Of a DNA stretch of 64,000 bases, positions 1 to 64,000 are shown piece by piece. The number at the start of each line of letters is the position of its first letter. Positions within the stretch are counted from its first letter, which is position 1. Source of the DNA: an uncultured bacterium (lineage in GTDB: Bacteria; Bacteroidota; Bacteroidia; Bacteroidales; Bacteroidaceae); contig CAMBOH010000001.1 in assembly GCA_945869305.1 (NCBI GenBank), positions 1 to 64,000 on the forward strand, given 5' to 3'. The notes under the pieces were generated by a model that worked only from the letters and a program-made list of their open reading frames with translations, made no database searches and was not told the origin of the DNA. The position numbers and the translations under genes were made by a program.

Positions 1-1267
1 TGGTGTAGTGGATGGCGGGGTAGATCATCATCGGGTTGTAGTACTTCACGCCGTTCACCTCCTTGGCGAGTTCGCCGGGGTTCACGTCGGTGATTTCCTC
101 ATACATGTCGAAGAGGTTGCCGTAGCGCTGCAGCACCTGGTCGATGCCGAGGCGGTTGATGGCTTCGGAGAAGTCGAGGAAGACGGCGAGGCCGGTGTTG
201 TTCACGCCGAAGCCTGCGTCGCAGCGTTCCTTGGCGGCGCGGCTGGCCACGTCGCGGGGCACAAGGTTACCGAATGCCGGGTAGCGGCGTTCGAGGTAGT
301 AGTCGCGCTCTTCTTCGGGAATGTCGCTTCCCTTGATTTCGCCCTTCTGGAGCTTGATGGCGTCTTCCTTCTTCTTGGGCACCCAGATGCGGCCGTCGTT
401 ACGGAGCGATTCGGACATCAGCGTGAGCTTTGACTGCTTGTCGCCGTGAACGGGGATACAGGTGGGGTGGATCTGCACATAGGCGGGGTTGGCAAAGTAG
501 GCACCCTTGCGGTATGCGGCGATGGCTGCCGAGCAGTTGCATCCCATGGCGTTGGTCGAGAGGAAGTAGGTGTTGCCGTAGCCGCCGGTGGCGAGCACTA
601 CGGCGTGGGCAGCGAAGCGTTCGAGCTTGCCGTTCACGAGGTTGCGGGCTACGATACCGCGGGCGCGTCCGTCGACGATGACTACGTCCTGCATTTCATA
701 GCGGCAGTAGAGCTTCACGGTGCCGGCGTTGACCTGGCACATGAGGGCCGAGTAGGCACCGAGCAGCAGCTGCTGGCCGGTCTGTCCCTTGGCATAGAAC
801 GTACGGCTCACCTGTACGCCGCCGAACGAACGGTTGGCCAGGAGGCCGCCATATTCGCGGGCGAAGGGTACGCCCTGGGCCACACACTGGTCGATGATGT
901 TGGCACTGACTTCGGCGAGGCGGTACACGTTGGCTTCGCGGGCACGGTAGTCACCGCCCTTCACGGTGTCATAGAAGAGGCGGTAAACGGAGTCGCCGTC
1001 GTTCTGGTAGTTCTTGGCAGCGTTGATACCGCCCTGTGCGGCGATGGAGTGGGCGCGGCGGGGTGAGTCTTGGATGCAGAAGTTGAGCACCTTGAAGCCC
1101 ATTTCGCCCAGTGAGGCGGCAGCCGATGCGCCGGCCAGACCGGTGCCCACAACGATGATGTCGAGCTTACGCTTGTTGGCGGGGTTCACCAGCTTCTGGT
1201 GAGCTTTATAGTTGGTCCACTTTTGAGAAATAGGACCTTCGGGGATTTTGGAATCTATGTTAGCCAT
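1..1267 (-). CDS. sdhA: Succinate dehydrogenase/fumarate reductase flavoprotein subunit (C-terminal part outside window)
   Basis: Reverse-strand reading from ATG at 1267 gives [60 protein letters not shown]... with FAD-binding [10 protein letters not shown] and [29 protein letters not shown], typical of SdhA/FrdA. No stop in window, so absent from the ORF track. Confidence 0.95.
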
Positions 1268-1329
1268 AATGTTTCTTGATTATTTGTTGGTGGAGTGAAT
1301 GGCCGGATGCGGTCCGGCCGTTGAGCGTG

Positions 1330-2034
1330 TCAGGCAGCGCAGGCAGCTGCACAGCAACCGCCGCAGAAGGCGAACTTCAGGGCTACTACTGCAAAGATGA
1401 GCATCAGCACGGTTACGTATACGGTGCCGATGGCGCGCCAGCGGCAGAACCAGATCTTGCCGCTCCAGCCCAGAGTCTGGAAGGCACTCCAGAAGCCGTG
1501 GGTCATGTGGAACCAGATGGCAACGAACCACACGAGGTAGAGCACGGTGTAGACCGGACAGCTGAAGGTGAGGGCCATGAGGCTGTAGCCGTCGGAGGCA
1601 CTTTCGACTTCGTTGACGAAGGGCATGCCGCCGTTCACGAGTTCGGCAAACATCATGTTGTACCAGAAGTTGTAGAGGTGCAGCAGCAGGCCGAGCACGA
1701 CGATGATGCCGAGCACGAGCATGTTCTGCGAGGCCCATTCAACCTTTTCGGGCTTCTGCGTGACAGCGTAGCGGTTGTTGCCGCGGGCTTTGCGGTTTTG
1801 AAGGGTCAGGATGATGGCATAGATGAAGTGCAGGGCAACGAGCACGGCCAGACCCGCCGTAGCGGCCACGGCATACCAGTTGGCTCCAAGCATTTCGCAC
1901 ACCATGTTGTAGCCTTCTTTCGAGAAAAGGGCCACCAGGTTCATGCAACCATGAAACGTGAGGAACAGAATGAGCGCAATGCCGGTTACCGACATGATTA
2001 CCTTCCGTCCGATGGATGAATTAGTTAACCACAT
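1330..2034 (-). CDS. sdhC: Succinate dehydrogenase/fumarate reductase cytochrome b subunit
   Basis: 234-aa ORF MWLTNSSIGRKVIMSVTGIALILFLTFHGCMNLVALFS..., Bacteroidetes-type SdhC, directly upstream of sdhA. Confidence 0.93.
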   Translation of the reverse strand: MWLTNSSIGRKVIMSVTGIALILFLTFHGCMNLVALFSKEGYNMVCEMLGANWYAVAATAGLAVLVALHFIYAIILTLQNRKARGNNRYAVTQKPEKVEWASQNMLVLGIIVVLGLLLHLYNFWYNMMFAELVNGGMPFVNEVESASDGYSLMALTFSCPVYTVLYLVWFVAIWFHMTHGFWSAFQTLGWSGKIWFCRWRAIGTVYVTVLMLIFAVVALKFAFCGGCCAAACAA

Positions 2035-2209
2035 AGAAGATGTTTTGAATTAAGTTGATATTTGGTGATTATTAGATATAGGTGCTTGGTCGAAGAGGCA
2101 GACCGGTGTAAGGTTTTATGGCCTGTCCGGCGGCTGTATGGCCATTGCCTTGGGCGGCTGAATGGCACGTTGCCGGCCGTTGCGGCCTCGAGACAATGGT
2201 TTTCTCGGG

Positions 2210-2217
2210 CAAAAGTA
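2210..2217 (-). promoter_or_regulatory. Bacteroidetes-type -7 box (TACTTTTG) upstream of the sdhC-sdhA operon
   Basis: CAAAAGTA on + strand = TACTTTTG on - strand, about 175 nt upstream of the sdhC ATG. Confidence 0.5.
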
Positions 2218-2410
2218 AGGGATTTTATTTGCTTTTGCTAATCTTTAAGGTTGAAAATGCAGCAGAAAGCGGAGCTCGGTTTAAAAGTTGTTGAGTTGAA
2301 GAGTTCATTCGGTCACCATGAAGCTCAGTAATCGTCAGTCTGATGAGCATGTCCGTAGGCTATCAGGCTAAACACTTTCAAGCAAAGCCGCATTGCGCTG
2401 TGTGTGAGCC

Positions 2411-4525
2411 TCACTGCCCTGCCCTTCGGCTGAAGAAGTAGGTGCGGCGTGGTGTGGTGGGTGGCTCTTCGGTCTTCGGCTTCAGTTCGGGGTAGGCGAT
2501 TCGGGTGTGGTAGATGGTCTTGAGGCTTTCCACCAGCACGCGCTTGGCCTGCGACAGGTCGCGGAAGGTGATGGGACACTCCTTGAAGTAGCCCGCCTGC
2601 ATCTGTCCGTCGACAATGCGGTCGACGAGTTCCTTCAGGTTCTCCTCGGTCACTTCCTTCAGCGAGCGTGAGCTGGCCTCTACGGCGTCACACATCATGA
2701 GGATGGCCTGTTCGCGGGTGAAGGGGTTCGGGCCGGGATAGGTGAATAGCGTCTCGTCGGGTTCCTGCTCGGGATGCTTGTTCTTCCACTGTATATAGAA
2801 GTACTTGGTGGTCGAGCGTCCGTGGTGGGTGCTGATGAAATCGCGTATCACCTTCGGCAGGTGGTACTTGTCGGCCAGTCGGAGGCCTTCGGTCACGTGG
2901 CTGATGATGATTTGTGCCGAGCGTTCCTCGGTCAGCTCGTCGTGCGGGTTCACGCCCGTCTGGTTTTCGGTGAAGAAGGCCGGGTTCAGCATCTTTCCGA
3001 TGTCGTGGTAGAGTGCTCCCGTTCTCACGAGCTGCGGCTTGGCGCCGATTTTGTCTGCCACTTCGGCAGCCAGGTTGGCCACTTGGAGCGAGTGGACGAA
3101 GGTGCCTTGTGCCACCTTCGACATGCGGCGCAGCACGGTGTTGTTTGTGTTCGACAGCTCTACCAGCGTCACGCTTGAGGTAAAGCCAAACAGCTTTTCG
3201 ATGAGGTACATGAGCGGGTAGGCAAAGAGCAGCAGCATCCCGTTCACGGCGATACAGACGTAGAGTGTCGGGTCGAGGTGTTCCAGGTCGATGCCCTGCG
3301 ACAGGTCGTAGCCCAGCATCACCAGGGCGCTGGCTGCCGCCACCTCAAAGACCACGCGCACCAGCTGCGAGCGTTCGGTGAGGTCCTTCAGTGCGCTGAT
3401 GGCCGTCATGCCCGCCACTATCTGTACCACCGTAAACTGGTAGTTGGTGTGTAGCACGAGCGAGGCCAGCACCACTGTGCACACCGTGGCCATGAAGGCC
3501 GTGCGCGAGTCGAGGAAGATGCGGATGAAGATGGGTACCATGGCGTAGGGCACAAGGTAGACGTTGAAGAGGCCCCGCGCCACCATGAGGTAGGTAATTA
3601 AGGGGAAGATGGCAATAAGCGAACACAGCAGCAGGATGCTGTGGGGCGATTCGAGGTAATCGCGGCGGAACAGGCGCAGGTAGAAGGCGAAGGCCAAGAG
3701 CACGCTGGCTATGAAGAGGGCCTGGCCCAGCAGAATCAGCCAGTAGCCCTTCGAGGGGTCGTTGCGTCGCACGCTCTCGTGCTCGAACGACTGTAGGATC
3801 TGGTACTGTTGTGGCGAGACGATTTCACCGCGGTCGATGATGCGCTGTCCGCTCTGTACCATGCCCGATGCGGGCGACACCGACTGGATCACGTCCTCGC
3901 GGGCGGTGCGCGTCTTCACACTGTCGATGACCAGGTTCGGCTCCAGGTATTCGTTGAGGTTGCAGCGTGCCATCATGTCGCGTGGGTAGTGGACGGTGTC
4001 GGCGTGCATGATGTATTCATAGGCAGAGCGGGTCGAGAAGAGTTCGCCCAGTGTGTGCGAAATGGCTTCTGTGCCCTCCACCAGGCGCAGGCCCGGGGTG
4101 CGCTCCTGCGCCATGATTGACATCTGTTCGGCTGACACGATGCCTTTGTCGTAGACTTCGGCGAGCATCCGCTCGATGTGCGTCAGGTAGTTTATAGGCA
4201 CGTCCTTGAACTTGCCGTGCAGGAAGTCGGCCCTGAAGCCCACAATCAGTCGCTGGGGCAGTGCGGTGTTTTCCGAGAAGAAGGGCATGAAGTCGTGCAG
4301 CGCGCTGTCGCGTTCGGCCTCGACCTCCTGTTTGCTTTTGTACACAGGAAAGTCGAACGGGGCGATGAGCGAGTTGTACCGCCACGGGCGGCCCTGTTCG
4401 TATTCATAGCCGAACTTACTTTCGCGTGGCATGAAGTACACCAGCAGGGCAACCACCACGAGCAGCGAGCCTGCCAGCGTGATGCGGCTTTCTATCTTTC
4501 TGTTCTTGTGGCTTTCGGTGGGCAT
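2411..4525 (-). CDS. pgpH: 7TM-HD family (PgpH-like) HDIG phosphohydrolase, putative c-di-AMP phosphodiesterase
   Basis: 704 aa; multiple TM segments then HD domain with GALYHDIGKM...NPHDELT...ISHVTEG. Confidence 0.88.
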   Translation of the reverse strand: MPTESHKNRKIESRITLAGSLLVVVALLVYFMPRESKFGYEYEQGRPWRYNSLIAPFDFPVYKSKQEVEAERDSALHDFMPFFSENTALPQRLIVGFRADFLHGKFKDVPINYLTHIERMLAEVYDKGIVSAEQMSIMAQERTPGLRLVEGTEAISHTLGELFSTRSAYEYIMHADTVHYPRDMMARCNLNEYLEPNLVIDSVKTRTAREDVIQSVSPASGMVQSGQRIIDRGEIVSPQQYQILQSFEHESVRRNDPSKGYWLILLGQALFIASVLLAFAFYLRLFRRDYLESPHSILLLCSLIAIFPLITYLMVARGLFNVYLVPYAMVPIFIRIFLDSRTAFMATVCTVVLASLVLHTNYQFTVVQIVAGMTAISALKDLTERSQLVRVVFEVAAASALVMLGYDLSQGIDLEHLDPTLYVCIAVNGMLLLFAYPLMYLIEKLFGFTSSVTLVELSNTNNTVLRRMSKVAQGTFVHSLQVANLAAEVADKIGAKPQLVRTGALYHDIGKMLNPAFFTENQTGVNPHDELTEERSAQIIISHVTEGLRLADKYHLPKVIRDFISTHHGRSTTKYFYIQWKNKHPEQEPDETLFTYPGPNPFTREQAILMMCDAVEASSRSLKEVTEENLKELVDRIVDGQMQAGYFKECPITFRDLSQAKRVLVESLKTIYHTRIAYPELKPKTEEPPTTPRRTYFFSRRAGQ

Positions 4526-4630
4526 GGTGATGGATTTAGCGTGTAGGGTTGAAGAGATTGGAGTTCAGAGCTTGTAATAAGGGCTAAGGTCAAAGGCTTT
4601 CAACTTCAGGCTTTCAGCTTCGGCTCTGAA

Positions 4631-5740
4631 CTATGAGGCTTCCAGAGGAGTCTCCCTCCTCAGCGGATAGTTTCCGCGCAGCGTTTCGAACTGTTCGGGA
4701 TGCGCCTTCAGGGCCATGCTGTCGCGTGTAGGGTCATAGAGGCGCAGGGCTTCGCAACCGGCCGTGTCGGCTGTGGCCTGGGGCAGATAGCTGAAGCCGG
4801 GTGGAAGGTCGGGCGGAGCCACCAGGCGGCAGAAGGCATCGTCCAACCCGAAATGGTGGGCCACGGCTTGCAGGGCCATGCGCGTGCCGTTCGCCTTGCC
4901 GTCGGCACTGTAGCCGGCAATGTGCGGTGTGCCCAGAAAGGTACGGCGCAGCAGTTCGAGGTCAATCTGCGGTTCGTTCTCCCAAGTGTCGATTACGGCC
5001 GTGCGCAGGCGGCCTTCGGCCAGGGCTGCCTTGAGGGCAGCTGTGTCGACCACTTCGCCGCGGCTTGTGTTGAGTACCACCGCCCCGCGTTTGAGCTGTG
5101 TGAAGAAAGACTCGCCAGCCAGGTGGAACGTGGCGTGAGGCTCTGCCGCCGGGGTCAGCGGCGTGTGAAAGCTCACCACGTCACACTCCTTTGCCACCTC
5201 GCTGAGCGTGACAAACTCACCGCCTTCGCGTTCGGCCCGCGGCGGGTCGCACAGCAGCACGCGGCCGAAGTTCAGCCGCTGCGCCACGTGCAGTACCTTA
5301 GTGCCTACGTGCCCCACGCCCACAATGCCCAGCGTGAGCCGTCCGAACACGCCGGTGTCAACGCACGGGGCGGGCACTTCGGCGGGCAGCAGCGGTCCGT
5401 CGTCCCAGCAGCCGTGGGCAGCGAGCAGCAGCAGCGCACATTCGACATACTGCGCCACGCTCCTCGCGTTGCATCCCGGGCAGTTGGCCCAGCCGATGCC
5501 CTGTTGTGCCAGATAGGCGGTGTCGAGGTGGTCGTAGCCAATGGTTGCCGTCGCTATGAACTTCACGTTCGAACCTTCGAGCAGCTCGCGGTCGCAGCGC
5601 GTCCGGGTGCGCACAATGAGTGCGTCGGCCTCGCGCACGTCGGCTGGCGTAATGTCGGCCCCGTTCACGTAGCGCACGCGGCCCAATCGCTCGGCCAGTC
5701 CGCGCATGTAGGGAATCTTTGCGTCTATCAGGAGGTTCAT
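4631..5740 (-). CDS. pdxB: 4-phosphoerythronate dehydrogenase
   Basis: MNLLIDAKIPYMRGLAERLGRVRYVNGADITPADVREADALIVRTRTRCDRELLEGSNVKFIATATIGYDHLD... The ORF-track start (6283) is too far upstream; ATG at 5740 is the natural start. Confidence 0.92.
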   Translation of the reverse strand: MNLLIDAKIPYMRGLAERLGRVRYVNGADITPADVREADALIVRTRTRCDRELLEGSNVKFIATATIGYDHLDTAYLAQQGIGWANCPGCNARSVAQYVECALLLLAAHGCWDDGPLLPAEVPAPCVDTGVFGRLTLGIVGVGHVGTKVLHVAQRLNFGRVLLCDPPRAEREGGEFVTLSEVAKECDVVSFHTPLTPAAEPHATFHLAGESFFTQLKRGAVVLNTSRGEVVDTAALKAALAEGRLRTAVIDTWENEPQIDLELLRRTFLGTPHIAGYSADGKANGTRMALQAVAHHFGLDDAFCRLVAPPDLPPGFSYLPQATADTAGCEALRLYDPTRDSMALKAHPEQFETLRGNYPLRRETPLEAS

Positions 5741-5820
5741 GTCTTCTTGGGTTATGGGGAGAACGGACACCTTGCCTGCAACAGAAGAACCAGGCCTTCG
5801 CCTGTTCTCCCGTCGGGTGT

Positions 5821-6648
5821 TCACTTCACCTTCGCGTCCTGCGGATTCCGCAGTCCGCGTGCTCCGGTCAGGAAGGCCTTGGCCGTGCCGAAGTTCAGGT
5901 TCATGTCGAGTCGCACGGGCAGGTGGTTCTTGTCGTCGGTGATGTAGAAGGTCACGATGTCCTTTTCCTTTCCGTCGTCTTTGTCCTTTTCGACAAAGGA
6001 GAACACGAGGCACCGGTAGGTGGTGGAGCTGTTCTCCATCTTGAACTTCTTCTTGCCGCGGTACACGATGGCCTTCCATTCGCACTCCCTGCCGTCGGCC
6101 ATGAGGAAGTTGATGCGGTGTCCCACCTTCATGCCCTCGGCCGAGAAGGAGCGGGCGCGCATCAGCATGCTGATCATGTCGAAGGCGCAGTACTTGCTCG
6201 AATGGCTGTTTAGCTTGGGCGGGTTGTTGTCGCGCTGGTAGCGCATCTTCACGGTGCACTTGCCCGAGGGATAGGAATACCACACCTCGTTCTTGCGGTA
6301 GGTTTCGCCCTCAAACGCCTTCTTGGCGTAGTATTTCGGCACCAGGTCGAGCCCGGTGTAGGCCATCAGCGTGTCGCGCATGACGAAGATGTTGTCGGCC
6401 TTCTTCGAGCCTCGCGTGATGAGATACGAGCGGTAAGCGGGTTCGCCGCCGTAGGTCGTCTGTGTGGTGTTCATCGAGGCCGTGCCCACCTTCACCCAGA
6501 CAAACTTCCAGTTGAAGTAGAGGTCGTAGATGAGTGTTTCGCCGCTTTTGAAGGCCGTGTTGTCCGACGAGCATTGCGCCCGTGCCGTCATCCAGGCCGA
6601 AGCCGCCAGAGCGAGCATCAGCATCAGTTTCTTCAATGTTTTCATCAT
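5821..6648 (-). CDS. DUF3108-family secreted protein
   Basis: Signal peptide MMKTLKKLMLMLALAASAWMTARA followed by ...FKSGETLIYDLYFNWKFVWVKVGTASM..., a DUF3108-like N-terminus. Confidence 0.75.
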   Translation of the reverse strand: MMKTLKKLMLMLALAASAWMTARAQCSSDNTAFKSGETLIYDLYFNWKFVWVKVGTASMNTTQTTYGGEPAYRSYLITRGSKKADNIFVMRDTLMAYTGLDLVPKYYAKKAFEGETYRKNEVWYSYPSGKCTVKMRYQRDNNPPKLNSHSSKYCAFDMISMLMRARSFSAEGMKVGHRINFLMADGRECEWKAIVYRGKKKFKMENSSTTYRCLVFSFVEKDKDDGKEKDIVTFYITDDKNHLPVRLDMNLNFGTAKAFLTGARGLRNPQDAKVK

Positions 6649-6751
6649 GTCTTCTGTTTTGTTGGTGTGGAAGGTTAAAAGTTGAGGGTCTGTGAGCGCA
6701 CGCTGAAGCGCAGCCATCACCTGCTTAGTGAGCATCCTGCGGACTTACGCT

Positions 6752-8677
6752 TCAGGAGCCTCTCTTCGCCCTTTCCCGCTCGGCGTTGCGGTCCTTGGGC
6801 GTAGCCTTTTTGTTGTCCTCCTTCTGCTTGACCAGTTCTCTGGGTTTTTGGCGGAAGCGCGGCACGTCGTCAAGCCTCCACGTCTGTTCCAGGTCCCAGT
6901 TGGCCCGGATGTTGAACTTTTGCGGAAAGTAGTAGACCTCTTCCGCCTGCCGCTTTTCGGCATACGAGCCTTCGTCCCAGCGTCCGTTCCGGTTGCGGTC
7001 GTTGAACAGCCTCACGTAGACCTCGCCCGGCTCCAGGTAGAAGAAGTCCGCCCTACCCTCCTCCACGGGCACCTGTCTCAGGAGCTTCTCGCTCCCCGAC
7101 AGCAGCTGCACCACTGCCGTCGAGTCGGCATCCGGCAGCAGGAGGAAGAGTGCGCCGAAGTCCTCCGGCCCCGCAATGCTGAACTGGTTGTCGCTGGCCA
7201 GGTTCACCCGGCCCGAAATGCCTGTGATGCAGGCTGAGTCAACGTTCAACACATACTTCTGTCCGGGCCTCCACGCGCCGCGCAGCGTGTAGTCGAGCAG
7301 TGCCAGCGAGTCGCGTTCGAGCCTGAAGGGCACCTCCTCATAGAGCGTGTCGACCTGCAGGAAGAGGTGTATGCCCGCTGTGTCGACCTTCAGCGCGGGC
7401 TCGGGCAGCTTGAAGTGCTGGTTCTGGTCGGGGGCGAGCTTCGCCTCTATGTTGAACTGCACCTTCAGCGGCTCGGCCGGAGGCGTTTCTTGAGAAAAGT
7501 CGCCCCGCTTGTGTCGCCGCTCCAGTGCCTTCTGGAAGCGCTCCATCTCCTTTTCGCGCAGCTTCATGCGCCGCTCGTAGGTCAGTTTCGGCACCAGTTC
7601 CAGCGTGTCGGTCTGCAGGTAGGGCACCGTCACCGAGTCGTTCGTCGCCTCGTAGGCCAGTTCCACCTCTAACGAGTCCTTGTTTACCAGCACCGTGTCG
7701 CGCAGCCAGAAAGTCAGTGTGTCGAAGCCCGCCGAGTGTTCCACGACGAAGGCGTCGCGGTCGTCAAAGTTCAGTCCCCTCACCCGTGGCATCCGTTCCA
7801 TCGGTGCGGTGAAGAACAGCCTGAACCACTCCGGCTCGCGCTGCGTCTTCAGCAGCTGGCACACCGGGTTGCGCTCCGTGAAGGCCAGCAGCACCACGTC
7901 GTCGGGTGTGAAGTGCGTGAAGGGCACTGTCATGATGGTGTCGACGGTCACTGTGTCGGCCCACAGCGTGTCCTGCCTCACGTCGGGAAAGGAGCCCGGA
8001 CGTATCGGTTCGTCGCGCCAGGCCAGCAGTTCGCCCCGCGCATAGCGGTAGTCGCCGTCCATGTCGCGCAGCGCATAGATGCGGTAGTCACCCGGCGCCA
8101 CCCCCTTCACCACGAAGTGGCCGTTGCCGTCGGTGCGCCCCACGCGGTCGAAGGCCAGTCCCGTGAAGGCCGAGTCGGCCAGGTTGCTGTGAAGTCCCAC
8201 CGTGACACCCTTCAGCGGTTCCAGGTTGTCGGCTGTCAGCACGTAGCCCGCCACCTCCATCGTGTCCACCTCTTCGCCAGTGGAAAAGAAGTAGGTGAAG
8301 TTGCCCAGCGGGTTGCCCTCGTTACAGTCCACGATGGCATCGCTGAAGTCGATGGTGTAGGTCGTGTTCGCCTTCAGCGAGTCAATGAACGTCACCGAGA
8401 TGTTGCGTCCCACCGTCTTGATTTCGGGCTGTTCCGTTTGGGGCGGCGAGAACACGATGTTGTCCTGCGCGTTCTCAATCTTCACCATTTCGTCGAACGT
8501 GATGGTCAGCTTCTTGGTCTGCTGTCGTGCTGCCCCGAGCTGAGGCTGCATGGCCACGATTTTGGGCGGTGTCTCGTCGTATGGCCCGCCGTCGGGTCCG
8601 CTTCCCGGATTGGCGCACGCCGCAGCTATCATGAGCAGCAGGGCGGGCAGCAGCAGCGTTATGTCAGAGCGTTTCAT
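6752..8677 (-). CDS. Ig-like domain (Big_5-type) lipoprotein
   Basis: MKRSDITLLLPALLLMIAAACANPGSGPDGGPYDETPPKIVAMQPQLGA... lipobox, then Ig-like domain with carboxypeptidase-regulatory-like repeats. Confidence 0.75.
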   Translation of the reverse strand: MKRSDITLLLPALLLMIAAACANPGSGPDGGPYDETPPKIVAMQPQLGAARQQTKKLTITFDEMVKIENAQDNIVFSPPQTEQPEIKTVGRNISVTFIDSLKANTTYTIDFSDAIVDCNEGNPLGNFTYFFSTGEEVDTMEVAGYVLTADNLEPLKGVTVGLHSNLADSAFTGLAFDRVGRTDGNGHFVVKGVAPGDYRIYALRDMDGDYRYARGELLAWRDEPIRPGSFPDVRQDTLWADTVTVDTIMTVPFTHFTPDDVVLLAFTERNPVCQLLKTQREPEWFRLFFTAPMERMPRVRGLNFDDRDAFVVEHSAGFDTLTFWLRDTVLVNKDSLEVELAYEATNDSVTVPYLQTDTLELVPKLTYERRMKLREKEMERFQKALERRHKRGDFSQETPPAEPLKVQFNIEAKLAPDQNQHFKLPEPALKVDTAGIHLFLQVDTLYEEVPFRLERDSLALLDYTLRGAWRPGQKYVLNVDSACITGISGRVNLASDNQFSIAGPEDFGALFLLLPDADSTAVVQLLSGSEKLLRQVPVEEGRADFFYLEPGEVYVRLFNDRNRNGRWDEGSYAEKRQAEEVYYFPQKFNIRANWDLEQTWRLDDVPRFRQKPRELVKQKEDNKKATPKDRNAERERAKRGS

Positions 8678-8844
8678 GAGAAATCGTTGTTTGGAGAGCG
8701 TCGCGGACAGCGAAGCCCGGTTTAATGCTTTGGGGATTGAAGGTCTGTGGGCATGCATGCAGAGCTGACAGGGCATCCGTTCGGGCGGTATTCCCACAGG
8801 CGTTTCCTGTAGACTCTCCAGCCCCCCCTTCAGTCCTCCAGCCT

Positions 8845-10347
8845 TCACATCATGGCCAGCACCTGTTCGATAACCGTGCGGTCGTTACACAGGCGCGGCA
8901 CCTTGTGCTGTCCGCCCAGTTTGCCGCGGCTCTTCAGCCAGTCGTCGAAGAGCCCCTTGCGGGCTGGCAGCAGTTCGAGTCGTTGCAGGGTGATGTCCTT
9001 GTGGCGTTTCGCCTCATAGTCCGAGTTGACCTCCTGCAGTGCCTTGTCGAGCAGTTCGGCGAAGGCCTCCGTGTCGGCCGGCGGCACTTCGAACTCTACC
9101 ACCCATTGGTGTCGGCAGCGGCCCTCTCCGTCCATGAACACCGGTGCGGCCGTATACTCGTTTACCACAGCTCCCGTCAGCCGGCAGGCCTCCTGCAGGC
9201 CCCGTTCGGCATTGTCCACAATCAGCTCCTCGCCGAAGGCGTTGATGAAGCTCTTCGTGCGGCCGCTGATGACGAACTTGTAGGGCTTCACCGAGCTGAA
9301 GCGCACCGTGTCGCCAATCAGGTAGCGCCACAGGCCGCACGAGGTCGAAATGACCATCGCGTAGTTCCGCCCCGGCTCCACCTCCCACAGCGGCACTGCC
9401 GCAGGTTGAGGGCGTCCCAGCTCTTCGAGCGGCACGAACTCGTAGAACACGCCGTAGTCCAGCATCAGCAGCATCGCCCTGTCATCCGGGTCGTTCTGCA
9501 GGCCGAAGAAGCCCTCCGAGGCGTTGTACGTCTCCATGTAGTTCACCTTCGGGCCCATCAGCCGCCTGTACTGTTCGCGGTAAGGCGTGAAGGCCACGCC
9601 GCCGTGGAAGAACACCTCCAGGTCCGGCCACACCTCGTCGATGCGCTCCTTGCCCGAGAGTTCCACGACGCGCTTCAGGACCGCCATCATCCACGACGGT
9701 ACCCCCGAGAGATTCGTCACCTTTTGGTGTAGGGCCGTCTGTGCGATGCGGTCGCGCTTCAGCTCGAAGTCCTCCATCAGTGCCACGCGCTTTCCCGGCG
9801 TGCGCAGCAGGTTCACCAGCGGGTTGATGTTCTCAATCAGGATGGCGCTCAGGTCGCCCACGAGAGAGTCTTTGAGGTTGTAGTTCGGCGCGTGGGAGCC
9901 GCCGAGAATCAGGGCCCTTCCGTCCAGCAGGCGGCTCTCGGGATGGTTCGCCAGGTACAGTGCCACCGCGTCGCGTCCGCCCGCGTAGTGCGTGTCCTTC
10001 AGCCCCTGCGGGCTGACAGGTATAAACTTGCTTCTGTCGGCCGTTGTGCCCGACGATTTGGCAAACCATTTCACTCTTCCGGGCCACAGCACGTCTTTCT
10101 CGCCGTGTCTCATGCGTTCGATGTAGCCTTTCAGCTCCTCGTAGGAGCAGAGCGGCACGCGCCGTCTGAAGTCTTCGTAGCTGTCCGTTTCGGCGTAGCC
10201 GTACAGCCTGCCCCACTCCGTGTCCTGTGCGCGGCGCAGGAGTCCGCGCAGCACCTCGCGCTGAATCTCCTCAGCGTGTTCGGCGTAGCGTTCGATGTGG
10301 CGCACGCGACTTAGAAAGAAGGGGCGTATAATAGATGTGATGCTCAT
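8845..10347 (-). CDS. GH3 auxin-responsive promoter family protein
   Basis: MSITSIIRPFFLSRVRHIERYAEHAEEIQREVLRGLLRRAQDTEWGRLYGY...WFAKSSGTTADRSKFIPVS..., GH3 acyl-adenylase motifs. Start trimmed to ATG 10347. Confidence 0.9.
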   Translation of the reverse strand: MSITSIIRPFFLSRVRHIERYAEHAEEIQREVLRGLLRRAQDTEWGRLYGYAETDSYEDFRRRVPLCSYEELKGYIERMRHGEKDVLWPGRVKWFAKSSGTTADRSKFIPVSPQGLKDTHYAGGRDAVALYLANHPESRLLDGRALILGGSHAPNYNLKDSLVGDLSAILIENINPLVNLLRTPGKRVALMEDFELKRDRIAQTALHQKVTNLSGVPSWMMAVLKRVVELSGKERIDEVWPDLEVFFHGGVAFTPYREQYRRLMGPKVNYMETYNASEGFFGLQNDPDDRAMLLMLDYGVFYEFVPLEELGRPQPAAVPLWEVEPGRNYAMVISTSCGLWRYLIGDTVRFSSVKPYKFVISGRTKSFINAFGEELIVDNAERGLQEACRLTGAVVNEYTAAPVFMDGEGRCRHQWVVEFEVPPADTEAFAELLDKALQEVNSDYEAKRHKDITLQRLELLPARKGLFDDWLKSRGKLGGQHKVPRLCNDRTVIEQVLAMM

Positions 10348-10355
10348 ATTGCAGG

Positions 10356-10363
10356 CAAAGATA
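10356..10363 (-). promoter_or_regulatory. -7 box TATCTTTG of the GH3 gene
   Basis: CAAAGATA on + strand, 9 bp upstream of the GH3 start; lies inside the dispersed element also found at 42406. Confidence 0.6.
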
Positions 10364-10568
10364 GTGCAAATGAGCGCAAACAGCCAAGCTTGCATGCGCT
10401 TTTTGCCGAGCGCAGCCTATCCGGCTGCTTGTTTCCCGTTTGATTCCGCACGCACATTAACATCTTTAACTTTCATGCACAGAAAGTTCTGGTACATCTG
10501 CGTAAGACTCTTGGGCTTATATCCCCCGTCGGGCACGTAAAACCTGCGGCCAGACATGTAAGCTGAAC

Positions 10569-10652
10569 AGTCGCAGGCTCAGAAGTTCCTGTCCCAGGCT
10601 TAGAAGTTCCAGTCGCAGGCTCAGAAAATCCTGTCCCGGGCTTAGGAGCGAC
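10569..10652. repeat. Tandem repeat family C, 21-bp period (4 units, alternating A/B types)
   Basis: AGTCGCAGGCTCAGAAGTTCC / TGTCCCAGGCTTAGAAGTTCC / AGTCGCAGGCTCAGAAAATCC / TGTCCCGGGCTTAGGAGCGAC starting at 10569, 10590, 10611, 10632. Confidence 0.95.
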
Positions 10653-10669
10653 AGCGTCAGGCACACGAA

Positions 10670-10708
10670 AAAAGGAAGAAGGCCCGACGTGTGGGCCTTC
10701 TTCCTTTT
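10670..10708 (-). terminator. Rho-independent terminator-like hairpin
   Basis: Perfect 16-bp stem AAAAGGAAGAAGGCCC / GGGCCTTCTTCCTTTT, 7-nt loop; run of six T on the - strand. Confidence 0.8.
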
Positions 10709-10950
10709 CCTGATGCAAAGATAAGCATAGGAGCCTAAAACTCCAAATCCGCGTGGACGGCGTTAACATTCCAGGTCTCCCCTTCCGTGCCGCGGTCCGT
10801 AGAGGGTGCTGGCAGTAGGCTTGTGTGTTCGTCGGGCGGCAAGTTCTCCGCCGCGGCACGCGGCAGCACGGCGGCATCCGTATACCCATCCCTCGGGAGC
10901 TGGTGGATTTGCCGCCCTCCTCTCCTACTCTACCCTTGTATGCCAAAAGG

Positions 10951-10990
10951 CTGCGCCCCTCCCGATTGCGAGCAATCGGGAGGGGCGCAG
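10951..10990 (-). terminator. Strong hairpin downstream of the C1-type peptidase gene
   Basis: 18-bp perfect inverted repeat CTGCGCCCCTCCCGATTG-cgag-CAATCGGGAGGGGCGCAG; followed by TTTT on the - strand. Confidence 0.65.
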
Positions 10991-11041
10991 GTCATTTCGG
11001 CCGCCTTTGGCACTCTGGGGTACGTCACAGGGGGCGTCACG

Positions 11042-12445
11042 CTACTCTTCGCCCGCAAAGAGGGGATCCCAGGCGGGAAGCCTGACAGGCTCCTGCTCCA
11101 TGAGGCGGAGCGTCGCGGCGGGCACGTACTTGCGGTCGACAACAAGGCGGAACATGTACTCGTCGAACCATTCGTCGGTCATGATGAGGTGGCCGTGGTG
11201 GCCGCTGGTGGGGCCCCATGAGTTCTCTACCATCCATTTGCGGGGACGGCCCTCCTTGTCGAGGTCGACGGCCATGAGGGTCATGGCATGGGAGGAGGCA
11301 GAGGCGAAGGTGGAGATGCGCTCGGCCTTGTTCATGGGGAAGTCGGTCGAGAAGAGGGAGGCATAGTCGTAGTTGCGCAGCGAGAGGATGCCGCTCTTGG
11401 AGTCGAGGAACTTGCCCACGTCACAGGAGAAATACATCATCGTCGAGTCGCAGATGGAGGCTATGGCGAGGGGCTTGATCTCGTCCATGGGGAGGTTGAG
11501 GTAGGTCCACTGCGCACCGTCGTAACTGTGGCGGTCGAGGTCGATGGTGTAGGTCTTGTGGTAAGGGCGGGAGGGGTCATTCATTACCATGATGTAACCG
11601 CCGCGGAGGTCCTTGCCGATGTATTCGTTGTAGAACGAGAGCGGGGTGTATTCCTTGGTCTCGCCCAGGGGCTTTCCGTCGGCGTTGCGCAGGGTCCAGG
11701 TGAACTGCTGCACGGGTTCGCCGAGGCAGACGGCCAGAATGCGGTAGACAGTGGCGAGCATCTCGGTCTTGCGCTTTTGGAGGACGGCGGGTTTTTCGCC
11801 CTTGGCGGCGGCGCGGCGCAGGGTGAGTCCGTACTCGCGGAGCTTGAGCGAGAGGATGGAGGCCATGCGTGAGGTGTTGTTGGCACTGTAGCTCTCGGGC
11901 ATGACCTCGGCGGGCACAAGGCCGTACTTCGTCACGACGTCGATGACACCGCAGAAGGTGCCGCCGTCGGAGAGCGGGTTCTTGAAGAGCCACTCGACGA
12001 GCTGGTCGTCCATGGGCTTGGCGGCATTGTCGATGACGGCCTGGAGGAAGAGGTTGGCCTTTTCGAGCTGGTCGTAGAAGAAGCAGTAGCTCTGGGAGAA
12101 CTGGAACTCGCCGAGGCCGTGCTCACGGATCATCTCGGCACGCATGACGTTGAGGCCGGTGAAGAGCCAGCAGCGGCCGGAGCTGTGCTGGTCGGTGATG
12201 CCCTTGGAGGGCACGCGATGGGAGAAGTAGGTGTCGCTGGCATCGGGGTTGGCAGGGTTGGCAGCGAGCTGGTTGATGGAGGTTCCGGCCAGGGCGTTGC
12301 GCAGGGCTGTGGCGTTCTGGTCGGCGGGCTGCGCCTTGCGGATTTCTTGGAGCATCTCGGGGGTGATGCCACCCTTGCCCACATTCTGCGCGCAAAGCAG
12401 CGCAGCGGGTGCGGCGAGGAGGAGGGTGAGGAGAATCTTTTTCAT
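11042..12445 (-). CDS. Secreted C1-family peptidase (aminopeptidase C / bleomycin hydrolase-like)
   Basis: MKKILLTLLLAAPAALLCAQNVGKGGITPEM...VPSKGITDQHSSGRCWLFTGLNVMRAEMI...HAMTLMAVDLD...RKWMVENSWGPTSGHHG: Cys, His and Asn catalytic motifs. Confidence 0.9.
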   Translation of the reverse strand: MKKILLTLLLAAPAALLCAQNVGKGGITPEMLQEIRKAQPADQNATALRNALAGTSINQLAANPANPDASDTYFSHRVPSKGITDQHSSGRCWLFTGLNVMRAEMIREHGLGEFQFSQSYCFFYDQLEKANLFLQAVIDNAAKPMDDQLVEWLFKNPLSDGGTFCGVIDVVTKYGLVPAEVMPESYSANNTSRMASILSLKLREYGLTLRRAAAKGEKPAVLQKRKTEMLATVYRILAVCLGEPVQQFTWTLRNADGKPLGETKEYTPLSFYNEYIGKDLRGGYIMVMNDPSRPYHKTYTIDLDRHSYDGAQWTYLNLPMDEIKPLAIASICDSTMMYFSCDVGKFLDSKSGILSLRNYDYASLFSTDFPMNKAERISTFASASSHAMTLMAVDLDKEGRPRKWMVENSWGPTSGHHGHLIMTDEWFDEYMFRLVVDRKYVPAATLRLMEQEPVRLPAWDPLFAGEE

Positions 12446-12474
12446 GATGAGAGGGTTGAAAAACGTTGGTTGGT

Positions 12475-13431
12475 CTAAGGGTGAACTCCCAGCGGTTGGC
12501 AGGCAGGATGCCTGCGCTCCCAGTAGCGGGAGGCAAGGAGGTAGAAGAGGACGGCCGAAATCCAGCCGCCGAGCACGTCGACGAGGTAGTGCGCCTGGAT
12601 GTAGACGGTGGCGCAACACAGGAGGACGTAGAAGGGCAGGGCGGCGAGACAGAGCCACCGGCGGTCGTTCCAGAGGAGGATGAGGAGGACCGTGCTCATG
12701 CCCACGTGTGAAGAAGGGAAGGCAGCCGTGGGTCTTTCGCCTGAGGCCTGGGTAGCCTCGACAAGGTCGTGGAAGAAGCCCGAAGGGCCAGGGCCGGGCG
12801 CGAGTTCGGTGTGGTAGCGGAAGTAGTCGCCGAGCTGGGGGTAATGGCCCTGCAGGATGAGGTCCTGGCCCACGGCATGGAAGTAGTACTGCGGTCCGGC
12901 TACAGGCAGGAAGAGGTAGATGGTGTAATAGAGGAAGAAGCAGGCGAGGACGGTGAAGGCCGTTCGCGCGAAACGCCCGCTGTGGCCGAAGAGGGGGGAG
13001 AGGACGGTGAGGGCGATGAGGGGATAGTAGGCGAAGTAGCCCAGGTTGAACAGTTCGCTCCAGAGCTTCTGGGACAGGCACTGGGAGAAGCTGATGGCGG
13101 GCTGGCAGCCGAAGAGCCAGGCGTCGGCAGCGGCAAAGAGGTGGTCGAGGTTGGGGAAGAGTTGGCAGAACTCATAGGTGTCGGGATACCAGTAGCCCAG
13201 CAGGGTGAGGGGATAGAGTTGGCGCAGCAGGAGGGTGGGGTTGCAGGGCCTGAGACAGTATATAAGGAACATCAGTGCCATGCCCGCCACGACAAGGGCG
13301 CGGCCAGTGAGCAGGCGCAAGGGGTCGGCCATGTCGCGCCACAGCAGGAGGATGAGCAGGGAGGTGAAGAGGGTATAGGCGAGGGTGATCCACTCGACAG
13401 GCAATAACTTTTGGCGTAAGGCGAATTTCAT
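12475..13431 (-). CDS. PAP2-family phosphatase (inositol phosphorylceramide synthase-like)
   Basis: MKFALRQKLLPVEWITLAYTLFTSLLILLLWRD...AAFPSSHVGMSTVLLILL...YIQAHYLVDVLGGWISAVL. Confidence 0.85.
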   Translation of the reverse strand: MKFALRQKLLPVEWITLAYTLFTSLLILLLWRDMADPLRLLTGRALVVAGMALMFLIYCLRPCNPTLLLRQLYPLTLLGYWYPDTYEFCQLFPNLDHLFAAADAWLFGCQPAISFSQCLSQKLWSELFNLGYFAYYPLIALTVLSPLFGHSGRFARTAFTVLACFFLYYTIYLFLPVAGPQYYFHAVGQDLILQGHYPQLGDYFRYHTELAPGPGPSGFFHDLVEATQASGERPTAAFPSSHVGMSTVLLILLWNDRRWLCLAALPFYVLLCCATVYIQAHYLVDVLGGWISAVLFYLLASRYWERRHPACQPLGVHP

Positions 13432-13483
13432 TGTCAGGGTTGAAGAGTTTGGATGTGAGCTTTGCGGGCAGCGGTGTTCTCCA

Positions 13484-14496
13484 TCAGAGCCATCCTGCCT
13501 CGCGATACCACCCGATGGTGGCGCGTACGCCGCGCGACAGCGGCCACTGCGGACAGTAGCCGAGGTCACGCTGTGCGGCGGTGATGTCGCACTGCCAGTT
13601 GCGCTGCCGCATGATGCGGTATTTGTCCAGGTTGAGCGTGGAGGTGCGGCGGAGCAGGGCTGCCGTCTTGCCGGCGACGAGACAGGAAATCCACAGCACG
13701 CAGAGGGGCGCCACGATGTGGAGCACGCGCTTTATGCCCAGCTCCTTCTGCACGAGGTCGCTGAAGGCACGGCTGGTGTAGCTGTGACCGTCGGAGAGCG
13801 GATAGACACTGCCGCGCGAGCCGTTGGTGAGGGCGAGGTAGGCAGCTTCGACAAGGTCGGCCACATAGATGAAGCTGAGCACCTGGGGCTTGAATCCTAC
13901 CGCAAAGTCGACGTGGCGGCTGATGCTGCGGGCCATGAGGTAGTAGTCACGTTCGCGCGGGCCGTAGACTCCGGTGGGACGGAGCACGACGTAGTTGAGG
14001 TCGGGTATGTCGCGCAGGTACTGTTCGGCCAGCAGCTTGGAGCGGCCGTAGGCTGTGTTGGGCAGGGGCGTGTCGGCTTCGCTGATGGGGCGGAAGTCAA
14101 TTTCGTGGACAGGTCCGCAGACGCTGAGCGAACTGATGAAGACGAAGCGTCCGCCGGGGCGCAGAGCCTGGGTTTCGAGTAGGGTGAGGGCGAGGCGCAG
14201 GGTGCCTTCGGCGTTGGTGCGGTCGAAGTCAGCGGCACGGCGGCACTTGGTGGCTCCCGCGGCATGGATGACGTAGTCAAAGGGTTCGTGGCCAGCCACG
14301 TGGTCCGTCAGTTGTCCCTTCAGCCTGTCGTCGCTGCTGAGGTCCAGCTCGATGAAGCGGATGCGCGGGTCGCGCAGATAACGTCGGCTGCTGGTTGGGC
14401 GCACGGCGGCCCAGACCTCCGCATTGAGCTCCAGGCCGTGTTCGACGAGGAAACTGCCGATGAAGCCCGATGCACCGGTGATGAGTATTTTAGGCA
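13484..14496 (-). CDS. NAD-dependent epimerase/dehydratase
   Basis: MPKILITGASGFIGSFLVEHGLE...YGRSKLLAEQYL: Rossmann GxxGxxG and YxxxK. Confidence 0.9.
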
Positions 14497-14570
14497 TTCT
14501 GATAAACTTTGTTTCAACGATATACCTCCGACGCTCCTTGGGGACGGAGCGAAGCGAGGGTCCCGGCCCG

Positions 14571-16418
14571 TCACAGCTCGCCGAGTGCATCATAGGCCGT
14601 CTGGAGGAAGACTTTGGCAGCCTGGCTGCGGCGGGGCGACGGATGGGGAGATTCGCGGAAGGTGCTGACGGGACGCGTGAGCAGATTGAGCACGGTAATG
14701 CCGGTCTCGTCCATGAAGTAGATGCCTTCGCTCCAGGCGTGGACAGCCGAAGGGTGGGTGTAGGTGCGGCTCAGTATGTCGCGGCTGAAGCCGAAGTCAT
14801 CGTGCGGCAGGCCCAGCTGGCCGAGCAGGGTGGCGGGGAGGTCGGTCTGGTTGCAGAGCGTTTCGATGCGCCGGGGCTGCCTGATGGCCCCTCCGGTCCA
14901 GATCATGGGTATGTGGGACTTGCGCTCATCGGCATCGGTCAGGGAGTCGGGGTAGGGTATGCCGTGGTCAGGCAGGAGGATGACCAGTGTGTTGTCCCAC
15001 CAGGGAGACTGGCGCAGGCGGTCGATGAAGCGGCCTATACAGTCGTCGAGGTAGGCCATGGCGTTGGCCCGCTCGTCGCCGGCAATGCGCTGGTAGGGCA
15101 CCTTCCAGGGCTCGTGGCTGGAGAGGGTGAGAAAGCCCGTGTGCCAGGGCTTGCCTTCAGGGTAGCGGCTGATGCGGGCATAGAGTGTGTCGAAGGCGAT
15201 GTGGTCGGTCACGCCCCAGTCGTGCGTGCGGCGCACGGAGGCGGGAAACGAAGTGTCGCCCAGGGTGCGCTCATAGCCTGTGGCGAGCAGGTAGCCGTTG
15301 GTGTTGGTGAAGTTGATGTCGCCGCCATAGAGAAACTCGGTGGCGTAGCCCGCCTGTCGGAGTGAGGACGCGATGGAGGGCAGGTGGCCGTACTTGCCAG
15401 GCAGCTTCATGACACTCACGTCGGGGAAGGCTGGGAATCCGCTCAGGGTGCAGAGGGTGCCGCGGTCGGTGCGGAAGGAGTTGGCATAACACTGCGTGAA
15501 GACGACCCCTTCGGCTGCCAGCCGGTTGAGGCAGGGCGTGACGGCAGGATTGCTGGCGGAGTCGACGGCATGGACGAAGGTGCCGCCGCAGCCTTCCATG
15601 AGCACGATCAGGACGTTGGGCCGTGGGGTGCGGAGCAGGGTGTCGGGCTGCAGGCTTTCGGTGTTGTAGTGGAGCGTGGCGAAGAGGCGTGCCCGTTCGT
15701 CTTCGCTGAAGAAGTCGCATTCGTCCTGGAAGTTGCGCGTTTTCTGTAAAGAGGCCATGACGCTGAACAGGGGGTTGACGGCTGCATGGTTGAGAAAGGG
15801 GCGGTCAGTCCAGTAAGCCATGCCCACGTTGGCAGTGCTCTTGCCCACGCCGCCGCGGATGGCCAGAAACAGCAGGCCGCCCAGCAAGACCCACAGCGAA
15901 GTAGCCCACCGGCGGTGAAGGCAGGGGGGCAGGGTAGGGGGCACGATGTTGCGCAGCAGGGCGTAGATGACAGCTGCGGCCAGCACGGTGGCCAGCACGG
16001 TCCACATGGCATAGTTCATCGACACGCTGGCCAGTGCTCCGCCCGGTTGCGACACGTAGTTCCAGATGGTGCCGTCGAGCTTGATGCCCCAAAAGCCATA
16101 CAGACAGGCGTCGGCCACCAGGGTGAGCGACACGGTCGCGGCCACCAGGCCGACATAGGCGCGGTAGACGATGCGCAGGCCGCGCAGCCTGAACCAGAGG
16201 CTCAGGCCGAGCAGGAGCCAGAGAGGTGCTGTGGCATAGCCCGCTGTGGCAAGGTCGAGGGGCAGTCCGTGCCATACGATGTGTGCCAGCTCGGCGGCCG
16301 ACACTTCGCCGCGCACCGTTGCCGGCTGTACGTATATGAAGCAAGGCTTGGCCAGCATGAACAGCAGGACAATTGCTCCGTAGAAGCAGGCCAGCGTGGC
16401 TGTACGAATGGGCTTCAT
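14571..16418 (-). CDS. LTA synthase-like sulfatase-family membrane protein
   Basis: N-terminal TM helices, then RPNVLIVLMEGCGGTF...YANSFRTDRGTLCTLSGFPAFP...LVILLPDHGIPYPD. Confidence 0.88.
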   Translation of the reverse strand: MKPIRTATLACFYGAIVLLFMLAKPCFIYVQPATVRGEVSAAELAHIVWHGLPLDLATAGYATAPLWLLLGLSLWFRLRGLRIVYRAYVGLVAATVSLTLVADACLYGFWGIKLDGTIWNYVSQPGGALASVSMNYAMWTVLATVLAAAVIYALLRNIVPPTLPPCLHRRWATSLWVLLGGLLFLAIRGGVGKSTANVGMAYWTDRPFLNHAAVNPLFSVMASLQKTRNFQDECDFFSEDERARLFATLHYNTESLQPDTLLRTPRPNVLIVLMEGCGGTFVHAVDSASNPAVTPCLNRLAAEGVVFTQCYANSFRTDRGTLCTLSGFPAFPDVSVMKLPGKYGHLPSIASSLRQAGYATEFLYGGDINFTNTNGYLLATGYERTLGDTSFPASVRRTHDWGVTDHIAFDTLYARISRYPEGKPWHTGFLTLSSHEPWKVPYQRIAGDERANAMAYLDDCIGRFIDRLRQSPWWDNTLVILLPDHGIPYPDSLTDADERKSHIPMIWTGGAIRQPRRIETLCNQTDLPATLLGQLGLPHDDFGFSRDILSRTYTHPSAVHAWSEGIYFMDETGITVLNLLTRPVSTFRESPHPSPRRSQAAKVFLQTAYDALGEL

Positions 16419-16462
16419 AGATTGGGGTTGGAGAGATGATGGAATAGACTTTTCCAGAGACG

Positions 16463-18298
16463 CTACAGCTGCTGCATGTCATTCAGCCGTTTGTAGTAGC
16501 CTCCCTGTCTGAGCAGTTCTTCGTGGGTGCCGCGCTCCACGATGCTGCCTTCATAGAGCACGCAGATTTCGTCGGCGTGCTTGATGGTCGAGAGGCGGTG
16601 GGCAATGGCGATGGTGGTTCGCGTCTTCATGAGCCTTTCGAGGGCTTCCTGCACGAGGCGTTCGCTCTCTGTGTCAAGGGCCGAGGTGGCTTCGTCCAGA
16701 ATGAGTATGGCGGGGTTCTTCAGCACGGCGCGAGCGATTGACACCCTTTGTCGCTGGCCTCCCGAGAGGCGGCAGCCGCGGTCGCCCACCTTGGTGTCGT
16801 AGCCGTGTTCGCTCTCCATGATGAAGTCGTGGGCATTGGCAATCTTGGCAGCCTCGATGACCTCCTCCATGGTGGCGTGCTCCACGCCGAAGGTGATGTT
16901 GTTGTAGAAGGAGTCGTTGAAGAGTATGGCCTCCTGGTTGACATTGCCTATCAGCGCGCGAAGGTCGGACAGGGCCAGCGACTTGACGTTCTTTCCGTCA
17001 ATCATGATTTCTCCTCCCGTCACGTCGTGATAGCGTGGCAGCAGGTCGACGAGCGTAGACTTGCCCGAGCCGCTCTGTCCCACCAGCGCGATGGTCTGTC
17101 CGCGCCGCACGGTGAGGTTGACACCTGTGAGCACGGGTGTGGAGCCGTTGTAGGAGAAGCTGACGTTGCGGAACTCGATGCGGTCGTTCAGTCCGTCAAT
17201 GTGTTCGGGGCAGCTGACCTCACCGATGGGGTTGACGGCATTCAGAATCTTGTTGACGCGCTCGACCGAGGCCATGCCCTTCGGGATGCTGTAGGAGGCC
17301 TTTGAGAAGTCCTTCAGCGGCTGGATGATGCTGTAAAGGATGACCATGTAGAAGATGAAGGTGGGCGCATCGATGGGTGAGTGGTCGGAGAAGATGAGCG
17401 TGCCGCCGTACCAGAGCACGAGCACAATGAGGGCCGTGCCCAGGAATTCGCTCACGGGATGGGCCGAAGCCTGCCTCACGGCCACCCGGCTTGAGGCATT
17501 CCGGTAGTCATTGGTGCAGCGGTCGAAGCGGTCGGTCATCTTATGTTCGGCGGTGAAAGCCTTGACAATGCGCATGCCGCCCAGCGTTTCTTCGAGTTGC
17601 GCCATGATTTCGCTCCATTTGTTTTGCGCGTCGAGGCTCTGGTGCTTCAGTTTGCGCCCGATGCGTCCCATCATCCACCCCATCAGCGGCAGGACCACGA
17701 GGGTGAAGAGAGTGAGCTGCCACGACACGTAAATCAGTACGCCAAAGTAGCAGATGAGCAGGATGGGGTTCTTGATGATCATTTCGAGCGAGCCGGTGAT
17801 GGACGTTTCGATTTCGTTCACGTCGCCGCTCATGCGTGCGATGATGTCGCCCTTGCGTTCGTCGGAGAAGAAGGAGAGAGGCAGGCGGGTTATTTTATGG
17901 TACACCCGTGAGCGTATGTCGCGCACGATGCCTGTGCGCAGCGGCACCATGATGGCCACTGAGGCAAAGTAGCAGCTGGTCTTGAGCAGTGTGGCCGTGA
18001 CCAGAAACAGGCCGATGAACAGCAGGGCCGTGGCTGCGCCGTACTCGTCCATCAGCTCGGTGGTGTACCAGTACATGTTGTTGATGGCGATGTCCTTTAT
18101 GCTCATGCCGGCCGCCGACCAGGGTATGAACTCATAGCGGTTCTGGTCAATGCCGAAGAGCATTTGCAGCATCGGAATGATGGATACAAAGGAGAATACA
18201 TTCAGCACCGCCGACAGCAGATTGAATATCAGCGAGCCGACGAGATATAGCTTGTAGGGTTTGACATACTGCCGCATGACGCGCAGAAACTCTTTCAT
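16463..18298 (-). CDS. ABC transporter ATP-binding/permease protein (MsbA-like)
   Basis: ABC membrane domain plus Walker A GQSGSGKST, signature LSGGQRQRVSIARA, Walker B ILILDEATSALD. Confidence 0.92.
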   Translation of the reverse strand: MKEFLRVMRQYVKPYKLYLVGSLIFNLLSAVLNVFSFVSIIPMLQMLFGIDQNRYEFIPWSAAGMSIKDIAINNMYWYTTELMDEYGAATALLFIGLFLVTATLLKTSCYFASVAIMVPLRTGIVRDIRSRVYHKITRLPLSFFSDERKGDIIARMSGDVNEIETSITGSLEMIIKNPILLICYFGVLIYVSWQLTLFTLVVLPLMGWMMGRIGRKLKHQSLDAQNKWSEIMAQLEETLGGMRIVKAFTAEHKMTDRFDRCTNDYRNASSRVAVRQASAHPVSEFLGTALIVLVLWYGGTLIFSDHSPIDAPTFIFYMVILYSIIQPLKDFSKASYSIPKGMASVERVNKILNAVNPIGEVSCPEHIDGLNDRIEFRNVSFSYNGSTPVLTGVNLTVRRGQTIALVGQSGSGKSTLVDLLPRYHDVTGGEIMIDGKNVKSLALSDLRALIGNVNQEAILFNDSFYNNITFGVEHATMEEVIEAAKIANAHDFIMESEHGYDTKVGDRGCRLSGGQRQRVSIARAVLKNPAILILDEATSALDTESERLVQEALERLMKTRTTIAIAHRLSTIKHADEICVLYEGSIVERGTHEELLRQGGYYKRLNDMQQL

Positions 18299-18339
18299 GT
18301 CGGACCGAGTATTTACGTTGGTTAATAAAGATTGCGGGG

Positions 18340-18347
18340 CAAAGATA
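18340..18347 (-). promoter_or_regulatory. -7 box TATCTTTG upstream of the ABC transporter gene
   Basis: CAAAGATA on + strand, about 42 nt upstream of the start. Confidence 0.55.
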
Positions 18348-18507
18348 GTGTTTTTTAGGTTGAGAAGTCTAAAAGTTTGTCATATACTGCGGCAAGCCCT
18401 TCCTCTTAGGCCATCATTTCCACGCCACGGTCCACCACGCAGACCTTCTGGGGCGTGGTGTGCCCGATGCGTCTGTCGACGTCCACCGGGACATACTTAC
18501 TATCAAA

Positions 18508-18593
18508 AGGAGATATACTTCGATGGCGACAGGAGATATACTTCGATGGCGATAGGAGATATACTTCGATGGCAATAGGAGATATACTGCTCC
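18508..18593 (-). repeat. Tandem repeat family A, 23-bp period (locus 1)
   Basis: On + strand AGGAGATATACTTCGATGGCGAY units start at 18508, 18531, 18554, 18577 (last partial). On - strand the unit is GAAGTATATCTCCTATCGCCATC. Confidence 0.95.
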
Positions 18594-18596
18594 AAG

Positions 18597-18634
18597 AAGA
18601 GGGGCGTAGCCACACGTCTGGCTACGCCCCTCTT
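18597..18634 (-). terminator. Hairpin terminator downstream of the btuG-like gene
   Basis: 16-bp perfect stem AAGAGGGGCGTAGCCA / TGGCTACGCCCCTCTT, loop CACGTC. Confidence 0.75.
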
Positions 18635-18674
18635 GCAGGTTGTCGGAATGAAAGTGTGAGAGCCGGCGGTGTGC

Positions 18675-19757
18675 TTATAGGAACACCACGCCGAAGGGGT
18701 GGATGCCCACCTCGAAGCGGTGGAGCAGTCCGCCTGTAGGCAGCAGCTGGTAGACGTAGCCTGTCTTGTCGTAGTCGAGCGGGCCTTTGTCAGAGCAGAT
18801 GTAGATGTTTCCCGTGGCGGGTTCCACATCGATGGCCGTGGGCATGCCCGGCGTGGCTTCGGCGGCCAAGGCGATGTCGGTGCGCGTGTCCGTCAGTGTG
18901 TTTATGCGGAAGAGGCTCACGGAGCTGGTGTTGCTGGTGTAGTCAGCCTGCGCGTCGATGACATAGAGGCAGTCGTCGGAGAGCGTGAAGATCGAACCGT
19001 TGCAGTAGTCCGTGACCGTGCCGTCGGTAGCGATTTTCTGAACCTTGGGCAGCACATCGTAGTAGTTGCCGCGCGAGAGCACGAAGACCTCGCCCTTCGA
19101 GTTGGCAGACAAGGCGCCGGGGTTGAGGCCCACCTCAATGTATTTCAGCAGGCTGAGGCTTTCGGCGTGGATTACAGCCACCTTCTTGCCGTCGGCATAA
19201 CCGTTGGCATAGTTGTAGCCGTCGCTGATGCTCACATAGACCTCCTTGCCCGATGCCGCCAGACCAGCAGGGTTGGGCCCCACGGCAACAGGCTCGGAGG
19301 GCGTGAAAGTGAGTGTGTCGATGCGCGTTACATAACCGTCGTTGCCGGCCACGAACACGTAGCCCGCTGCGCCACACACGGCTTCGGGCTCGTTCACACG
19401 CAGCTGCGCCTCAATCTGCAGTGACGAGGCATTGAGCACCCACAGCAGGTTGGAGCCGAACACGGGCACGTAGATGCGGCTGCCGTAGCGCACGGCTTGC
19501 TGCGGAGAGTCGCCCAGCGACTGACGGTTGGCGGCATAGAATGCGTCCGGGGCGGTGTTTCCCACCATGAGGTAGATGCAGTCCATGCTGCCCGACACAC
19601 CGCCGTACATGTTTCCCTGGTTCACCACATAGGCCGAGGGACCGTAGTTGGGGGGGGTGGGGTCGATGATGAGGTCAGGTTCATCGTCATCGGAACAGGC
19701 CGCGAAACCGGCCGAAAGCAGCAGCACGCAGGCTGCCAGTTTGAAGTGTTTGAGCAT
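18675..19757 (-). CDS. Beta-propeller surface lipoprotein (YncE/DUF5074-like), candidate BtuG-type cobalamin-binding protein
   Basis: MLKHFKLAACVLLLSAGFAACSDDDEPD lipobox; propeller-like repeats (GSRIYVPVFGSNLLWVLNASSL, GKEVYVSISDGYNYANG); directly follows a TonB receptor controlled by a cobalamin riboswitch. Confidence 0.75.
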   Translation of the reverse strand: MLKHFKLAACVLLLSAGFAACSDDDEPDLIIDPTPPNYGPSAYVVNQGNMYGGVSGSMDCIYLMVGNTAPDAFYAANRQSLGDSPQQAVRYGSRIYVPVFGSNLLWVLNASSLQIEAQLRVNEPEAVCGAAGYVFVAGNDGYVTRIDTLTFTPSEPVAVGPNPAGLAASGKEVYVSISDGYNYANGYADGKKVAVIHAESLSLLKYIEVGLNPGALSANSKGEVFVLSRGNYYDVLPKVQKIATDGTVTDYCNGSIFTLSDDCLYVIDAQADYTSNTSSVSLFRINTLTDTRTDIALAAEATPGMPTAIDVEPATGNIYICSDKGPLDYDKTGYVYQLLPTGGLLHRFEVGIHPFGVVFL

Positions 19758-19814
19758 AGTGAATGTATTTTATGAAAGACAATAATCAGGGTAGGGGAGG
19801 CAGGTGCCGCCGCG

Positions 19815-21836
19815 TCAGAAGTGCAGGCGTGCCGTCAGACAATAGGCCCGGCCCGGCATGGGGTAGCGGCGTACAATCTCGTAGTGGCGGTTCAGCACGT
19901 TGAGCCAGTCGGCCCGCAGGTCGAGTCGCAGCGAACTCCAGCTGAGCGAACGGCGTACTGACAGGCTCCATTCGGCATAGGCCGGGAGCTGCGTGGTCAG
20001 CATGTGTTCGTTGGTGCTCCAACGCGTCGACGCAAAGCTCATATGTACACACAGGGCCATCCAGGGCATTTCGCAGTCGAGCGAGGCCGCTCCGCTGTGG
20101 CGGGGCGTGTAGGCCAGCTGGTTGCCGTATGTGTCAGAGCCGGGCGCCGTGCGGTCGGCCACCCGCTGCAGCGAGTAGTTGGCTGCCGCCGTCAAGACCC
20201 AGTTGCGGGCCGGCTGCCAGCGGGAGGAGAGCGTGGCATCCAGCCCATGGGCCTCGACCCGTCCCATGTTGAGCGTGCGCCACAGGTAGAGCGTGTAGGG
20301 CACGCTGACTATGCGGTTCTTCACGCGGTGGGCATAGGCATCGGCCGTGAAGGTGAGCAGGGGCCACCACGAGGCCGGCTGCGCCTGCAGCGTAAGCCCG
20401 GCGTTGAGCTGTTCAGCCCGTTCGGGAAGCAGGTCGGTCTGGCCCAAGTGTTCCTGATAAGCCTCACTGAACGTGGGGAGACGGAAGCTGCGCTGCCAGC
20501 CTGCCCGCAGGTGGACGGTGAAGGGTGCGCGACACAACAGCCAGGAAGCTGAGGCCGAGGGCGTGAAGGCATGGTGCGACTGTGTGCGCGAAGACTGTGG
20601 TGCGATGGCGGTGGAGCGGGTGCGAGCCTCGTCGCGGTAGCAGTGGGTCGCTGCGCGAACCAGCAGGCGCAGGCGTCCGGCATCGGCCTGGGCCGACACA
20701 CTGGGCAGGCAGCCCAGGCGCGAGGCGCGGTTCTGGGTGGGGAGGTTGCTGTTCAGCCAGGCCTGCGACAGGTCAGCTGCAGCGGCCATGCGCAGCCAGG
20801 ACCACAGCCGGAAGGCCGCGCCTCCCGTGGCATACAGCTCATGCTGGCCGTAGTGGTGGCGCAGTTCACCGCCGGCATACTGCGCGTCGCGGTCTCGGTA
20901 GCGCAGCTCCTGCCACTGGTAGCGCGCGGCGGCAAACAGCTCGCAGCGTTGGAGCGTCTGTGCGTAGTGACTCTGCACGAAGGCCGAAGTCTCAATCATG
21001 CGCTCGGCATTCTCGTTGACATAGAGTACCACCTGGCCTGGCAGCTGCCGGCGGTTGTGCCAGAAGCCGCCCTTCAGCCGCCAGCTGCCTTGGGGCAAGT
21101 AGCGCATGAAGTTGGCCTCAGCTGTACTGCTGCGCATTTGGCTGTTGGTGCGTCGCAGGGTGGTCGATGCCACTCCGTTCTGTACCCGAAAGGGATAGTC
21201 GTTCTCGCTACACTGTGCGCTGGCGTTCAGGTTGGCCCAGCTGTGGCGGCCCGTGCGGCTTCCTGCCGACACCAGTGCCTGCCAGCTGCCAAACGAGGAC
21301 TGCCTGAGTGAGGCCGTCCCGTGGAGTGAGGGGCACAGGGTGTCGGGCTGCCAGCCCGTGAGGTTCAGCACGGCGGCCGCAGAGAGATTGCGCACGGGAC
21401 AGAGCAGGCGCGTTTCGCCCAGCGGCTGTAGCTCGATGGCTTGCAGCTGGTCTAAGCTGTAGCGTTGCAGGTCAATCTGCCCCTGGCGGTTGTCGGCCAG
21501 GCAGAGACCGTCGTAGGCAACAGCCGTGTGGGCCGCGCCAAGTCCCCTGACGCTCACTGTTTTCAGTCCGCCCGCGCCGCCGTAATCGCGCAGGTTCACC
21601 CCGGCCAGCCGATGGAGGGCATCGGCCAGGTCGGTAATGCCCCGTCGGGTGAACAAGGCCGTGTCGAGGCGCAGCACGGGGTTGCCGGTGGCCATGCCGG
21701 GCTGCAGCCGTGAAGCAGTGACCTCAGCCATGCCCAGAGAGTCGGGTAGGGAGGTGTGCGCCAAGGTGGGACAGGCCCACCACGACATACAGGCAGCCAG
21801 GCTGCGGCACATGAGGTGGCGCAGAAGGTGCTTCAT
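19815..21836 (-). CDS. btuB: TonB-dependent receptor, BtuB-like cobalamin transporter
   Basis: MKHLLRHLMCRSLAACMSWWACPTLAHT..., plug domain FTRRGITDLADALHRLAGVNLRDYGGAGGLKTVSVRGLGAAHTAVAYDGL, C-terminal RAYCLTARLHF; cobalamin riboswitch in leader. Confidence 0.88.
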   Translation of the reverse strand: MKHLLRHLMCRSLAACMSWWACPTLAHTSLPDSLGMAEVTASRLQPGMATGNPVLRLDTALFTRRGITDLADALHRLAGVNLRDYGGAGGLKTVSVRGLGAAHTAVAYDGLCLADNRQGQIDLQRYSLDQLQAIELQPLGETRLLCPVRNLSAAAVLNLTGWQPDTLCPSLHGTASLRQSSFGSWQALVSAGSRTGRHSWANLNASAQCSENDYPFRVQNGVASTTLRRTNSQMRSSTAEANFMRYLPQGSWRLKGGFWHNRRQLPGQVVLYVNENAERMIETSAFVQSHYAQTLQRCELFAAARYQWQELRYRDRDAQYAGGELRHHYGQHELYATGGAAFRLWSWLRMAAAADLSQAWLNSNLPTQNRASRLGCLPSVSAQADAGRLRLLVRAATHCYRDEARTRSTAIAPQSSRTQSHHAFTPSASASWLLCRAPFTVHLRAGWQRSFRLPTFSEAYQEHLGQTDLLPERAEQLNAGLTLQAQPASWWPLLTFTADAYAHRVKNRIVSVPYTLYLWRTLNMGRVEAHGLDATLSSRWQPARNWVLTAAANYSLQRVADRTAPGSDTYGNQLAYTPRHSGAASLDCEMPWMALCVHMSFASTRWSTNEHMLTTQLPAYAEWSLSVRRSLSWSSLRLDLRADWLNVLNRHYEIVRRYPMPGRAYCLTARLHF

Positions 21837-21934
21837 GCGTAGTTGAAAGGAAAAAGAGTGTGGCTTGGAGTGGTTGTGTCTCCCTGAGACCCTCCTCGGG
21901 GCATTCGGGAGCAGGCGTGCCATGCGCCTGGGCA

Positions 21935-22082
21935 GCGGCAGGTTTTCTGGCTTGTTCCTGCGCGGTCCGCCTTCCCGCCGGCTGCGCTGGGCAGCCGCCA
22001 GTGGCCAATAGGGACCGGCAACAATGGAACTTACAGCAGCGGGACTGCACGGGATTCTCACCCGTTTCCCTTATCCGTTGCG
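21935..22082 (-). ncRNA. Cobalamin riboswitch
   Basis: - strand: ...GGGAAACGGGTGAGAATCCCGTGCAGTCCCGCTGCTGTAAG...GGTCCCTATTGGCCACTGG (B12 box GCCACTGG)...AAGCCAGAAAACCTGCC, canonical aptamer elements, upstream of btuB. Confidence 0.93.
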
Positions 22083-22086
22083 GCTG

Positions 22087-22094
22087 CAAATTTA
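22087..22094 (-). promoter_or_regulatory. -7 box TAAATTTG driving the cobalamin riboswitch/btuB transcript
   Basis: CAAATTTA on + strand immediately 5' of the aptamer. Confidence 0.55.
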
Positions 22095-22173
22095 GGTGAA
22101 ACCGCCGAATGACGCGAGCGGCGGGGCAATTTTTGACTGGAGTGCGGCTTTGTATCGCCACTTGGCGGCCTCA

Positions 22174-22274
22174 CAGCGAAACTGTGGGGAGCGGAGGCCG
22201 AAGGTGGGGACGGGCAGGAGCTGGTCTGTTGGCGGACCTGCAGCGAAACTGTGGGGAACGGAGGCCGATGGTGG
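22174..22274. repeat. Direct repeat pair, about 34 bp, 67 bp apart
   Basis: CAGCGAAACTGTGGGGA(G/A)CGGAGGCCGA(A/T)GGTGG at 22174 and 22241. Confidence 0.9.
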
Positions 22275-22489
22275 AGGCTGTAATGACTGCTTGCGTCATT
22301 GTATGTCAGTTTCTGGGGAGTTTTTTTAAAACTTCTGTGCCAATTTTTCATTTCTGGGAATGATTTTTTAATTTAAAAGCTTATTTTTGCCGCCATACCA
22401 GATGATTTCGCCTGACGGAGCCAAGAGCTGGAATCAGTCAGTAGTCATTTAGTTAAACCAAGAAAGTTCAATTTAAAAACACTACAAGT

Positions 22490-24331
22490 ATGTCAATCTT
22501 ATCCTTTAAGCACTTATTGGCCATGGGCACGCTTTTCGCGGGTTCGGCCATGCTGTTCACAGGCTGTGTGAGCGATGACTACGATCTTGACAACGTGGAC
22601 CTGACCATGGGCCTGGGTTCGGACGGACTGAAGGTCAAGCTCGGCAACACGCAGCGCATCATGCTCGACGATATTCTCGACCTCGACGAGACAGTAAAGC
22701 TCGACAAGAGCAACCTTTACTATATGGTGAAGGACGGCTCCACCCATTTTACGGTGCATGTGGATCCCGTAGATGCAATGTTCGACAAGTCGCGCGTAAC
22801 AACCCAGAAGCGCGTGCTTGACTACGATGGTGCGCTGGAACAGTTCGACCCCAGCGAATTGGCTATGCTGCCCGACGGCGCATCCCTGCCCATTCCGGCC
22901 GACTTGGAGCTCCACGGCCGTGCCTATGGTACCTCAGACGTGAAGATTTCCTTCGACGTGCCCATGGACGTGAAGTACATTGACCTTGTCGACGTGAAGG
23001 ATATGGAAGTTACCCTCAACGTCCACACCGAAACCAGTGCGAACGTGAAGTTCGGCATCGACGTGCTTGAAGATTTCTCTATCCAGATACCCCGTATCCT
23101 CAAGCTGCGCGAAAGTTCCATTCCGCAGGGATGGAAGCTTGATGCCAAGACCAACATACTGAAGCACGAAGGCAAGCTCAAAATTCCCGCCAGCGGGACC
23201 GTATGTACCATCGTAGCCGACAAGGTAGACCCGCTCAGCTTCGGCACGCCCGTGAACGGACGTATCGAGTTTGGCAGCGACGCGCAAGGTTCGGTCGTAG
23301 AGGCTGGCATCGACGGTATGGTATACTTCAAGGCCACCGATGCCTTCGAACTCTCCAAGAAGGACTATGCCGACATCTATCTCGAACTCCAGCTTGGCAA
23401 CGGAAACCGTATCGACGTGGAGAAGCTGACGGGTAAGTTCGACCCCAGCATCGACCCCGACGTGAATCCCATCGAAGTGGCTTCCTCGCTGCCCGACTTC
23501 CTCGACGACGATGCCGTGCGCATCGGTGCAGCCAACCCCACGCTGAAGTTCAACGTTGACCTCAGCGCGGTGCCTGTAGGCATGGACTTCAGTGCCGACC
23601 TGAAGGCCGTGACCGAAGGACAGGAAGCGGTGAACGTGCTGCTGCCCAAGGTGGAGCTGAATGAAGCACGCCAGAGCACGGTCTACTATTACGAAAGCGA
23701 CCATCCCTATGACCCCGAAGTGGAGGAAGTGCCTGCCGCAGCCACCCTGGCTCAGGCAGAAAACCTGAGCAGCCTGATTGAAGACCTGCCCGACGAAATC
23801 CGCGTAAATCTGGGTGGCGGAAAGGTGAAGGTGCAGGACAAACTCTACACCATTGAGCTCGGAAAGGACTATAACGCAGTGGCCGACTATAAGGTGTATG
23901 TGCCCTTCCAGTTTGACCGCGGCCTCACCATTGTCTACAAGGACAGTGCCGATAATATCCACAAGGACCTCAAGGATTACCAGGCAGAAGGCGTGCAAAT
24001 CAATGCTGTGGCCGAAAACACCATCCCCCTCGACCTCATCGTCACCATCGAGGCATACGACGTGAACAACAAGCTGATGCCCGGCATCCGCTTCGACCAG
24101 GCTACCGTGGGTGCCAGCGAAAACGGCATCGACGTGAAGCAGACGCCCATCACCATCAATGCCAAGCTTGACAACCCGGCACTGCTCTCGCAGATGGACC
24201 GCCTGAAGTTCCATGTGAAGGCTGCCAACGACGTGAACGGAAAGACCTATGAGCTTCGCTCGACACAGTATCTGCGCATCGACGACATCAGGTTGCGCCT
24301 CTCCGGACAGGTTACGGCTGACCTCAACTAA
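22490..24331 (+). CDS. Bacteroidetes lipoprotein of unknown function (613 aa)
   Basis: MSILSFKHLLAMGTLFAGSAMLFTGCVSDDYDLDNVDL, a lipobox with +2 acidic run; beta-rich body; C-rich coding usage like neighbouring genes. Confidence 0.85.
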   Translation: MSILSFKHLLAMGTLFAGSAMLFTGCVSDDYDLDNVDLTMGLGSDGLKVKLGNTQRIMLDDILDLDETVKLDKSNLYYMVKDGSTHFTVHVDPVDAMFDKSRVTTQKRVLDYDGALEQFDPSELAMLPDGASLPIPADLELHGRAYGTSDVKISFDVPMDVKYIDLVDVKDMEVTLNVHTETSANVKFGIDVLEDFSIQIPRILKLRESSIPQGWKLDAKTNILKHEGKLKIPASGTVCTIVADKVDPLSFGTPVNGRIEFGSDAQGSVVEAGIDGMVYFKATDAFELSKKDYADIYLELQLGNGNRIDVEKLTGKFDPSIDPDVNPIEVASSLPDFLDDDAVRIGAANPTLKFNVDLSAVPVGMDFSADLKAVTEGQEAVNVLLPKVELNEARQSTVYYYESDHPYDPEVEEVPAAATLAQAENLSSLIEDLPDEIRVNLGGGKVKVQDKLYTIELGKDYNAVADYKVYVPFQFDRGLTIVYKDSADNIHKDLKDYQAEGVQINAVAENTIPLDLIVTIEAYDVNNKLMPGIRFDQATVGASENGIDVKQTPITINAKLDNPALLSQMDRLKFHVKAANDVNGKTYELRSTQYLRIDDIRLRLSGQVTADLN

Positions 24332-24382
24332 CGCAAGCGAGTGTGTGTACACAGAGTCATTCACTTATCATAGAATTTCACA

Positions 24383-25810
24383 ATGAGAAATAAGATAGCA
24401 GCCTTATTGATGGCCACCGCAGTGCTCCCCGCCACTGCACAGGAGCTTCGCTCCACCTACTTTATGGAAACCTCGAACTACAGGCACGAGATGAACCCCG
24501 CCCTGCTCGATGCACCCTACATGTCGGTGCCCTTGGTGTTGGGTAACTTCAACCTGGGTCTGACAGGTAACTTCGGTATCGAAAACTTTATCTACAAGAT
24601 GCAACCCGGCTGGCAGGGCTACGGTGTGGAGGGACGCAACTACACGACCTTCATGCACCCGATGGTTGGTGCCGACGAGTTCCTGGGCAACCTAAACGAC
24701 AAGAACAAGCTGAACATGAACTTCAAATACCAGCTCGCAGGCGTGGCCTGGCGGGGTTGGGGTGGCATGAATGTCATCGAGATGAACCTGCGTTCGAACG
24801 TGGGCATGGTTCTCCCCAAGTCGCTCTTTGAGTTCATGAAGACCACTGGCGCAAAGGAGGATTACTCCATCAGCGACCTCGGCGTACGCACCGAAAACTA
24901 CGTGGAACTCGGCTTGGGCCACTCCCACAAAATCGGCGACAAACTCACCGTGGGTGCCAAGGCCAAACTGCTGTTCGGCCTTGCCTACGGCGACCTGAAG
25001 GTCAACAACCTGAACCTCCACATGAACGATGACCACTGGGACATCGACGGCGACATCCGCCTCTCGGCAGCCCTCATGAAGAGCACGTTGGAGTATGAAA
25101 ACGCCGACAAGAACTACCGCGACCCTGCTACAGGCCAACTCACAGGACGCCGTCGCATCAAGGGAATCGATGAGTTCAAGGGCGGTATGTCGGGCTTCGG
25201 TCTGGCTCTCGACCTTGGTGCCGTGTATGAAATCAACGAGGACCTCCGCGTGAGCGCAGCCGTCACCGACCTCGGCTTTATCGGCTGGTCTGACGCTTAC
25301 CAGGCTTCTTCGGCCGGCACGTGGAGTTTCGACGGCTTCGAGGACTTCTATGCCGGTGGCGAGAAGAATGAAAACAACAAGCTCGACGACCAGCTCGAAT
25401 CGCTGGGTGACGATCTGGAGGACATCTTCTCGGTGTATGAAGACGAGCAGGCACAGAAGACCGACACGCGTATGCTTGCCGCCACGGTGAACGCCGGTGT
25501 GGAATATACGCTGCCCGTCTACCGCAACCTGCGCTTCGGTGCGCTCTATACGGGTCGCTTTGCCGGTCCCTACAGCTGGCACGAAGGCATGGTTTCGGCT
25601 ACGATACGTCCCGTGAAGTGGCTGGAATACACGGCCAACGTGGCCTTTACCAGCACGGGTGTAACCACCGGTATGGTGCTCGACCTCCACGCCAAGCACT
25701 TCAACTTCTTCATCGGTACGGACCGCTTCTTCGGCAAGCTCAGCAAGCAGTGCATCCCGGTGAAGAATGCTAACGGCAACATCTCGCTGGGTATGTCCAT
25801 TCCGCTCTGA
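24383..25810 (+). CDS. DUF5723-like outer membrane beta-barrel protein
   Basis: MRNKIAALLMATAVLPATAQELRSTYFMETSNYRHEMNPALLDAPYMSVPLVLGNFNLGLTGNFG..., signal peptide, barrel-like. Confidence 0.8.
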   Translation: MRNKIAALLMATAVLPATAQELRSTYFMETSNYRHEMNPALLDAPYMSVPLVLGNFNLGLTGNFGIENFIYKMQPGWQGYGVEGRNYTTFMHPMVGADEFLGNLNDKNKLNMNFKYQLAGVAWRGWGGMNVIEMNLRSNVGMVLPKSLFEFMKTTGAKEDYSISDLGVRTENYVELGLGHSHKIGDKLTVGAKAKLLFGLAYGDLKVNNLNLHMNDDHWDIDGDIRLSAALMKSTLEYENADKNYRDPATGQLTGRRRIKGIDEFKGGMSGFGLALDLGAVYEINEDLRVSAAVTDLGFIGWSDAYQASSAGTWSFDGFEDFYAGGEKNENNKLDDQLESLGDDLEDIFSVYEDEQAQKTDTRMLAATVNAGVEYTLPVYRNLRFGALYTGRFAGPYSWHEGMVSATIRPVKWLEYTANVAFTSTGVTTGMVLDLHAKHFNFFIGTDRFFGKLSKQCIPVKNANGNISLGMSIPL

Positions 25811-25845
25811 AGCTTGGCCTCGCGCCGCGGGGCGACACACCGTTG

Positions 25846-25920
25846 ACAAGCAAGCCAAAGGGGGCTGCGTCTGCGAAGCATTCGGTTGCTTCACCAGGCG
25901 TAGCCCCTTTGGCGTGCTTG
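25846..25920. terminator. Nested hairpin between convergent genes, probable bidirectional terminator
   Basis: Outer arms GCCAAAGGGGGCTGCG / CGTAGCCCCTTTGGC with one bulge; inner stem GAAGCA-ttcggt-TGCTTC. Confidence 0.6.
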
Positions 25921-26054
25921 GACTTTGGGCGGGCGGCAGTGGCTCACTGTGGAACACGGCAGCCGGCTATGGAGCACTGTAGGTCTATGCTGTGGAAGGA
26001 TATGGAAGGCTGTGTTTCCGGCCGCTCTCTATGGCTTCCCTTGACCGGAGCGGA

Positions 26055-28823
26055 TCAGTGGGCCTCTAACCAGTTGGCCCCTGTGCCGCAGTCAGCCACC
26101 AGCGGCACGCGCATGGCGAAGGCCTGCTCCATTTCCTCCACCACAATGCGGCGCACCAGCTCCAGCTCTTCGGGAAAGACCGAAAAGTTAAGTTCGTCGT
26201 GTACTTGCAGCAGCATTTTCGAGCGGATGCCCTCGCGCGTAAAGCGTTGGTCAATGCGTATCATCGCCACCTTGATGATGTCGGCCGCGGTGCCCTGGAT
26301 GGGAGCGTTCACCGCATTGCGTTCGGCATAGCCCCGCACCACGGCATTGCGCGACACGATGTCGGGCAGATAGCGGCGGCGGCCGAACTCGGTGACGATA
26401 TACCCCAGTTCACGCGCCTTTTCTACGCTCTGTGTCATATACTCCCGCACCTTCGGATAGGTGGTGAAGTAGTTGGCAATCAGCTCTTTGGCTTCCGTGC
26501 GGCTCACCTCCATGCGTTCGGCCAGGCCAAAGGCCGATATGCCGTAGATGATGCCGAAGTTTGCCGTCTTGGCCTTGCGCCGTTCGTCGCGCGAAACCTC
26601 CTCAATGGGCTTGTGGAAGACGCGGGCCGCCGTAGCGGCATGGATGTCGCGGCCTTCGCGGAAGTCCTGCACCAGGTGCTCGTCCTGGCTCAGGTGTGCC
26701 ATGATGCGCAGCTCGATTTGGGAGTAGTCGGCCGACAGGAAGAGGCAGCCGTCGTCGGGTATGAACGCCTTGCGTATCTCTCGCCCGTCGTCTCCCCTGA
26801 CGGGAATGTTCTGCAGGTTGGGATTCGACGACGACAATCGGCCAGTAGCCGTCACGGCCTGGTTGAAGGAGGTGTGGAGCATGCCCGTGCGGGGGTTGAT
26901 CAGCTTGGGCAGTGCTTCCACGTAGGTGCTGAGCAGTTTCTTTAGGGCACGGTGAGCCAGTATTTTGCCCACGATGGGGTGTTGGGCACGGAGAGCTTCG
27001 AGCACCTCTTCGCCCGTGGCGTACTGTCCGCTTTTCGTCTTCTTCGCCTTGTCGCTCAGTTTCAGTTCGTCAAATAGCACCTCGCCCACCTGTCGCGGTG
27101 AGGTGAGCAGGAATGTGTGTCCCGCCAGCTGGAATATCTCGTCTTCCAGCTGCTCCATGCGCTGCGTGAAGTGGTGGCCGATTTCGCTGAGGGCCGCCAC
27201 GTCGAGCCTCACCCCGTTCATTTCCATCTTGGCCAGTACGGGCATGAGCGGCATTTCGATTTGCTCAAACACCCTCATCAGTCCGTTCTCTTCGAGCTCG
27301 CGCTTCAGGGGGGCCATCAGTCTCAGGGTCACGTCGGCATCCTCGCAGGCATAGTCGCGGATGTCGGCCGGAGCGAGTTCAGCCATGTTGCGTTGTTTCT
27401 TGCCCTTGGGTCCGATGAGCGCATCGATGTGTATGGTTTGGTAGTTCAGGTAGATTTCGGCCAGGTAGTCCATGTTGTGCCTCAGTTCGGGCTGCACCAG
27501 GTAGTGGGCCAGCATGGTGTCGAAGAGGGGAGGGCTGAGGTGGATGCCGTAGCGGCTCAGTACCGTGAGGTCATACTTCAGGTTCTGTCCCACCTTCAGT
27601 TGGGTGTTGCTCTCGTAGAGTGGCTTGAAAATGTTGACCATGCGTTGTGCCGCATCCGTTTCACGTGGAACGGCCACGTACCAGGCTCTTCCGCCGGCCA
27701 CGGCAAAGCTCAATCCCACGAGTTCGGCATCAATTGCCTCGATGGAGGTAGTTTCTGTGTCAAGGCTCAGGGTGTCGAAAGTCAATAATTTGTCACACAA
27801 ATCTTTTGCTTCCGATTCATTTTCAACCAAGAAGTACTCGTGTGCTACGTCTTGGAGCGTTTTGTGGTTCGTTTCTTTTTCCGCTTCTGGCTGGTCGGCT
27901 GGATTTACGTCAAACAGCGGGCCGTAATCCGTAACGTTTTTTTGCACTAAGCCGTCCTCCTCGTCCATCTTCTTGATGAGGCTTCGGAATTCCAGATTTT
28001 CGTAAATGCGCCTCAGGGCCTGCTTGTCGGGTTCGTGGAGCTTGAGCGCGTCGAGGTCGAGACCGATGGGCACGTCCGTCTTGATGGTCACCAGGAATTT
28101 CGAGAAACGGATGGCCTCGGCGTTTTCTTCCACTTTTTTGCGCATGGCCCCCTTCAGCTCGTCGGTTCTGTTCAGCATCTCCTCGACCGTGCCGAACTGG
28201 CCGATGAGCTTCACTGCTGTCTTCTCGCCCACGCCGGGACATCCCGGCACATTGTCAGCCGCGTCGCCCATCAGGGCCAGCAGGTCCACCACCTGGGTGG
28301 GGGATGTCAGCCCGTACTTGTCGCAGACCTCCTGCGGTCCGAGCACTTCGGCCGGTTTGCCGCCGTTGCCCGGCCGGTGCATCCACACCCCCGGCGCTAC
28401 CAGCTGTGCGTAGTCCTTGTCGGGCGTCACCATGTGAACCTCCAGTCCCGCCTCGCGGCCCTTGGCTGCCAGCGTGCCAATCACGTCGTCGGCCTCGAAG
28501 CCCGGTGCTTCGAGGATGGGGATGCGGAAGGCGCGTATGAGGTCCTTGATCACAGGGACTGCCCAGCGGATGTCCTCGGGTGTGGCTTCGCGCTGCGCTT
28601 TGTATTCGGGGTAAGCCTCATGGCGGAAGGTGCCGCCCGCAGGGTCGAAGGCAATGCCCAGGTGGTCAGGGTGGTGTGTGCGCAGCACCTCCTGCAACGT
28701 ATTGACAAAGCCGAACACAGCCGAGGTGTTCTGGCCTTTCGAGTTGATGCGCGGACTGCGAATGAGCGCGTAGTAGGCGCGGTAAATCAATGCGTAGGCA
28801 TCGAGCAGATATAAGGTTTGCAT
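26055..28823 (-). CDS. polA: DNA polymerase I
   Basis: MQTLYLLDAYALIYRAYYALIRSPRINSKGQNTSAVFGF...; C-terminal LSADYSQIELRIMAHLS, RRKAKTANFGIIYGISAFGLA, LLQVHDEL. Confidence 0.98.
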   Translation of the reverse strand: MQTLYLLDAYALIYRAYYALIRSPRINSKGQNTSAVFGFVNTLQEVLRTHHPDHLGIAFDPAGGTFRHEAYPEYKAQREATPEDIRWAVPVIKDLIRAFRIPILEAPGFEADDVIGTLAAKGREAGLEVHMVTPDKDYAQLVAPGVWMHRPGNGGKPAEVLGPQEVCDKYGLTSPTQVVDLLALMGDAADNVPGCPGVGEKTAVKLIGQFGTVEEMLNRTDELKGAMRKKVEENAEAIRFSKFLVTIKTDVPIGLDLDALKLHEPDKQALRRIYENLEFRSLIKKMDEEDGLVQKNVTDYGPLFDVNPADQPEAEKETNHKTLQDVAHEYFLVENESEAKDLCDKLLTFDTLSLDTETTSIEAIDAELVGLSFAVAGGRAWYVAVPRETDAAQRMVNIFKPLYESNTQLKVGQNLKYDLTVLSRYGIHLSPPLFDTMLAHYLVQPELRHNMDYLAEIYLNYQTIHIDALIGPKGKKQRNMAELAPADIRDYACEDADVTLRLMAPLKRELEENGLMRVFEQIEMPLMPVLAKMEMNGVRLDVAALSEIGHHFTQRMEQLEDEIFQLAGHTFLLTSPRQVGEVLFDELKLSDKAKKTKSGQYATGEEVLEALRAQHPIVGKILAHRALKKLLSTYVEALPKLINPRTGMLHTSFNQAVTATGRLSSSNPNLQNIPVRGDDGREIRKAFIPDDGCLFLSADYSQIELRIMAHLSQDEHLVQDFREGRDIHAATAARVFHKPIEEVSRDERRKAKTANFGIIYGISAFGLAERMEVSRTEAKELIANYFTTYPKVREYMTQSVEKARELGYIVTEFGRRRYLPDIVSRNAVVRGYAERNAVNAPIQGTAADIIKVAMIRIDQRFTREGIRSKMLLQVHDELNFSVFPEELELVRRIVVEEMEQAFAMRVPLVADCGTGANWLEAH
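27657..27672. promoter_or_regulatory. parS-like site (degenerate) inside polA
   Basis: CGTTTCACGTGGAACG; inner GTTTCACGTGGAAC matches 13/14 of GTTTCACGTGAAAC. Confidence 0.5.
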
Positions 28824-28879
28824 GTCGTGAAAAGTGTTTGTCTTGGTGTGAAACGGCTTCTTTTTACAACCGTACGCGA

Positions 28880-28887
28880 CAAAATTA
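28880..28887 (-). promoter_or_regulatory. -7 box TAATTTTG of polA
   Basis: CAAAATTA on + strand, divergent to the polyprenyl synthetase promoter. Confidence 0.5.
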
Positions 28888-28920
28888 CGCAAAAGCCCGC
28901 TTAACTAACCGAATAATTCG

Positions 28921-28928
28921 TACTTTTG
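28921..28928 (+). promoter_or_regulatory. -7 box TACTTTTG of the polyprenyl synthetase gene
   Basis: TACTTTTG 20 nt upstream of ATG 28948. Confidence 0.55.
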
Positions 28929-28947
28929 TCAGCTCAAAGCACTCTGC

Positions 28948-29922
28948 ATGGACAAACTCGCCATAATACGCCAGCCTGTGGCCGATGAACTGCTTCGCTA
29001 CAAGGCTCTTTTTGACAGCGCACTCGCTCACGAAGACGACTTTCTGGGCCGTGCGCTTGACTACGTGCGTCGCCGTGAAGGCAAGATGATGCGCCCTGTT
29101 TTGGTGCTGCTCATGGCCAAGGAGTGTGGCGCAGTGAGCGACAAGTCGCTGCGTGCTGCCGTGACACTCGAACTGCTGCATACGGCTTCGCTCGTCCACG
29201 ACGATGTGGTCGACGAGAGCGGCGAACGGCGTGGCCAGCGTTCGGTCAATGCCGTGTTTGGCAATCAGGTGGCCGTCCTTGTGGGCGACTATCTGCTCTC
29301 CACAGCCTTGCTTCAGGCTGCTCTGACTACTGAGGTACAGATTGTCGAGATCATTGCCCGGCTGGGGGGCACGCTCTCTGAGGGTGAGGTGTTCCAGTTG
29401 GCCAATATCCGCAACGAGCATGCCTCTGAGGAGGCCTACTTCCACATCATCCGCCACAAGACGGCAGCCCTCTTTGCCTCCTGTGCCGAACTGGGTGCGT
29501 TGTCGGCTGGAGGCGATGTGGCCTACGTGGCCCAGGCCCGCCATTTCGGCGAACTGATTGGGCTCTGCTTCCAGATTCGGGACGATATCTTCGACTATTT
29601 TTCAGACGCTTCCATCGGCAAGCCCACGGGCAACGACATGGCCGAAGGCAAGCTCACACTGCCTGCCATCTATGCCTTGAAGCAGACCGACCGTGCCGAT
29701 GTACACGAATGGGCTGCTCGCATCAAGAGCGGACAGGCCACGCCCGACGAGATTGCCCGGATGGTAGCATTCACCAAGGAGGCTGGCGGCATCGCGTATG
29801 CCGAAAAGCGTATGCAGGAGCTTCATGCCGAAGCCCTCGCGCTGCTTGACTCGTGGCAACATGCCGAGGTGCGCGAAGCCTTGCGCCACTACCTCGACTT
29901 TGTGGTCGAACGCAAGTGGTAG
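28948..29922 (+). CDS. Polyprenyl diphosphate synthase
   Basis: MDKLAIIRQPVADELLRYKALFD...LLHTASLVHDDVVDESGERRG...IRDDIFDYFSD: both Asp-rich motifs. Confidence 0.93.
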   Translation: MDKLAIIRQPVADELLRYKALFDSALAHEDDFLGRALDYVRRREGKMMRPVLVLLMAKECGAVSDKSLRAAVTLELLHTASLVHDDVVDESGERRGQRSVNAVFGNQVAVLVGDYLLSTALLQAALTTEVQIVEIIARLGGTLSEGEVFQLANIRNEHASEEAYFHIIRHKTAALFASCAELGALSAGGDVAYVAQARHFGELIGLCFQIRDDIFDYFSDASIGKPTGNDMAEGKLTLPAIYALKQTDRADVHEWAARIKSGQATPDEIARMVAFTKEAGGIAYAEKRMQELHAEALALLDSWQHAEVREALRHYLDFVVERKW

Positions 29923-29992
29923 CATGGGGTAGGGTGGCCGGACGAACCGGTTGCCTCGATATTTGACCCGACATAGATTGCAACTAAATAGC

Positions 29993-30036
29993 CAAAGCAC
30001 ATGGTTCAGGAGCCGCTCCTCGCACCATGTGCTTTG
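29993..30036 (+). terminator. Terminator of the polyprenyl synthetase gene
   Basis: CAAAGCACATGGT ... ACCATGTGCTTTG 13-bp stem followed by ACCTTTTC. Confidence 0.7.
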
Positions 30037-30195
30037 ACCTTTTCTGTGGGGTAATGCCCGGAAGCCCAAGGGGTAGTCTGTACGGGGTGGGGCAGGGGGC
30101 AGGTTACGGATGATTACATGCAGGTATGGCCTGCGGATGACCTGCTTTTTCCATACAAGGGACGCTCCCCTGTTTTTTTGCGCAGGACAAAGTAT

Positions 30196-30310
30196 TGTGG
30201 ATAATGTGGATAAGATTATCACACAGACGGAAAAGTCGTCGCAAATCGCCCGAAAACGGCTAAAAACGCAGCATCCCTGCCGCCAATTGCGGTGGGGATG
30301 CTGTGGATAG
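30196..30310. other. DnaA-box cluster, candidate oriC element
   Basis: TGTGGATAA at 30196-30204 and 30205-30213 (both perfect reverse complements of TTATCCACA, zero spacing); TGTGGATAG at 30302-30310 (8/9); 15-bp hairpin 30269-30303 between them. Confidence 0.65.
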
Positions 30311-30349
30311 AGCCTGTAGAATGTCTCTATGAGGCTTTGCTAAAACAAA

Positions 30350-30475
30350 GTGCCGAGTTGTTTTTCCTACGTGCCGCTTAGAAAAATCTATGTGCCGAGT
30401 TGTTCGTTCTACGTGCCGAGTTGTTTTTCCTACGTGCCGCTTGGAAAAATCTACGTGTCGGGTTGTTCGTTCAGA
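30350..30475 (+). repeat. Tandem repeat family B, 21-bp period, 6 units (two 63-bp higher-order units)
   Basis: GTGYCG units start at 30350, 30371, 30392, 30413, 30434, 30455; unit types GTGCCGAGTTGTTTTTCCTAC, GTGCCGCTTAGAAAAATCTAT, GTGCCGAGTTGTTCGTTCTAC. Confidence 0.97.
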
Positions 30476-30481
30476 TGCAGG

Positions 30482-31417
30482 TCAGAAAGGTTTCACTGTT
30501 TCGCCCAGGATGTCGCTCACCAGCAGGTTGGCCAGCCGGCTCGTACCGATACGGAACAAGCCTTGGCTCACAAACTCCTCGCCCAGCAGCTCACGTACAA
30601 CGGTGTAGAACTGTACGGCCTCGTCTACCGTTTTGATGCCTCCGGCAGCCTTGAAGCCCACCAGACGGCCCGATTGCTGCTGGTATTCGCGTATGGCCTG
30701 ACACATCACGTAGGCGGCTTCGAGCGTGGCGGCGGGTTCTATCTTGCCGGTAGATGTCTTGATGAAGTCCGCTCCGGCATACATGGCCAGTATAGAGGCT
30801 TTCTTGATGTTTACCGCCGTTTGGAGTGCGCCCGTTTCCAGGATGACCTTCAGCGGGCAGCCGCCTGCAGCGGCCTTGATTTCGGCTATTTCGTCGGCGC
30901 ATGTCTCGTAGTCGCCGCTCAAGAAGGCACCCACATTCAGCACACAGTCGATTTCGGTAGCACCATCGTGTACAGCCAGTGCGGTTTCGGCTGTCTTGAT
31001 TTCAATGAATGTCTGCGACGAGGGGAAACCGCCCGCTACACAGGCCACTTCGACCTGGTCGGCTTCGAGCGACTGGCTCACAATCTTGGCAAAGTTCGGG
31101 TACACGCAGATGGTTGCCAGGTGGGGCAGGTCGGGATGCTCGTCGGCAAAGCGGTTTACCTTCTCCGTGAAGGCCAGCACGCTCTCCTGCGAGTCGGTCA
31201 CCTTCAGTGTGGTCAGTTCGACCGTGCCCAGCAGGGCGCGTTTCACCTCGGGCGTGTTGTATTCAGCGCAATGCTTTTCAACCAGCGCATGAACGGCGTT
31301 GCTTACCGCTTCGTCGTGCAGGTGCAGGTCGAACTTCGAAAAAGCCTGTTCGTATACGCTGGCGTGTTCGCCATCCTCGTGGTGATTGTGGTGGCAGTGG
31401 CAATGGTTTTCGGTCAT
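30482..31417 (-). CDS. deoC: Deoxyribose-phosphate aldolase
   Basis: ...VEVACVAGGFPSSQTFIEIKTAETALAVHDGATEIDCVLNVGAFLSGDY...SILAMYAGADFIKTSTGKIEPAATLEAAYVMCQ...VGFKAAGGIKT. Confidence 0.95.
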   Translation of the reverse strand: MTENHCHCHHNHHEDGEHASVYEQAFSKFDLHLHDEAVSNAVHALVEKHCAEYNTPEVKRALLGTVELTTLKVTDSQESVLAFTEKVNRFADEHPDLPHLATICVYPNFAKIVSQSLEADQVEVACVAGGFPSSQTFIEIKTAETALAVHDGATEIDCVLNVGAFLSGDYETCADEIAEIKAAAGGCPLKVILETGALQTAVNIKKASILAMYAGADFIKTSTGKIEPAATLEAAYVMCQAIREYQQQSGRLVGFKAAGGIKTVDEAVQFYTVVRELLGEEFVSQGLFRIGTSRLANLLVSDILGETVKPF

Positions 31418-31432
31418 GATTAGAAAGCTGTT

Positions 31433-31825
31433 TTAGGATTGTAGTTTCGGATTGTTCAGGTGTCGCGTGGCGTCGCGCCGGGTCTTCTTTTCCAGACTTT
31501 TCCGGAAGGCTTCGCCCAGGTCTACTCCCGTTTGGTTGGCTAAGCAGAGCAGTACCCAGAGCACGTCGGCCATCTCTTCGGCCGGGTCGGTTTTTTCGCC
31601 CGGCTTGAACGATTGGTCGCCGTATTTCCGGCTCATCACGCGCGCAAGTTCGCCTACCTCTTCGGTCAGGCAGGCCATGTTGGTCAGTTCGCTGAAGTAG
31701 CGCACGCCGTAGGTGCGGATCCATTCGTCCACCAGTCGCTGCGCCTCGTGCAGCGTGGGCGATGCGGTCTGTTGTTCGGTTGTCATGGTTGTTTGTTGCA
31801 TGGCCCTTTCGGGCGGGATTCTCAT
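31433..31825 (-). CDS. MazG-family nucleotide pyrophosphohydrolase
   Basis: ...MACLTEEVGELARVMSRKYGDQSF...DPAEEMADVLWVLLCLANQTGVDLGEAF: EExxE...ExxD motifs. Confidence 0.9.
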   Translation of the reverse strand: MRIPPERAMQQTTMTTEQQTASPTLHEAQRLVDEWIRTYGVRYFSELTNMACLTEEVGELARVMSRKYGDQSFKPGEKTDPAEEMADVLWVLLCLANQTGVDLGEAFRKSLEKKTRRDATRHLNNPKLQS

Positions 31826-32274
31826 TCTTTGTTTTTCGTGTCCATACAGATGGTCACAGGGCCGTCGTTCAGCAGTTCTACCTGCATGTCGGCTCCAAAT
31901 TCGCCCGTGCCTACCGGCTGTTTCAGCAGTTCCTGCAGGGTTGCCACGAAGTATTCATACATCGGAATGGCATGGTCGTGGCCTGCCGCACGGATGTAGG
32001 AGGGCCTGTTGCCTTTCTTGTAGGAGGCCATCAGCGTGAATTGGCTCACCACCAAGACTTGTCCGGCGGTGTCGAGTATGCTGCGGTTCATGACCCCGTT
32101 TTCGTCGTCAAAGACCCGCAGGCCGGCTATCTTGCGGCACAGCCAGTCGGCATCTTCGCGGTTGTCGGCTTCCTCGATGCCCAACAGCACCAGAAAGCCC
32201 GGCCCGATGGCCGACTTCACCTTGCCCCCGATGCTCACTGAGGCATGGCTCACACGTTGTATTACTGCTCTCAT
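31822..32274 (-). CDS. dtd: D-aminoacyl-tRNA deacylase
   Basis: MRAVIQRVSHASVSIGGKVKSAIGPGFLVLLGI...VLVVSQFTLMASYKKGNRPSYIRAA; start at 32274. Confidence 0.96.
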   Translation of the reverse strand: MRAVIQRVSHASVSIGGKVKSAIGPGFLVLLGIEEADNREDADWLCRKIAGLRVFDDENGVMNRSILDTAGQVLVVSQFTLMASYKKGNRPSYIRAAGHDHAIPMYEYFVATLQELLKQPVGTGEFGADMQVELLNDGPVTICMDTKNKE

Positions 32275-32280
32275 GATGTG

Positions 32281-32288
32281 CAAAAGTA
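32281..32288 (-). promoter_or_regulatory. -7 box TACTTTTG immediately upstream of dtd
   Basis: CAAAAGTA on + strand, 6 bp from the MRAV start codon. Confidence 0.5.
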
Positions 32289-32533
32289 CAATTTATTCCG
32301 TACAGCGTTTTCATTCGCTGAAGAAAAGCCTGGAGGAGAGGATTTTGTGCTTGGCTTTTTTCGTGGCTTGGATGAGTTGGGATTGTAGGCTGTCATGCCG
32401 GTTCCCGAACGGCGGAGCTCAGTCTTTCTGACTGTCATTCCGGTCTTGTAGGTCTTGGCTGTTGGCCAGCAGGGCTTCAGGTCTCGACGCGTCCCGCGAA
32501 ACTTGATAGCCGGATTTCTCATAGAAGCAAAAG

Positions 32534-34354
<1,821 letters not shown>

Positions 34355-34408
34355 GGAGCAAAGGGCTGGTGTGAATCTTTGTAGTGGGCCTATCGTCTTC
34401 TGCGTCGG

Positions 34409-34945
34409 CTATTCTTCGAGTGTGAGCAGCGTCGTGATGTCGAGTTCCTCGCCCAGGAACTTGCGTCCTTCGAGACCTTCCATTTTCAGCTCAATGAGGA
34501 AGTTTATGTAGGTTTGCTTCGGGCAGAACTCCTGCACGAGCTTGTACACCGCCAGCATGGAGCCGCCTGTAGCGAGGAGGTCGTCGTGTATGAGCACCAC
34601 ATCGTCGGCAGTGATTGCATCGGTGTGGATTTCGATGGAATCGGTTCCGTATTCCTTCTCGTAGGTAGCCCGTCGCGTGTCGGCAGGCAGTTTACCGGGT
34701 TTGCGCGCCATGATGAATCCGGCACCCAGTTTCTCGGCCAGCATCGCTCCCATCACGAAGCCCCGGCTCTCGATGCCTACCACCTTGGTGATGCCTTTGT
34801 CAGCGTAGAGGCGGACCAGTTCTCCGAGCATTTCACGTATACATGCAGGGTTCTTGAAGAGTGTGCTCACATCCTTGAACTGTATGCCCGGCTTGGGGAA
34901 GTCTGGGATGTTCCGCAGGTTGTCTAACAACAAATTAGTGTTCAT
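34409..34945 (-). CDS. apt: Adenine phosphoribosyltransferase
   Basis: NIPDFPKPGIQFKDVSTLFKNP...VVGIESRGFVMGAMLAEKLGAGFIMARKPGKLPADT...VLIHDDLLATGGSM. Confidence 0.96.
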   Translation of the reverse strand: MNTNLLLDNLRNIPDFPKPGIQFKDVSTLFKNPACIREMLGELVRLYADKGITKVVGIESRGFVMGAMLAEKLGAGFIMARKPGKLPADTRRATYEKEYGTDSIEIHTDAITADDVVLIHDDLLATGGSMLAVYKLVQEFCPKQTYINFLIELKMEGLEGRKFLGEELDITTLLTLEE

Positions 34946-34979
34946 GTTTATCTTGGTTTTGAGATGAAAAGACAGGGTT

Positions 34980-34995
34980 TGTTTCACGTGAAACA
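34980..34995. promoter_or_regulatory. parS: parS centromere-like site (perfect consensus)
   Basis: TGTTTCACGTGAAACA, identical to the 16-bp ParB/Spo0J parS consensus; intergenic, between apt and mnmG. Confidence 0.88.
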
Positions 34996-35138
34996 CGAGC
35001 CAAATGCCGGTAAAAACGGCCTGATTCGTGCTTTAAAGGGGCTTTATCGCAGTTTTACTTAGAGCTTTTCTCTAAGTGAAGGAGCTGAATGTGGTCGGAT
35101 GGGGCCGTACTGTCGGAGAACTGTGCGCTACACGGTGC

Positions 35139-37016
35139 TTAGCGTCCGAGTAACACCAACAACACACTGATGTCGCTGGGCGACACTCCGGGGATGCGTC
35201 CGGCCTGTGCCAGGGTTTCGGGGTCGATGGCCGTGAGTTTTTGTCGCGCTTCGGTGCTGAGTTGTGTGATTTCGTCGTAGTGGAAGTGTCCGCGTATTTT
35301 GATGTCCTCCAACCGCTGCATCTTGTCAGCCAAGGCCCGTTCGCGGGCGATGTAACCGTGGTACTTCATTTCGATTTCGGCCGCTTCAATCGTTTCTTCG
35401 CGGTCAAGCCCGATGCAGTCCAGACATTCACGCAACGCTTCGATTTCGTGCGACAGATTATGGAGCGACACTTGCGGGCGGTTGATGAGGTCATACAGTT
35501 TGCAGCCGCCTTGGAGTGGGGTAGTGCCGATGCTTTCGAGGAGGGGGTTGATGCTTGCTGCCTTGACAGGATGGTTCCGGCAGAAGTCGATGATGCGGGC
35601 CACATGGTCGCGCTTGGCGTGGAAGCGTTCGGCGCGTTCGCGGGTGCAAAGGCCCAGCCGTTCGGCGTGGGGCGTGAGGCGCATGTCGGCATTGTCTTGT
35701 CGCAGCAGGATGCGGTATTCAGCGCGCGAGGTAAACATGCGGTAAGGTTCGTCCACGCCTTTCGTGACCAAATCGTCGATGAGAACGCCGATGTAGGCCT
35801 CGTCGCGTTGCAGTGTGAAGGGAGCGGAGCCACTGCACTTCAACGCAGCGTTGATGCCTGCCAGCAGCCCCTGGCCCGCAGCCTCCTCGTAGCCCGTTGT
35901 GCCGTTTACCTGACCCGCGAAGAACAGGCCGTCGATTTTCTTCGTTTCCAACGAGTGATGCAACTGGGTCGGGTCGAAGAAGTCATACTCGATGGCATAC
36001 CCCGGACGATACACGCGGATGTCGCGAAAGCAAGGCATGCGCTTCAGGGCTTCGATTTGCACATCCATCGGCAGACTCGATGAAAAGCCGTTCAGGTAAA
36101 GCTCGTTTGTGTCGAGACCTTCGGGCTCCAGAAACAGCGGATGGTGGTCGCGGTCGGGAAAGGTGACAATCTTCGTCTCGATACTCGGACAGTAGCGCGG
36201 GCCAATGCTCTGGATCTGTCCGTTGTAGAGCGGTGAATCCGCCAGTCCGGAGCGCAGCACCTCGTGTACGTCGGCATTCGTCTCACACGTCCAGCACGGC
36301 AGCTGGGGCAAGGGACGCAGCGGGCTGATGTAGGAAAAGCGGTGGAAGTCCGTTTCGCCTGGTTGTTCCGTCATTTCCTCCAAGTGCACCGAGCGTTTGT
36401 CAATGCGCACGGGCGTACCCGTCTTCATGCGGTCGGAACGTATGCCCAGCGCTTCGATGCTTTGCGTCAGGAAGGCCGCGGCCGGTTCGGCACAGCGTCC
36501 GCCGGCCACTTGGCGACGGCCCACGTGCATCAGTCCGCGCAGGAAGGTGCCCGCCGTGATTACCACCGCGCGGGCCAGCAGGGTAGCCCCCCAGACGGTG
36601 CGCACGCCTGTCACCGTGTTCTGCTCGGTCAACACTTCGGCCACTTCGTCCTGCCATAGATACAAATTGTCGGTGTTTTCGAGGCGTTTCCGCCAGGTGG
36701 TGATGAATCGGGCGCGGTCGCACTGCGCACGGGGGCTCCACATGGCCGGCCCTTTCGAGCGGTTCAACATGCGGAACTGTATGGCCGTGGCATCGGTCAC
36801 TTCGCCCATGCCGCCGCCCAGCGCGTCCACTTCGCGCACGATCTGGCCCTTGGCAATGCCGCCCACAGCAGGGTTGCAGCTCATCTGGGCAATCTTGTTC
36901 ATGTCCATGGTGACCAGGCAGGTCTTCGCTCCCATGCGTGCTGCTGCCTGAGCAGCTTCGCAGCCCGCATGGCCAGCACCTACTACCACCACGTCGTATT
37001 TAAAAACAGTACTCAT
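35139..37016 (-). CDS. mnmG: tRNA uridine-5-carboxymethylaminomethyl(34) synthesis protein MnmG (GidA)
   Basis: FKYDVVVVGAGHAGCEAAQAAARMGAKTCLVTMDMNKIAQMSCNPAVGGIAKGQIVREVDALGG... Confidence 0.98.
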   Translation of the reverse strand: MSTVFKYDVVVVGAGHAGCEAAQAAARMGAKTCLVTMDMNKIAQMSCNPAVGGIAKGQIVREVDALGGGMGEVTDATAIQFRMLNRSKGPAMWSPRAQCDRARFITTWRKRLENTDNLYLWQDEVAEVLTEQNTVTGVRTVWGATLLARAVVITAGTFLRGLMHVGRRQVAGGRCAEPAAAFLTQSIEALGIRSDRMKTGTPVRIDKRSVHLEEMTEQPGETDFHRFSYISPLRPLPQLPCWTCETNADVHEVLRSGLADSPLYNGQIQSIGPRYCPSIETKIVTFPDRDHHPLFLEPEGLDTNELYLNGFSSSLPMDVQIEALKRMPCFRDIRVYRPGYAIEYDFFDPTQLHHSLETKKIDGLFFAGQVNGTTGYEEAAGQGLLAGINAALKCSGSAPFTLQRDEAYIGVLIDDLVTKGVDEPYRMFTSRAEYRILLRQDNADMRLTPHAERLGLCTRERAERFHAKRDHVARIIDFCRNHPVKAASINPLLESIGTTPLQGGCKLYDLINRPQVSLHNLSHEIEALRECLDCIGLDREETIEAAEIEMKYHGYIARERALADKMQRLEDIKIRGHFHYDEITQLSTEARQKLTAIDPETLAQAGRIPGVSPSDISVLLVLLGR

Positions 37017-37105
37017 AGTCCGTTCGTGAAGACGGGCGCAGCGACGGGGCGGGGCAGGGGAGTGTCTATCTCAGCCCACGCACGGCTCGCCCGTGCAATG
37101 TGCCG

Positions 37106-37113
37106 CAAAAATA
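37106..37113 (-). promoter_or_regulatory. -7 box TATTTTTG of mnmG
   Basis: CAAAAATA on + strand about 90 nt upstream of mnmG. Confidence 0.5.
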
Positions 37114-37396
37114 CAAGTTTTTATGGTTTCGCATTCATTTTGCCATCAGTTAGTGTGTCAGCCTCCGCTGCTATAAAAGGTGGCCAGGCTGCCGCTATCC
37201 GCCAGTCTGGGCCGCTTGTGGCAGCGTGCCGGCCCGTTTGGAGCAGTCCGTAAGCAGCAAAAAGCAGGTCAGCCTCTAGCGGGCGCACGCCTCCGTTGGA
37301 CAACACAAATCCTCAGACGGCCGAAAAAATGAAGAAAAGCAGTAGGCTGACTTGTCCGAACAAAGAAAATGCCCTACTTTTGTCAGTTTCACCAAC

Positions 37397-38701
37397 ATGG
37401 AAGAACAAATGGAATACATACTCCATTACGTCTGGCAGCACCAGCAATACCGCAGCTGCACCTTCACCGGCGACCAAGGGCAGCATATCGAAGTCGTAGA
37501 CCCCGGTGTACACAATCTCGTACACGCCGGGCCTGACTTCTTCAACGCCAAAGTCAGGATAGACGGCGTGCTGTGGGCCGGTAATGTCGAGATTCACGAA
37601 CGGGCTTCCGACTGGTTCCGCCACAAGCATGAAACCGACCCGGCCTACAACAACGTGATTCTGCATGTCGTGGGGCAGGTCGACGGACAGGCGCGCACCG
37701 CACACGGCGAGTGTCCGCCCCAAATCGAACTGGTCGTGCCCCCGCAGATAATGGCCAATTATCTCGAACTGCGCGCCGAAGAGACCTATCCGCCCTGCTA
37801 CCGCGTCATTCCCCACATCGACTCCCTCACCGTACACGCCTGGATGAGCCGTTTGGCGGTAGAGCGCTTCGAAGCCAAGATGCACCGCATCGAAGGCTAT
37901 CTGGAGCAGACGGGTGGCGATTGGGAACGCTCCTTCTTCATCACGCTGGCCCGTAACTTCGGTTTCGGCACCAACGCCCAGGCCTTCGAGCAGTGGGCCT
38001 TGGGCATCGACCCGACCGCTGTGGGAAAGCACCGCGATTCGGAGCTCCAGGTCGAAGCCTTCTTCATGGGACAGGCCGGACTGTTGGCCGACGACCGCGT
38101 AAAGCCCGAACACCGCGATGACTACTTCAGGCAGTTGCAGCGCGAATACCACTTCTTGCAGCACAAGTTCAGCCTGCAGCCCATCGACCCCGTGCAGTGG
38201 CGCTTCGGGAGGCTCCGTCCCCAGAACTGTCCGCACGTGAGGCTGGCCCAGCTCACTCGCCTCTACGTGGAACGCAGGCTTGACTTCTCACGCCTGCTCG
38301 AAGCCCCCGACATCAAGGCCCTCCACCAGCTCTTCCGTACCGAGGTCACCCCCTATTGGCGCGAGCACTACGCCTTTGGCGAATCCTCGTCGGAGGGCGA
38401 CAAGATGCTGCGCGAATCCTCGCTCAACCTGTTGGTTATCAACACCGCTGCCCCCTTGCTGTTCGCCTATGGCCGCAGCCGCCTCGACGAAGCCCTGTGT
38501 GAGCGCGCCTTCGGACTGCTCGAAGCCCTGCCGCCCGAGCAAAACTACATCATACGCTGCTGGAGACGCGCGGGCATCCAGGTAACCCATGCTGCCGACA
38601 GCCAGGCCCTGATTCAGCTGCGCCAGCAATACTGCGACCGCAAGGACTGCCTGCGCTGCCGCTTTGGCACCGAATACCTGCGCAAGGCCCGTACGCCTTG
38701 A
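37397..38701 (+). CDS. DUF2851 family protein
   Basis: MEEQMEYILHYVWQHQQYRSCTFTGDQGQHIEVVDPGVHNLVHAGPDFFNAKVRIDGVLWAGNVEIHERASDWFRHKHE...; TACTTTTG box at 37375-37382. Confidence 0.9.
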   Translation: MEEQMEYILHYVWQHQQYRSCTFTGDQGQHIEVVDPGVHNLVHAGPDFFNAKVRIDGVLWAGNVEIHERASDWFRHKHETDPAYNNVILHVVGQVDGQARTAHGECPPQIELVVPPQIMANYLELRAEETYPPCYRVIPHIDSLTVHAWMSRLAVERFEAKMHRIEGYLEQTGGDWERSFFITLARNFGFGTNAQAFEQWALGIDPTAVGKHRDSELQVEAFFMGQAGLLADDRVKPEHRDDYFRQLQREYHFLQHKFSLQPIDPVQWRFGRLRPQNCPHVRLAQLTRLYVERRLDFSRLLEAPDIKALHQLFRTEVTPYWREHYAFGESSSEGDKMLRESSLNLLVINTAAPLLFAYGRSRLDEALCERAFGLLEALPPEQNYIIRCWRRAGIQVTHAADSQALIQLRQQYCDRKDCLRCRFGTEYLRKARTP

Positions 38702-38756
38702 TGTCCCAGTCCGGCGGCCGCGCGCCCCTTTACCCATCGCCTTAAACCCAGACAAC

Positions 38757-39149
38757 ATGCCCACATACATCTATTCGCTTGAAATGCAGGTGCGTGACTA
38801 CGAGTGCGACCTGCAGGGCATTGTGAACAATGCCAACTACCAGCACTACACCGAACATACACGCCATGAGTTCCTGCGCTCACAGGGCGTGAGCTTCGCC
38901 GAGCTCCACGAGCGCGGCATCGATGCAGTCGTGGCCCGTATGCAGTTGCAGTTCAAGACCCCCTTGCGCAGTACCGACCGCTTCGTGTCCAAGCTCGGAC
39001 TGCGCAAGGAGGGCATCAAGTACGTATTTGTGCAGGACCTCTACCGCCTGCCCGACCTGAAGCCCGTGTTGAAGTCGACAGTCGAGGCCGTGTGTGTGGT
39101 GAACGGCAAGATGGCCCATTGTGACGAACTGGACCGGCTGGTTCCCTGA
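38757..39149 (+). CDS. Acyl-CoA thioesterase (hotdog fold)
   Basis: MPTYIYSLEMQVRDYECDLQGIVNNANYQHYTEHTRHEFLRSQG, YbgC-like motif. Confidence 0.9.
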   Translation: MPTYIYSLEMQVRDYECDLQGIVNNANYQHYTEHTRHEFLRSQGVSFAELHERGIDAVVARMQLQFKTPLRSTDRFVSKLGLRKEGIKYVFVQDLYRLPDLKPVLKSTVEAVCVVNGKMAHCDELDRLVP

Positions 39150-39168
39150 CCTCATATCCCACGTTTCC

Positions 39169-40305
39169 ATGAACTCCGACTCCCATCCCGATTGGCTCGC
39201 TGCCGAACAGGAAGCCATACTCACCCTGCAGCGTTTGTCGGGCCTGAGCCTCATGCAGGCCCATGCCCTGCTGCGCTACTATGGTTCGGCCCAGGCAGCC
39301 TTGGCCGACACCCATCCTGCCTTGGAGCTGTGGGGAAGGCTGCGTGGCGACACGGCAGCCATGCGTTCCGCCCACGACCGTGCCCGCCAGGAGTGTGACT
39401 ACTGCCAGCAGCACAGCCTGCGCATCATCCCCTACACTTCTGACACCTATCCGCGCCTGCTGCAAGGCGAGGAGGTGTCCGACGCACCGTTGGCCCTCTT
39501 CTACTGCGGCACCGGTTCGTTGCAGCGGCGACACATGCTGAGCGTGGTGGGCACACGCCACATCACCGACTACGGCAAACAGGTGTGTCGCACGATGTTG
39601 GCAGACCTGGCGCAACTGGTGCCCGACGTGCTGGTGGTGAGCGGACTGGCTTATGGGGTGGACATACATGCCCATCGCGAAGCCTTGGCCCAGGGTCTGG
39701 ACACCGTGGCGGTGCTGGCCCATGGGCTGGACCGCATCTACCCCTCGCTACACCGCGCCACGGCCCACGAGATGGTGAACCACGGCGGCCTGCTCACCGA
39801 ATACTTTTCGGGCACCGTGCCCGACAAGGGTAACTTTGTGCGTCGCAACCGCATCGTGGCGGGACTGTCAGACGCAACCCTGGTGGTGGAAAGTGCAGAG
39901 AAGGGTGGGGCACTCATCACTGCCACCTTGGCCAACAGCTACTGCCGCGAAGTCCTGGCCGTGCCCGGACGCGTAGGCGATGTGTGCTCAGCGGGCTGCA
40001 ACCGTCTGATTCGCGACAACAAGGCTGTACTGGTGACTTCGGCAGAGGATGTGGTGAAACAGCTGGGCTGGAAGCCGGCGGAGCGGACTGCCCCTGCCGA
40101 GCCACAGCTCTTCCCGGTCTATACGCCGCAGCAGGAACGCGTGCTCGAAGCCTTGTGCCAGGCCGACAACCTTACCATCGACCGCCTTTCGGCCCTCACG
40201 CAGATTGCCGTGTCCGAGCTTTCCGACCTGCTGTTCGACTTGGAGGAGATGCACGCCGTGCGGCGCTTGCCCGGCAACCGCTATGCGGCCGACACGAGAC
40301 TTTAG
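39169..40305 (+). CDS. dprA: DNA processing protein DprA
   Basis: ...HMLSVVGTRHITDYGKQVCRTMLADL...VSGLAYGVDIHAHREAL...VAVLAHGLDRIYPSLHR...FVRRNRIVAGLSDATLVVESAEKGGALITA. Confidence 0.96.
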   Translation: MNSDSHPDWLAAEQEAILTLQRLSGLSLMQAHALLRYYGSAQAALADTHPALELWGRLRGDTAAMRSAHDRARQECDYCQQHSLRIIPYTSDTYPRLLQGEEVSDAPLALFYCGTGSLQRRHMLSVVGTRHITDYGKQVCRTMLADLAQLVPDVLVVSGLAYGVDIHAHREALAQGLDTVAVLAHGLDRIYPSLHRATAHEMVNHGGLLTEYFSGTVPDKGNFVRRNRIVAGLSDATLVVESAEKGGALITATLANSYCREVLAVPGRVGDVCSAGCNRLIRDNKAVLVTSAEDVVKQLGWKPAERTAPAEPQLFPVYTPQQERVLEALCQADNLTIDRLSALTQIAVSELSDLLFDLEEMHAVRRLPGNRYAADTRL

Positions 40306-40492
40306 GTGTCTTGAACGCCTGCGCCTGTTCCCTGATTGACCTTGCGAAACTTGAAGAAACATCTGCGTACCCTTTTGCCCTTTTTCACTCGCTTACAGAA
40401 GGATTCTTGCGCCCGCGTAGGCAAAAGTGCGTGGAAATGCCTACCTTTGCACCTTGGAGTAAAGTCGCTCCACCGATAAAGCATTTTGTAGA

Positions 40493-42358
40493 TTGAAAAC
40501 ATTTGAAGAGTTGGGCGTATCGGAGGCTATCCGCCGCGCCATCAGCGAGATGGGCTATGAGCAGCCCATGCCTGTGCAAGAAGAAGTCATCCCCTATTTG
40601 CTCGGAGTGGGCAACGATGTCATTGCCCTGGCCCAGACCGGTACGGGTAAAACCGCTGCCTACGGCCTGCCCGTGTTGCAGAAGGTGAACCCTGAGAACA
40701 AGGCCACACAGGCCGTCATCCTCAGCCCCACCCGTGAGCTCTGTCTGCAGATAGCCGGCGACCTGAAGGACTATTCGCGCTACATTGACCACTTGCACGT
40801 GCTCGCTGTGTATGGCGGTTCGAGCATCGAAAGCCAGATCCGGGCTTTGCGCAAGGGAGCGCAGGTCATCGTGGCAACACCGGGACGACTGATCGACCTG
40901 ATGCATCGCGGTGTGGCCAAGCTCGACGAAGTCGAAAACGTGGTGCTCGATGAGGCCGACGAGATGCTCAACATGGGTTTTACCGAAAGCATCGACGAAA
41001 TTCTGGCCGGCGTGCCAGCCGAACGCAATACGCTCCTCTTCTCGGCCACCATGGGCAAGGAGATAGAACGCATTGCCAAGAGCTACCTGCATGACTACAA
41101 GGAAATCGTGGTGGGCTCGCGCAACGAAGGGGCCGAGAATGTGAACCACATCTATTACCTTGTGCACGCCAAGGACAAGTATGTCGCGCTCAAACGCATC
41201 GTCGACTATTATCCGCGCATCTATGGCATCATCTTCTGCCGCACCCGCCTTGAGACGCAAGAGGTGGCCGACCAGCTCATCCGCGATGGCTACAACGCCG
41301 AGGCGCTTCACGGCGACCTCTCGCAGGCCCAGCGCGACCTGACCATGCAGAAGTTCCGCCAACACCACACCCAGCTGCTCGTGGCTACCGACGTGGCCGC
41401 CCGAGGTCTGGATGTGGAGGACCTCACGCACGTGATCAACTACGGACTGCCCGACGACGTGGAGAACTATACCCATCGCTCAGGCCGAACGGGACGTGCA
41501 GGAAAGCGGGGCACCAGCATCTCCATCATCCACGTGCGCGAAAAGGGCAAGGTGCGCATCATCGAAAAGGTGATAGGCAAGAAGTTCGAGGCAGGCGTGC
41601 TGCCCGAGCCGCAGGAGATTTGCACCAAGCAGCTCTATAAGGTGATGGACGAGCTGGAGCGCATTGAGGTGAACGAGACCGAAATCGCACCCTTCCTGCC
41701 CGAAATATTCCGCAAACTCGACTGGCTCGGCAAGGAGGACCTCGTGAAGCGCATCGTGAGCCGCGAGTTCGGCCACTTCCTGCGCTACTATGCCAACGCG
41801 CCGGTCATCGAGCAGCCCTCCGAACACCGCGGGGCTAAGGAGGGAAAGGCCGACAAGCCACACCGCGAGCGCGGCAAGCGCGAAGCCGGTCCGCGACAGG
41901 CCGAAGAGGGCTACACCCGCCTCTTCATCAACCTGGGCAAGCGCGACAACTTCTACGCCCGCGAAATCATCAACCTCGTGAACCGCTACGTGCGTGATTC
42001 GAAAATCGACATAGGTCGCATTGACCTGACCACCAACTGCTCCTTCTTCGAAGTGCCCTCTGAGGACGCACCCACCGTGCTGGCCAAGATGCGCCGGGTG
42101 AAGGTTGGCGACCGCAAGGTGGTTGTGGACCATGCCGACCGTGCCGAAGCTCCCTCCGGAACAACTGCCTCGCGCAAGGAACGCAAGGCTCACCGCAGTG
42201 CACGCACCTTTGCCGAAGCAGCCGACCCCAAGCAGCTCAAAGCGGGCTGGAAGGGCGAAAAGAAGGGACGCAAGGGCCGCCAGCACGATGCCGACGAGTT
42301 TGAGGTGCCCCGCAAACACAAGAAAGACGACTGGAGACAGTTCTTCAACAATGACTGA
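40493..42358 (+). CDS. DEAD/DEAH box RNA helicase with DbpA-like C-terminal RNA-binding domain
   Basis: Q-motif, AQTGTGKTAAYGLPVL, DEADEMLNMGF, SATM, HRSGRTGRAGK; TTG start; TACCTTTG box at 40442-40449. Confidence 0.95.
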   Translation: MKTFEELGVSEAIRRAISEMGYEQPMPVQEEVIPYLLGVGNDVIALAQTGTGKTAAYGLPVLQKVNPENKATQAVILSPTRELCLQIAGDLKDYSRYIDHLHVLAVYGGSSIESQIRALRKGAQVIVATPGRLIDLMHRGVAKLDEVENVVLDEADEMLNMGFTESIDEILAGVPAERNTLLFSATMGKEIERIAKSYLHDYKEIVVGSRNEGAENVNHIYYLVHAKDKYVALKRIVDYYPRIYGIIFCRTRLETQEVADQLIRDGYNAEALHGDLSQAQRDLTMQKFRQHHTQLLVATDVAARGLDVEDLTHVINYGLPDDVENYTHRSGRTGRAGKRGTSISIIHVREKGKVRIIEKVIGKKFEAGVLPEPQEICTKQLYKVMDELERIEVNETEIAPFLPEIFRKLDWLGKEDLVKRIVSREFGHFLRYYANAPVIEQPSEHRGAKEGKADKPHRERGKREAGPRQAEEGYTRLFINLGKRDNFYAREIINLVNRYVRDSKIDIGRIDLTTNCSFFEVPSEDAPTVLAKMRRVKVGDRKVVVDHADRAEAPSGTTASRKERKAHRSARTFAEAADPKQLKAGWKGEKKGRKGRQHDADEFEVPRKHKKDDWRQFFNND

Positions 42359-42405
42359 GGACTGTTCTAAGGTTATGAGGGATAAGGTTATGAGGTTATA
42401 AAGAT

Positions 42406-42474
42406 TGTGCAAGTGAGTGCAGAGCCAAGCTTGTTTGAGCTATGCCGAGCGCAGCCAATCTTATGCAAAGTTAC
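42406..42474 (+). repeat. Second copy of the dispersed intergenic element (also 10362-10421)
   Basis: GTGCAAGTGAGTGCAGAGCCAAGCTTGTTTGAGCTATGCCGAGCGCAGCCAATC versus GTGCAAATGAGCGCAAACAGCCAAGCTTGCATGCGCTTTTTGCCGAGCGCAGCCTATC. Confidence 0.8.
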
Positions 42475-42593
42475 AGTTGTAATGCTTGAGTCCCGTCCGC
42501 TCAAATAGTAATCTTATAACCTTATAACCCAACATCCCATAACCTGAGAAAGAAACCTGAGAAAGCAACTCCAACAACCAAACCGACCACATC

Positions 42594-43253
42594 ATGAAGG
42601 CATACATCATTCTTTTACTTTGTGGCCTCTCAGCTCTGGGATTGCAGGCCCAGAACCTGCAATTCCGCGTGGGCGGAGGTCTGGCCTCCCACTACGGCAA
42701 GGCCCAGAACGTCGGCGCGTTCAAGGTGGGCTTGGGCTATGAGTTCGAGTTCGACCAACACTGGACGCTGACCCCCTCGCTGGCCGTCTACGGCAAAGGC
42801 TGGAAGGACCCCAACCAGCTGGTCTACGTGTTTGACGATGCCGGCAACCAGCTCTTCGACGAGGAGACAGGTGAGCCCCTGCAGGGCGTGCGCAGCCGCA
42901 GCGCGTCGCAAAACTACGTGCAGCTGCCCGTGCTGCTTTCCTACTATTGGCGCATGGGCGAATCGCGCTATGTGGTGATGGCAGCCGGCCCCTACGTGGC
43001 CTATGGCGTGTCGGGCAAGCAGAAGACCAAGGGCGACACAGAGCAACCCGGCGCCCAGAAGCTCTATTATGAGCGCAAGACCTTCAGCGAACCGGGAACC
43101 CACCGCTTCGATGCAGGCATCGAGGCGTTTGCGGGCTATCAGTTCCCCTCTGGGCTGACCTTGGGCCTCGAAGCTGACTTCGGGCTGGCCAAGTTCAACC
43201 GCTCGGGCCGTCGCAACATCTCAGCCCTGCTCAGCCTGGGCTACAGGCTATAG
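42594..43253 (+). CDS. Outer membrane beta-barrel (PorT-like) protein
   Basis: MKAYIILLLCGLSALGLQAQNLQFRVGGGLASHYGKAQNVGAFKVGLGYEFEF...GLTLGLEADFGLAKFN...SALLSLGYRL. Confidence 0.85.
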   Translation: MKAYIILLLCGLSALGLQAQNLQFRVGGGLASHYGKAQNVGAFKVGLGYEFEFDQHWTLTPSLAVYGKGWKDPNQLVYVFDDAGNQLFDEETGEPLQGVRSRSASQNYVQLPVLLSYYWRMGESRYVVMAAGPYVAYGVSGKQKTKGDTEQPGAQKLYYERKTFSEPGTHRFDAGIEAFAGYQFPSGLTLGLEADFGLAKFNRSGRRNISALLSLGYRL

Positions 43254-43322
43254 GCCGACCGAGGCCAGGCCTCGTTCCGAAAATCCCCCAATATAGGTAT
43301 TGGGCTGCTGCGGTGCTGGCCG

Positions 43323-43330
43323 TACCTTTG
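43323..43330 (+). promoter_or_regulatory. Orphan -7 box TACCTTTG
   Basis: GCCGTACCTTTGCACCGAG; no ORF with convincing coding features downstream until 44201. Confidence 0.45.
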
Positions 43331-43412
43331 CACCGAGTTAAGTAGAATATTTGGATTGTTAAGTATCGACGGGCCGGCAGCGCATTGCCACGCGCCTGCA
43401 CGTCAAGTCCTT

Positions 43413-43475
43413 GAACGGCGCAGCCGGGAGAGCGGGAGTCACATCCGCCGCAACCTCTCCCAGGCTGCGCCGTTC
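43413..43475 (+). terminator. Long inverted repeat/hairpin in noncoding region
   Basis: GAACGGCGCAGCC-GGGAGAG / CTCTCCC-a-GGCTGCGCCGTTC, 20 bp paired with one bulge, 22-nt loop. Confidence 0.6.
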
Positions 43476-43595
43476 GGGCGTTTGGCACGAACGGGGCGGC
43501 CCTCTTCGTGGACCGCGGTCTGAGGCCGCCGAAACGACTCCCCCCTCGAGCTTGTCCATGCTTCGGTTACGCCCCATGAAGTCCCCTTTTGCAGA

Positions 43596-43687
43596 GAAGA
43601 TATACTTGCTTTGCTGCCGAAGTATATCTTCTGTCGCCGATGAAGTATATCTTCTATCGCCGATGAAGTATATCTTCTTTTCAATTG
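43596..43687 (+). repeat. Tandem repeat family A, 23-bp period (locus 2)
   Basis: Units at 43596 (GAAGATATACTTGCTTTGCTGCC), 43619 (GAAGTATATCTTCTGTCGCCGAT), 43642 (GAAGTATATCTTCTATCGCCGAT), 43665 (GAAGTATATCTTCTTTTCAATTG). Confidence 0.95.
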
Positions 43688-43830
43688 AAGCAGTAATGCC
43701 TTTACGCGTCCGGCCCTTGGGGTGAGGCCTGACAACCGGCTTTTGTCCTGGCGGGGCTGTCCTTAAAAGCCTGCGGCAATGAAAAAGCAGAAAAAGAATG
43801 AAGATTTTGTTGCGCGAAAAATAAAAATGG

Positions 43831-43838
43831 TATATTTG
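43831..43838 (+). promoter_or_regulatory. -7 box TATATTTG, likely promoter of the 1184-aa surface protein
   Basis: A-rich tract followed by TATATTTGCCGCG; about 360 nt upstream of ATG 44201. Confidence 0.5.
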
Positions 43839-44200
43839 CCGCGAAAAGTGCAGTTGCGCCGTGTTCACCCGTAGTGAGGCGGCGAAGCGAAAGCCGGACT
43901 GAGGCTTCGTCGCGCTTTCCTGCCGTCCTGTCGCCAGGGACAACGCTGAGGTGATGTTCTATCAGTCAGGCCGGGCTGGATGCTGGATGTTCAGAAATGG
44001 GATTTTGCAAGTACAGGATGGGGCATAGCCGCTATGCGGCCGACCGGACTTGTAAGGAACCGCTCAAGAGAACAGCAGACAGCCGGAACACTTGACAACC
44101 GTAGGACATTCCCATAATCCCTCATAGATAGAACGCCCCTTAAATCGCTTTTTCAAGAAAAACCATCTATTGTTTCACTTTTACTAAATCTTTTACGCAA

Positions 44201-47200
44201 ATGAAAAGGTTCTACAATCTCCTTTCATTGTTCCTGCTCTCGATAGTAGGAATTACCAGTGCGGTTGCGCAGGATTACAAGAAGGGCACCCTGCTCGAAA
44301 CGACCGATGAAGTCGTAGGCCAGCAGGTTCTGCTGTATGCCCCGGGTACATCCTCCGACCACCCCGCTGGTTTCATGAATGGTACGAACGTGCTGTGCGA
44401 AATCGTCAGCGACTCGTGCATTTATGTGTTTGAAGCTGTTGGCCGTCAGGTTGACGGCTACGACCTCTACCGCCTGAAGCAGGTAAGTAGCGGCAAGTAT
44501 GTGAAGGACGCCGACGGCCAGGACGAAGACGCTTTCGAGCTGACTGACGAAGTGAGCGAAGCTTTCGAAATGACCGTGCTCCCCTATGTGGACATTACGG
44601 GCACCGACGAGCGTTGCGGACGTAACACCGCCAGCAGCCAGAAGCAGGACCTCAGCAACCCGGGCTTCGTGCTTTGCCGCGGCGAGATGGCTGCCGAAGC
44701 TTTTGAGGATTCTCCCAACGATGGCTACATCTACATCGGTTCGGTACACTCTCCCTTCATCTCTCCCTATTCCGACACCAACATGTGGGAAATCTGGACG
44801 GTAGAGAACACCAAGGGTCTGGAGAAGCTGAACAACTACCTCGACATGTACTTCCCCTCACCCGACCTCTCCTTCGACTTCCCCGCAGGTAACTCTCCCG
44901 GTTACTATCAGTCAGAAGTTGTGGCTGAGGCTCAGGTACTGGTTGACAAGGCCAACGACGTGTCTAACGGTGACATCACGATGTCAGACGCTGAAATCGA
45001 TGAGCTTTGCGCCCAGCTGAAGGCCGCCTACGAAAAGCTGCAGGAGTCGATGATTCCGCTTAGCGAAGGCTACTACTTCATCTACAACGTAAATGGCCGC
45101 TACCTCTATGGTGCAGACCAGGGTGACACCTCTTTCCTCTACTCTAACTCTGCCAACACTTACCAGATTCCCGAAACCCTCACGGCCGACGACGTGAAGT
45201 ACATCTGGAAGGTGACTCCCGCCGAAGAAGGTGAGAACGCCTACCTCGTTGAGAACGTGCTGAAGGGCCTGGTAATCAGCGGACAGGAAGCCAGCTGCTC
45301 GGGTACCGACAACGGCATGGGCTTCACGCTGGCCAAGTCTGGCTCGGTAGTCATCACAGCCGACGGCCAGAAGGATGCTCCTTCGTTCATCTTCTCTACC
45401 ACCGCCTCTACGAAGAACGGTCACAAGCAGTTCCACGCCAAGTTCAACGACAACCCCGTTATGGCTTGGAACGCCAAGGATTCGGAAAACAACTGTATGC
45501 ACTTCGTGACCGTTACTGAAGAAGAGTTCAACGCTGTCATCGAGCAGGCCATGCAGCAGCAGCGCAACGAGAAGCTGACTGCCCTCTACAGCAAGGTGAC
45601 GAGCAATGTGATGGAAGGTACTTCCTATGTATGGAACGGCGAGAAGGATGCCGACTTTACGCATGAGGGTGCCTTGGTATCACCCACTGGCGATGAAGCT
45701 ACTTCGCACGTGTTCTCAAGAGCAAAGCAAAGTGATGAAGGTACTTATGAAGCACTGCTTGACGGTGACTTCAGCACATACTTCCACTCTGCTTGGTCTG
45801 GCGGTGCGTTCACTCCCTCAATGAGCAACTTCCACGATGTTTGCTTCGAACTGGATGAAGCTGTTTCGGGTATCGTGACGGCCAAGATTGCCAAGCGTTT
45901 GACCGGTAACGACTATCCTACCAAGTTCGCCGTGTTTGGTACGAATGAGGTTGACAAGGCCAATCCCGACGCAGCCGACTGGACGCTCGAAGGTGTTGCC
46001 AATATCAGCTGGGATACTCCCATCCAGATTGAGGGTGAAGCAAGCGAGCGCCAGAAGTATGTAGGTTATGCTTCGTTCAACCTCTCTCAGGAGTACAAGT
46101 ATGTACGTCTGGCAGCCATCGCTACAATCTTCAATGAGACTAATCCTATGACCAACCGTGGTTACTTCGCAATCAGCGAAATGAACCTCTGGAAGGGTGG
46201 TGAGTTCGACGCTGTCAACTCCACCATCGGTATGGTAAGCCAGGCCACGATGGATGCGCTCAATGCAGCCCTCGCCAAGGCCAAGGAAGAACTCGCTTCT
46301 GGCACTGCTTCGGAAGCAACTATTGCCGAACTCGAAGCAGCCTATGCTCAGTTCGTACTGGAATTCCCCGTTCCCGCTCTCATCGGTGAAGCTGCCGACG
46401 TGGCCCAGGCTGTAGCCGATGCCGCTACAAACAACGGTCTGGTAGGCGATGGCCTCGGTATGTATCCGCAGGCCGATTACGACGCACTGGTAGCTGCTAT
46501 CCAGGCTGCCCGCGACTATGACACGTTGAACAAGACCGCTGCTGAAATCAACGCTCAGGTTGATGCCGTGAACGCTGCCGTAGCTGTCTTCAAGGCCAGC
46601 CTCAAGCTGCCCGAAGCAGGCAAGTACTACATCTGGCGCGGTAAGGGTGAAAACTACCGTGGTGGTCAAGAAGAAAACGGTTGGAACTCACTCAACGCAA
46701 TGGTGTTCTCTCCGAGCAATGCCCTCTCTACCAGCCTCGGCTTCACTCGTCCCGAAGGCTCTGCCGAACGTCTGGATATCGAAGAACTGGTTGACACTGT
46801 CGATGCTGCCGAAAACCTCAAGTACCTCTGGATGGTAGAAAAGGCTGAGGCTGGCAAGATCGTTCTGCGCAACGTAGGTACCGGTATGTATGTAGGTCGC
46901 GCTGACGGCGAGATGGGTCAGAGCAAGGAACCCGTTGAAATCAACGTGCTCTCTGCCCGTGCCGGACAGTTCGTGCTCGAAGTTCGCGAAGGCACCCACT
47001 TCAACTTCTATGCTGGTGGTACTGTAGGCGCATGGGCCGATGCAAACGACCAGAACGCTTTCGTTGCCTTCGAAGAAGTTCCTCTCACCGCTCTGGGCAA
47101 CACTTCGAGCTTCTACTGGCCCGTTGAGGTTGGCAAGTTCCAGATCCTGACGCTGCCTGTTTCGGTAGACGTTGCTTGGGACGGTACTTCTTACGGCGTA

Positions 47201-47755
47201 GCCGGTGTAACTGTTGACAACCAGCTCGCTCTGGTTGAAATCGACGAGATTCCTGCCGGTACTCCGTTTGTATTCGCAGCCAACACCGAGCTGACTGCTC
47301 CCGCTTATGGTGCAGCCTTCAACATCCTGTTTGAGGACGACGTAACGCTCGGCGAAGGCGGTTCGCTGATCTATGCACTCGAACCCGTTGCCGTTGAAGG
47401 TCTGACCGGTACGCTCTGCGAACCCGACACCGTAGCCAAGGGCTTTGCTTACTTCAATGGCGGCAAGCTCGCTGCAACCAACGAAACCCGCATCGGCGTG
47501 AACAGCGGTTATGTAGGTGTAGCCGGCGTTCAGATGCCTATCGTTGAAGCTGACATGGCCGACGAAACCGTTGACCTCGGCAAGATTGATCTCACCGACA
47601 TCAACAACGCAACAGTAGTTGTTCTGCCTTCGGTTGTCAACGTTTACAGCATCAACGGCCAGTTGGTACGCAAGAATGTCAAGACGCTCAACGCTACGAA
47701 GGGTCTGCCCGCAGGCATCTACGTAGTAGGAGGCCAGAAGATGATCGTGAAGTAA
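44201..47755 (+). CDS. Large secreted protein with discoidin-like and FIVAR-like regions and T9SS type A-like C-terminal sorting signal
   Basis: Signal peptide MKRFYNLLSLFLLSIVGITSAVAQ; ...ALLDGDFSTYFHSAWSGG... (F5/8 type C-like); C-terminus VYSINGQLVRKNVKTLNATKGLPAGIYVVGGQKMIVK. Confidence 0.85.
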   Translation: MKRFYNLLSLFLLSIVGITSAVAQDYKKGTLLETTDEVVGQQVLLYAPGTSSDHPAGFMNGTNVLCEIVSDSCIYVFEAVGRQVDGYDLYRLKQVSSGKYVKDADGQDEDAFELTDEVSEAFEMTVLPYVDITGTDERCGRNTASSQKQDLSNPGFVLCRGEMAAEAFEDSPNDGYIYIGSVHSPFISPYSDTNMWEIWTVENTKGLEKLNNYLDMYFPSPDLSFDFPAGNSPGYYQSEVVAEAQVLVDKANDVSNGDITMSDAEIDELCAQLKAAYEKLQESMIPLSEGYYFIYNVNGRYLYGADQGDTSFLYSNSANTYQIPETLTADDVKYIWKVTPAEEGENAYLVENVLKGLVISGQEASCSGTDNGMGFTLAKSGSVVITADGQKDAPSFIFSTTASTKNGHKQFHAKFNDNPVMAWNAKDSENNCMHFVTVTEEEFNAVIEQAMQQQRNEKLTALYSKVTSNVMEGTSYVWNGEKDADFTHEGALVSPTGDEATSHVFSRAKQSDEGTYEALLDGDFSTYFHSAWSGGAFTPSMSNFHDVCFELDEAVSGIVTAKIAKRLTGNDYPTKFAVFGTNEVDKANPDAADWTLEGVANISWDTPIQIEGEASERQKYVGYASFNLSQEYKYVRLAAIATIFNETNPMTNRGYFAISEMNLWKGGEFDAVNSTIGMVSQATMDALNAALAKAKEELASGTASEATIAELEAAYAQFVLEFPVPALIGEAADVAQAVADAATNNGLVGDGLGMYPQADYDALVAAIQAARDYDTLNKTAAEINAQVDAVNAAVAVFKASLKLPEAGKYYIWRGKGENYRGGQEENGWNSLNAMVFSPSNALSTSLGFTRPEGSAERLDIEELVDTVDAAENLKYLWMVEKAEAGKIVLRNVGTGMYVGRADGEMGQSKEPVEINVLSARAGQFVLEVREGTHFNFYAGGTVGAWADANDQNAFVAFEEVPLTALGNTSSFYWPVEVGKFQILTLPVSVDVAWDGTSYGVAGVTVDNQLALVEIDEIPAGTPFVFAANTELTAPAYGAAFNILFEDDVTLGEGGSLIYALEPVAVEGLTGTLCEPDTVAKGFAYFNGGKLAATNETRIGVNSGYVGVAGVQMPIVEADMADETVDLGKIDLTDINNATVVVLPSVVNVYSINGQLVRKNVKTLNATKGLPAGIYVVGGQKMIVK

Positions 47756-47789
47756 CATACACACAGTCACATTCTGACAATAATCATCC

Positions 47790-47818
47790 AGGAGCCGCTC
47801 CCGCAAGGAGCGGCTCCT
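47790..47818 (+). terminator. Terminator of the 1184-aa protein gene
   Basis: AGGAGCCGCTCC-cgcaa-GGAGCGGCTCCT followed by TTGTTGTT. Confidence 0.8.
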
Positions 47819-48007
47819 TTGTTGTTCGCGTCGTGCAAGCCGGATGCCGCTCAGAAAATCCCCTAAGTGTCGGCTGGTACGCTGGCTCTCAGGTGCGTGC
47901 TTTGCACACCAGATAATGCCTCCAGCCCTCCCGCAGCAAGGACGCTAAGCAAGAAGTCCGGGTCATGTTGTGCGGAGCTGGGCACAGCGCACAGGACAAC
48001 AGGGTAG

Positions 48008-50080
<2,073 letters not shown>

Positions 50081-50093
50081 GGCGCACAGTCAG

Positions 50094-50142
50094 GCCGATT
50101 GGGAGAACGGGTGGACCACACCTGTCCTCCCAATCGGCTTTT
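50094..50142 (+). terminator. gyrB terminator
   Basis: GCCGATTGGGAG ... CTCCCAATCGGC then TTTTT, with additional inner pairing. Confidence 0.85.
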
Positions 50143-50182
50143 TCCGGCCCTGGGCCACACTTTCCCCCATTTCCCTTTAGCC

Positions 50183-52513
50183 ATGAAAACCCTTCTTTGC
50201 CTCTGCCTGTTGCTCCTGTCGGCCGGCATGCCGCGCCGCCTGCCGGCACAGGAACCCGTCGACTGCGTGAACCCCTTCATCGGAACCACCGCCTACGGCA
50301 CTTGCAACCCCGGTGCGGTCTGTCCCCACGGCATGATGAGTGTCACCCCCTTCAACGTGATGGGGTCCGACCAGAACCGCTACGACAAGGACAGCCGCTG
50401 GTGGAGCACCCCCTACGACCATGCCAACACCTACTTCACGGGCTACTCCCACGTCAACCTGAGCGGAGTGGGCTGTCCCGACTTGGGCGCGTTGCTGCTC
50501 ATGCCCACCTTGGGCGACACGCTCTGTGTAGACTACCGCCGCTATGGCTCGCGCTATACCGACGAGCAGGCAGAGCCGGGCTACTACGCCAACCGCCTCA
50601 CCGACTACGGCATACTCACCGAAGTCACTGCAACCCCGCGCACCGCCATGGCCCGATTCACCTTCCCGAAGGGTAGGGCACACCTGCTGCTCAACCTCGG
50701 TCAGGGCCTCACGAACGAGAGCGGTGCCACGGTGTGCTGGGTGTCAGACTGCGAGTTGCAGGGCAGCAAGCTGCTCGGCACCTTCTGCTACGAGGCCCGT
50801 CAGGCCGTGTTTCCCGTCTACTTCGTACTGCGCATAGACCGCCCGACCGCTGCTTCGGGCTACTGGAAATTCCAGCGGCCCAAGGGAGGCGTGGCCGCAC
50901 AGTGGGATGCCGATGATAGCCGCTACAAGGTCTACACCCGCTACCGCAAGGAGCTTTCGGGCGATGACATCGGCGCGTGGTGCAGCTTCGATGCCGAGCC
51001 CGGCGAGCAGGTAGAGGTGCGCTTGGGGGTCAGCTTTGTGAGCATGGAGGGCGCGCGCCGCAACCTCGAAGCCGAGCAGCGGGGCCGCCATTTCGATGCG
51101 CTGCGCGCCGAGGCCAAAGCCCGTTGGCAGGCCGACCTGTCGCGCATCAGGGTCGAGGGCGGCACGGCGGCCCAGCGCAGGGTCTTCTACACCGCTCTCT
51201 ACCACCTGCTGCTCCATCCCAATGTGTTGCAGGACGTCGACGGGCGCTATCCCGCCATGGAGCAGGCCGACATACGCACCGCGCAGGGCAACCGTTACAC
51301 TGTCTTTTCCCTGTGGGACACCTACCGCAACCTGCATCCCCTGCTCTCGCTCGTCTATCCCGAACGCCAGACCGACATGGTGCGTTCGTTGCTCGACATG
51401 TATGCCGAGAGTGGCCGCTTGCCCCGGTGGGAACTTTACGGAAGGGAGACACAGACTATGGAAGGCGACCCCGCCGTAGCCGTCATTGCCGACACCTGGC
51501 TGCGCGGGCTGCATGGCTTCGATGCCGGACTGGCCTACGAGGCCATGCGCCGGGCCGTGACCGAGAGCGGGGCGCAGAGCCTACTGCGCCCCGACAACGA
51601 CGACTACCAGCGACTGGGCTATGTCCCGCTGCGCGACTCGACCGACAACTCCGTGAGCCATGCCCTCGAATACTACCTGGCCGACTATGCCCTGTCGCGC
51701 ATGGCATCCGCCTTGGGCCACACGGACGATGCCCGCCGCTTCGCCGAACGGGCGCAAGGCTACCGTCGCTACTACAGCCCCGAGAGCGGCACATTGCGCC
51801 CCCTGTTGCCCGACGGCACTTTCCTTTCGCCCTTCGACCCGCGTCAGGGCGAAAACTTCGCGCCCTGTGCCGGCTTTCATGAAGGCTCCGCCTGGAACTA
51901 CACCTTCAGTGTGCCCTTCGACGTGCAGGGCCTGGCCCGCCTGATGGGCGGCGAGCGGGCCTTTGTGCAGAAGTTGCAGCACGTGTTCGACGCCGGGCTG
52001 TATGACCCTACCAACGAGCCCGACCTCCACTATCCCTACCTCTTTGCCCTCTTCCCGGGCCAGGCCTGGCGCACGCAGCAGCTCACCCGCCGGCTCCTGC
52101 AGCAGCACTACACCGACCGTCCCGACGGCCTGCCGGGCAACGACGACACCGGCACGCTCTCGGCCTGGGCCGTGTACAGCATGTTGGGCTTCTACCCCTA
52201 CTGTCCGGGCAAGCCCGAATATGTGCTCACCGCGCCCGTCTTTCCCCGCGCCGTCATCCGCCTCCATCCGGACTACTACGCCGCCGACAGTCTCGTCATC
52301 GAGGCGCCGGGAGCCGCCGACACGTCGGCCTACGTGCGGCGCGTCAGTCTTGGCGGCCGGCCGCTCCGTGGCTATACCGTGTCCCACGAGGCCCTGACGG
52401 GCGGCCGCACCCTGCGCTTCGAGTTTGGCAACGGCCACCCTGCGGGCCCTCAGGCAGCGACGGCCCCGTCGTTTCGCGAAGCCCGGCGTTCCCATCAAAA
52501 AAACAGCAAATAA
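50183..52513 (+). CDS. GH92 family alpha-mannosidase
   Basis: Signal peptide, VDCVNPFIGTTAYGTCNPGAVCPHGMMSVTPFN...YFTGYSHVNLSGVGCPDLG...GNDDTGTLSAWAVYSMLGFYPYCPGKPEYVLTAPVF. Confidence 0.95.
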   Translation: MKTLLCLCLLLLSAGMPRRLPAQEPVDCVNPFIGTTAYGTCNPGAVCPHGMMSVTPFNVMGSDQNRYDKDSRWWSTPYDHANTYFTGYSHVNLSGVGCPDLGALLLMPTLGDTLCVDYRRYGSRYTDEQAEPGYYANRLTDYGILTEVTATPRTAMARFTFPKGRAHLLLNLGQGLTNESGATVCWVSDCELQGSKLLGTFCYEARQAVFPVYFVLRIDRPTAASGYWKFQRPKGGVAAQWDADDSRYKVYTRYRKELSGDDIGAWCSFDAEPGEQVEVRLGVSFVSMEGARRNLEAEQRGRHFDALRAEAKARWQADLSRIRVEGGTAAQRRVFYTALYHLLLHPNVLQDVDGRYPAMEQADIRTAQGNRYTVFSLWDTYRNLHPLLSLVYPERQTDMVRSLLDMYAESGRLPRWELYGRETQTMEGDPAVAVIADTWLRGLHGFDAGLAYEAMRRAVTESGAQSLLRPDNDDYQRLGYVPLRDSTDNSVSHALEYYLADYALSRMASALGHTDDARRFAERAQGYRRYYSPESGTLRPLLPDGTFLSPFDPRQGENFAPCAGFHEGSAWNYTFSVPFDVQGLARLMGGERAFVQKLQHVFDAGLYDPTNEPDLHYPYLFALFPGQAWRTQQLTRRLLQQHYTDRPDGLPGNDDTGTLSAWAVYSMLGFYPYCPGKPEYVLTAPVFPRAVIRLHPDYYAADSLVIEAPGAADTSAYVRRVSLGGRPLRGYTVSHEALTGGRTLRFEFGNGHPAGPQAATAPSFREARRSHQKNSK

Positions 52514-52536
52514 TTTGCAGTTGTCGAAATAATGCC

Positions 52537-52544
52537 TACCTTTG
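52537..52544 (+). promoter_or_regulatory. Promoter of tRNA-Leu (-33 TTTG 52514, -7 TACCTTTG)
   Basis: TTTGCAGTTGTCGAAATAATGCCTACCTTTG with 19-nt spacing between boxes. Confidence 0.6.
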
Positions 52545-52578
52545 CACCGCTTTCGGCCCCGACAGGGGCAGCGAAGTA

Positions 52579-52660
52579 GCCCAGATGGCGGAATCGGTAG
52601 ACGCGCTGGTCTCAAACACCAGTGGGGCAACCCGTGCCGGTTCGACCCCGGCTCTGGGTA
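52579..52660 (+). tRNA. tRNA-Leu (anticodon CAA)
   Basis: GCCCAGATGGCGGAATCGGTAGACGCGCTGGTCTCAAACACCAGTGGGGCAACCCGTGCCGGTTCGACCCCGGCTCTGGGTA; cloverleaf with long variable arm; anticodon loop CTCAAAC; CCA not encoded. Confidence 0.96.
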
Positions 52661-52667
52661 CAAATCA

Positions 52668-52697
52668 CGGCTGAAAATCGCGATCGATTTTCAGCCG
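52668..52697 (+). terminator. tRNA-Leu terminator
   Basis: CGGCTGAAAATCG-cgat-CGATTTTCAGCCG perfect 13-bp stem then TTTTT. Confidence 0.92.
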
Positions 52698-52731
52698 TTT
52701 TTGCTATTTCTGCTATAAACAGCGTATCAAC

Positions 52732-54243
52732 ATGAAGAAGCTTTTATTCTTTTTCCTCCTGAGCGGTCCGTTGTCGGCTACGGCCCAGAGCGACCTCAGC
52801 TGGAAGGTGACCATGCAGTCGACCAACAGTTCGGGCGACTACACGCCGTTGTGGCTCAATGCCAACAAGCATGGCCTGAGCAGCCTGGACAAGAACAACG
52901 GCTACCTCATGGCCGGCGTGAAGAAGTCCATGCAGGCCGACTCACTGAAGCGGTGGAGCTACGGGTTCGGCGCCTCGTTGGCCGCCACTTACAACTTCAC
53001 CAGCCCTGTTGTCGTGCAGGAAGCCTATGCCGAAGGCCGTTGGCTCAAGGGGGTGGTCACCGTCGGCAGCAAAGAGTGGCCCATGGAACTGAAGGACAAC
53101 GCGCTGAGTTCAGGCTCCCAAACCTTGGGCATCAATGCCCGTCCTGTACCCCAGGTGCGCGTAGCCCTGCCCGACTACTGGACCTTTGCCGGAGGCTGGC
53201 TGGGCATCAAGGGACACATTGCCTATGGTAAGTTCACCGACGACGGATGGCAAAAAGACTTTACTGACCAGAAGTCCAGGTATACCGAGGACGCACTCTA
53301 CCACTCCAAGGCGGGCTACCTGCGCGTCGGCCATGCCGAAAAGACGCGCCTCAGTCTTGAGCTGGGACTTGAGATGGCCACGCTCTTCGGCGGCACGTCC
53401 TACCGCAAATGGGAGAACGGCCAGCTCGTGGGCGTGAAGAACGGCACCGGACTGTCGTCCTTCTGGAACGCCTTTATCGGCGGCGGCAGCGATGTGGGCG
53501 AAGACGTCTACAAGAATGTCGAGGGCGACAACCTGGGCAGCTGGGTGGCGAGGGTCAACTACGATGCGCCCACCTGGAACCTCGGTGTCTATGCCGACCA
53601 CTTCTTTGAAGACCACTCAGCCATGTTCCACCTCAGCCACAACGGCTATGGAACGGGAGAGGAATGGCAGGTGAAGAAGGAAAACCGCTTCTACCTCTAC
53701 GACCTCAAGGACATCATGCTCGGTGCGGAGCTTACGCTGAAGAACTGTCCGTGGGCGCGGAAAATCGTGGTGGAATACCTCTACACCAAATACCAGTCGG
53801 GGGCCCTCTACCACGACCACACCGCGAACATCCCCGACCACCTCTGCGGGACCGACAACTATTACAACCACAGCATCTTCACGGGCTGGCAGCACTGGGG
53901 ACAGGTCATGGGCAATCCCCTTTACACCTCGCCCCTCTACAATACCGACGGAACGGTCCAGGTCAAGAACAACCGCTTCGTGGCCTGGCATGCAGGTGTG
54001 AGCGGCAGCCTCTCGCGGGCACTCGACTACCGACTCCTGGCCACCTGTCAGAAAGGATGGGGTACCTATGGCAACATGTTCCCCCACCCGCGGCGCAACC
54101 TCAGCCTCATGGCCGAGGCCACCTACAGCATCCCGAAGAGCGGCTGGCAGGTAGCGGCAGCAGCGGCGTTGGACAAGGGGAGCCTGTTGGGCGATAACGT
54201 AGGATTGCAGTTGACTGTAGTAAAGAAAGGAGTGTTCAAATGA
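52732..54243 (+). CDS. Capsule assembly Wzi-family outer membrane protein
   Basis: MKKLLFFFLLSGPLSATAQSDLSWKVTMQSTNSSGDYTPLWLNANKHGLSSLDKNNGYLMAGV... typical Bacteroidetes Wzi-like barrel. Confidence 0.82.
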   Translation: MKKLLFFFLLSGPLSATAQSDLSWKVTMQSTNSSGDYTPLWLNANKHGLSSLDKNNGYLMAGVKKSMQADSLKRWSYGFGASLAATYNFTSPVVVQEAYAEGRWLKGVVTVGSKEWPMELKDNALSSGSQTLGINARPVPQVRVALPDYWTFAGGWLGIKGHIAYGKFTDDGWQKDFTDQKSRYTEDALYHSKAGYLRVGHAEKTRLSLELGLEMATLFGGTSYRKWENGQLVGVKNGTGLSSFWNAFIGGGSDVGEDVYKNVEGDNLGSWVARVNYDAPTWNLGVYADHFFEDHSAMFHLSHNGYGTGEEWQVKKENRFYLYDLKDIMLGAELTLKNCPWARKIVVEYLYTKYQSGALYHDHTANIPDHLCGTDNYYNHSIFTGWQHWGQVMGNPLYTSPLYNTDGTVQVKNNRFVAWHAGVSGSLSRALDYRLLATCQKGWGTYGNMFPHPRRNLSLMAEATYSIPKSGWQVAAAAALDKGSLLGDNVGLQLTVVKKGVFK

Positions 54244-54659
54244 AGAAGATAGCATACCTCATGACGCTGGCAGCCCTGATATGTGCAGGCTGCGAGCTCG
54301 ACACGTCCGACAGCGGCCGCTTCGAGGGGCTGTGGAAGATGCAGGGAGTCGACTCCTTGGCGAATGGGAAACACGTAGACATGACCCAGGCTCAGGTGGC
54401 CTACGCCTTTCAGAGCAAGCTGTTGCAGTTGCGTGGCGGCGGTGCGTCCGTCTTCTGCCGCTTTGAGCAGAAGGGCGATTCGCTCATACTCTCCGACCCC
54501 CGCAAGGCAGGTTCAAACAATCCGCCTGTCGAGTCGCTCGACGTGCTCCGCCCCTACGGTTTCACCGACTTCCGGATGCCTTTCCACATCGACCTGCTGA
54601 ACGGCAAGCGGATGATACTGAGTTCAGACGAGGTGAGACTGCACTTCGACAAATACTGA
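54240..54659 (+). CDS. Lipocalin-like lipoprotein
   Basis: MKKIAYLMTLAALICAGCELDTSDSGRFEGLWKMQGVDSLANGKHVDMTQ...; lipobox; starts 4 bp inside the end of the Wzi gene (ATGA overlap). Confidence 0.7.
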   Translation: MKKIAYLMTLAALICAGCELDTSDSGRFEGLWKMQGVDSLANGKHVDMTQAQVAYAFQSKLLQLRGGGASVFCRFEQKGDSLILSDPRKAGSNNPPVESLDVLRPYGFTDFRMPFHIDLLNGKRMILSSDEVRLHFDKY

Positions 54660-54806
54660 GCGTCCGCCCGCCCGCTGCGGCGCAGCAGGCAGGGCCGGGC
54701 TGCACGTTCTCAGGTTCGGGCGGCTGCTGGACACAAGCGGCCCGGCAGCATCCCGAGAGGCAGCGACGCATGGGCCGATTCGGCTGAATCTGTAAACAAA
54801 CATTCA

Positions 54807-54889
54807 TGGAGCGGGCTGAAGGCCCGGCAAGCACCCGACACAGGGAAACGCCCTGGGTAGGCTGCTTGCCGGGCCTTCAGCCCGCTCCA
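54807..54889. repeat. 27-bp perfect inverted repeat with nested inner hairpin
   Basis: TGGAGCGGGCTGAAGGCCCGGCAAGCA (54807-54833) and its exact reverse complement (54863-54889); inner CAGGG-aaacg-CCCTG. Confidence 0.95.
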
Positions 54890-54898
54890 GCACCATGC

Positions 54899-54980
54899 AG
54901 AAACAACTCGGCACTCAGAACGGACAACTCGGCACTCAGGACGGACAACTCGGCACTTCGTTTTCTGCAACTCGGCACGT
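54899..54980 (-). repeat. Tandem repeat family B, locus 2 (about 4 units, 21/21/22 bp)
   Basis: CGGCAC anchors at 54909, 54930, 54951, 54973; - strand core GTGCCGAGTTGT identical to the 30350 array. Confidence 0.95.
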
Positions 54981-54982
54981 AG

Positions 54983-55501
54983 CTATTCGGTCCGGTCAGC
55001 GAGCAGGTGTAACATCTGCCACAGGAAGCCAGGTTCCTGCGGCGGCACCCGGTGCGCCTTGCAGGCCGCAGTGAGCCGCTGTGCCAGCCGTTGCCGTGCC
55101 GCCACCGCTTCGGCGTTCAGCCGCGTCTGGCGGTCAATCAGTTCTTCCAGCCCAATCTCCCCTTGCCGGTCAGCCAGTTGAATGCGGGCCAGCTCCGCCT
55201 GTATGTCGTGCAGCTTGCGCTGCGTGTCGTCCGCCTCACCGCGCAGCTTGTCGGCTACCCGCCGGTAAGCCTTCAGGTGTTGCTCCACCGTCATCCCCCT
55301 TGCAAACAGCCGTTCCAGCACCACCTTGGCCGTCAGGCGGTTCTGTTCGTCGGTCTCGGTCAGCTCGCGCCGCAGCATCAGGTGCTCGGCCAGTCCGGGG
55401 TAGGGTGCGGTCATGCTGACGCGCACCCCGCCGCTCATCACCTCGCAGTGTCCCTGCAGCAGGCAATCGTCGTAGGTGGTTTCGATAAAAAGCTTTTGCA
55501 T
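54983..55501 (-). CDS. Hypothetical protein, coiled-coil rich (about 172 aa)
   Basis: MQKLFIETTYDDCLLQGHCEVMSGGVRVSMTAPYPGLAEHLMLRRELTETDEQNRLTAKVVLERLFARGMTVEQHLKAYRRVADKLRGEADDTQRKLHDIQAELARIQ...; TACTTTTG box on - strand at 55562-55569. Confidence 0.7.
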   Translation of the reverse strand: MQKLFIETTYDDCLLQGHCEVMSGGVRVSMTAPYPGLAEHLMLRRELTETDEQNRLTAKVVLERLFARGMTVEQHLKAYRRVADKLRGEADDTQRKLHDIQAELARIQLADRQGEIGLEELIDRQTRLNAEAVAARQRLAQRLTAACKAHRVPPQEPGFLWQMLHLLADRTE

Positions 55502-55883
55502 AGTCAGACAGTGTGACGGCTTCCGCCCGGTCACGGGGATAGGCCGTGGTTAGCATGGTCGCAAAAGTAGCGAATATTTGTCGTTTGCGCGCTGTGTAGC
55601 CAGTGCTTTTCACCTTTCCGTCCGGGCGTGTCCGTCCGGCATGTCCCGCATGGCGCGCAGCCCTGCCGCCCCCTCCTCGCGACGGCCTTTTTGGAAGGAA
55701 AAAATCCCCTTTCTCCGGGCTTTTTCCCTTTTTTCCGTTTTTTAGCGTGCAACAATGGGGTTCCGCCTGCAAAAATGCCTATCTTAGCCTCGCAAACAGC
55801 TGAAAGGGGACGGGCTGCCTACAGCCGGCGGCCCTTCCGGCACGGTTGCACATCCAATCATTACCCCCTTTTACACTTATCAC

Positions 55884-56963
55884 ATGGAAGCTACAAACAA
55901 GAACTATTGCATCATCCTGGCCGGAGGCATAGGCCGACGGCTTTGGCCTGTCAGCACGAAAGAGGTGCCCAAGCAGTTCCTCGACTTTTTCGGGACGGGG
56001 AAGAGCCTTTTGCAGCAAACGTTCGAGCGTTTTGTTCGCTTTATCCCACGCGACCATATATTCGTTTCGACCTACCAGAACTACGTGCCGCTGGTGAGCG
56101 AGCAGCTGCCCGACCTGCCCGGCCAGAACATCCTGCCTGAGCCTGTACAGCTGAACACCGCCCCAGCAGCTATCTGGGGCACCTGGCACACCGTGCTGGC
56201 CGACCCCGAGGCCTGCGTAGTGGTGTCGCCTGCCGACCAGCTCATCCAGGACACCGAGGCTTTCGAAAGGCAGATACTGAACGGCCTGGCCTATGTCGAT
56301 GCCCACGCCGAGTTCCTGGCCATGGGCGTAAAGCCCACGATGCCCAACACCGCCTATGGCTACATACAGATGGGTGAGGAGCAGCCCGGATCCGACTGCT
56401 TCCGCGTACTCTCATTCAGCGAAAAGCCCGAGCTGACCTATGCCCGGATGTTCTTGGAGAGCGGCGAGTTCCTGTGGAACACCGGCATCTTCCTGTGGAA
56501 AGGGCGCACCATGGGCACCCAGCTGTCGCGCGACGGTCGCCGGCAGGATCTGCCCGTCGAGGCGGTAGCCCGCCAGATGGTGACCATCGCTGAAGAGATG
56601 GAGTACGTGCGCTCCAGCTTCAACGAGAACATGCCCCACCAGCTCGACCTCTTCATCCTCGAACACTGCCAGAACGTCTCGGTCCAGGTGTGCAACTTCG
56701 GCTGGGCCGACGTGGGCTGCTGGAAGGAACTGCGCGAGGTGTCGCGACAGGATGCCGACGGCAATGTGGTGAGCGGAGGCTCCGGCGTGCTGCTCTCGGG
56801 CAGCCAGAACTGCATGGTACGCCTGCCCGAAGGCATGAAGGCCGTGGTGGCCGGGCTCGACAACTATGTGGTGGCCGTTCAGGACAACGTGCTGATGGTA
56901 TGCCCTAACGATAATCCCGATGCTGTGCGCCGCTTGATCAACGAGGCACAGATGAACCTGTAA
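55884..56963 (+). CDS. manC: Mannose-1-phosphate guanylyltransferase
   Basis: NKNYCIILAGGIGRRLWPVSTKEVPKQFLDFFGTGKSLLQQTFERF...VVVSPADQLIQD...FSEKPE...LWNTGIFLWK. Confidence 0.95.
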   Translation: MEATNKNYCIILAGGIGRRLWPVSTKEVPKQFLDFFGTGKSLLQQTFERFVRFIPRDHIFVSTYQNYVPLVSEQLPDLPGQNILPEPVQLNTAPAAIWGTWHTVLADPEACVVVSPADQLIQDTEAFERQILNGLAYVDAHAEFLAMGVKPTMPNTAYGYIQMGEEQPGSDCFRVLSFSEKPELTYARMFLESGEFLWNTGIFLWKGRTMGTQLSRDGRRQDLPVEAVARQMVTIAEEMEYVRSSFNENMPHQLDLFILEHCQNVSVQVCNFGWADVGCWKELREVSRQDADGNVVSGGSGVLLSGSQNCMVRLPEGMKAVVAGLDNYVVAVQDNVLMVCPNDNPDAVRRLINEAQMNL

Positions 56964-57029
56964 CATGACTCTCGGGCCGCCCCGGCCTCCCGGCGGCGGC
57001 TCCCGACACAGACTGACAGACTCCAGACT

Positions 57030-57803
57030 ATGAAACAGAAAGTGACTGTGGTGAAGGTGGGCGGCAAAATCGTAGAGACCCCCGACACCCTCGAGACCTT
57101 ACTCCACCGCTTTTCGGCCCTCGAAGGGCTGAAGGTGCTGGTGCACGGAGGCGGCCGCACCGCCACCGAAGTGGCTGCCAAGCTGGGCGTAGAGACCCAC
57201 ATGGTCGACGGCCGCCGCATTACCGACGCCGACATGCTGCGCGTGGTGACTATGGTATATGGCGGCCTGGTCAACAAGCAGGTCGTAGCCCGCCTGCAAG
57301 CCTGCGGCGTGAATGCCTTGGGGCTGACCGGAGCCGACATGAACCTGATTCGCTCCCACCGTCGTCCCGAGCGCAACGGAGTGGACTTCGGCTTTGTGGG
57401 CGATGTCGACACTGTCGACGGCGAACGCCTGGCCCAGCTGCTCCATAGCGGCGTGACCCCCGTTGTGGCTCCCCTCACGCACGACGGCGAGGGACACCTG
57501 CTCAACACCAATGCCGACACCATGGCCGGCGAGGTGGCCAAGGCCCTGGCCCGCCAGTTTGAGGTGACGCTGGTCTACTGCTTCGAACACGCCGGCGTGC
57601 TGGCCGACCCCGACAACGAGGCCAGCGTCATTCCCCTCATCACCCGCCGCGACTTCGACGCGCTCAAGGCCCAGGGAGTCGTGACGGGAGGCATGTTGCC
57701 CAAGATCGAGAATTGCCTTTCGGCCGTCGGGGCAGGCGTGCGCCGTGTGGTCATCACCCGCGCCGACACCCTGCAGGAAGGCTGTGGAACAACCATCGAA
57801 TAA
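57030..57803 (+). CDS. argB: Acetylglutamate kinase
   Basis: TVVKVGGKIVETPDTLETLLHRFSALEGLKVLVHGGGRTATEVAAKLGVETHMVDGRRITD...GLTGADMNLI...GGMLPKIENCLSAVGAGVRRVVI. Confidence 0.94.
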   Translation: MKQKVTVVKVGGKIVETPDTLETLLHRFSALEGLKVLVHGGGRTATEVAAKLGVETHMVDGRRITDADMLRVVTMVYGGLVNKQVVARLQACGVNALGLTGADMNLIRSHRRPERNGVDFGFVGDVDTVDGERLAQLLHSGVTPVVAPLTHDGEGHLLNTNADTMAGEVAKALARQFEVTLVYCFEHAGVLADPDNEASVIPLITRRDFDALKAQGVVTGGMLPKIENCLSAVGAGVRRVVITRADTLQEGCGTTIE

Positions 57804-57813
57804 TCCAGACTGC

Positions 57814-59052
57814 ATGAACACCTACGAAATCATGGCTCCCGTCGGCTCGCGCGAGGCGCTGGCCGCCGCGCTCAAGGCCGGCGCCGATTCGGTATACTTC
57901 GGCATTGAAGCCCTGAACATGCGGGCGCACAGTGCCAGCCGCTTCACCATCGACGACCTGCACGACATCGCCGCGCAGTGCGCCACACAGGGAGTCAAGT
58001 CCTATCTCACGGTCAACACCATCATCTATGACGAGGACATCGACTTGATGCACCGCATCTGCGACGCGGCCCACGCCGCGGGCATCTCGGCCGTCATAGC
58101 CTGCGATGTGGCCGTCATGGCCTACTGCCGCAGCATCGGCCAGGAGGTCCACCTGTCTACCCAGCTCAACATATCCAACTGCGAGGCCCTGCGCTTCTAT
58201 GCCGCCTTTGCCGATGTGGCCGTGCTGGCCCGCGAGCTGAAGCTGGAACAGGTGGCCGCCATCCACGACTTCATCGGGCGCGAACACATTTGCGGCCCGT
58301 CGGGCAGCCCCGTGCGCATCGAAATGTTCTGCCACGGCGCGCTGTGCATGGCCGTGAGCGGCAAGTGCTACCTCTCGCTCGACAACCTCGGACACTCGGC
58401 CAACCGCGGCGAGTGTATGCAGGTGTGCCGGCGCAGCTACACCGTGCGCGACCGCGAAACCGGGGTGGAGCTGGATGTCGACAACAAGTACATCATGAGC
58501 CCGAAAGACCTGAAGACCATCGGGTTCATCGACAAGATGATGGAAGCCGGCGTGCGCGTGTTCAAGATTGAGGGCCGTGCCCGCAGTGCCGAATATGTCT
58601 ACACCGTGGTGCGCTGCTACAAGGAGGCCATCGAGGCCGTGCAGCAGGGAACCTTCACGGCCGAAAGGGTCGAGGAGTGGGACCGCCGCCTGGCCACCGT
58701 GTTCAACCGCGGCTTCTGGGACGGCTACTACCTGGGCCAGCGGCTGGGCGAGTGGAGCCAGGTGTACGGGTCGAGCGCCACCGAAAAGAAGCAGTACGTG
58801 GGCAAGGGCATGAAGTATTTTTCACGGCTCGGCGTGGGCGAGTTCTACATTGAGGCGGGCAGCTTCAGCGTGGGCGACAGACTGCTCATAGTCGGCCCGA
58901 CCACCGGAGCACTCTATGTCGAAGCCACCGACATCCACGGCGACAGCGGGCCGGTCAGTGAGGCTGTCAAGGGGATGCGCGTGTCCATTCCCGTGCCCGA
59001 AAAGGTGAGGCCCTCCGACAAACTCTACAAAGTCGTTACCAACAAAGCTTAG
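57814..59052 (+). CDS. Peptidase U32 family protein
   Basis: MNTYEIMAPVGSREALAAALKAGADSVYFGIEALNMRAHSASRF...FCHGALCMAVSGKCYLSLDNLGHSANRGECMQVCRRSYTV. Confidence 0.94.
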   Translation: MNTYEIMAPVGSREALAAALKAGADSVYFGIEALNMRAHSASRFTIDDLHDIAAQCATQGVKSYLTVNTIIYDEDIDLMHRICDAAHAAGISAVIACDVAVMAYCRSIGQEVHLSTQLNISNCEALRFYAAFADVAVLARELKLEQVAAIHDFIGREHICGPSGSPVRIEMFCHGALCMAVSGKCYLSLDNLGHSANRGECMQVCRRSYTVRDRETGVELDVDNKYIMSPKDLKTIGFIDKMMEAGVRVFKIEGRARSAEYVYTVVRCYKEAIEAVQQGTFTAERVEEWDRRLATVFNRGFWDGYYLGQRLGEWSQVYGSSATEKKQYVGKGMKYFSRLGVGEFYIEAGSFSVGDRLLIVGPTTGALYVEATDIHGDSGPVSEAVKGMRVSIPVPEKVRPSDKLYKVVTNKA

Positions 59053-59064
59053 TCTGTTCTCTCC

Positions 59065-59688
59065 ATGATACTCCTCTTCGACTTCGGCGGCGTACTGGTC
59101 GACCTCGACAAGGCCCGCTGCATCGACAGCTTCGCCCGCCTGGGCTTCGACATCCGTCCCTATTTGGGCACCTACAGGCAGCAAGGCCCCTTCTCACTGC
59201 TCGAACGCGGCGAAATCGACGTGCCGCAGTTCTGCAGCGAGCTGCGACGGCTCGGCTGCCGTCCCGGCACGACCGACAGCGAAATCGTGCGCGCCTGGGA
59301 AGACTACCTGACCGAAGTGCCCGCCGAGCGGCTCGACATGTTGCTCAAAATCAGGCGACACTACCCCGTGAGCTGCCTGAGCAACACCAACTGCATCCAT
59401 TGGGGACAGGCCGAGCGCGACTTCTTCAACTACCGCGGCAGGCAGGTCGGCGACTTCTTCGACCACGTGTTCCTGTCCTATGAGTGCCACCTCGAAAAGC
59501 CCGCCCCTGAGCTGTATGCCCACGTCGTCCGTACGCTGGGCGTGCCCGCAGCCGAGGTGCTCTTCTTCGACGACAGCGAAGTGAATTGCGAGGCGGCCCG
59601 TGCCTGCGGCCTGCAGGCCCTGCTGGCACCCGCGGGCAGCCAATGGTTCAAATATTTCGACGAAAATGGCAAACTACACCTTCCATAG
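59065..59688 (+). CDS. HAD-family hydrolase
   Basis: MILLFDFGGVLVDLDKARCIDSF...LSNTNCIHW...HLEKPAPELYAHVVRTLGVPAAEVLFFDDSEVNCEAARACG. Confidence 0.92.
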   Translation: MILLFDFGGVLVDLDKARCIDSFARLGFDIRPYLGTYRQQGPFSLLERGEIDVPQFCSELRRLGCRPGTTDSEIVRAWEDYLTEVPAERLDMLLKIRRHYPVSCLSNTNCIHWGQAERDFFNYRGRQVGDFFDHVFLSYECHLEKPAPELYAHVVRTLGVPAAEVLFFDDSEVNCEAARACGLQALLAPAGSQWFKYFDENGKLHLP

Positions 59689-60613
59689 CTTTCGCTCGGC
59701 GGCCGATGCGCCGCAGGGATATTGCGCCACGGTGGGCTTCTTCGACGGCGTACACCGCGGTCACCGTTATCTCATCGACCAGCTGAAGGCTGAGGCGGCG
59801 CAGCGCGGCCTCTTGCCGCTGGTCATCACCTTCGAGGAACATCCGCGCCTGGCTCTGTCGCACACCCGCTACTGGCCCGAACTCCTCACCACCAACACCC
59901 AGAAGCTCCACCTGCTCGAACAGGCCGGAGTGGCCGCTGTGGCCATGCTGCGCTTCGACCAGTCCATGTCGATGCTCACCTCGCGCGAGTTCATGCAACA
60001 GATGCTCCACGACAGGCTGGGCGTGCGCTGTCTGCTCGTGGGCTACGACCACCACTTCGGTTCCGACCTCTCGGCCGGTTACAAGGACTACGTGCGCTAC
60101 GGGCGTGAACTCGGCATCGAGGTGCTCCGCGAGCGTCCCTTCGAGACTGCCGACCTGCGCATCAGCTCGTCGGCCACCCGCCGCTTCCTGACGGGCGGCA
60201 ATGTCGAGATGGCCCGCGCCTGTCTGGGCCGTCCCTACCTGCTCGAAGGCATCGTGGTCGAGGGACATCACGCCGGCACGCTGATGGGCTACCCCACCGC
60301 CAACCTGAAGCCCGAGTGCGAAGAGCAGTTGGTGCCCGGCCGTGGCGTATATGCCGCACGGGCCGAAATCGGAGGCTTCACCTACATCGCCATGGTCAAC
60401 ATAGGCTGGCGGCCCACCCTCGACAACGGCGGCGACCAGACCATCGAGGCCCACCTGCTCGACTACACGGGCGGCGACCTCTACGGACAGCGGCTCAAGC
60501 TGCACTTCTATCGCCGTGTGCGCGACGAGCGCCGCTTTTCGGGCATCGAAGCCCTGCAGGCCCAGCTCGCGCTCGATGCCGACTGCGTGCGCAAACTCTT
60601 CAGCGAGCTATGA
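59666..60613 (+). CDS. ribF: Bifunctional riboflavin kinase/FAD synthetase
   Basis: MANYTFHSFRSAADAPQGYCATVGFFDGVHRGHRYLIDQLK...LLEGIVVEGHHAGTLMGYPTANLKPE...YIAMVNIGWRPTLDNG; overlaps the HAD gene by 23 bp. Confidence 0.95.
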   Translation: MANYTFHSFRSAADAPQGYCATVGFFDGVHRGHRYLIDQLKAEAAQRGLLPLVITFEEHPRLALSHTRYWPELLTTNTQKLHLLEQAGVAAVAMLRFDQSMSMLTSREFMQQMLHDRLGVRCLLVGYDHHFGSDLSAGYKDYVRYGRELGIEVLRERPFETADLRISSSATRRFLTGGNVEMARACLGRPYLLEGIVVEGHHAGTLMGYPTANLKPECEEQLVPGRGVYAARAEIGGFTYIAMVNIGWRPTLDNGGDQTIEAHLLDYTGGDLYGQRLKLHFYRRVRDERRFSGIEALQAQLALDADCVRKLFSEL

Positions 60614-61269
60614 AAGCCCTGCTGTTGTTCCTGCTGTTTGCGGCAGTTCAGGTGGTCGGCTCGTCCGTCGCCCTGTTGGCCAGCCACGCAGACCGTCTGG
60701 CCCAAGGTGGCCAGCTCGACCATCTGACACCCGACCCAGTGGTGCTCGGCACCGTCATGTGTGTCGCCGAAGCCCTGCTGTGTGTCGCCCTCTGGTGGTG
60801 GTACCGCCGCCAAAGCCCGTGGCAGCGTACGTTCAGGCCGCTCCGCCGCCCCTGTGCCGCCATGGTGCTGGCCGCAGGCGGCGTGTGTGGGGTGAGCCTC
60901 CTGCTGTCGTGGATGCTCGACCCGTTGGGCCTCTCTGACGGCGGCACCACCTCCCTCTTCACGGCACAGCTGCACAATCCCGGCGGGCTGCTGCTGCTCT
61001 GCGTGGTCGGTCCGTTGTGTGAAGAACTGGTGTTCAGGGCCGGCATCCTGCGCAGCTTGGTGGTGAATCACCGCCTGCCCGACTGGGGTGCCGTAGCGGT
61101 CACCTCGCTCTCGTTTGCACTCGTACACGGCAACCTGGCGCAGGGCATACCCGCCTTAGTGCTGGGCCTGGTGCTCGGCTACCTGTATCTGCGCACGGGC
61201 AATCTGCGCCTGTGCCTGCCCGCCCACGTGGCCAACAACGTGCTGGGCGTGCTCCTGCTGGCCTTCTAA
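60610..61269 (+). CDS. CPBP-family intramembrane metalloprotease
   Basis: MKALLLFLLFAAVQVVGSSVALL...CVVGPLCEELVFRAGILRSL...SLSFALVHGNLAQGIPALVLGLVLGYLYLRTGNLRLCLPAHVANN; ATGA overlap with ribF. Confidence 0.92.
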   Translation: MKALLLFLLFAAVQVVGSSVALLASHADRLAQGGQLDHLTPDPVVLGTVMCVAEALLCVALWWWYRRQSPWQRTFRPLRRPCAAMVLAAGGVCGVSLLLSWMLDPLGLSDGGTTSLFTAQLHNPGGLLLLCVVGPLCEELVFRAGILRSLVVNHRLPDWGAVAVTSLSFALVHGNLAQGIPALVLGLVLGYLYLRTGNLRLCLPAHVANNVLGVLLLAF

Positions 61270-61285
61270 CCCGAAAACCCTTAGC

Positions 61286-62326
61286 ATGAAAATAGGAAAT
61301 CTCGATTTGGGCAACCGCCCCGTACTGCTCGCTCCCATGGAGGACGTGACCGACATCGGCTTCAGGCTGCTGTGCCGCCGCCTGGGAGCCTCGATGGTCT
61401 ATTCCGAGTTTGTGGCCGCCGATGCCCTGGTACGCATGGTCAACAAAAGCTTGGAGAAGCTCACCGTCTGCGAGGCCGAACGCCCCGTGGCCATACAGAT
61501 ATACGGAAAAGACCCTGTAGCCATGCGCGATGCCGCCCAGATCGTGGTGGAGCGCGCCCACCCCGACGTGCTCGACATCAACTTCGGCTGTCCTGTGAAG
61601 CGTGTGGCTGGCAAGGGAGCCGGGGCCGGCCTGTTGCAGAATGTGCCCCTCATGTTACAGATAGCCCGCGCCGTGGCTGAGGCGGTCGACGTGCCGGTCA
61701 CCGCCAAGACCCGTCTGGGCTGGGACGAAGGACACAAAATCATTGTGCCGCTGGCCGAACAGCTGCAGGACTGCGGCCTGCAGGCCCTCACTATCCACGG
61801 GCGCACCCGCTCGCAGATGTACACCGGCGAGGCCGACTGGAGCCTTATCGGAGAGGTGAAGCGCAATCCGCGCATGCGCATCCCCATCATAGGCAACGGC
61901 GACATAACCCAGGCCCAGGGCGCAGTCGACGCCTTCGACCGCTACGGAGTCGACGCGGTGATGATAGGGCGTGCCACCTTTGGCCGTCCGTGGATATTCA
62001 AGGAAGTACACGATGCCCTTCACGGCGAAGGCCATGACGTCGACACCGTCGTGCCCAGCCGTTTTGCCCCGATGAGTGCCGACTGGAAGCTCGACGTGCT
62101 GAAGGAGCAGGTGCGGCAGAGCGTGGAACGCATCGGCGAGTACCGCGGCATCCTGCACATTCGCCGCCATCTGGCCGCGTCACCTCTGTTCAAGGGCATA
62201 GCCAACTTCCGGCCCACCCGCATCGCCATGTTGCGGGCCGAAACCGTCGGCGAGCTGTTCGACATCATGGAGCGCGTGCGCCCCCTGCTGGTTTTGGGGC
62301 AGGATGAGGCTTCGGGGCCTGCGTGA
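61286..62326 (+). CDS. dus: tRNA-dihydrouridine synthase
   Basis: LLAPMEDVTDIGFRLLCRRLGASMVYSEFV...LDINFGCPVKRVAGKGAGAGLLQ...TAKTRLGWDEG...LTIHGRTRSQMYTGEADW. Confidence 0.95.
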   Translation: MKIGNLDLGNRPVLLAPMEDVTDIGFRLLCRRLGASMVYSEFVAADALVRMVNKSLEKLTVCEAERPVAIQIYGKDPVAMRDAAQIVVERAHPDVLDINFGCPVKRVAGKGAGAGLLQNVPLMLQIARAVAEAVDVPVTAKTRLGWDEGHKIIVPLAEQLQDCGLQALTIHGRTRSQMYTGEADWSLIGEVKRNPRMRIPIIGNGDITQAQGAVDAFDRYGVDAVMIGRATFGRPWIFKEVHDALHGEGHDVDTVVPSRFAPMSADWKLDVLKEQVRQSVERIGEYRGILHIRRHLAASPLFKGIANFRPTRIAMLRAETVGELFDIMERVRPLLVLGQDEASGPA

Positions 62327-62422
62327 GGCCACCTGGAGCCGTATCGCCCGGGGGAGCTCCCGGGGTGAGCCCGTCTTCTTCAGCCTGTTCAACTCACATT
62401 TTGTTTCTCAACACATTGCATC

Positions 62423-63124
62423 ATGAAACACTATTTTTTCGAATCGGCCATCGTGGCCGTGGGACTGGCCTTGCTGGGCTTGTTTGTGTATATGGGTATC
62501 GCGTCGTTTGCCGCCCGCGACCGCGTGGTGTCGGTGCGCGGTCTGGCCGAGCGCGAGGTGCAGGCCGACCACGTGATCTGGCCCATTGTGTACAAGACCA
62601 CGGGCAGCGACTTGCAGCAGATCTACGCCTCGCTGAACCGTACGAGTGCTGAAATCAGGAGCTTCCTGGAAAAGGAGGGACTGCCCGCCTCAGACATCAG
62701 TGACGGAGTGCCCCAGATTGTCGACCTGTGGGCCGACCGCTACGCTTCGTCCGAGGCGGTGGCACGCGACCGCTACAACGTGACACTCACACTCACAGTC
62801 TCGTCGGCCAAGGTCGACCTGGTGCGCAGCCTTATCTCACGCATGGGCGAACTGCTCAAGCAGGGCATCGCCATCTCCGCGAGCGACTACGGCTCGCAGG
62901 TGGAGTTTGAGTTCACCAGCCTCAACAAGATCAAGCCGCAGATGATTGAGGAGGCCACCAAGAACGCCCGCGAGGCCGCCGAGAAGTTTGCCGCCGATTC
63001 GGGAAGCAAGCTCGGTGAAATCAAGAGTGCCGAGCAAGGTTACTTCAGCATCGAAAACCGCGACCAGTACACCCCACACATCAAGAAGGTGAGGGTCGTT
63101 ACCTCGGTAGACTTCTATCTGTAA
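62423..63124 (+). CDS. SIMPL domain-containing protein
   Basis: MKHYFFESAIVAVGLALLGLFVYMGIASFAARDRVVSVRGLAEREVQADHVIWPIVYKTTGSDLQQIY... Confidence 0.85.
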   Translation: MKHYFFESAIVAVGLALLGLFVYMGIASFAARDRVVSVRGLAEREVQADHVIWPIVYKTTGSDLQQIYASLNRTSAEIRSFLEKEGLPASDISDGVPQIVDLWADRYASSEAVARDRYNVTLTLTVSSAKVDLVRSLISRMGELLKQGIAISASDYGSQVEFEFTSLNKIKPQMIEEATKNAREAAEKFAADSGSKLGEIKSAEQGYFSIENRDQYTPHIKKVRVVTSVDFYL

Positions 63125-63216
63125 CACGCCCCCTCCGTTCGCGGCCTGCCCCAAGGCCGCAGTGGCGGAGAAGAAGATTTAAAAACGCAAGGAAGCACCG
63201 AAACGGCAAAAAATGT

Positions 63217-63224
63217 TACTTTTG
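63217..63224 (+). promoter_or_regulatory. -7 box TACTTTTG upstream of dapB
   Basis: AATGTTACTTTTGCCGCGC, about 88 nt upstream of ATG 63312. Confidence 0.5.
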
Positions 63225-63311
63225 CCGCGCAGAAGGGCTGCTGCGGCTCACCGCCCGTAGCCGCAGCCGTCCCTCGCACAACCCAACCGACTCATCCAAA
63301 CACCCAGACGA

Positions 63312-64000
63312 ATGAAAATAGCTCTGATAGGCTACGGCAAAATGGGGCATATGATCGAAGAGATTGCCCTGCAGCGTGGCCATGAAATAGTGTCGATTAT
63401 CGATGTCGACAACATGCAGGACTTCGACTCCGATGCCTTTCGCAGTGCCGAGGTCGCCATTGAATTTACCAACCCCACCGCCGCCTACGACAACTACCTG
63501 CGCGCCTGGAAGCAGGGCGTGAAGGTGGTGAGCGGCAGCACGGGCTGGCTCAGCGAGCACGAGGCCGACGTGCGCCGCGCCTGCACGCAGCAGGGCCACA
63601 CCCTCTTCTGGGCATCCAACTTCTCGCTCGGAGTGGCCATCTTCTCGGCCGTCAACAAATACCTGGCGCGCATCATGAACGACTATCCCGCCTACGATGT
63701 CAGCGAAGTCGAAACCCACCACGTCCACAAGCTCGATGCGCCCAGCGGAACGGCCATCACCCTGGCCGAACAGGTGTGTGAATGTCTCGACCGCAAGCGC
63801 GGATGGGTGAAGGGACAGGTGCGCCAGCCCGACGGCACGCTCGAAGGCACCGACCAGACGCCCGCCGACCTGCTGCGCATCGACGCGGTCCGCGAAGGGG
63901 AGGTGCCAGGCATACATGCCATCACCTACGACTCCGAAGCCGACATGATACAAATCGTTCACTCGGCACACAACCGCAAGGGATTTGCCCTCGGTGCCGT
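63312..64000 (+). CDS. dapB: 4-hydroxy-tetrahydrodipicolinate reductase (3' end outside window)
   Basis: MKIALIGYGKMGHMIEEIALQRGHEIVSIIDVDN...EFTNPTAAYDNYL...VVSGSTGWL...NFSLGVAIFSAVNKYLA...VETHHVHKLDAPSGTAITLAE. Confidence 0.95.
   Translation, partial: MKIALIGYGKMGHMIEEIALQRGHEIVSIIDVDNMQDFDSDAFRSAEVAIEFTNPTAAYDNYLRAWKQGVKVVSGSTGWLSEHEADVRRACTQQGHTLFWASNFSLGVAIFSAVNKYLARIMNDYPAYDVSEVETHHVHKLDAPSGTAITLAEQVCECLDRKRGWVKGQVRQPDGTLEGTDQTPADLLRIDAVREGEVPGIHAITYDSEADMIQIVHSAHNRKGFALGA

Follow-up and report, generated by a model that had tools for sequence, protein, structure and literature searches.

Between apt and mnmG in a 64,000-nucleotide stretch of Bacteroidaceae DNA (the window) lies a 16-bp palindrome matching the ParB-binding consensus. 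This raises the questions of whether it is the chromosomal centromere, parS, and, if so, what a centromere serves at this address. The features discussed below are as follows.

34980 to 34995, no strand: parS, an exact TGTTTCACGTGAAACA palindrome; the primary mnmG-linked site, conserved in relatives
35139 to 37016, minus strand: mnmG (gidA), curated MnmG/GidA HMM; the gene that parS consistently accompanies across the phylum
34409 to 34945, minus strand: apt, adenine phosphoribosyltransferase, curated HMM; start codon 34 bp from parS
32534 to 34354, minus strand: uvrC, curated UvrC HMM; member of the conserved block
26055 to 28892, minus strand: polA (DNA polymerase I), which hosts the second site
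27657 to 27672, no strand: second parS-like site, CGTTTCACGTGGAACG, inside polA, sharing the 14-bp core consensus GTTYCACGTGRAAC
30196 to 30310, minus strand: DnaA-box cluster in the deoC–ispB gap, with two adjacent exact TTATCCACA boxes plus CTATCCACA; the best in the window

The palindrome and its position beside mnmG

The sequence at 34980–34995 has no mismatch to the consensus and is a perfect palindrome, as the sequence-only reading had it, and curated HMMs confirmed both neighbours. The distances given in that reading, 145 bp to the end of mnmG and about 35 bp to apt, were close; the measured spacers are 143 bp on the side of the mnmG stop codon and 34 bp on the side of the apt ATG. An alternative GTG start at 34996, in an open frame, would place parS inside apt. 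It was rejected because homologues share the ATG, and their spacers, 33 or 34 bp long or of some other length, break the GTG frame. Apt similarity places the host in the Bacteroidaceae, near Prevotellamassilia and Alloprevotella. The genome-wide count that had been proposed as a check showed that the motif is not scattered: this is the sole site with two or fewer mismatches in the draft genome (2.01 Mb, 126 contigs, 75.8% complete), a count from which further parS sites may be missing because the draft is 76% complete.

A site within one mismatch of parS was found in 77 of 101 family genomes, mostly once or twice per genome. In the remaining family genomes checked, the mnmG–apt gap usually contained a variant with two or three mismatches, such as CGTTCCACGTGAAACA or TGTTCCACGTGGAACA. 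When up to three mismatches were allowed, 106 of 117 mnmG–apt loci carried the site, with 12 of its 16 positions invariant, so that the site is conserved with apt/mnmG synteny. The block mnmG-parS-apt-uvrC-dtd-mazG-deoC-ispB-polA is kept in six family genomes. At the same threshold the site was present in 28 of 29 mnmG loci drawn at order level and in 27 of 29 drawn at phylum level (55/58 together), compared with 1 of 58 shuffled loci. In loci of approximately 4.8 kb it lay downstream of mnmG in 41 cases and upstream in 14. Both sets comprise the best 30 matching loci per search, and distant members are therefore under-sampled. The site itself is ordinary, being of a well-known parS kind. What is less expected is that, judged from these comparisons, its mnmG-linked address is kept in nearly every Bacteroidota genome sampled, also in the order whose SMC condensin has apparently been lost.

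Relation to the replication origin

The sequence-only reading had assigned the site to an ori-proximal domain. In all four complete relatives (G082, G005, G009 and G027, the last the least clean) GC skew switches within about 0–45 kb of the parS beside mnmG. With raw skew, the switch falls close to the site in G082 and G005; after correction for coding strand the switch is near the site in G082 and G009 and, less cleanly, in G027, and the corrected estimate for G005 is noisy. The opposite skew switch is roughly diametric in G082, G009 and G027. The assignment thus holds for these relatives; for the host's own genome, skew in the window, which lies on a draft contig, tracks gene orientation. 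In-window GC skew was rejected as proof of an origin, being explained by coding-strand composition.

The parB and dnaA genes lie hundreds of kilobases from the site in both genomes measured. In G082 parS is about 403 kb from parB and about 918 kb from dnaA, distances that agree with the published statement that a large separation between oriC and dnaA is common in Bacteroidetes (PMC4755523). The DnaA-box cluster at 30196–30310 is a weak oriC candidate: no counterpart was seen in G082 and G005, where the deoC–ispB gap is only about 70 bp, and no DnaA box was found in the portion seen of a close relative (L135). Adjoining these boxes, at 30350–30474, are about six 21-bp direct repeats resembling GTGCCGAGTTGTTTTTCCTAC, with no exact match in the other loci compared.

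The cognate ParB and competing explanations

The earlier proposal depended on the presence of parB, which was found in single copy beside parA. This gene, on another contig, encodes the one ParB in the genome that scores above the family cut-off, and no second ParB or Noc was found in the draft. The adjacent ParA carries a KGGVGKTT motif. The ParB can be aligned with ParB and Noc proteins of known structure, and the KNR and QGHARAL motifs in these alignments correspond to the parS-type residues R173 and G201. Arg173 and Gly201 contact parS and are reported to be absolutely conserved in ParB orthologues, whereas Noc has Gln and Arg at these positions (PMC7383237). At positions 179 and 184 (same numbering) the protein has Tyr and Lys. 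Lys184 is Noc-like and counts against a parS reading, although both positions vary among ParBs. The Noc-binding site is a related palindrome bound by a ParB paralogue, but it differs from parS at the positions that residues 173 and 201 recognise; the Arg/Gly pair therefore predicts, from the protein sequence, recognition of parS.

The site resembles the chromosomal ParABS systems of Bacillus subtilis, Caulobacter and Pseudomonas in having a 16-bp palindrome (the B. subtilis consensus is TGTTNCACGTGAAACA, tabulated in PMC7022226), in being origin-proximal, here in relatives, and in being accompanied by a single parAB pair with a parS-type ParB. It differs from them in that parAB and the site are unlinked (about 400 kb apart in G082), in that there are usually one or two sites, and in that the order lacks detected Smc-ScpAB. 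Taken together, the identity to the consensus, the conservation and position of the site, the parS-type residues of its cognate ParB and the origin proximity in relatives indicate that the site is almost certainly a chromosomal parS centromere.

The palindrome might also regulate apt, through ParB bound at parS or through the mRNA leader, and so have its distance from the start codon fixed. Of 45 non-redundant Bacteroidaceae, 26 have 33 or 34 bp between parS and the ATG, whereas across all 45 the gap from mnmG to parS varies from –2 to 143 bp. In Pseudomonas aeruginosa, ParB is reported to repress promoters beside parS3 and parS4 (PMC5521831). Against this, 82 of 83 loci had no TAnnTTTG promoter close to the site, no sigma70-like promoter was recognised beside it, and the leader RNA folded no better than shuffled sequences. 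Several loci with no apt match still have the site between mnmG and uvrC, and outside the Bacteroidales, where apt is absent from the locus, the site flanks mnmG. The spacing may instead be inherited, with the needs of translation setting the leader length. On the sequences compared, regulation of apt seems unlikely. The spacer itself (34946–34979 in the window) is nearly constant in length among relatives and nearly random in sequence, the 33-bp spacers showing a median identity of 42% against 35% expected from composition.

Dimeric regulators typically bind palindromes such as this 16-mer, and an intergenic one could be the operator of an unrelated transcription factor that happens to resemble parS. 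Such an operator would not be expected to occur once or twice per genome, linked to the origin and identical to the cross-phylum ParB consensus, nor to adjoin different genes in other lineages and to lie inside coding sequence as well, and we regard this explanation as very improbable. A chance match, already judged very unlikely in the sequence-only reading, is scarcely credible, with two matches in the window at up to three mismatches against 0.22 expected from shuffles and a position conserved across the phylum.

As a parS centromere, the site would most likely be recognised by the ParB of the single parAB pair located elsewhere on the chromosome. Bound ParB would load as a CTP-dependent clamp and would spread over the mnmG-apt-uvrC-polA region, aided by the second site in polA. 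The ParB–parS complex would give ParA a handle by which newly copied origin regions are pulled apart.

Intragenic sites and the apparent absence of Smc-ScpAB

The site beside mnmG stands as the primary parS; the second site, inside polA, had been overlooked. On the coding strand this site reads GTT CCA CGT GAA ACG, encoding VPRET at codon 408, and the core is found at the identical polA codon position in five related genomes (the window, G043, L136, L140 and L145). In G043, TCA replaces CCA, so that the residue is altered and the parS consensus retained; other family polA genes encode different residues at this position. It therefore looks, from these alignments, as if the polA site is kept for its DNA, shared ancestry of the five genomes being an alternative.

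A parS core is also found within uvrC, at about amino acid 162 in window numbering, in Muribaculaceae and relatives (L187, L188, L196, L204 and L209); these five loci share the identical codons GTT TCA CGT GAA ACA, encoding VSRET. In many Prevotella loci a second site lies in the apt–uvrC gap. No core-consensus sites were found in 1.36 Mb of origin-distal stretches from four complete genomes, a scan that is less informative for G009, whose own mnmG-linked site departs from the core, or in 400 kb of other contigs from the host genome.

parS usually recruits the SMC condensin. No SMC was detected in 29 of 29 Bacteroidales genomes (12 from the family, judged by the cut-off, and 17 others from the order, judged at E 1e-30), and ScpB was absent from all 12 genomes searched for it. 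Positive controls for both searches were detected, and SMC was strong in 11 of 11 genomes from other classes of the phylum, in one of them as two pieces below the cut-off. Within the same class, SMC was undetected in four of six genomes (class and phylum samples G102–G159; order samples G162–G213). The searches, which covered SMC and ScpB, suggest that Smc-ScpAB has been lost in Bacteroidales. The partner needed by a parS acting as an SMC loader is thus apparently absent, and parS here therefore probably serves ParA-driven segregation rather than SMC loading. The earlier picture was correct as to parS and incomplete in leaving this apparent absence unmentioned.

These results extend work on two gut Bacteroidetes studied by Hi-C, Bacteroides caecimuris and Muribaculum intestinale, for which PMC10197239 reports no known condensin homologue. 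There, as in the relatives studied here, the site lies near the skew-defined origin and dnaA is an unreliable origin marker; the passages of that paper considered here make no mention of a fixed mnmG-linked position or of intragenic sites. A combined proposal, in which a fixed mnmG-linked centromere without Smc-ScpAB in Bacteroidales, lineage-specific coding-sequence sites in polA and uvrC, and a 33–34 bp spacing that couples apt expression to ParB loading all hold together, is quite unlikely as a whole.

The mnmG–parS pair is a stable landmark for the origin region in Bacteroidota drafts, in which dnaA misleads. The Bacteroidales offer a natural test of the role of ParB/parS after the apparent loss of Smc-ScpAB, and ParB/parS without Smc-ScpAB bears on the question, raised in PMC10197239, of how the chromosome arms of Bacteroides become aligned.
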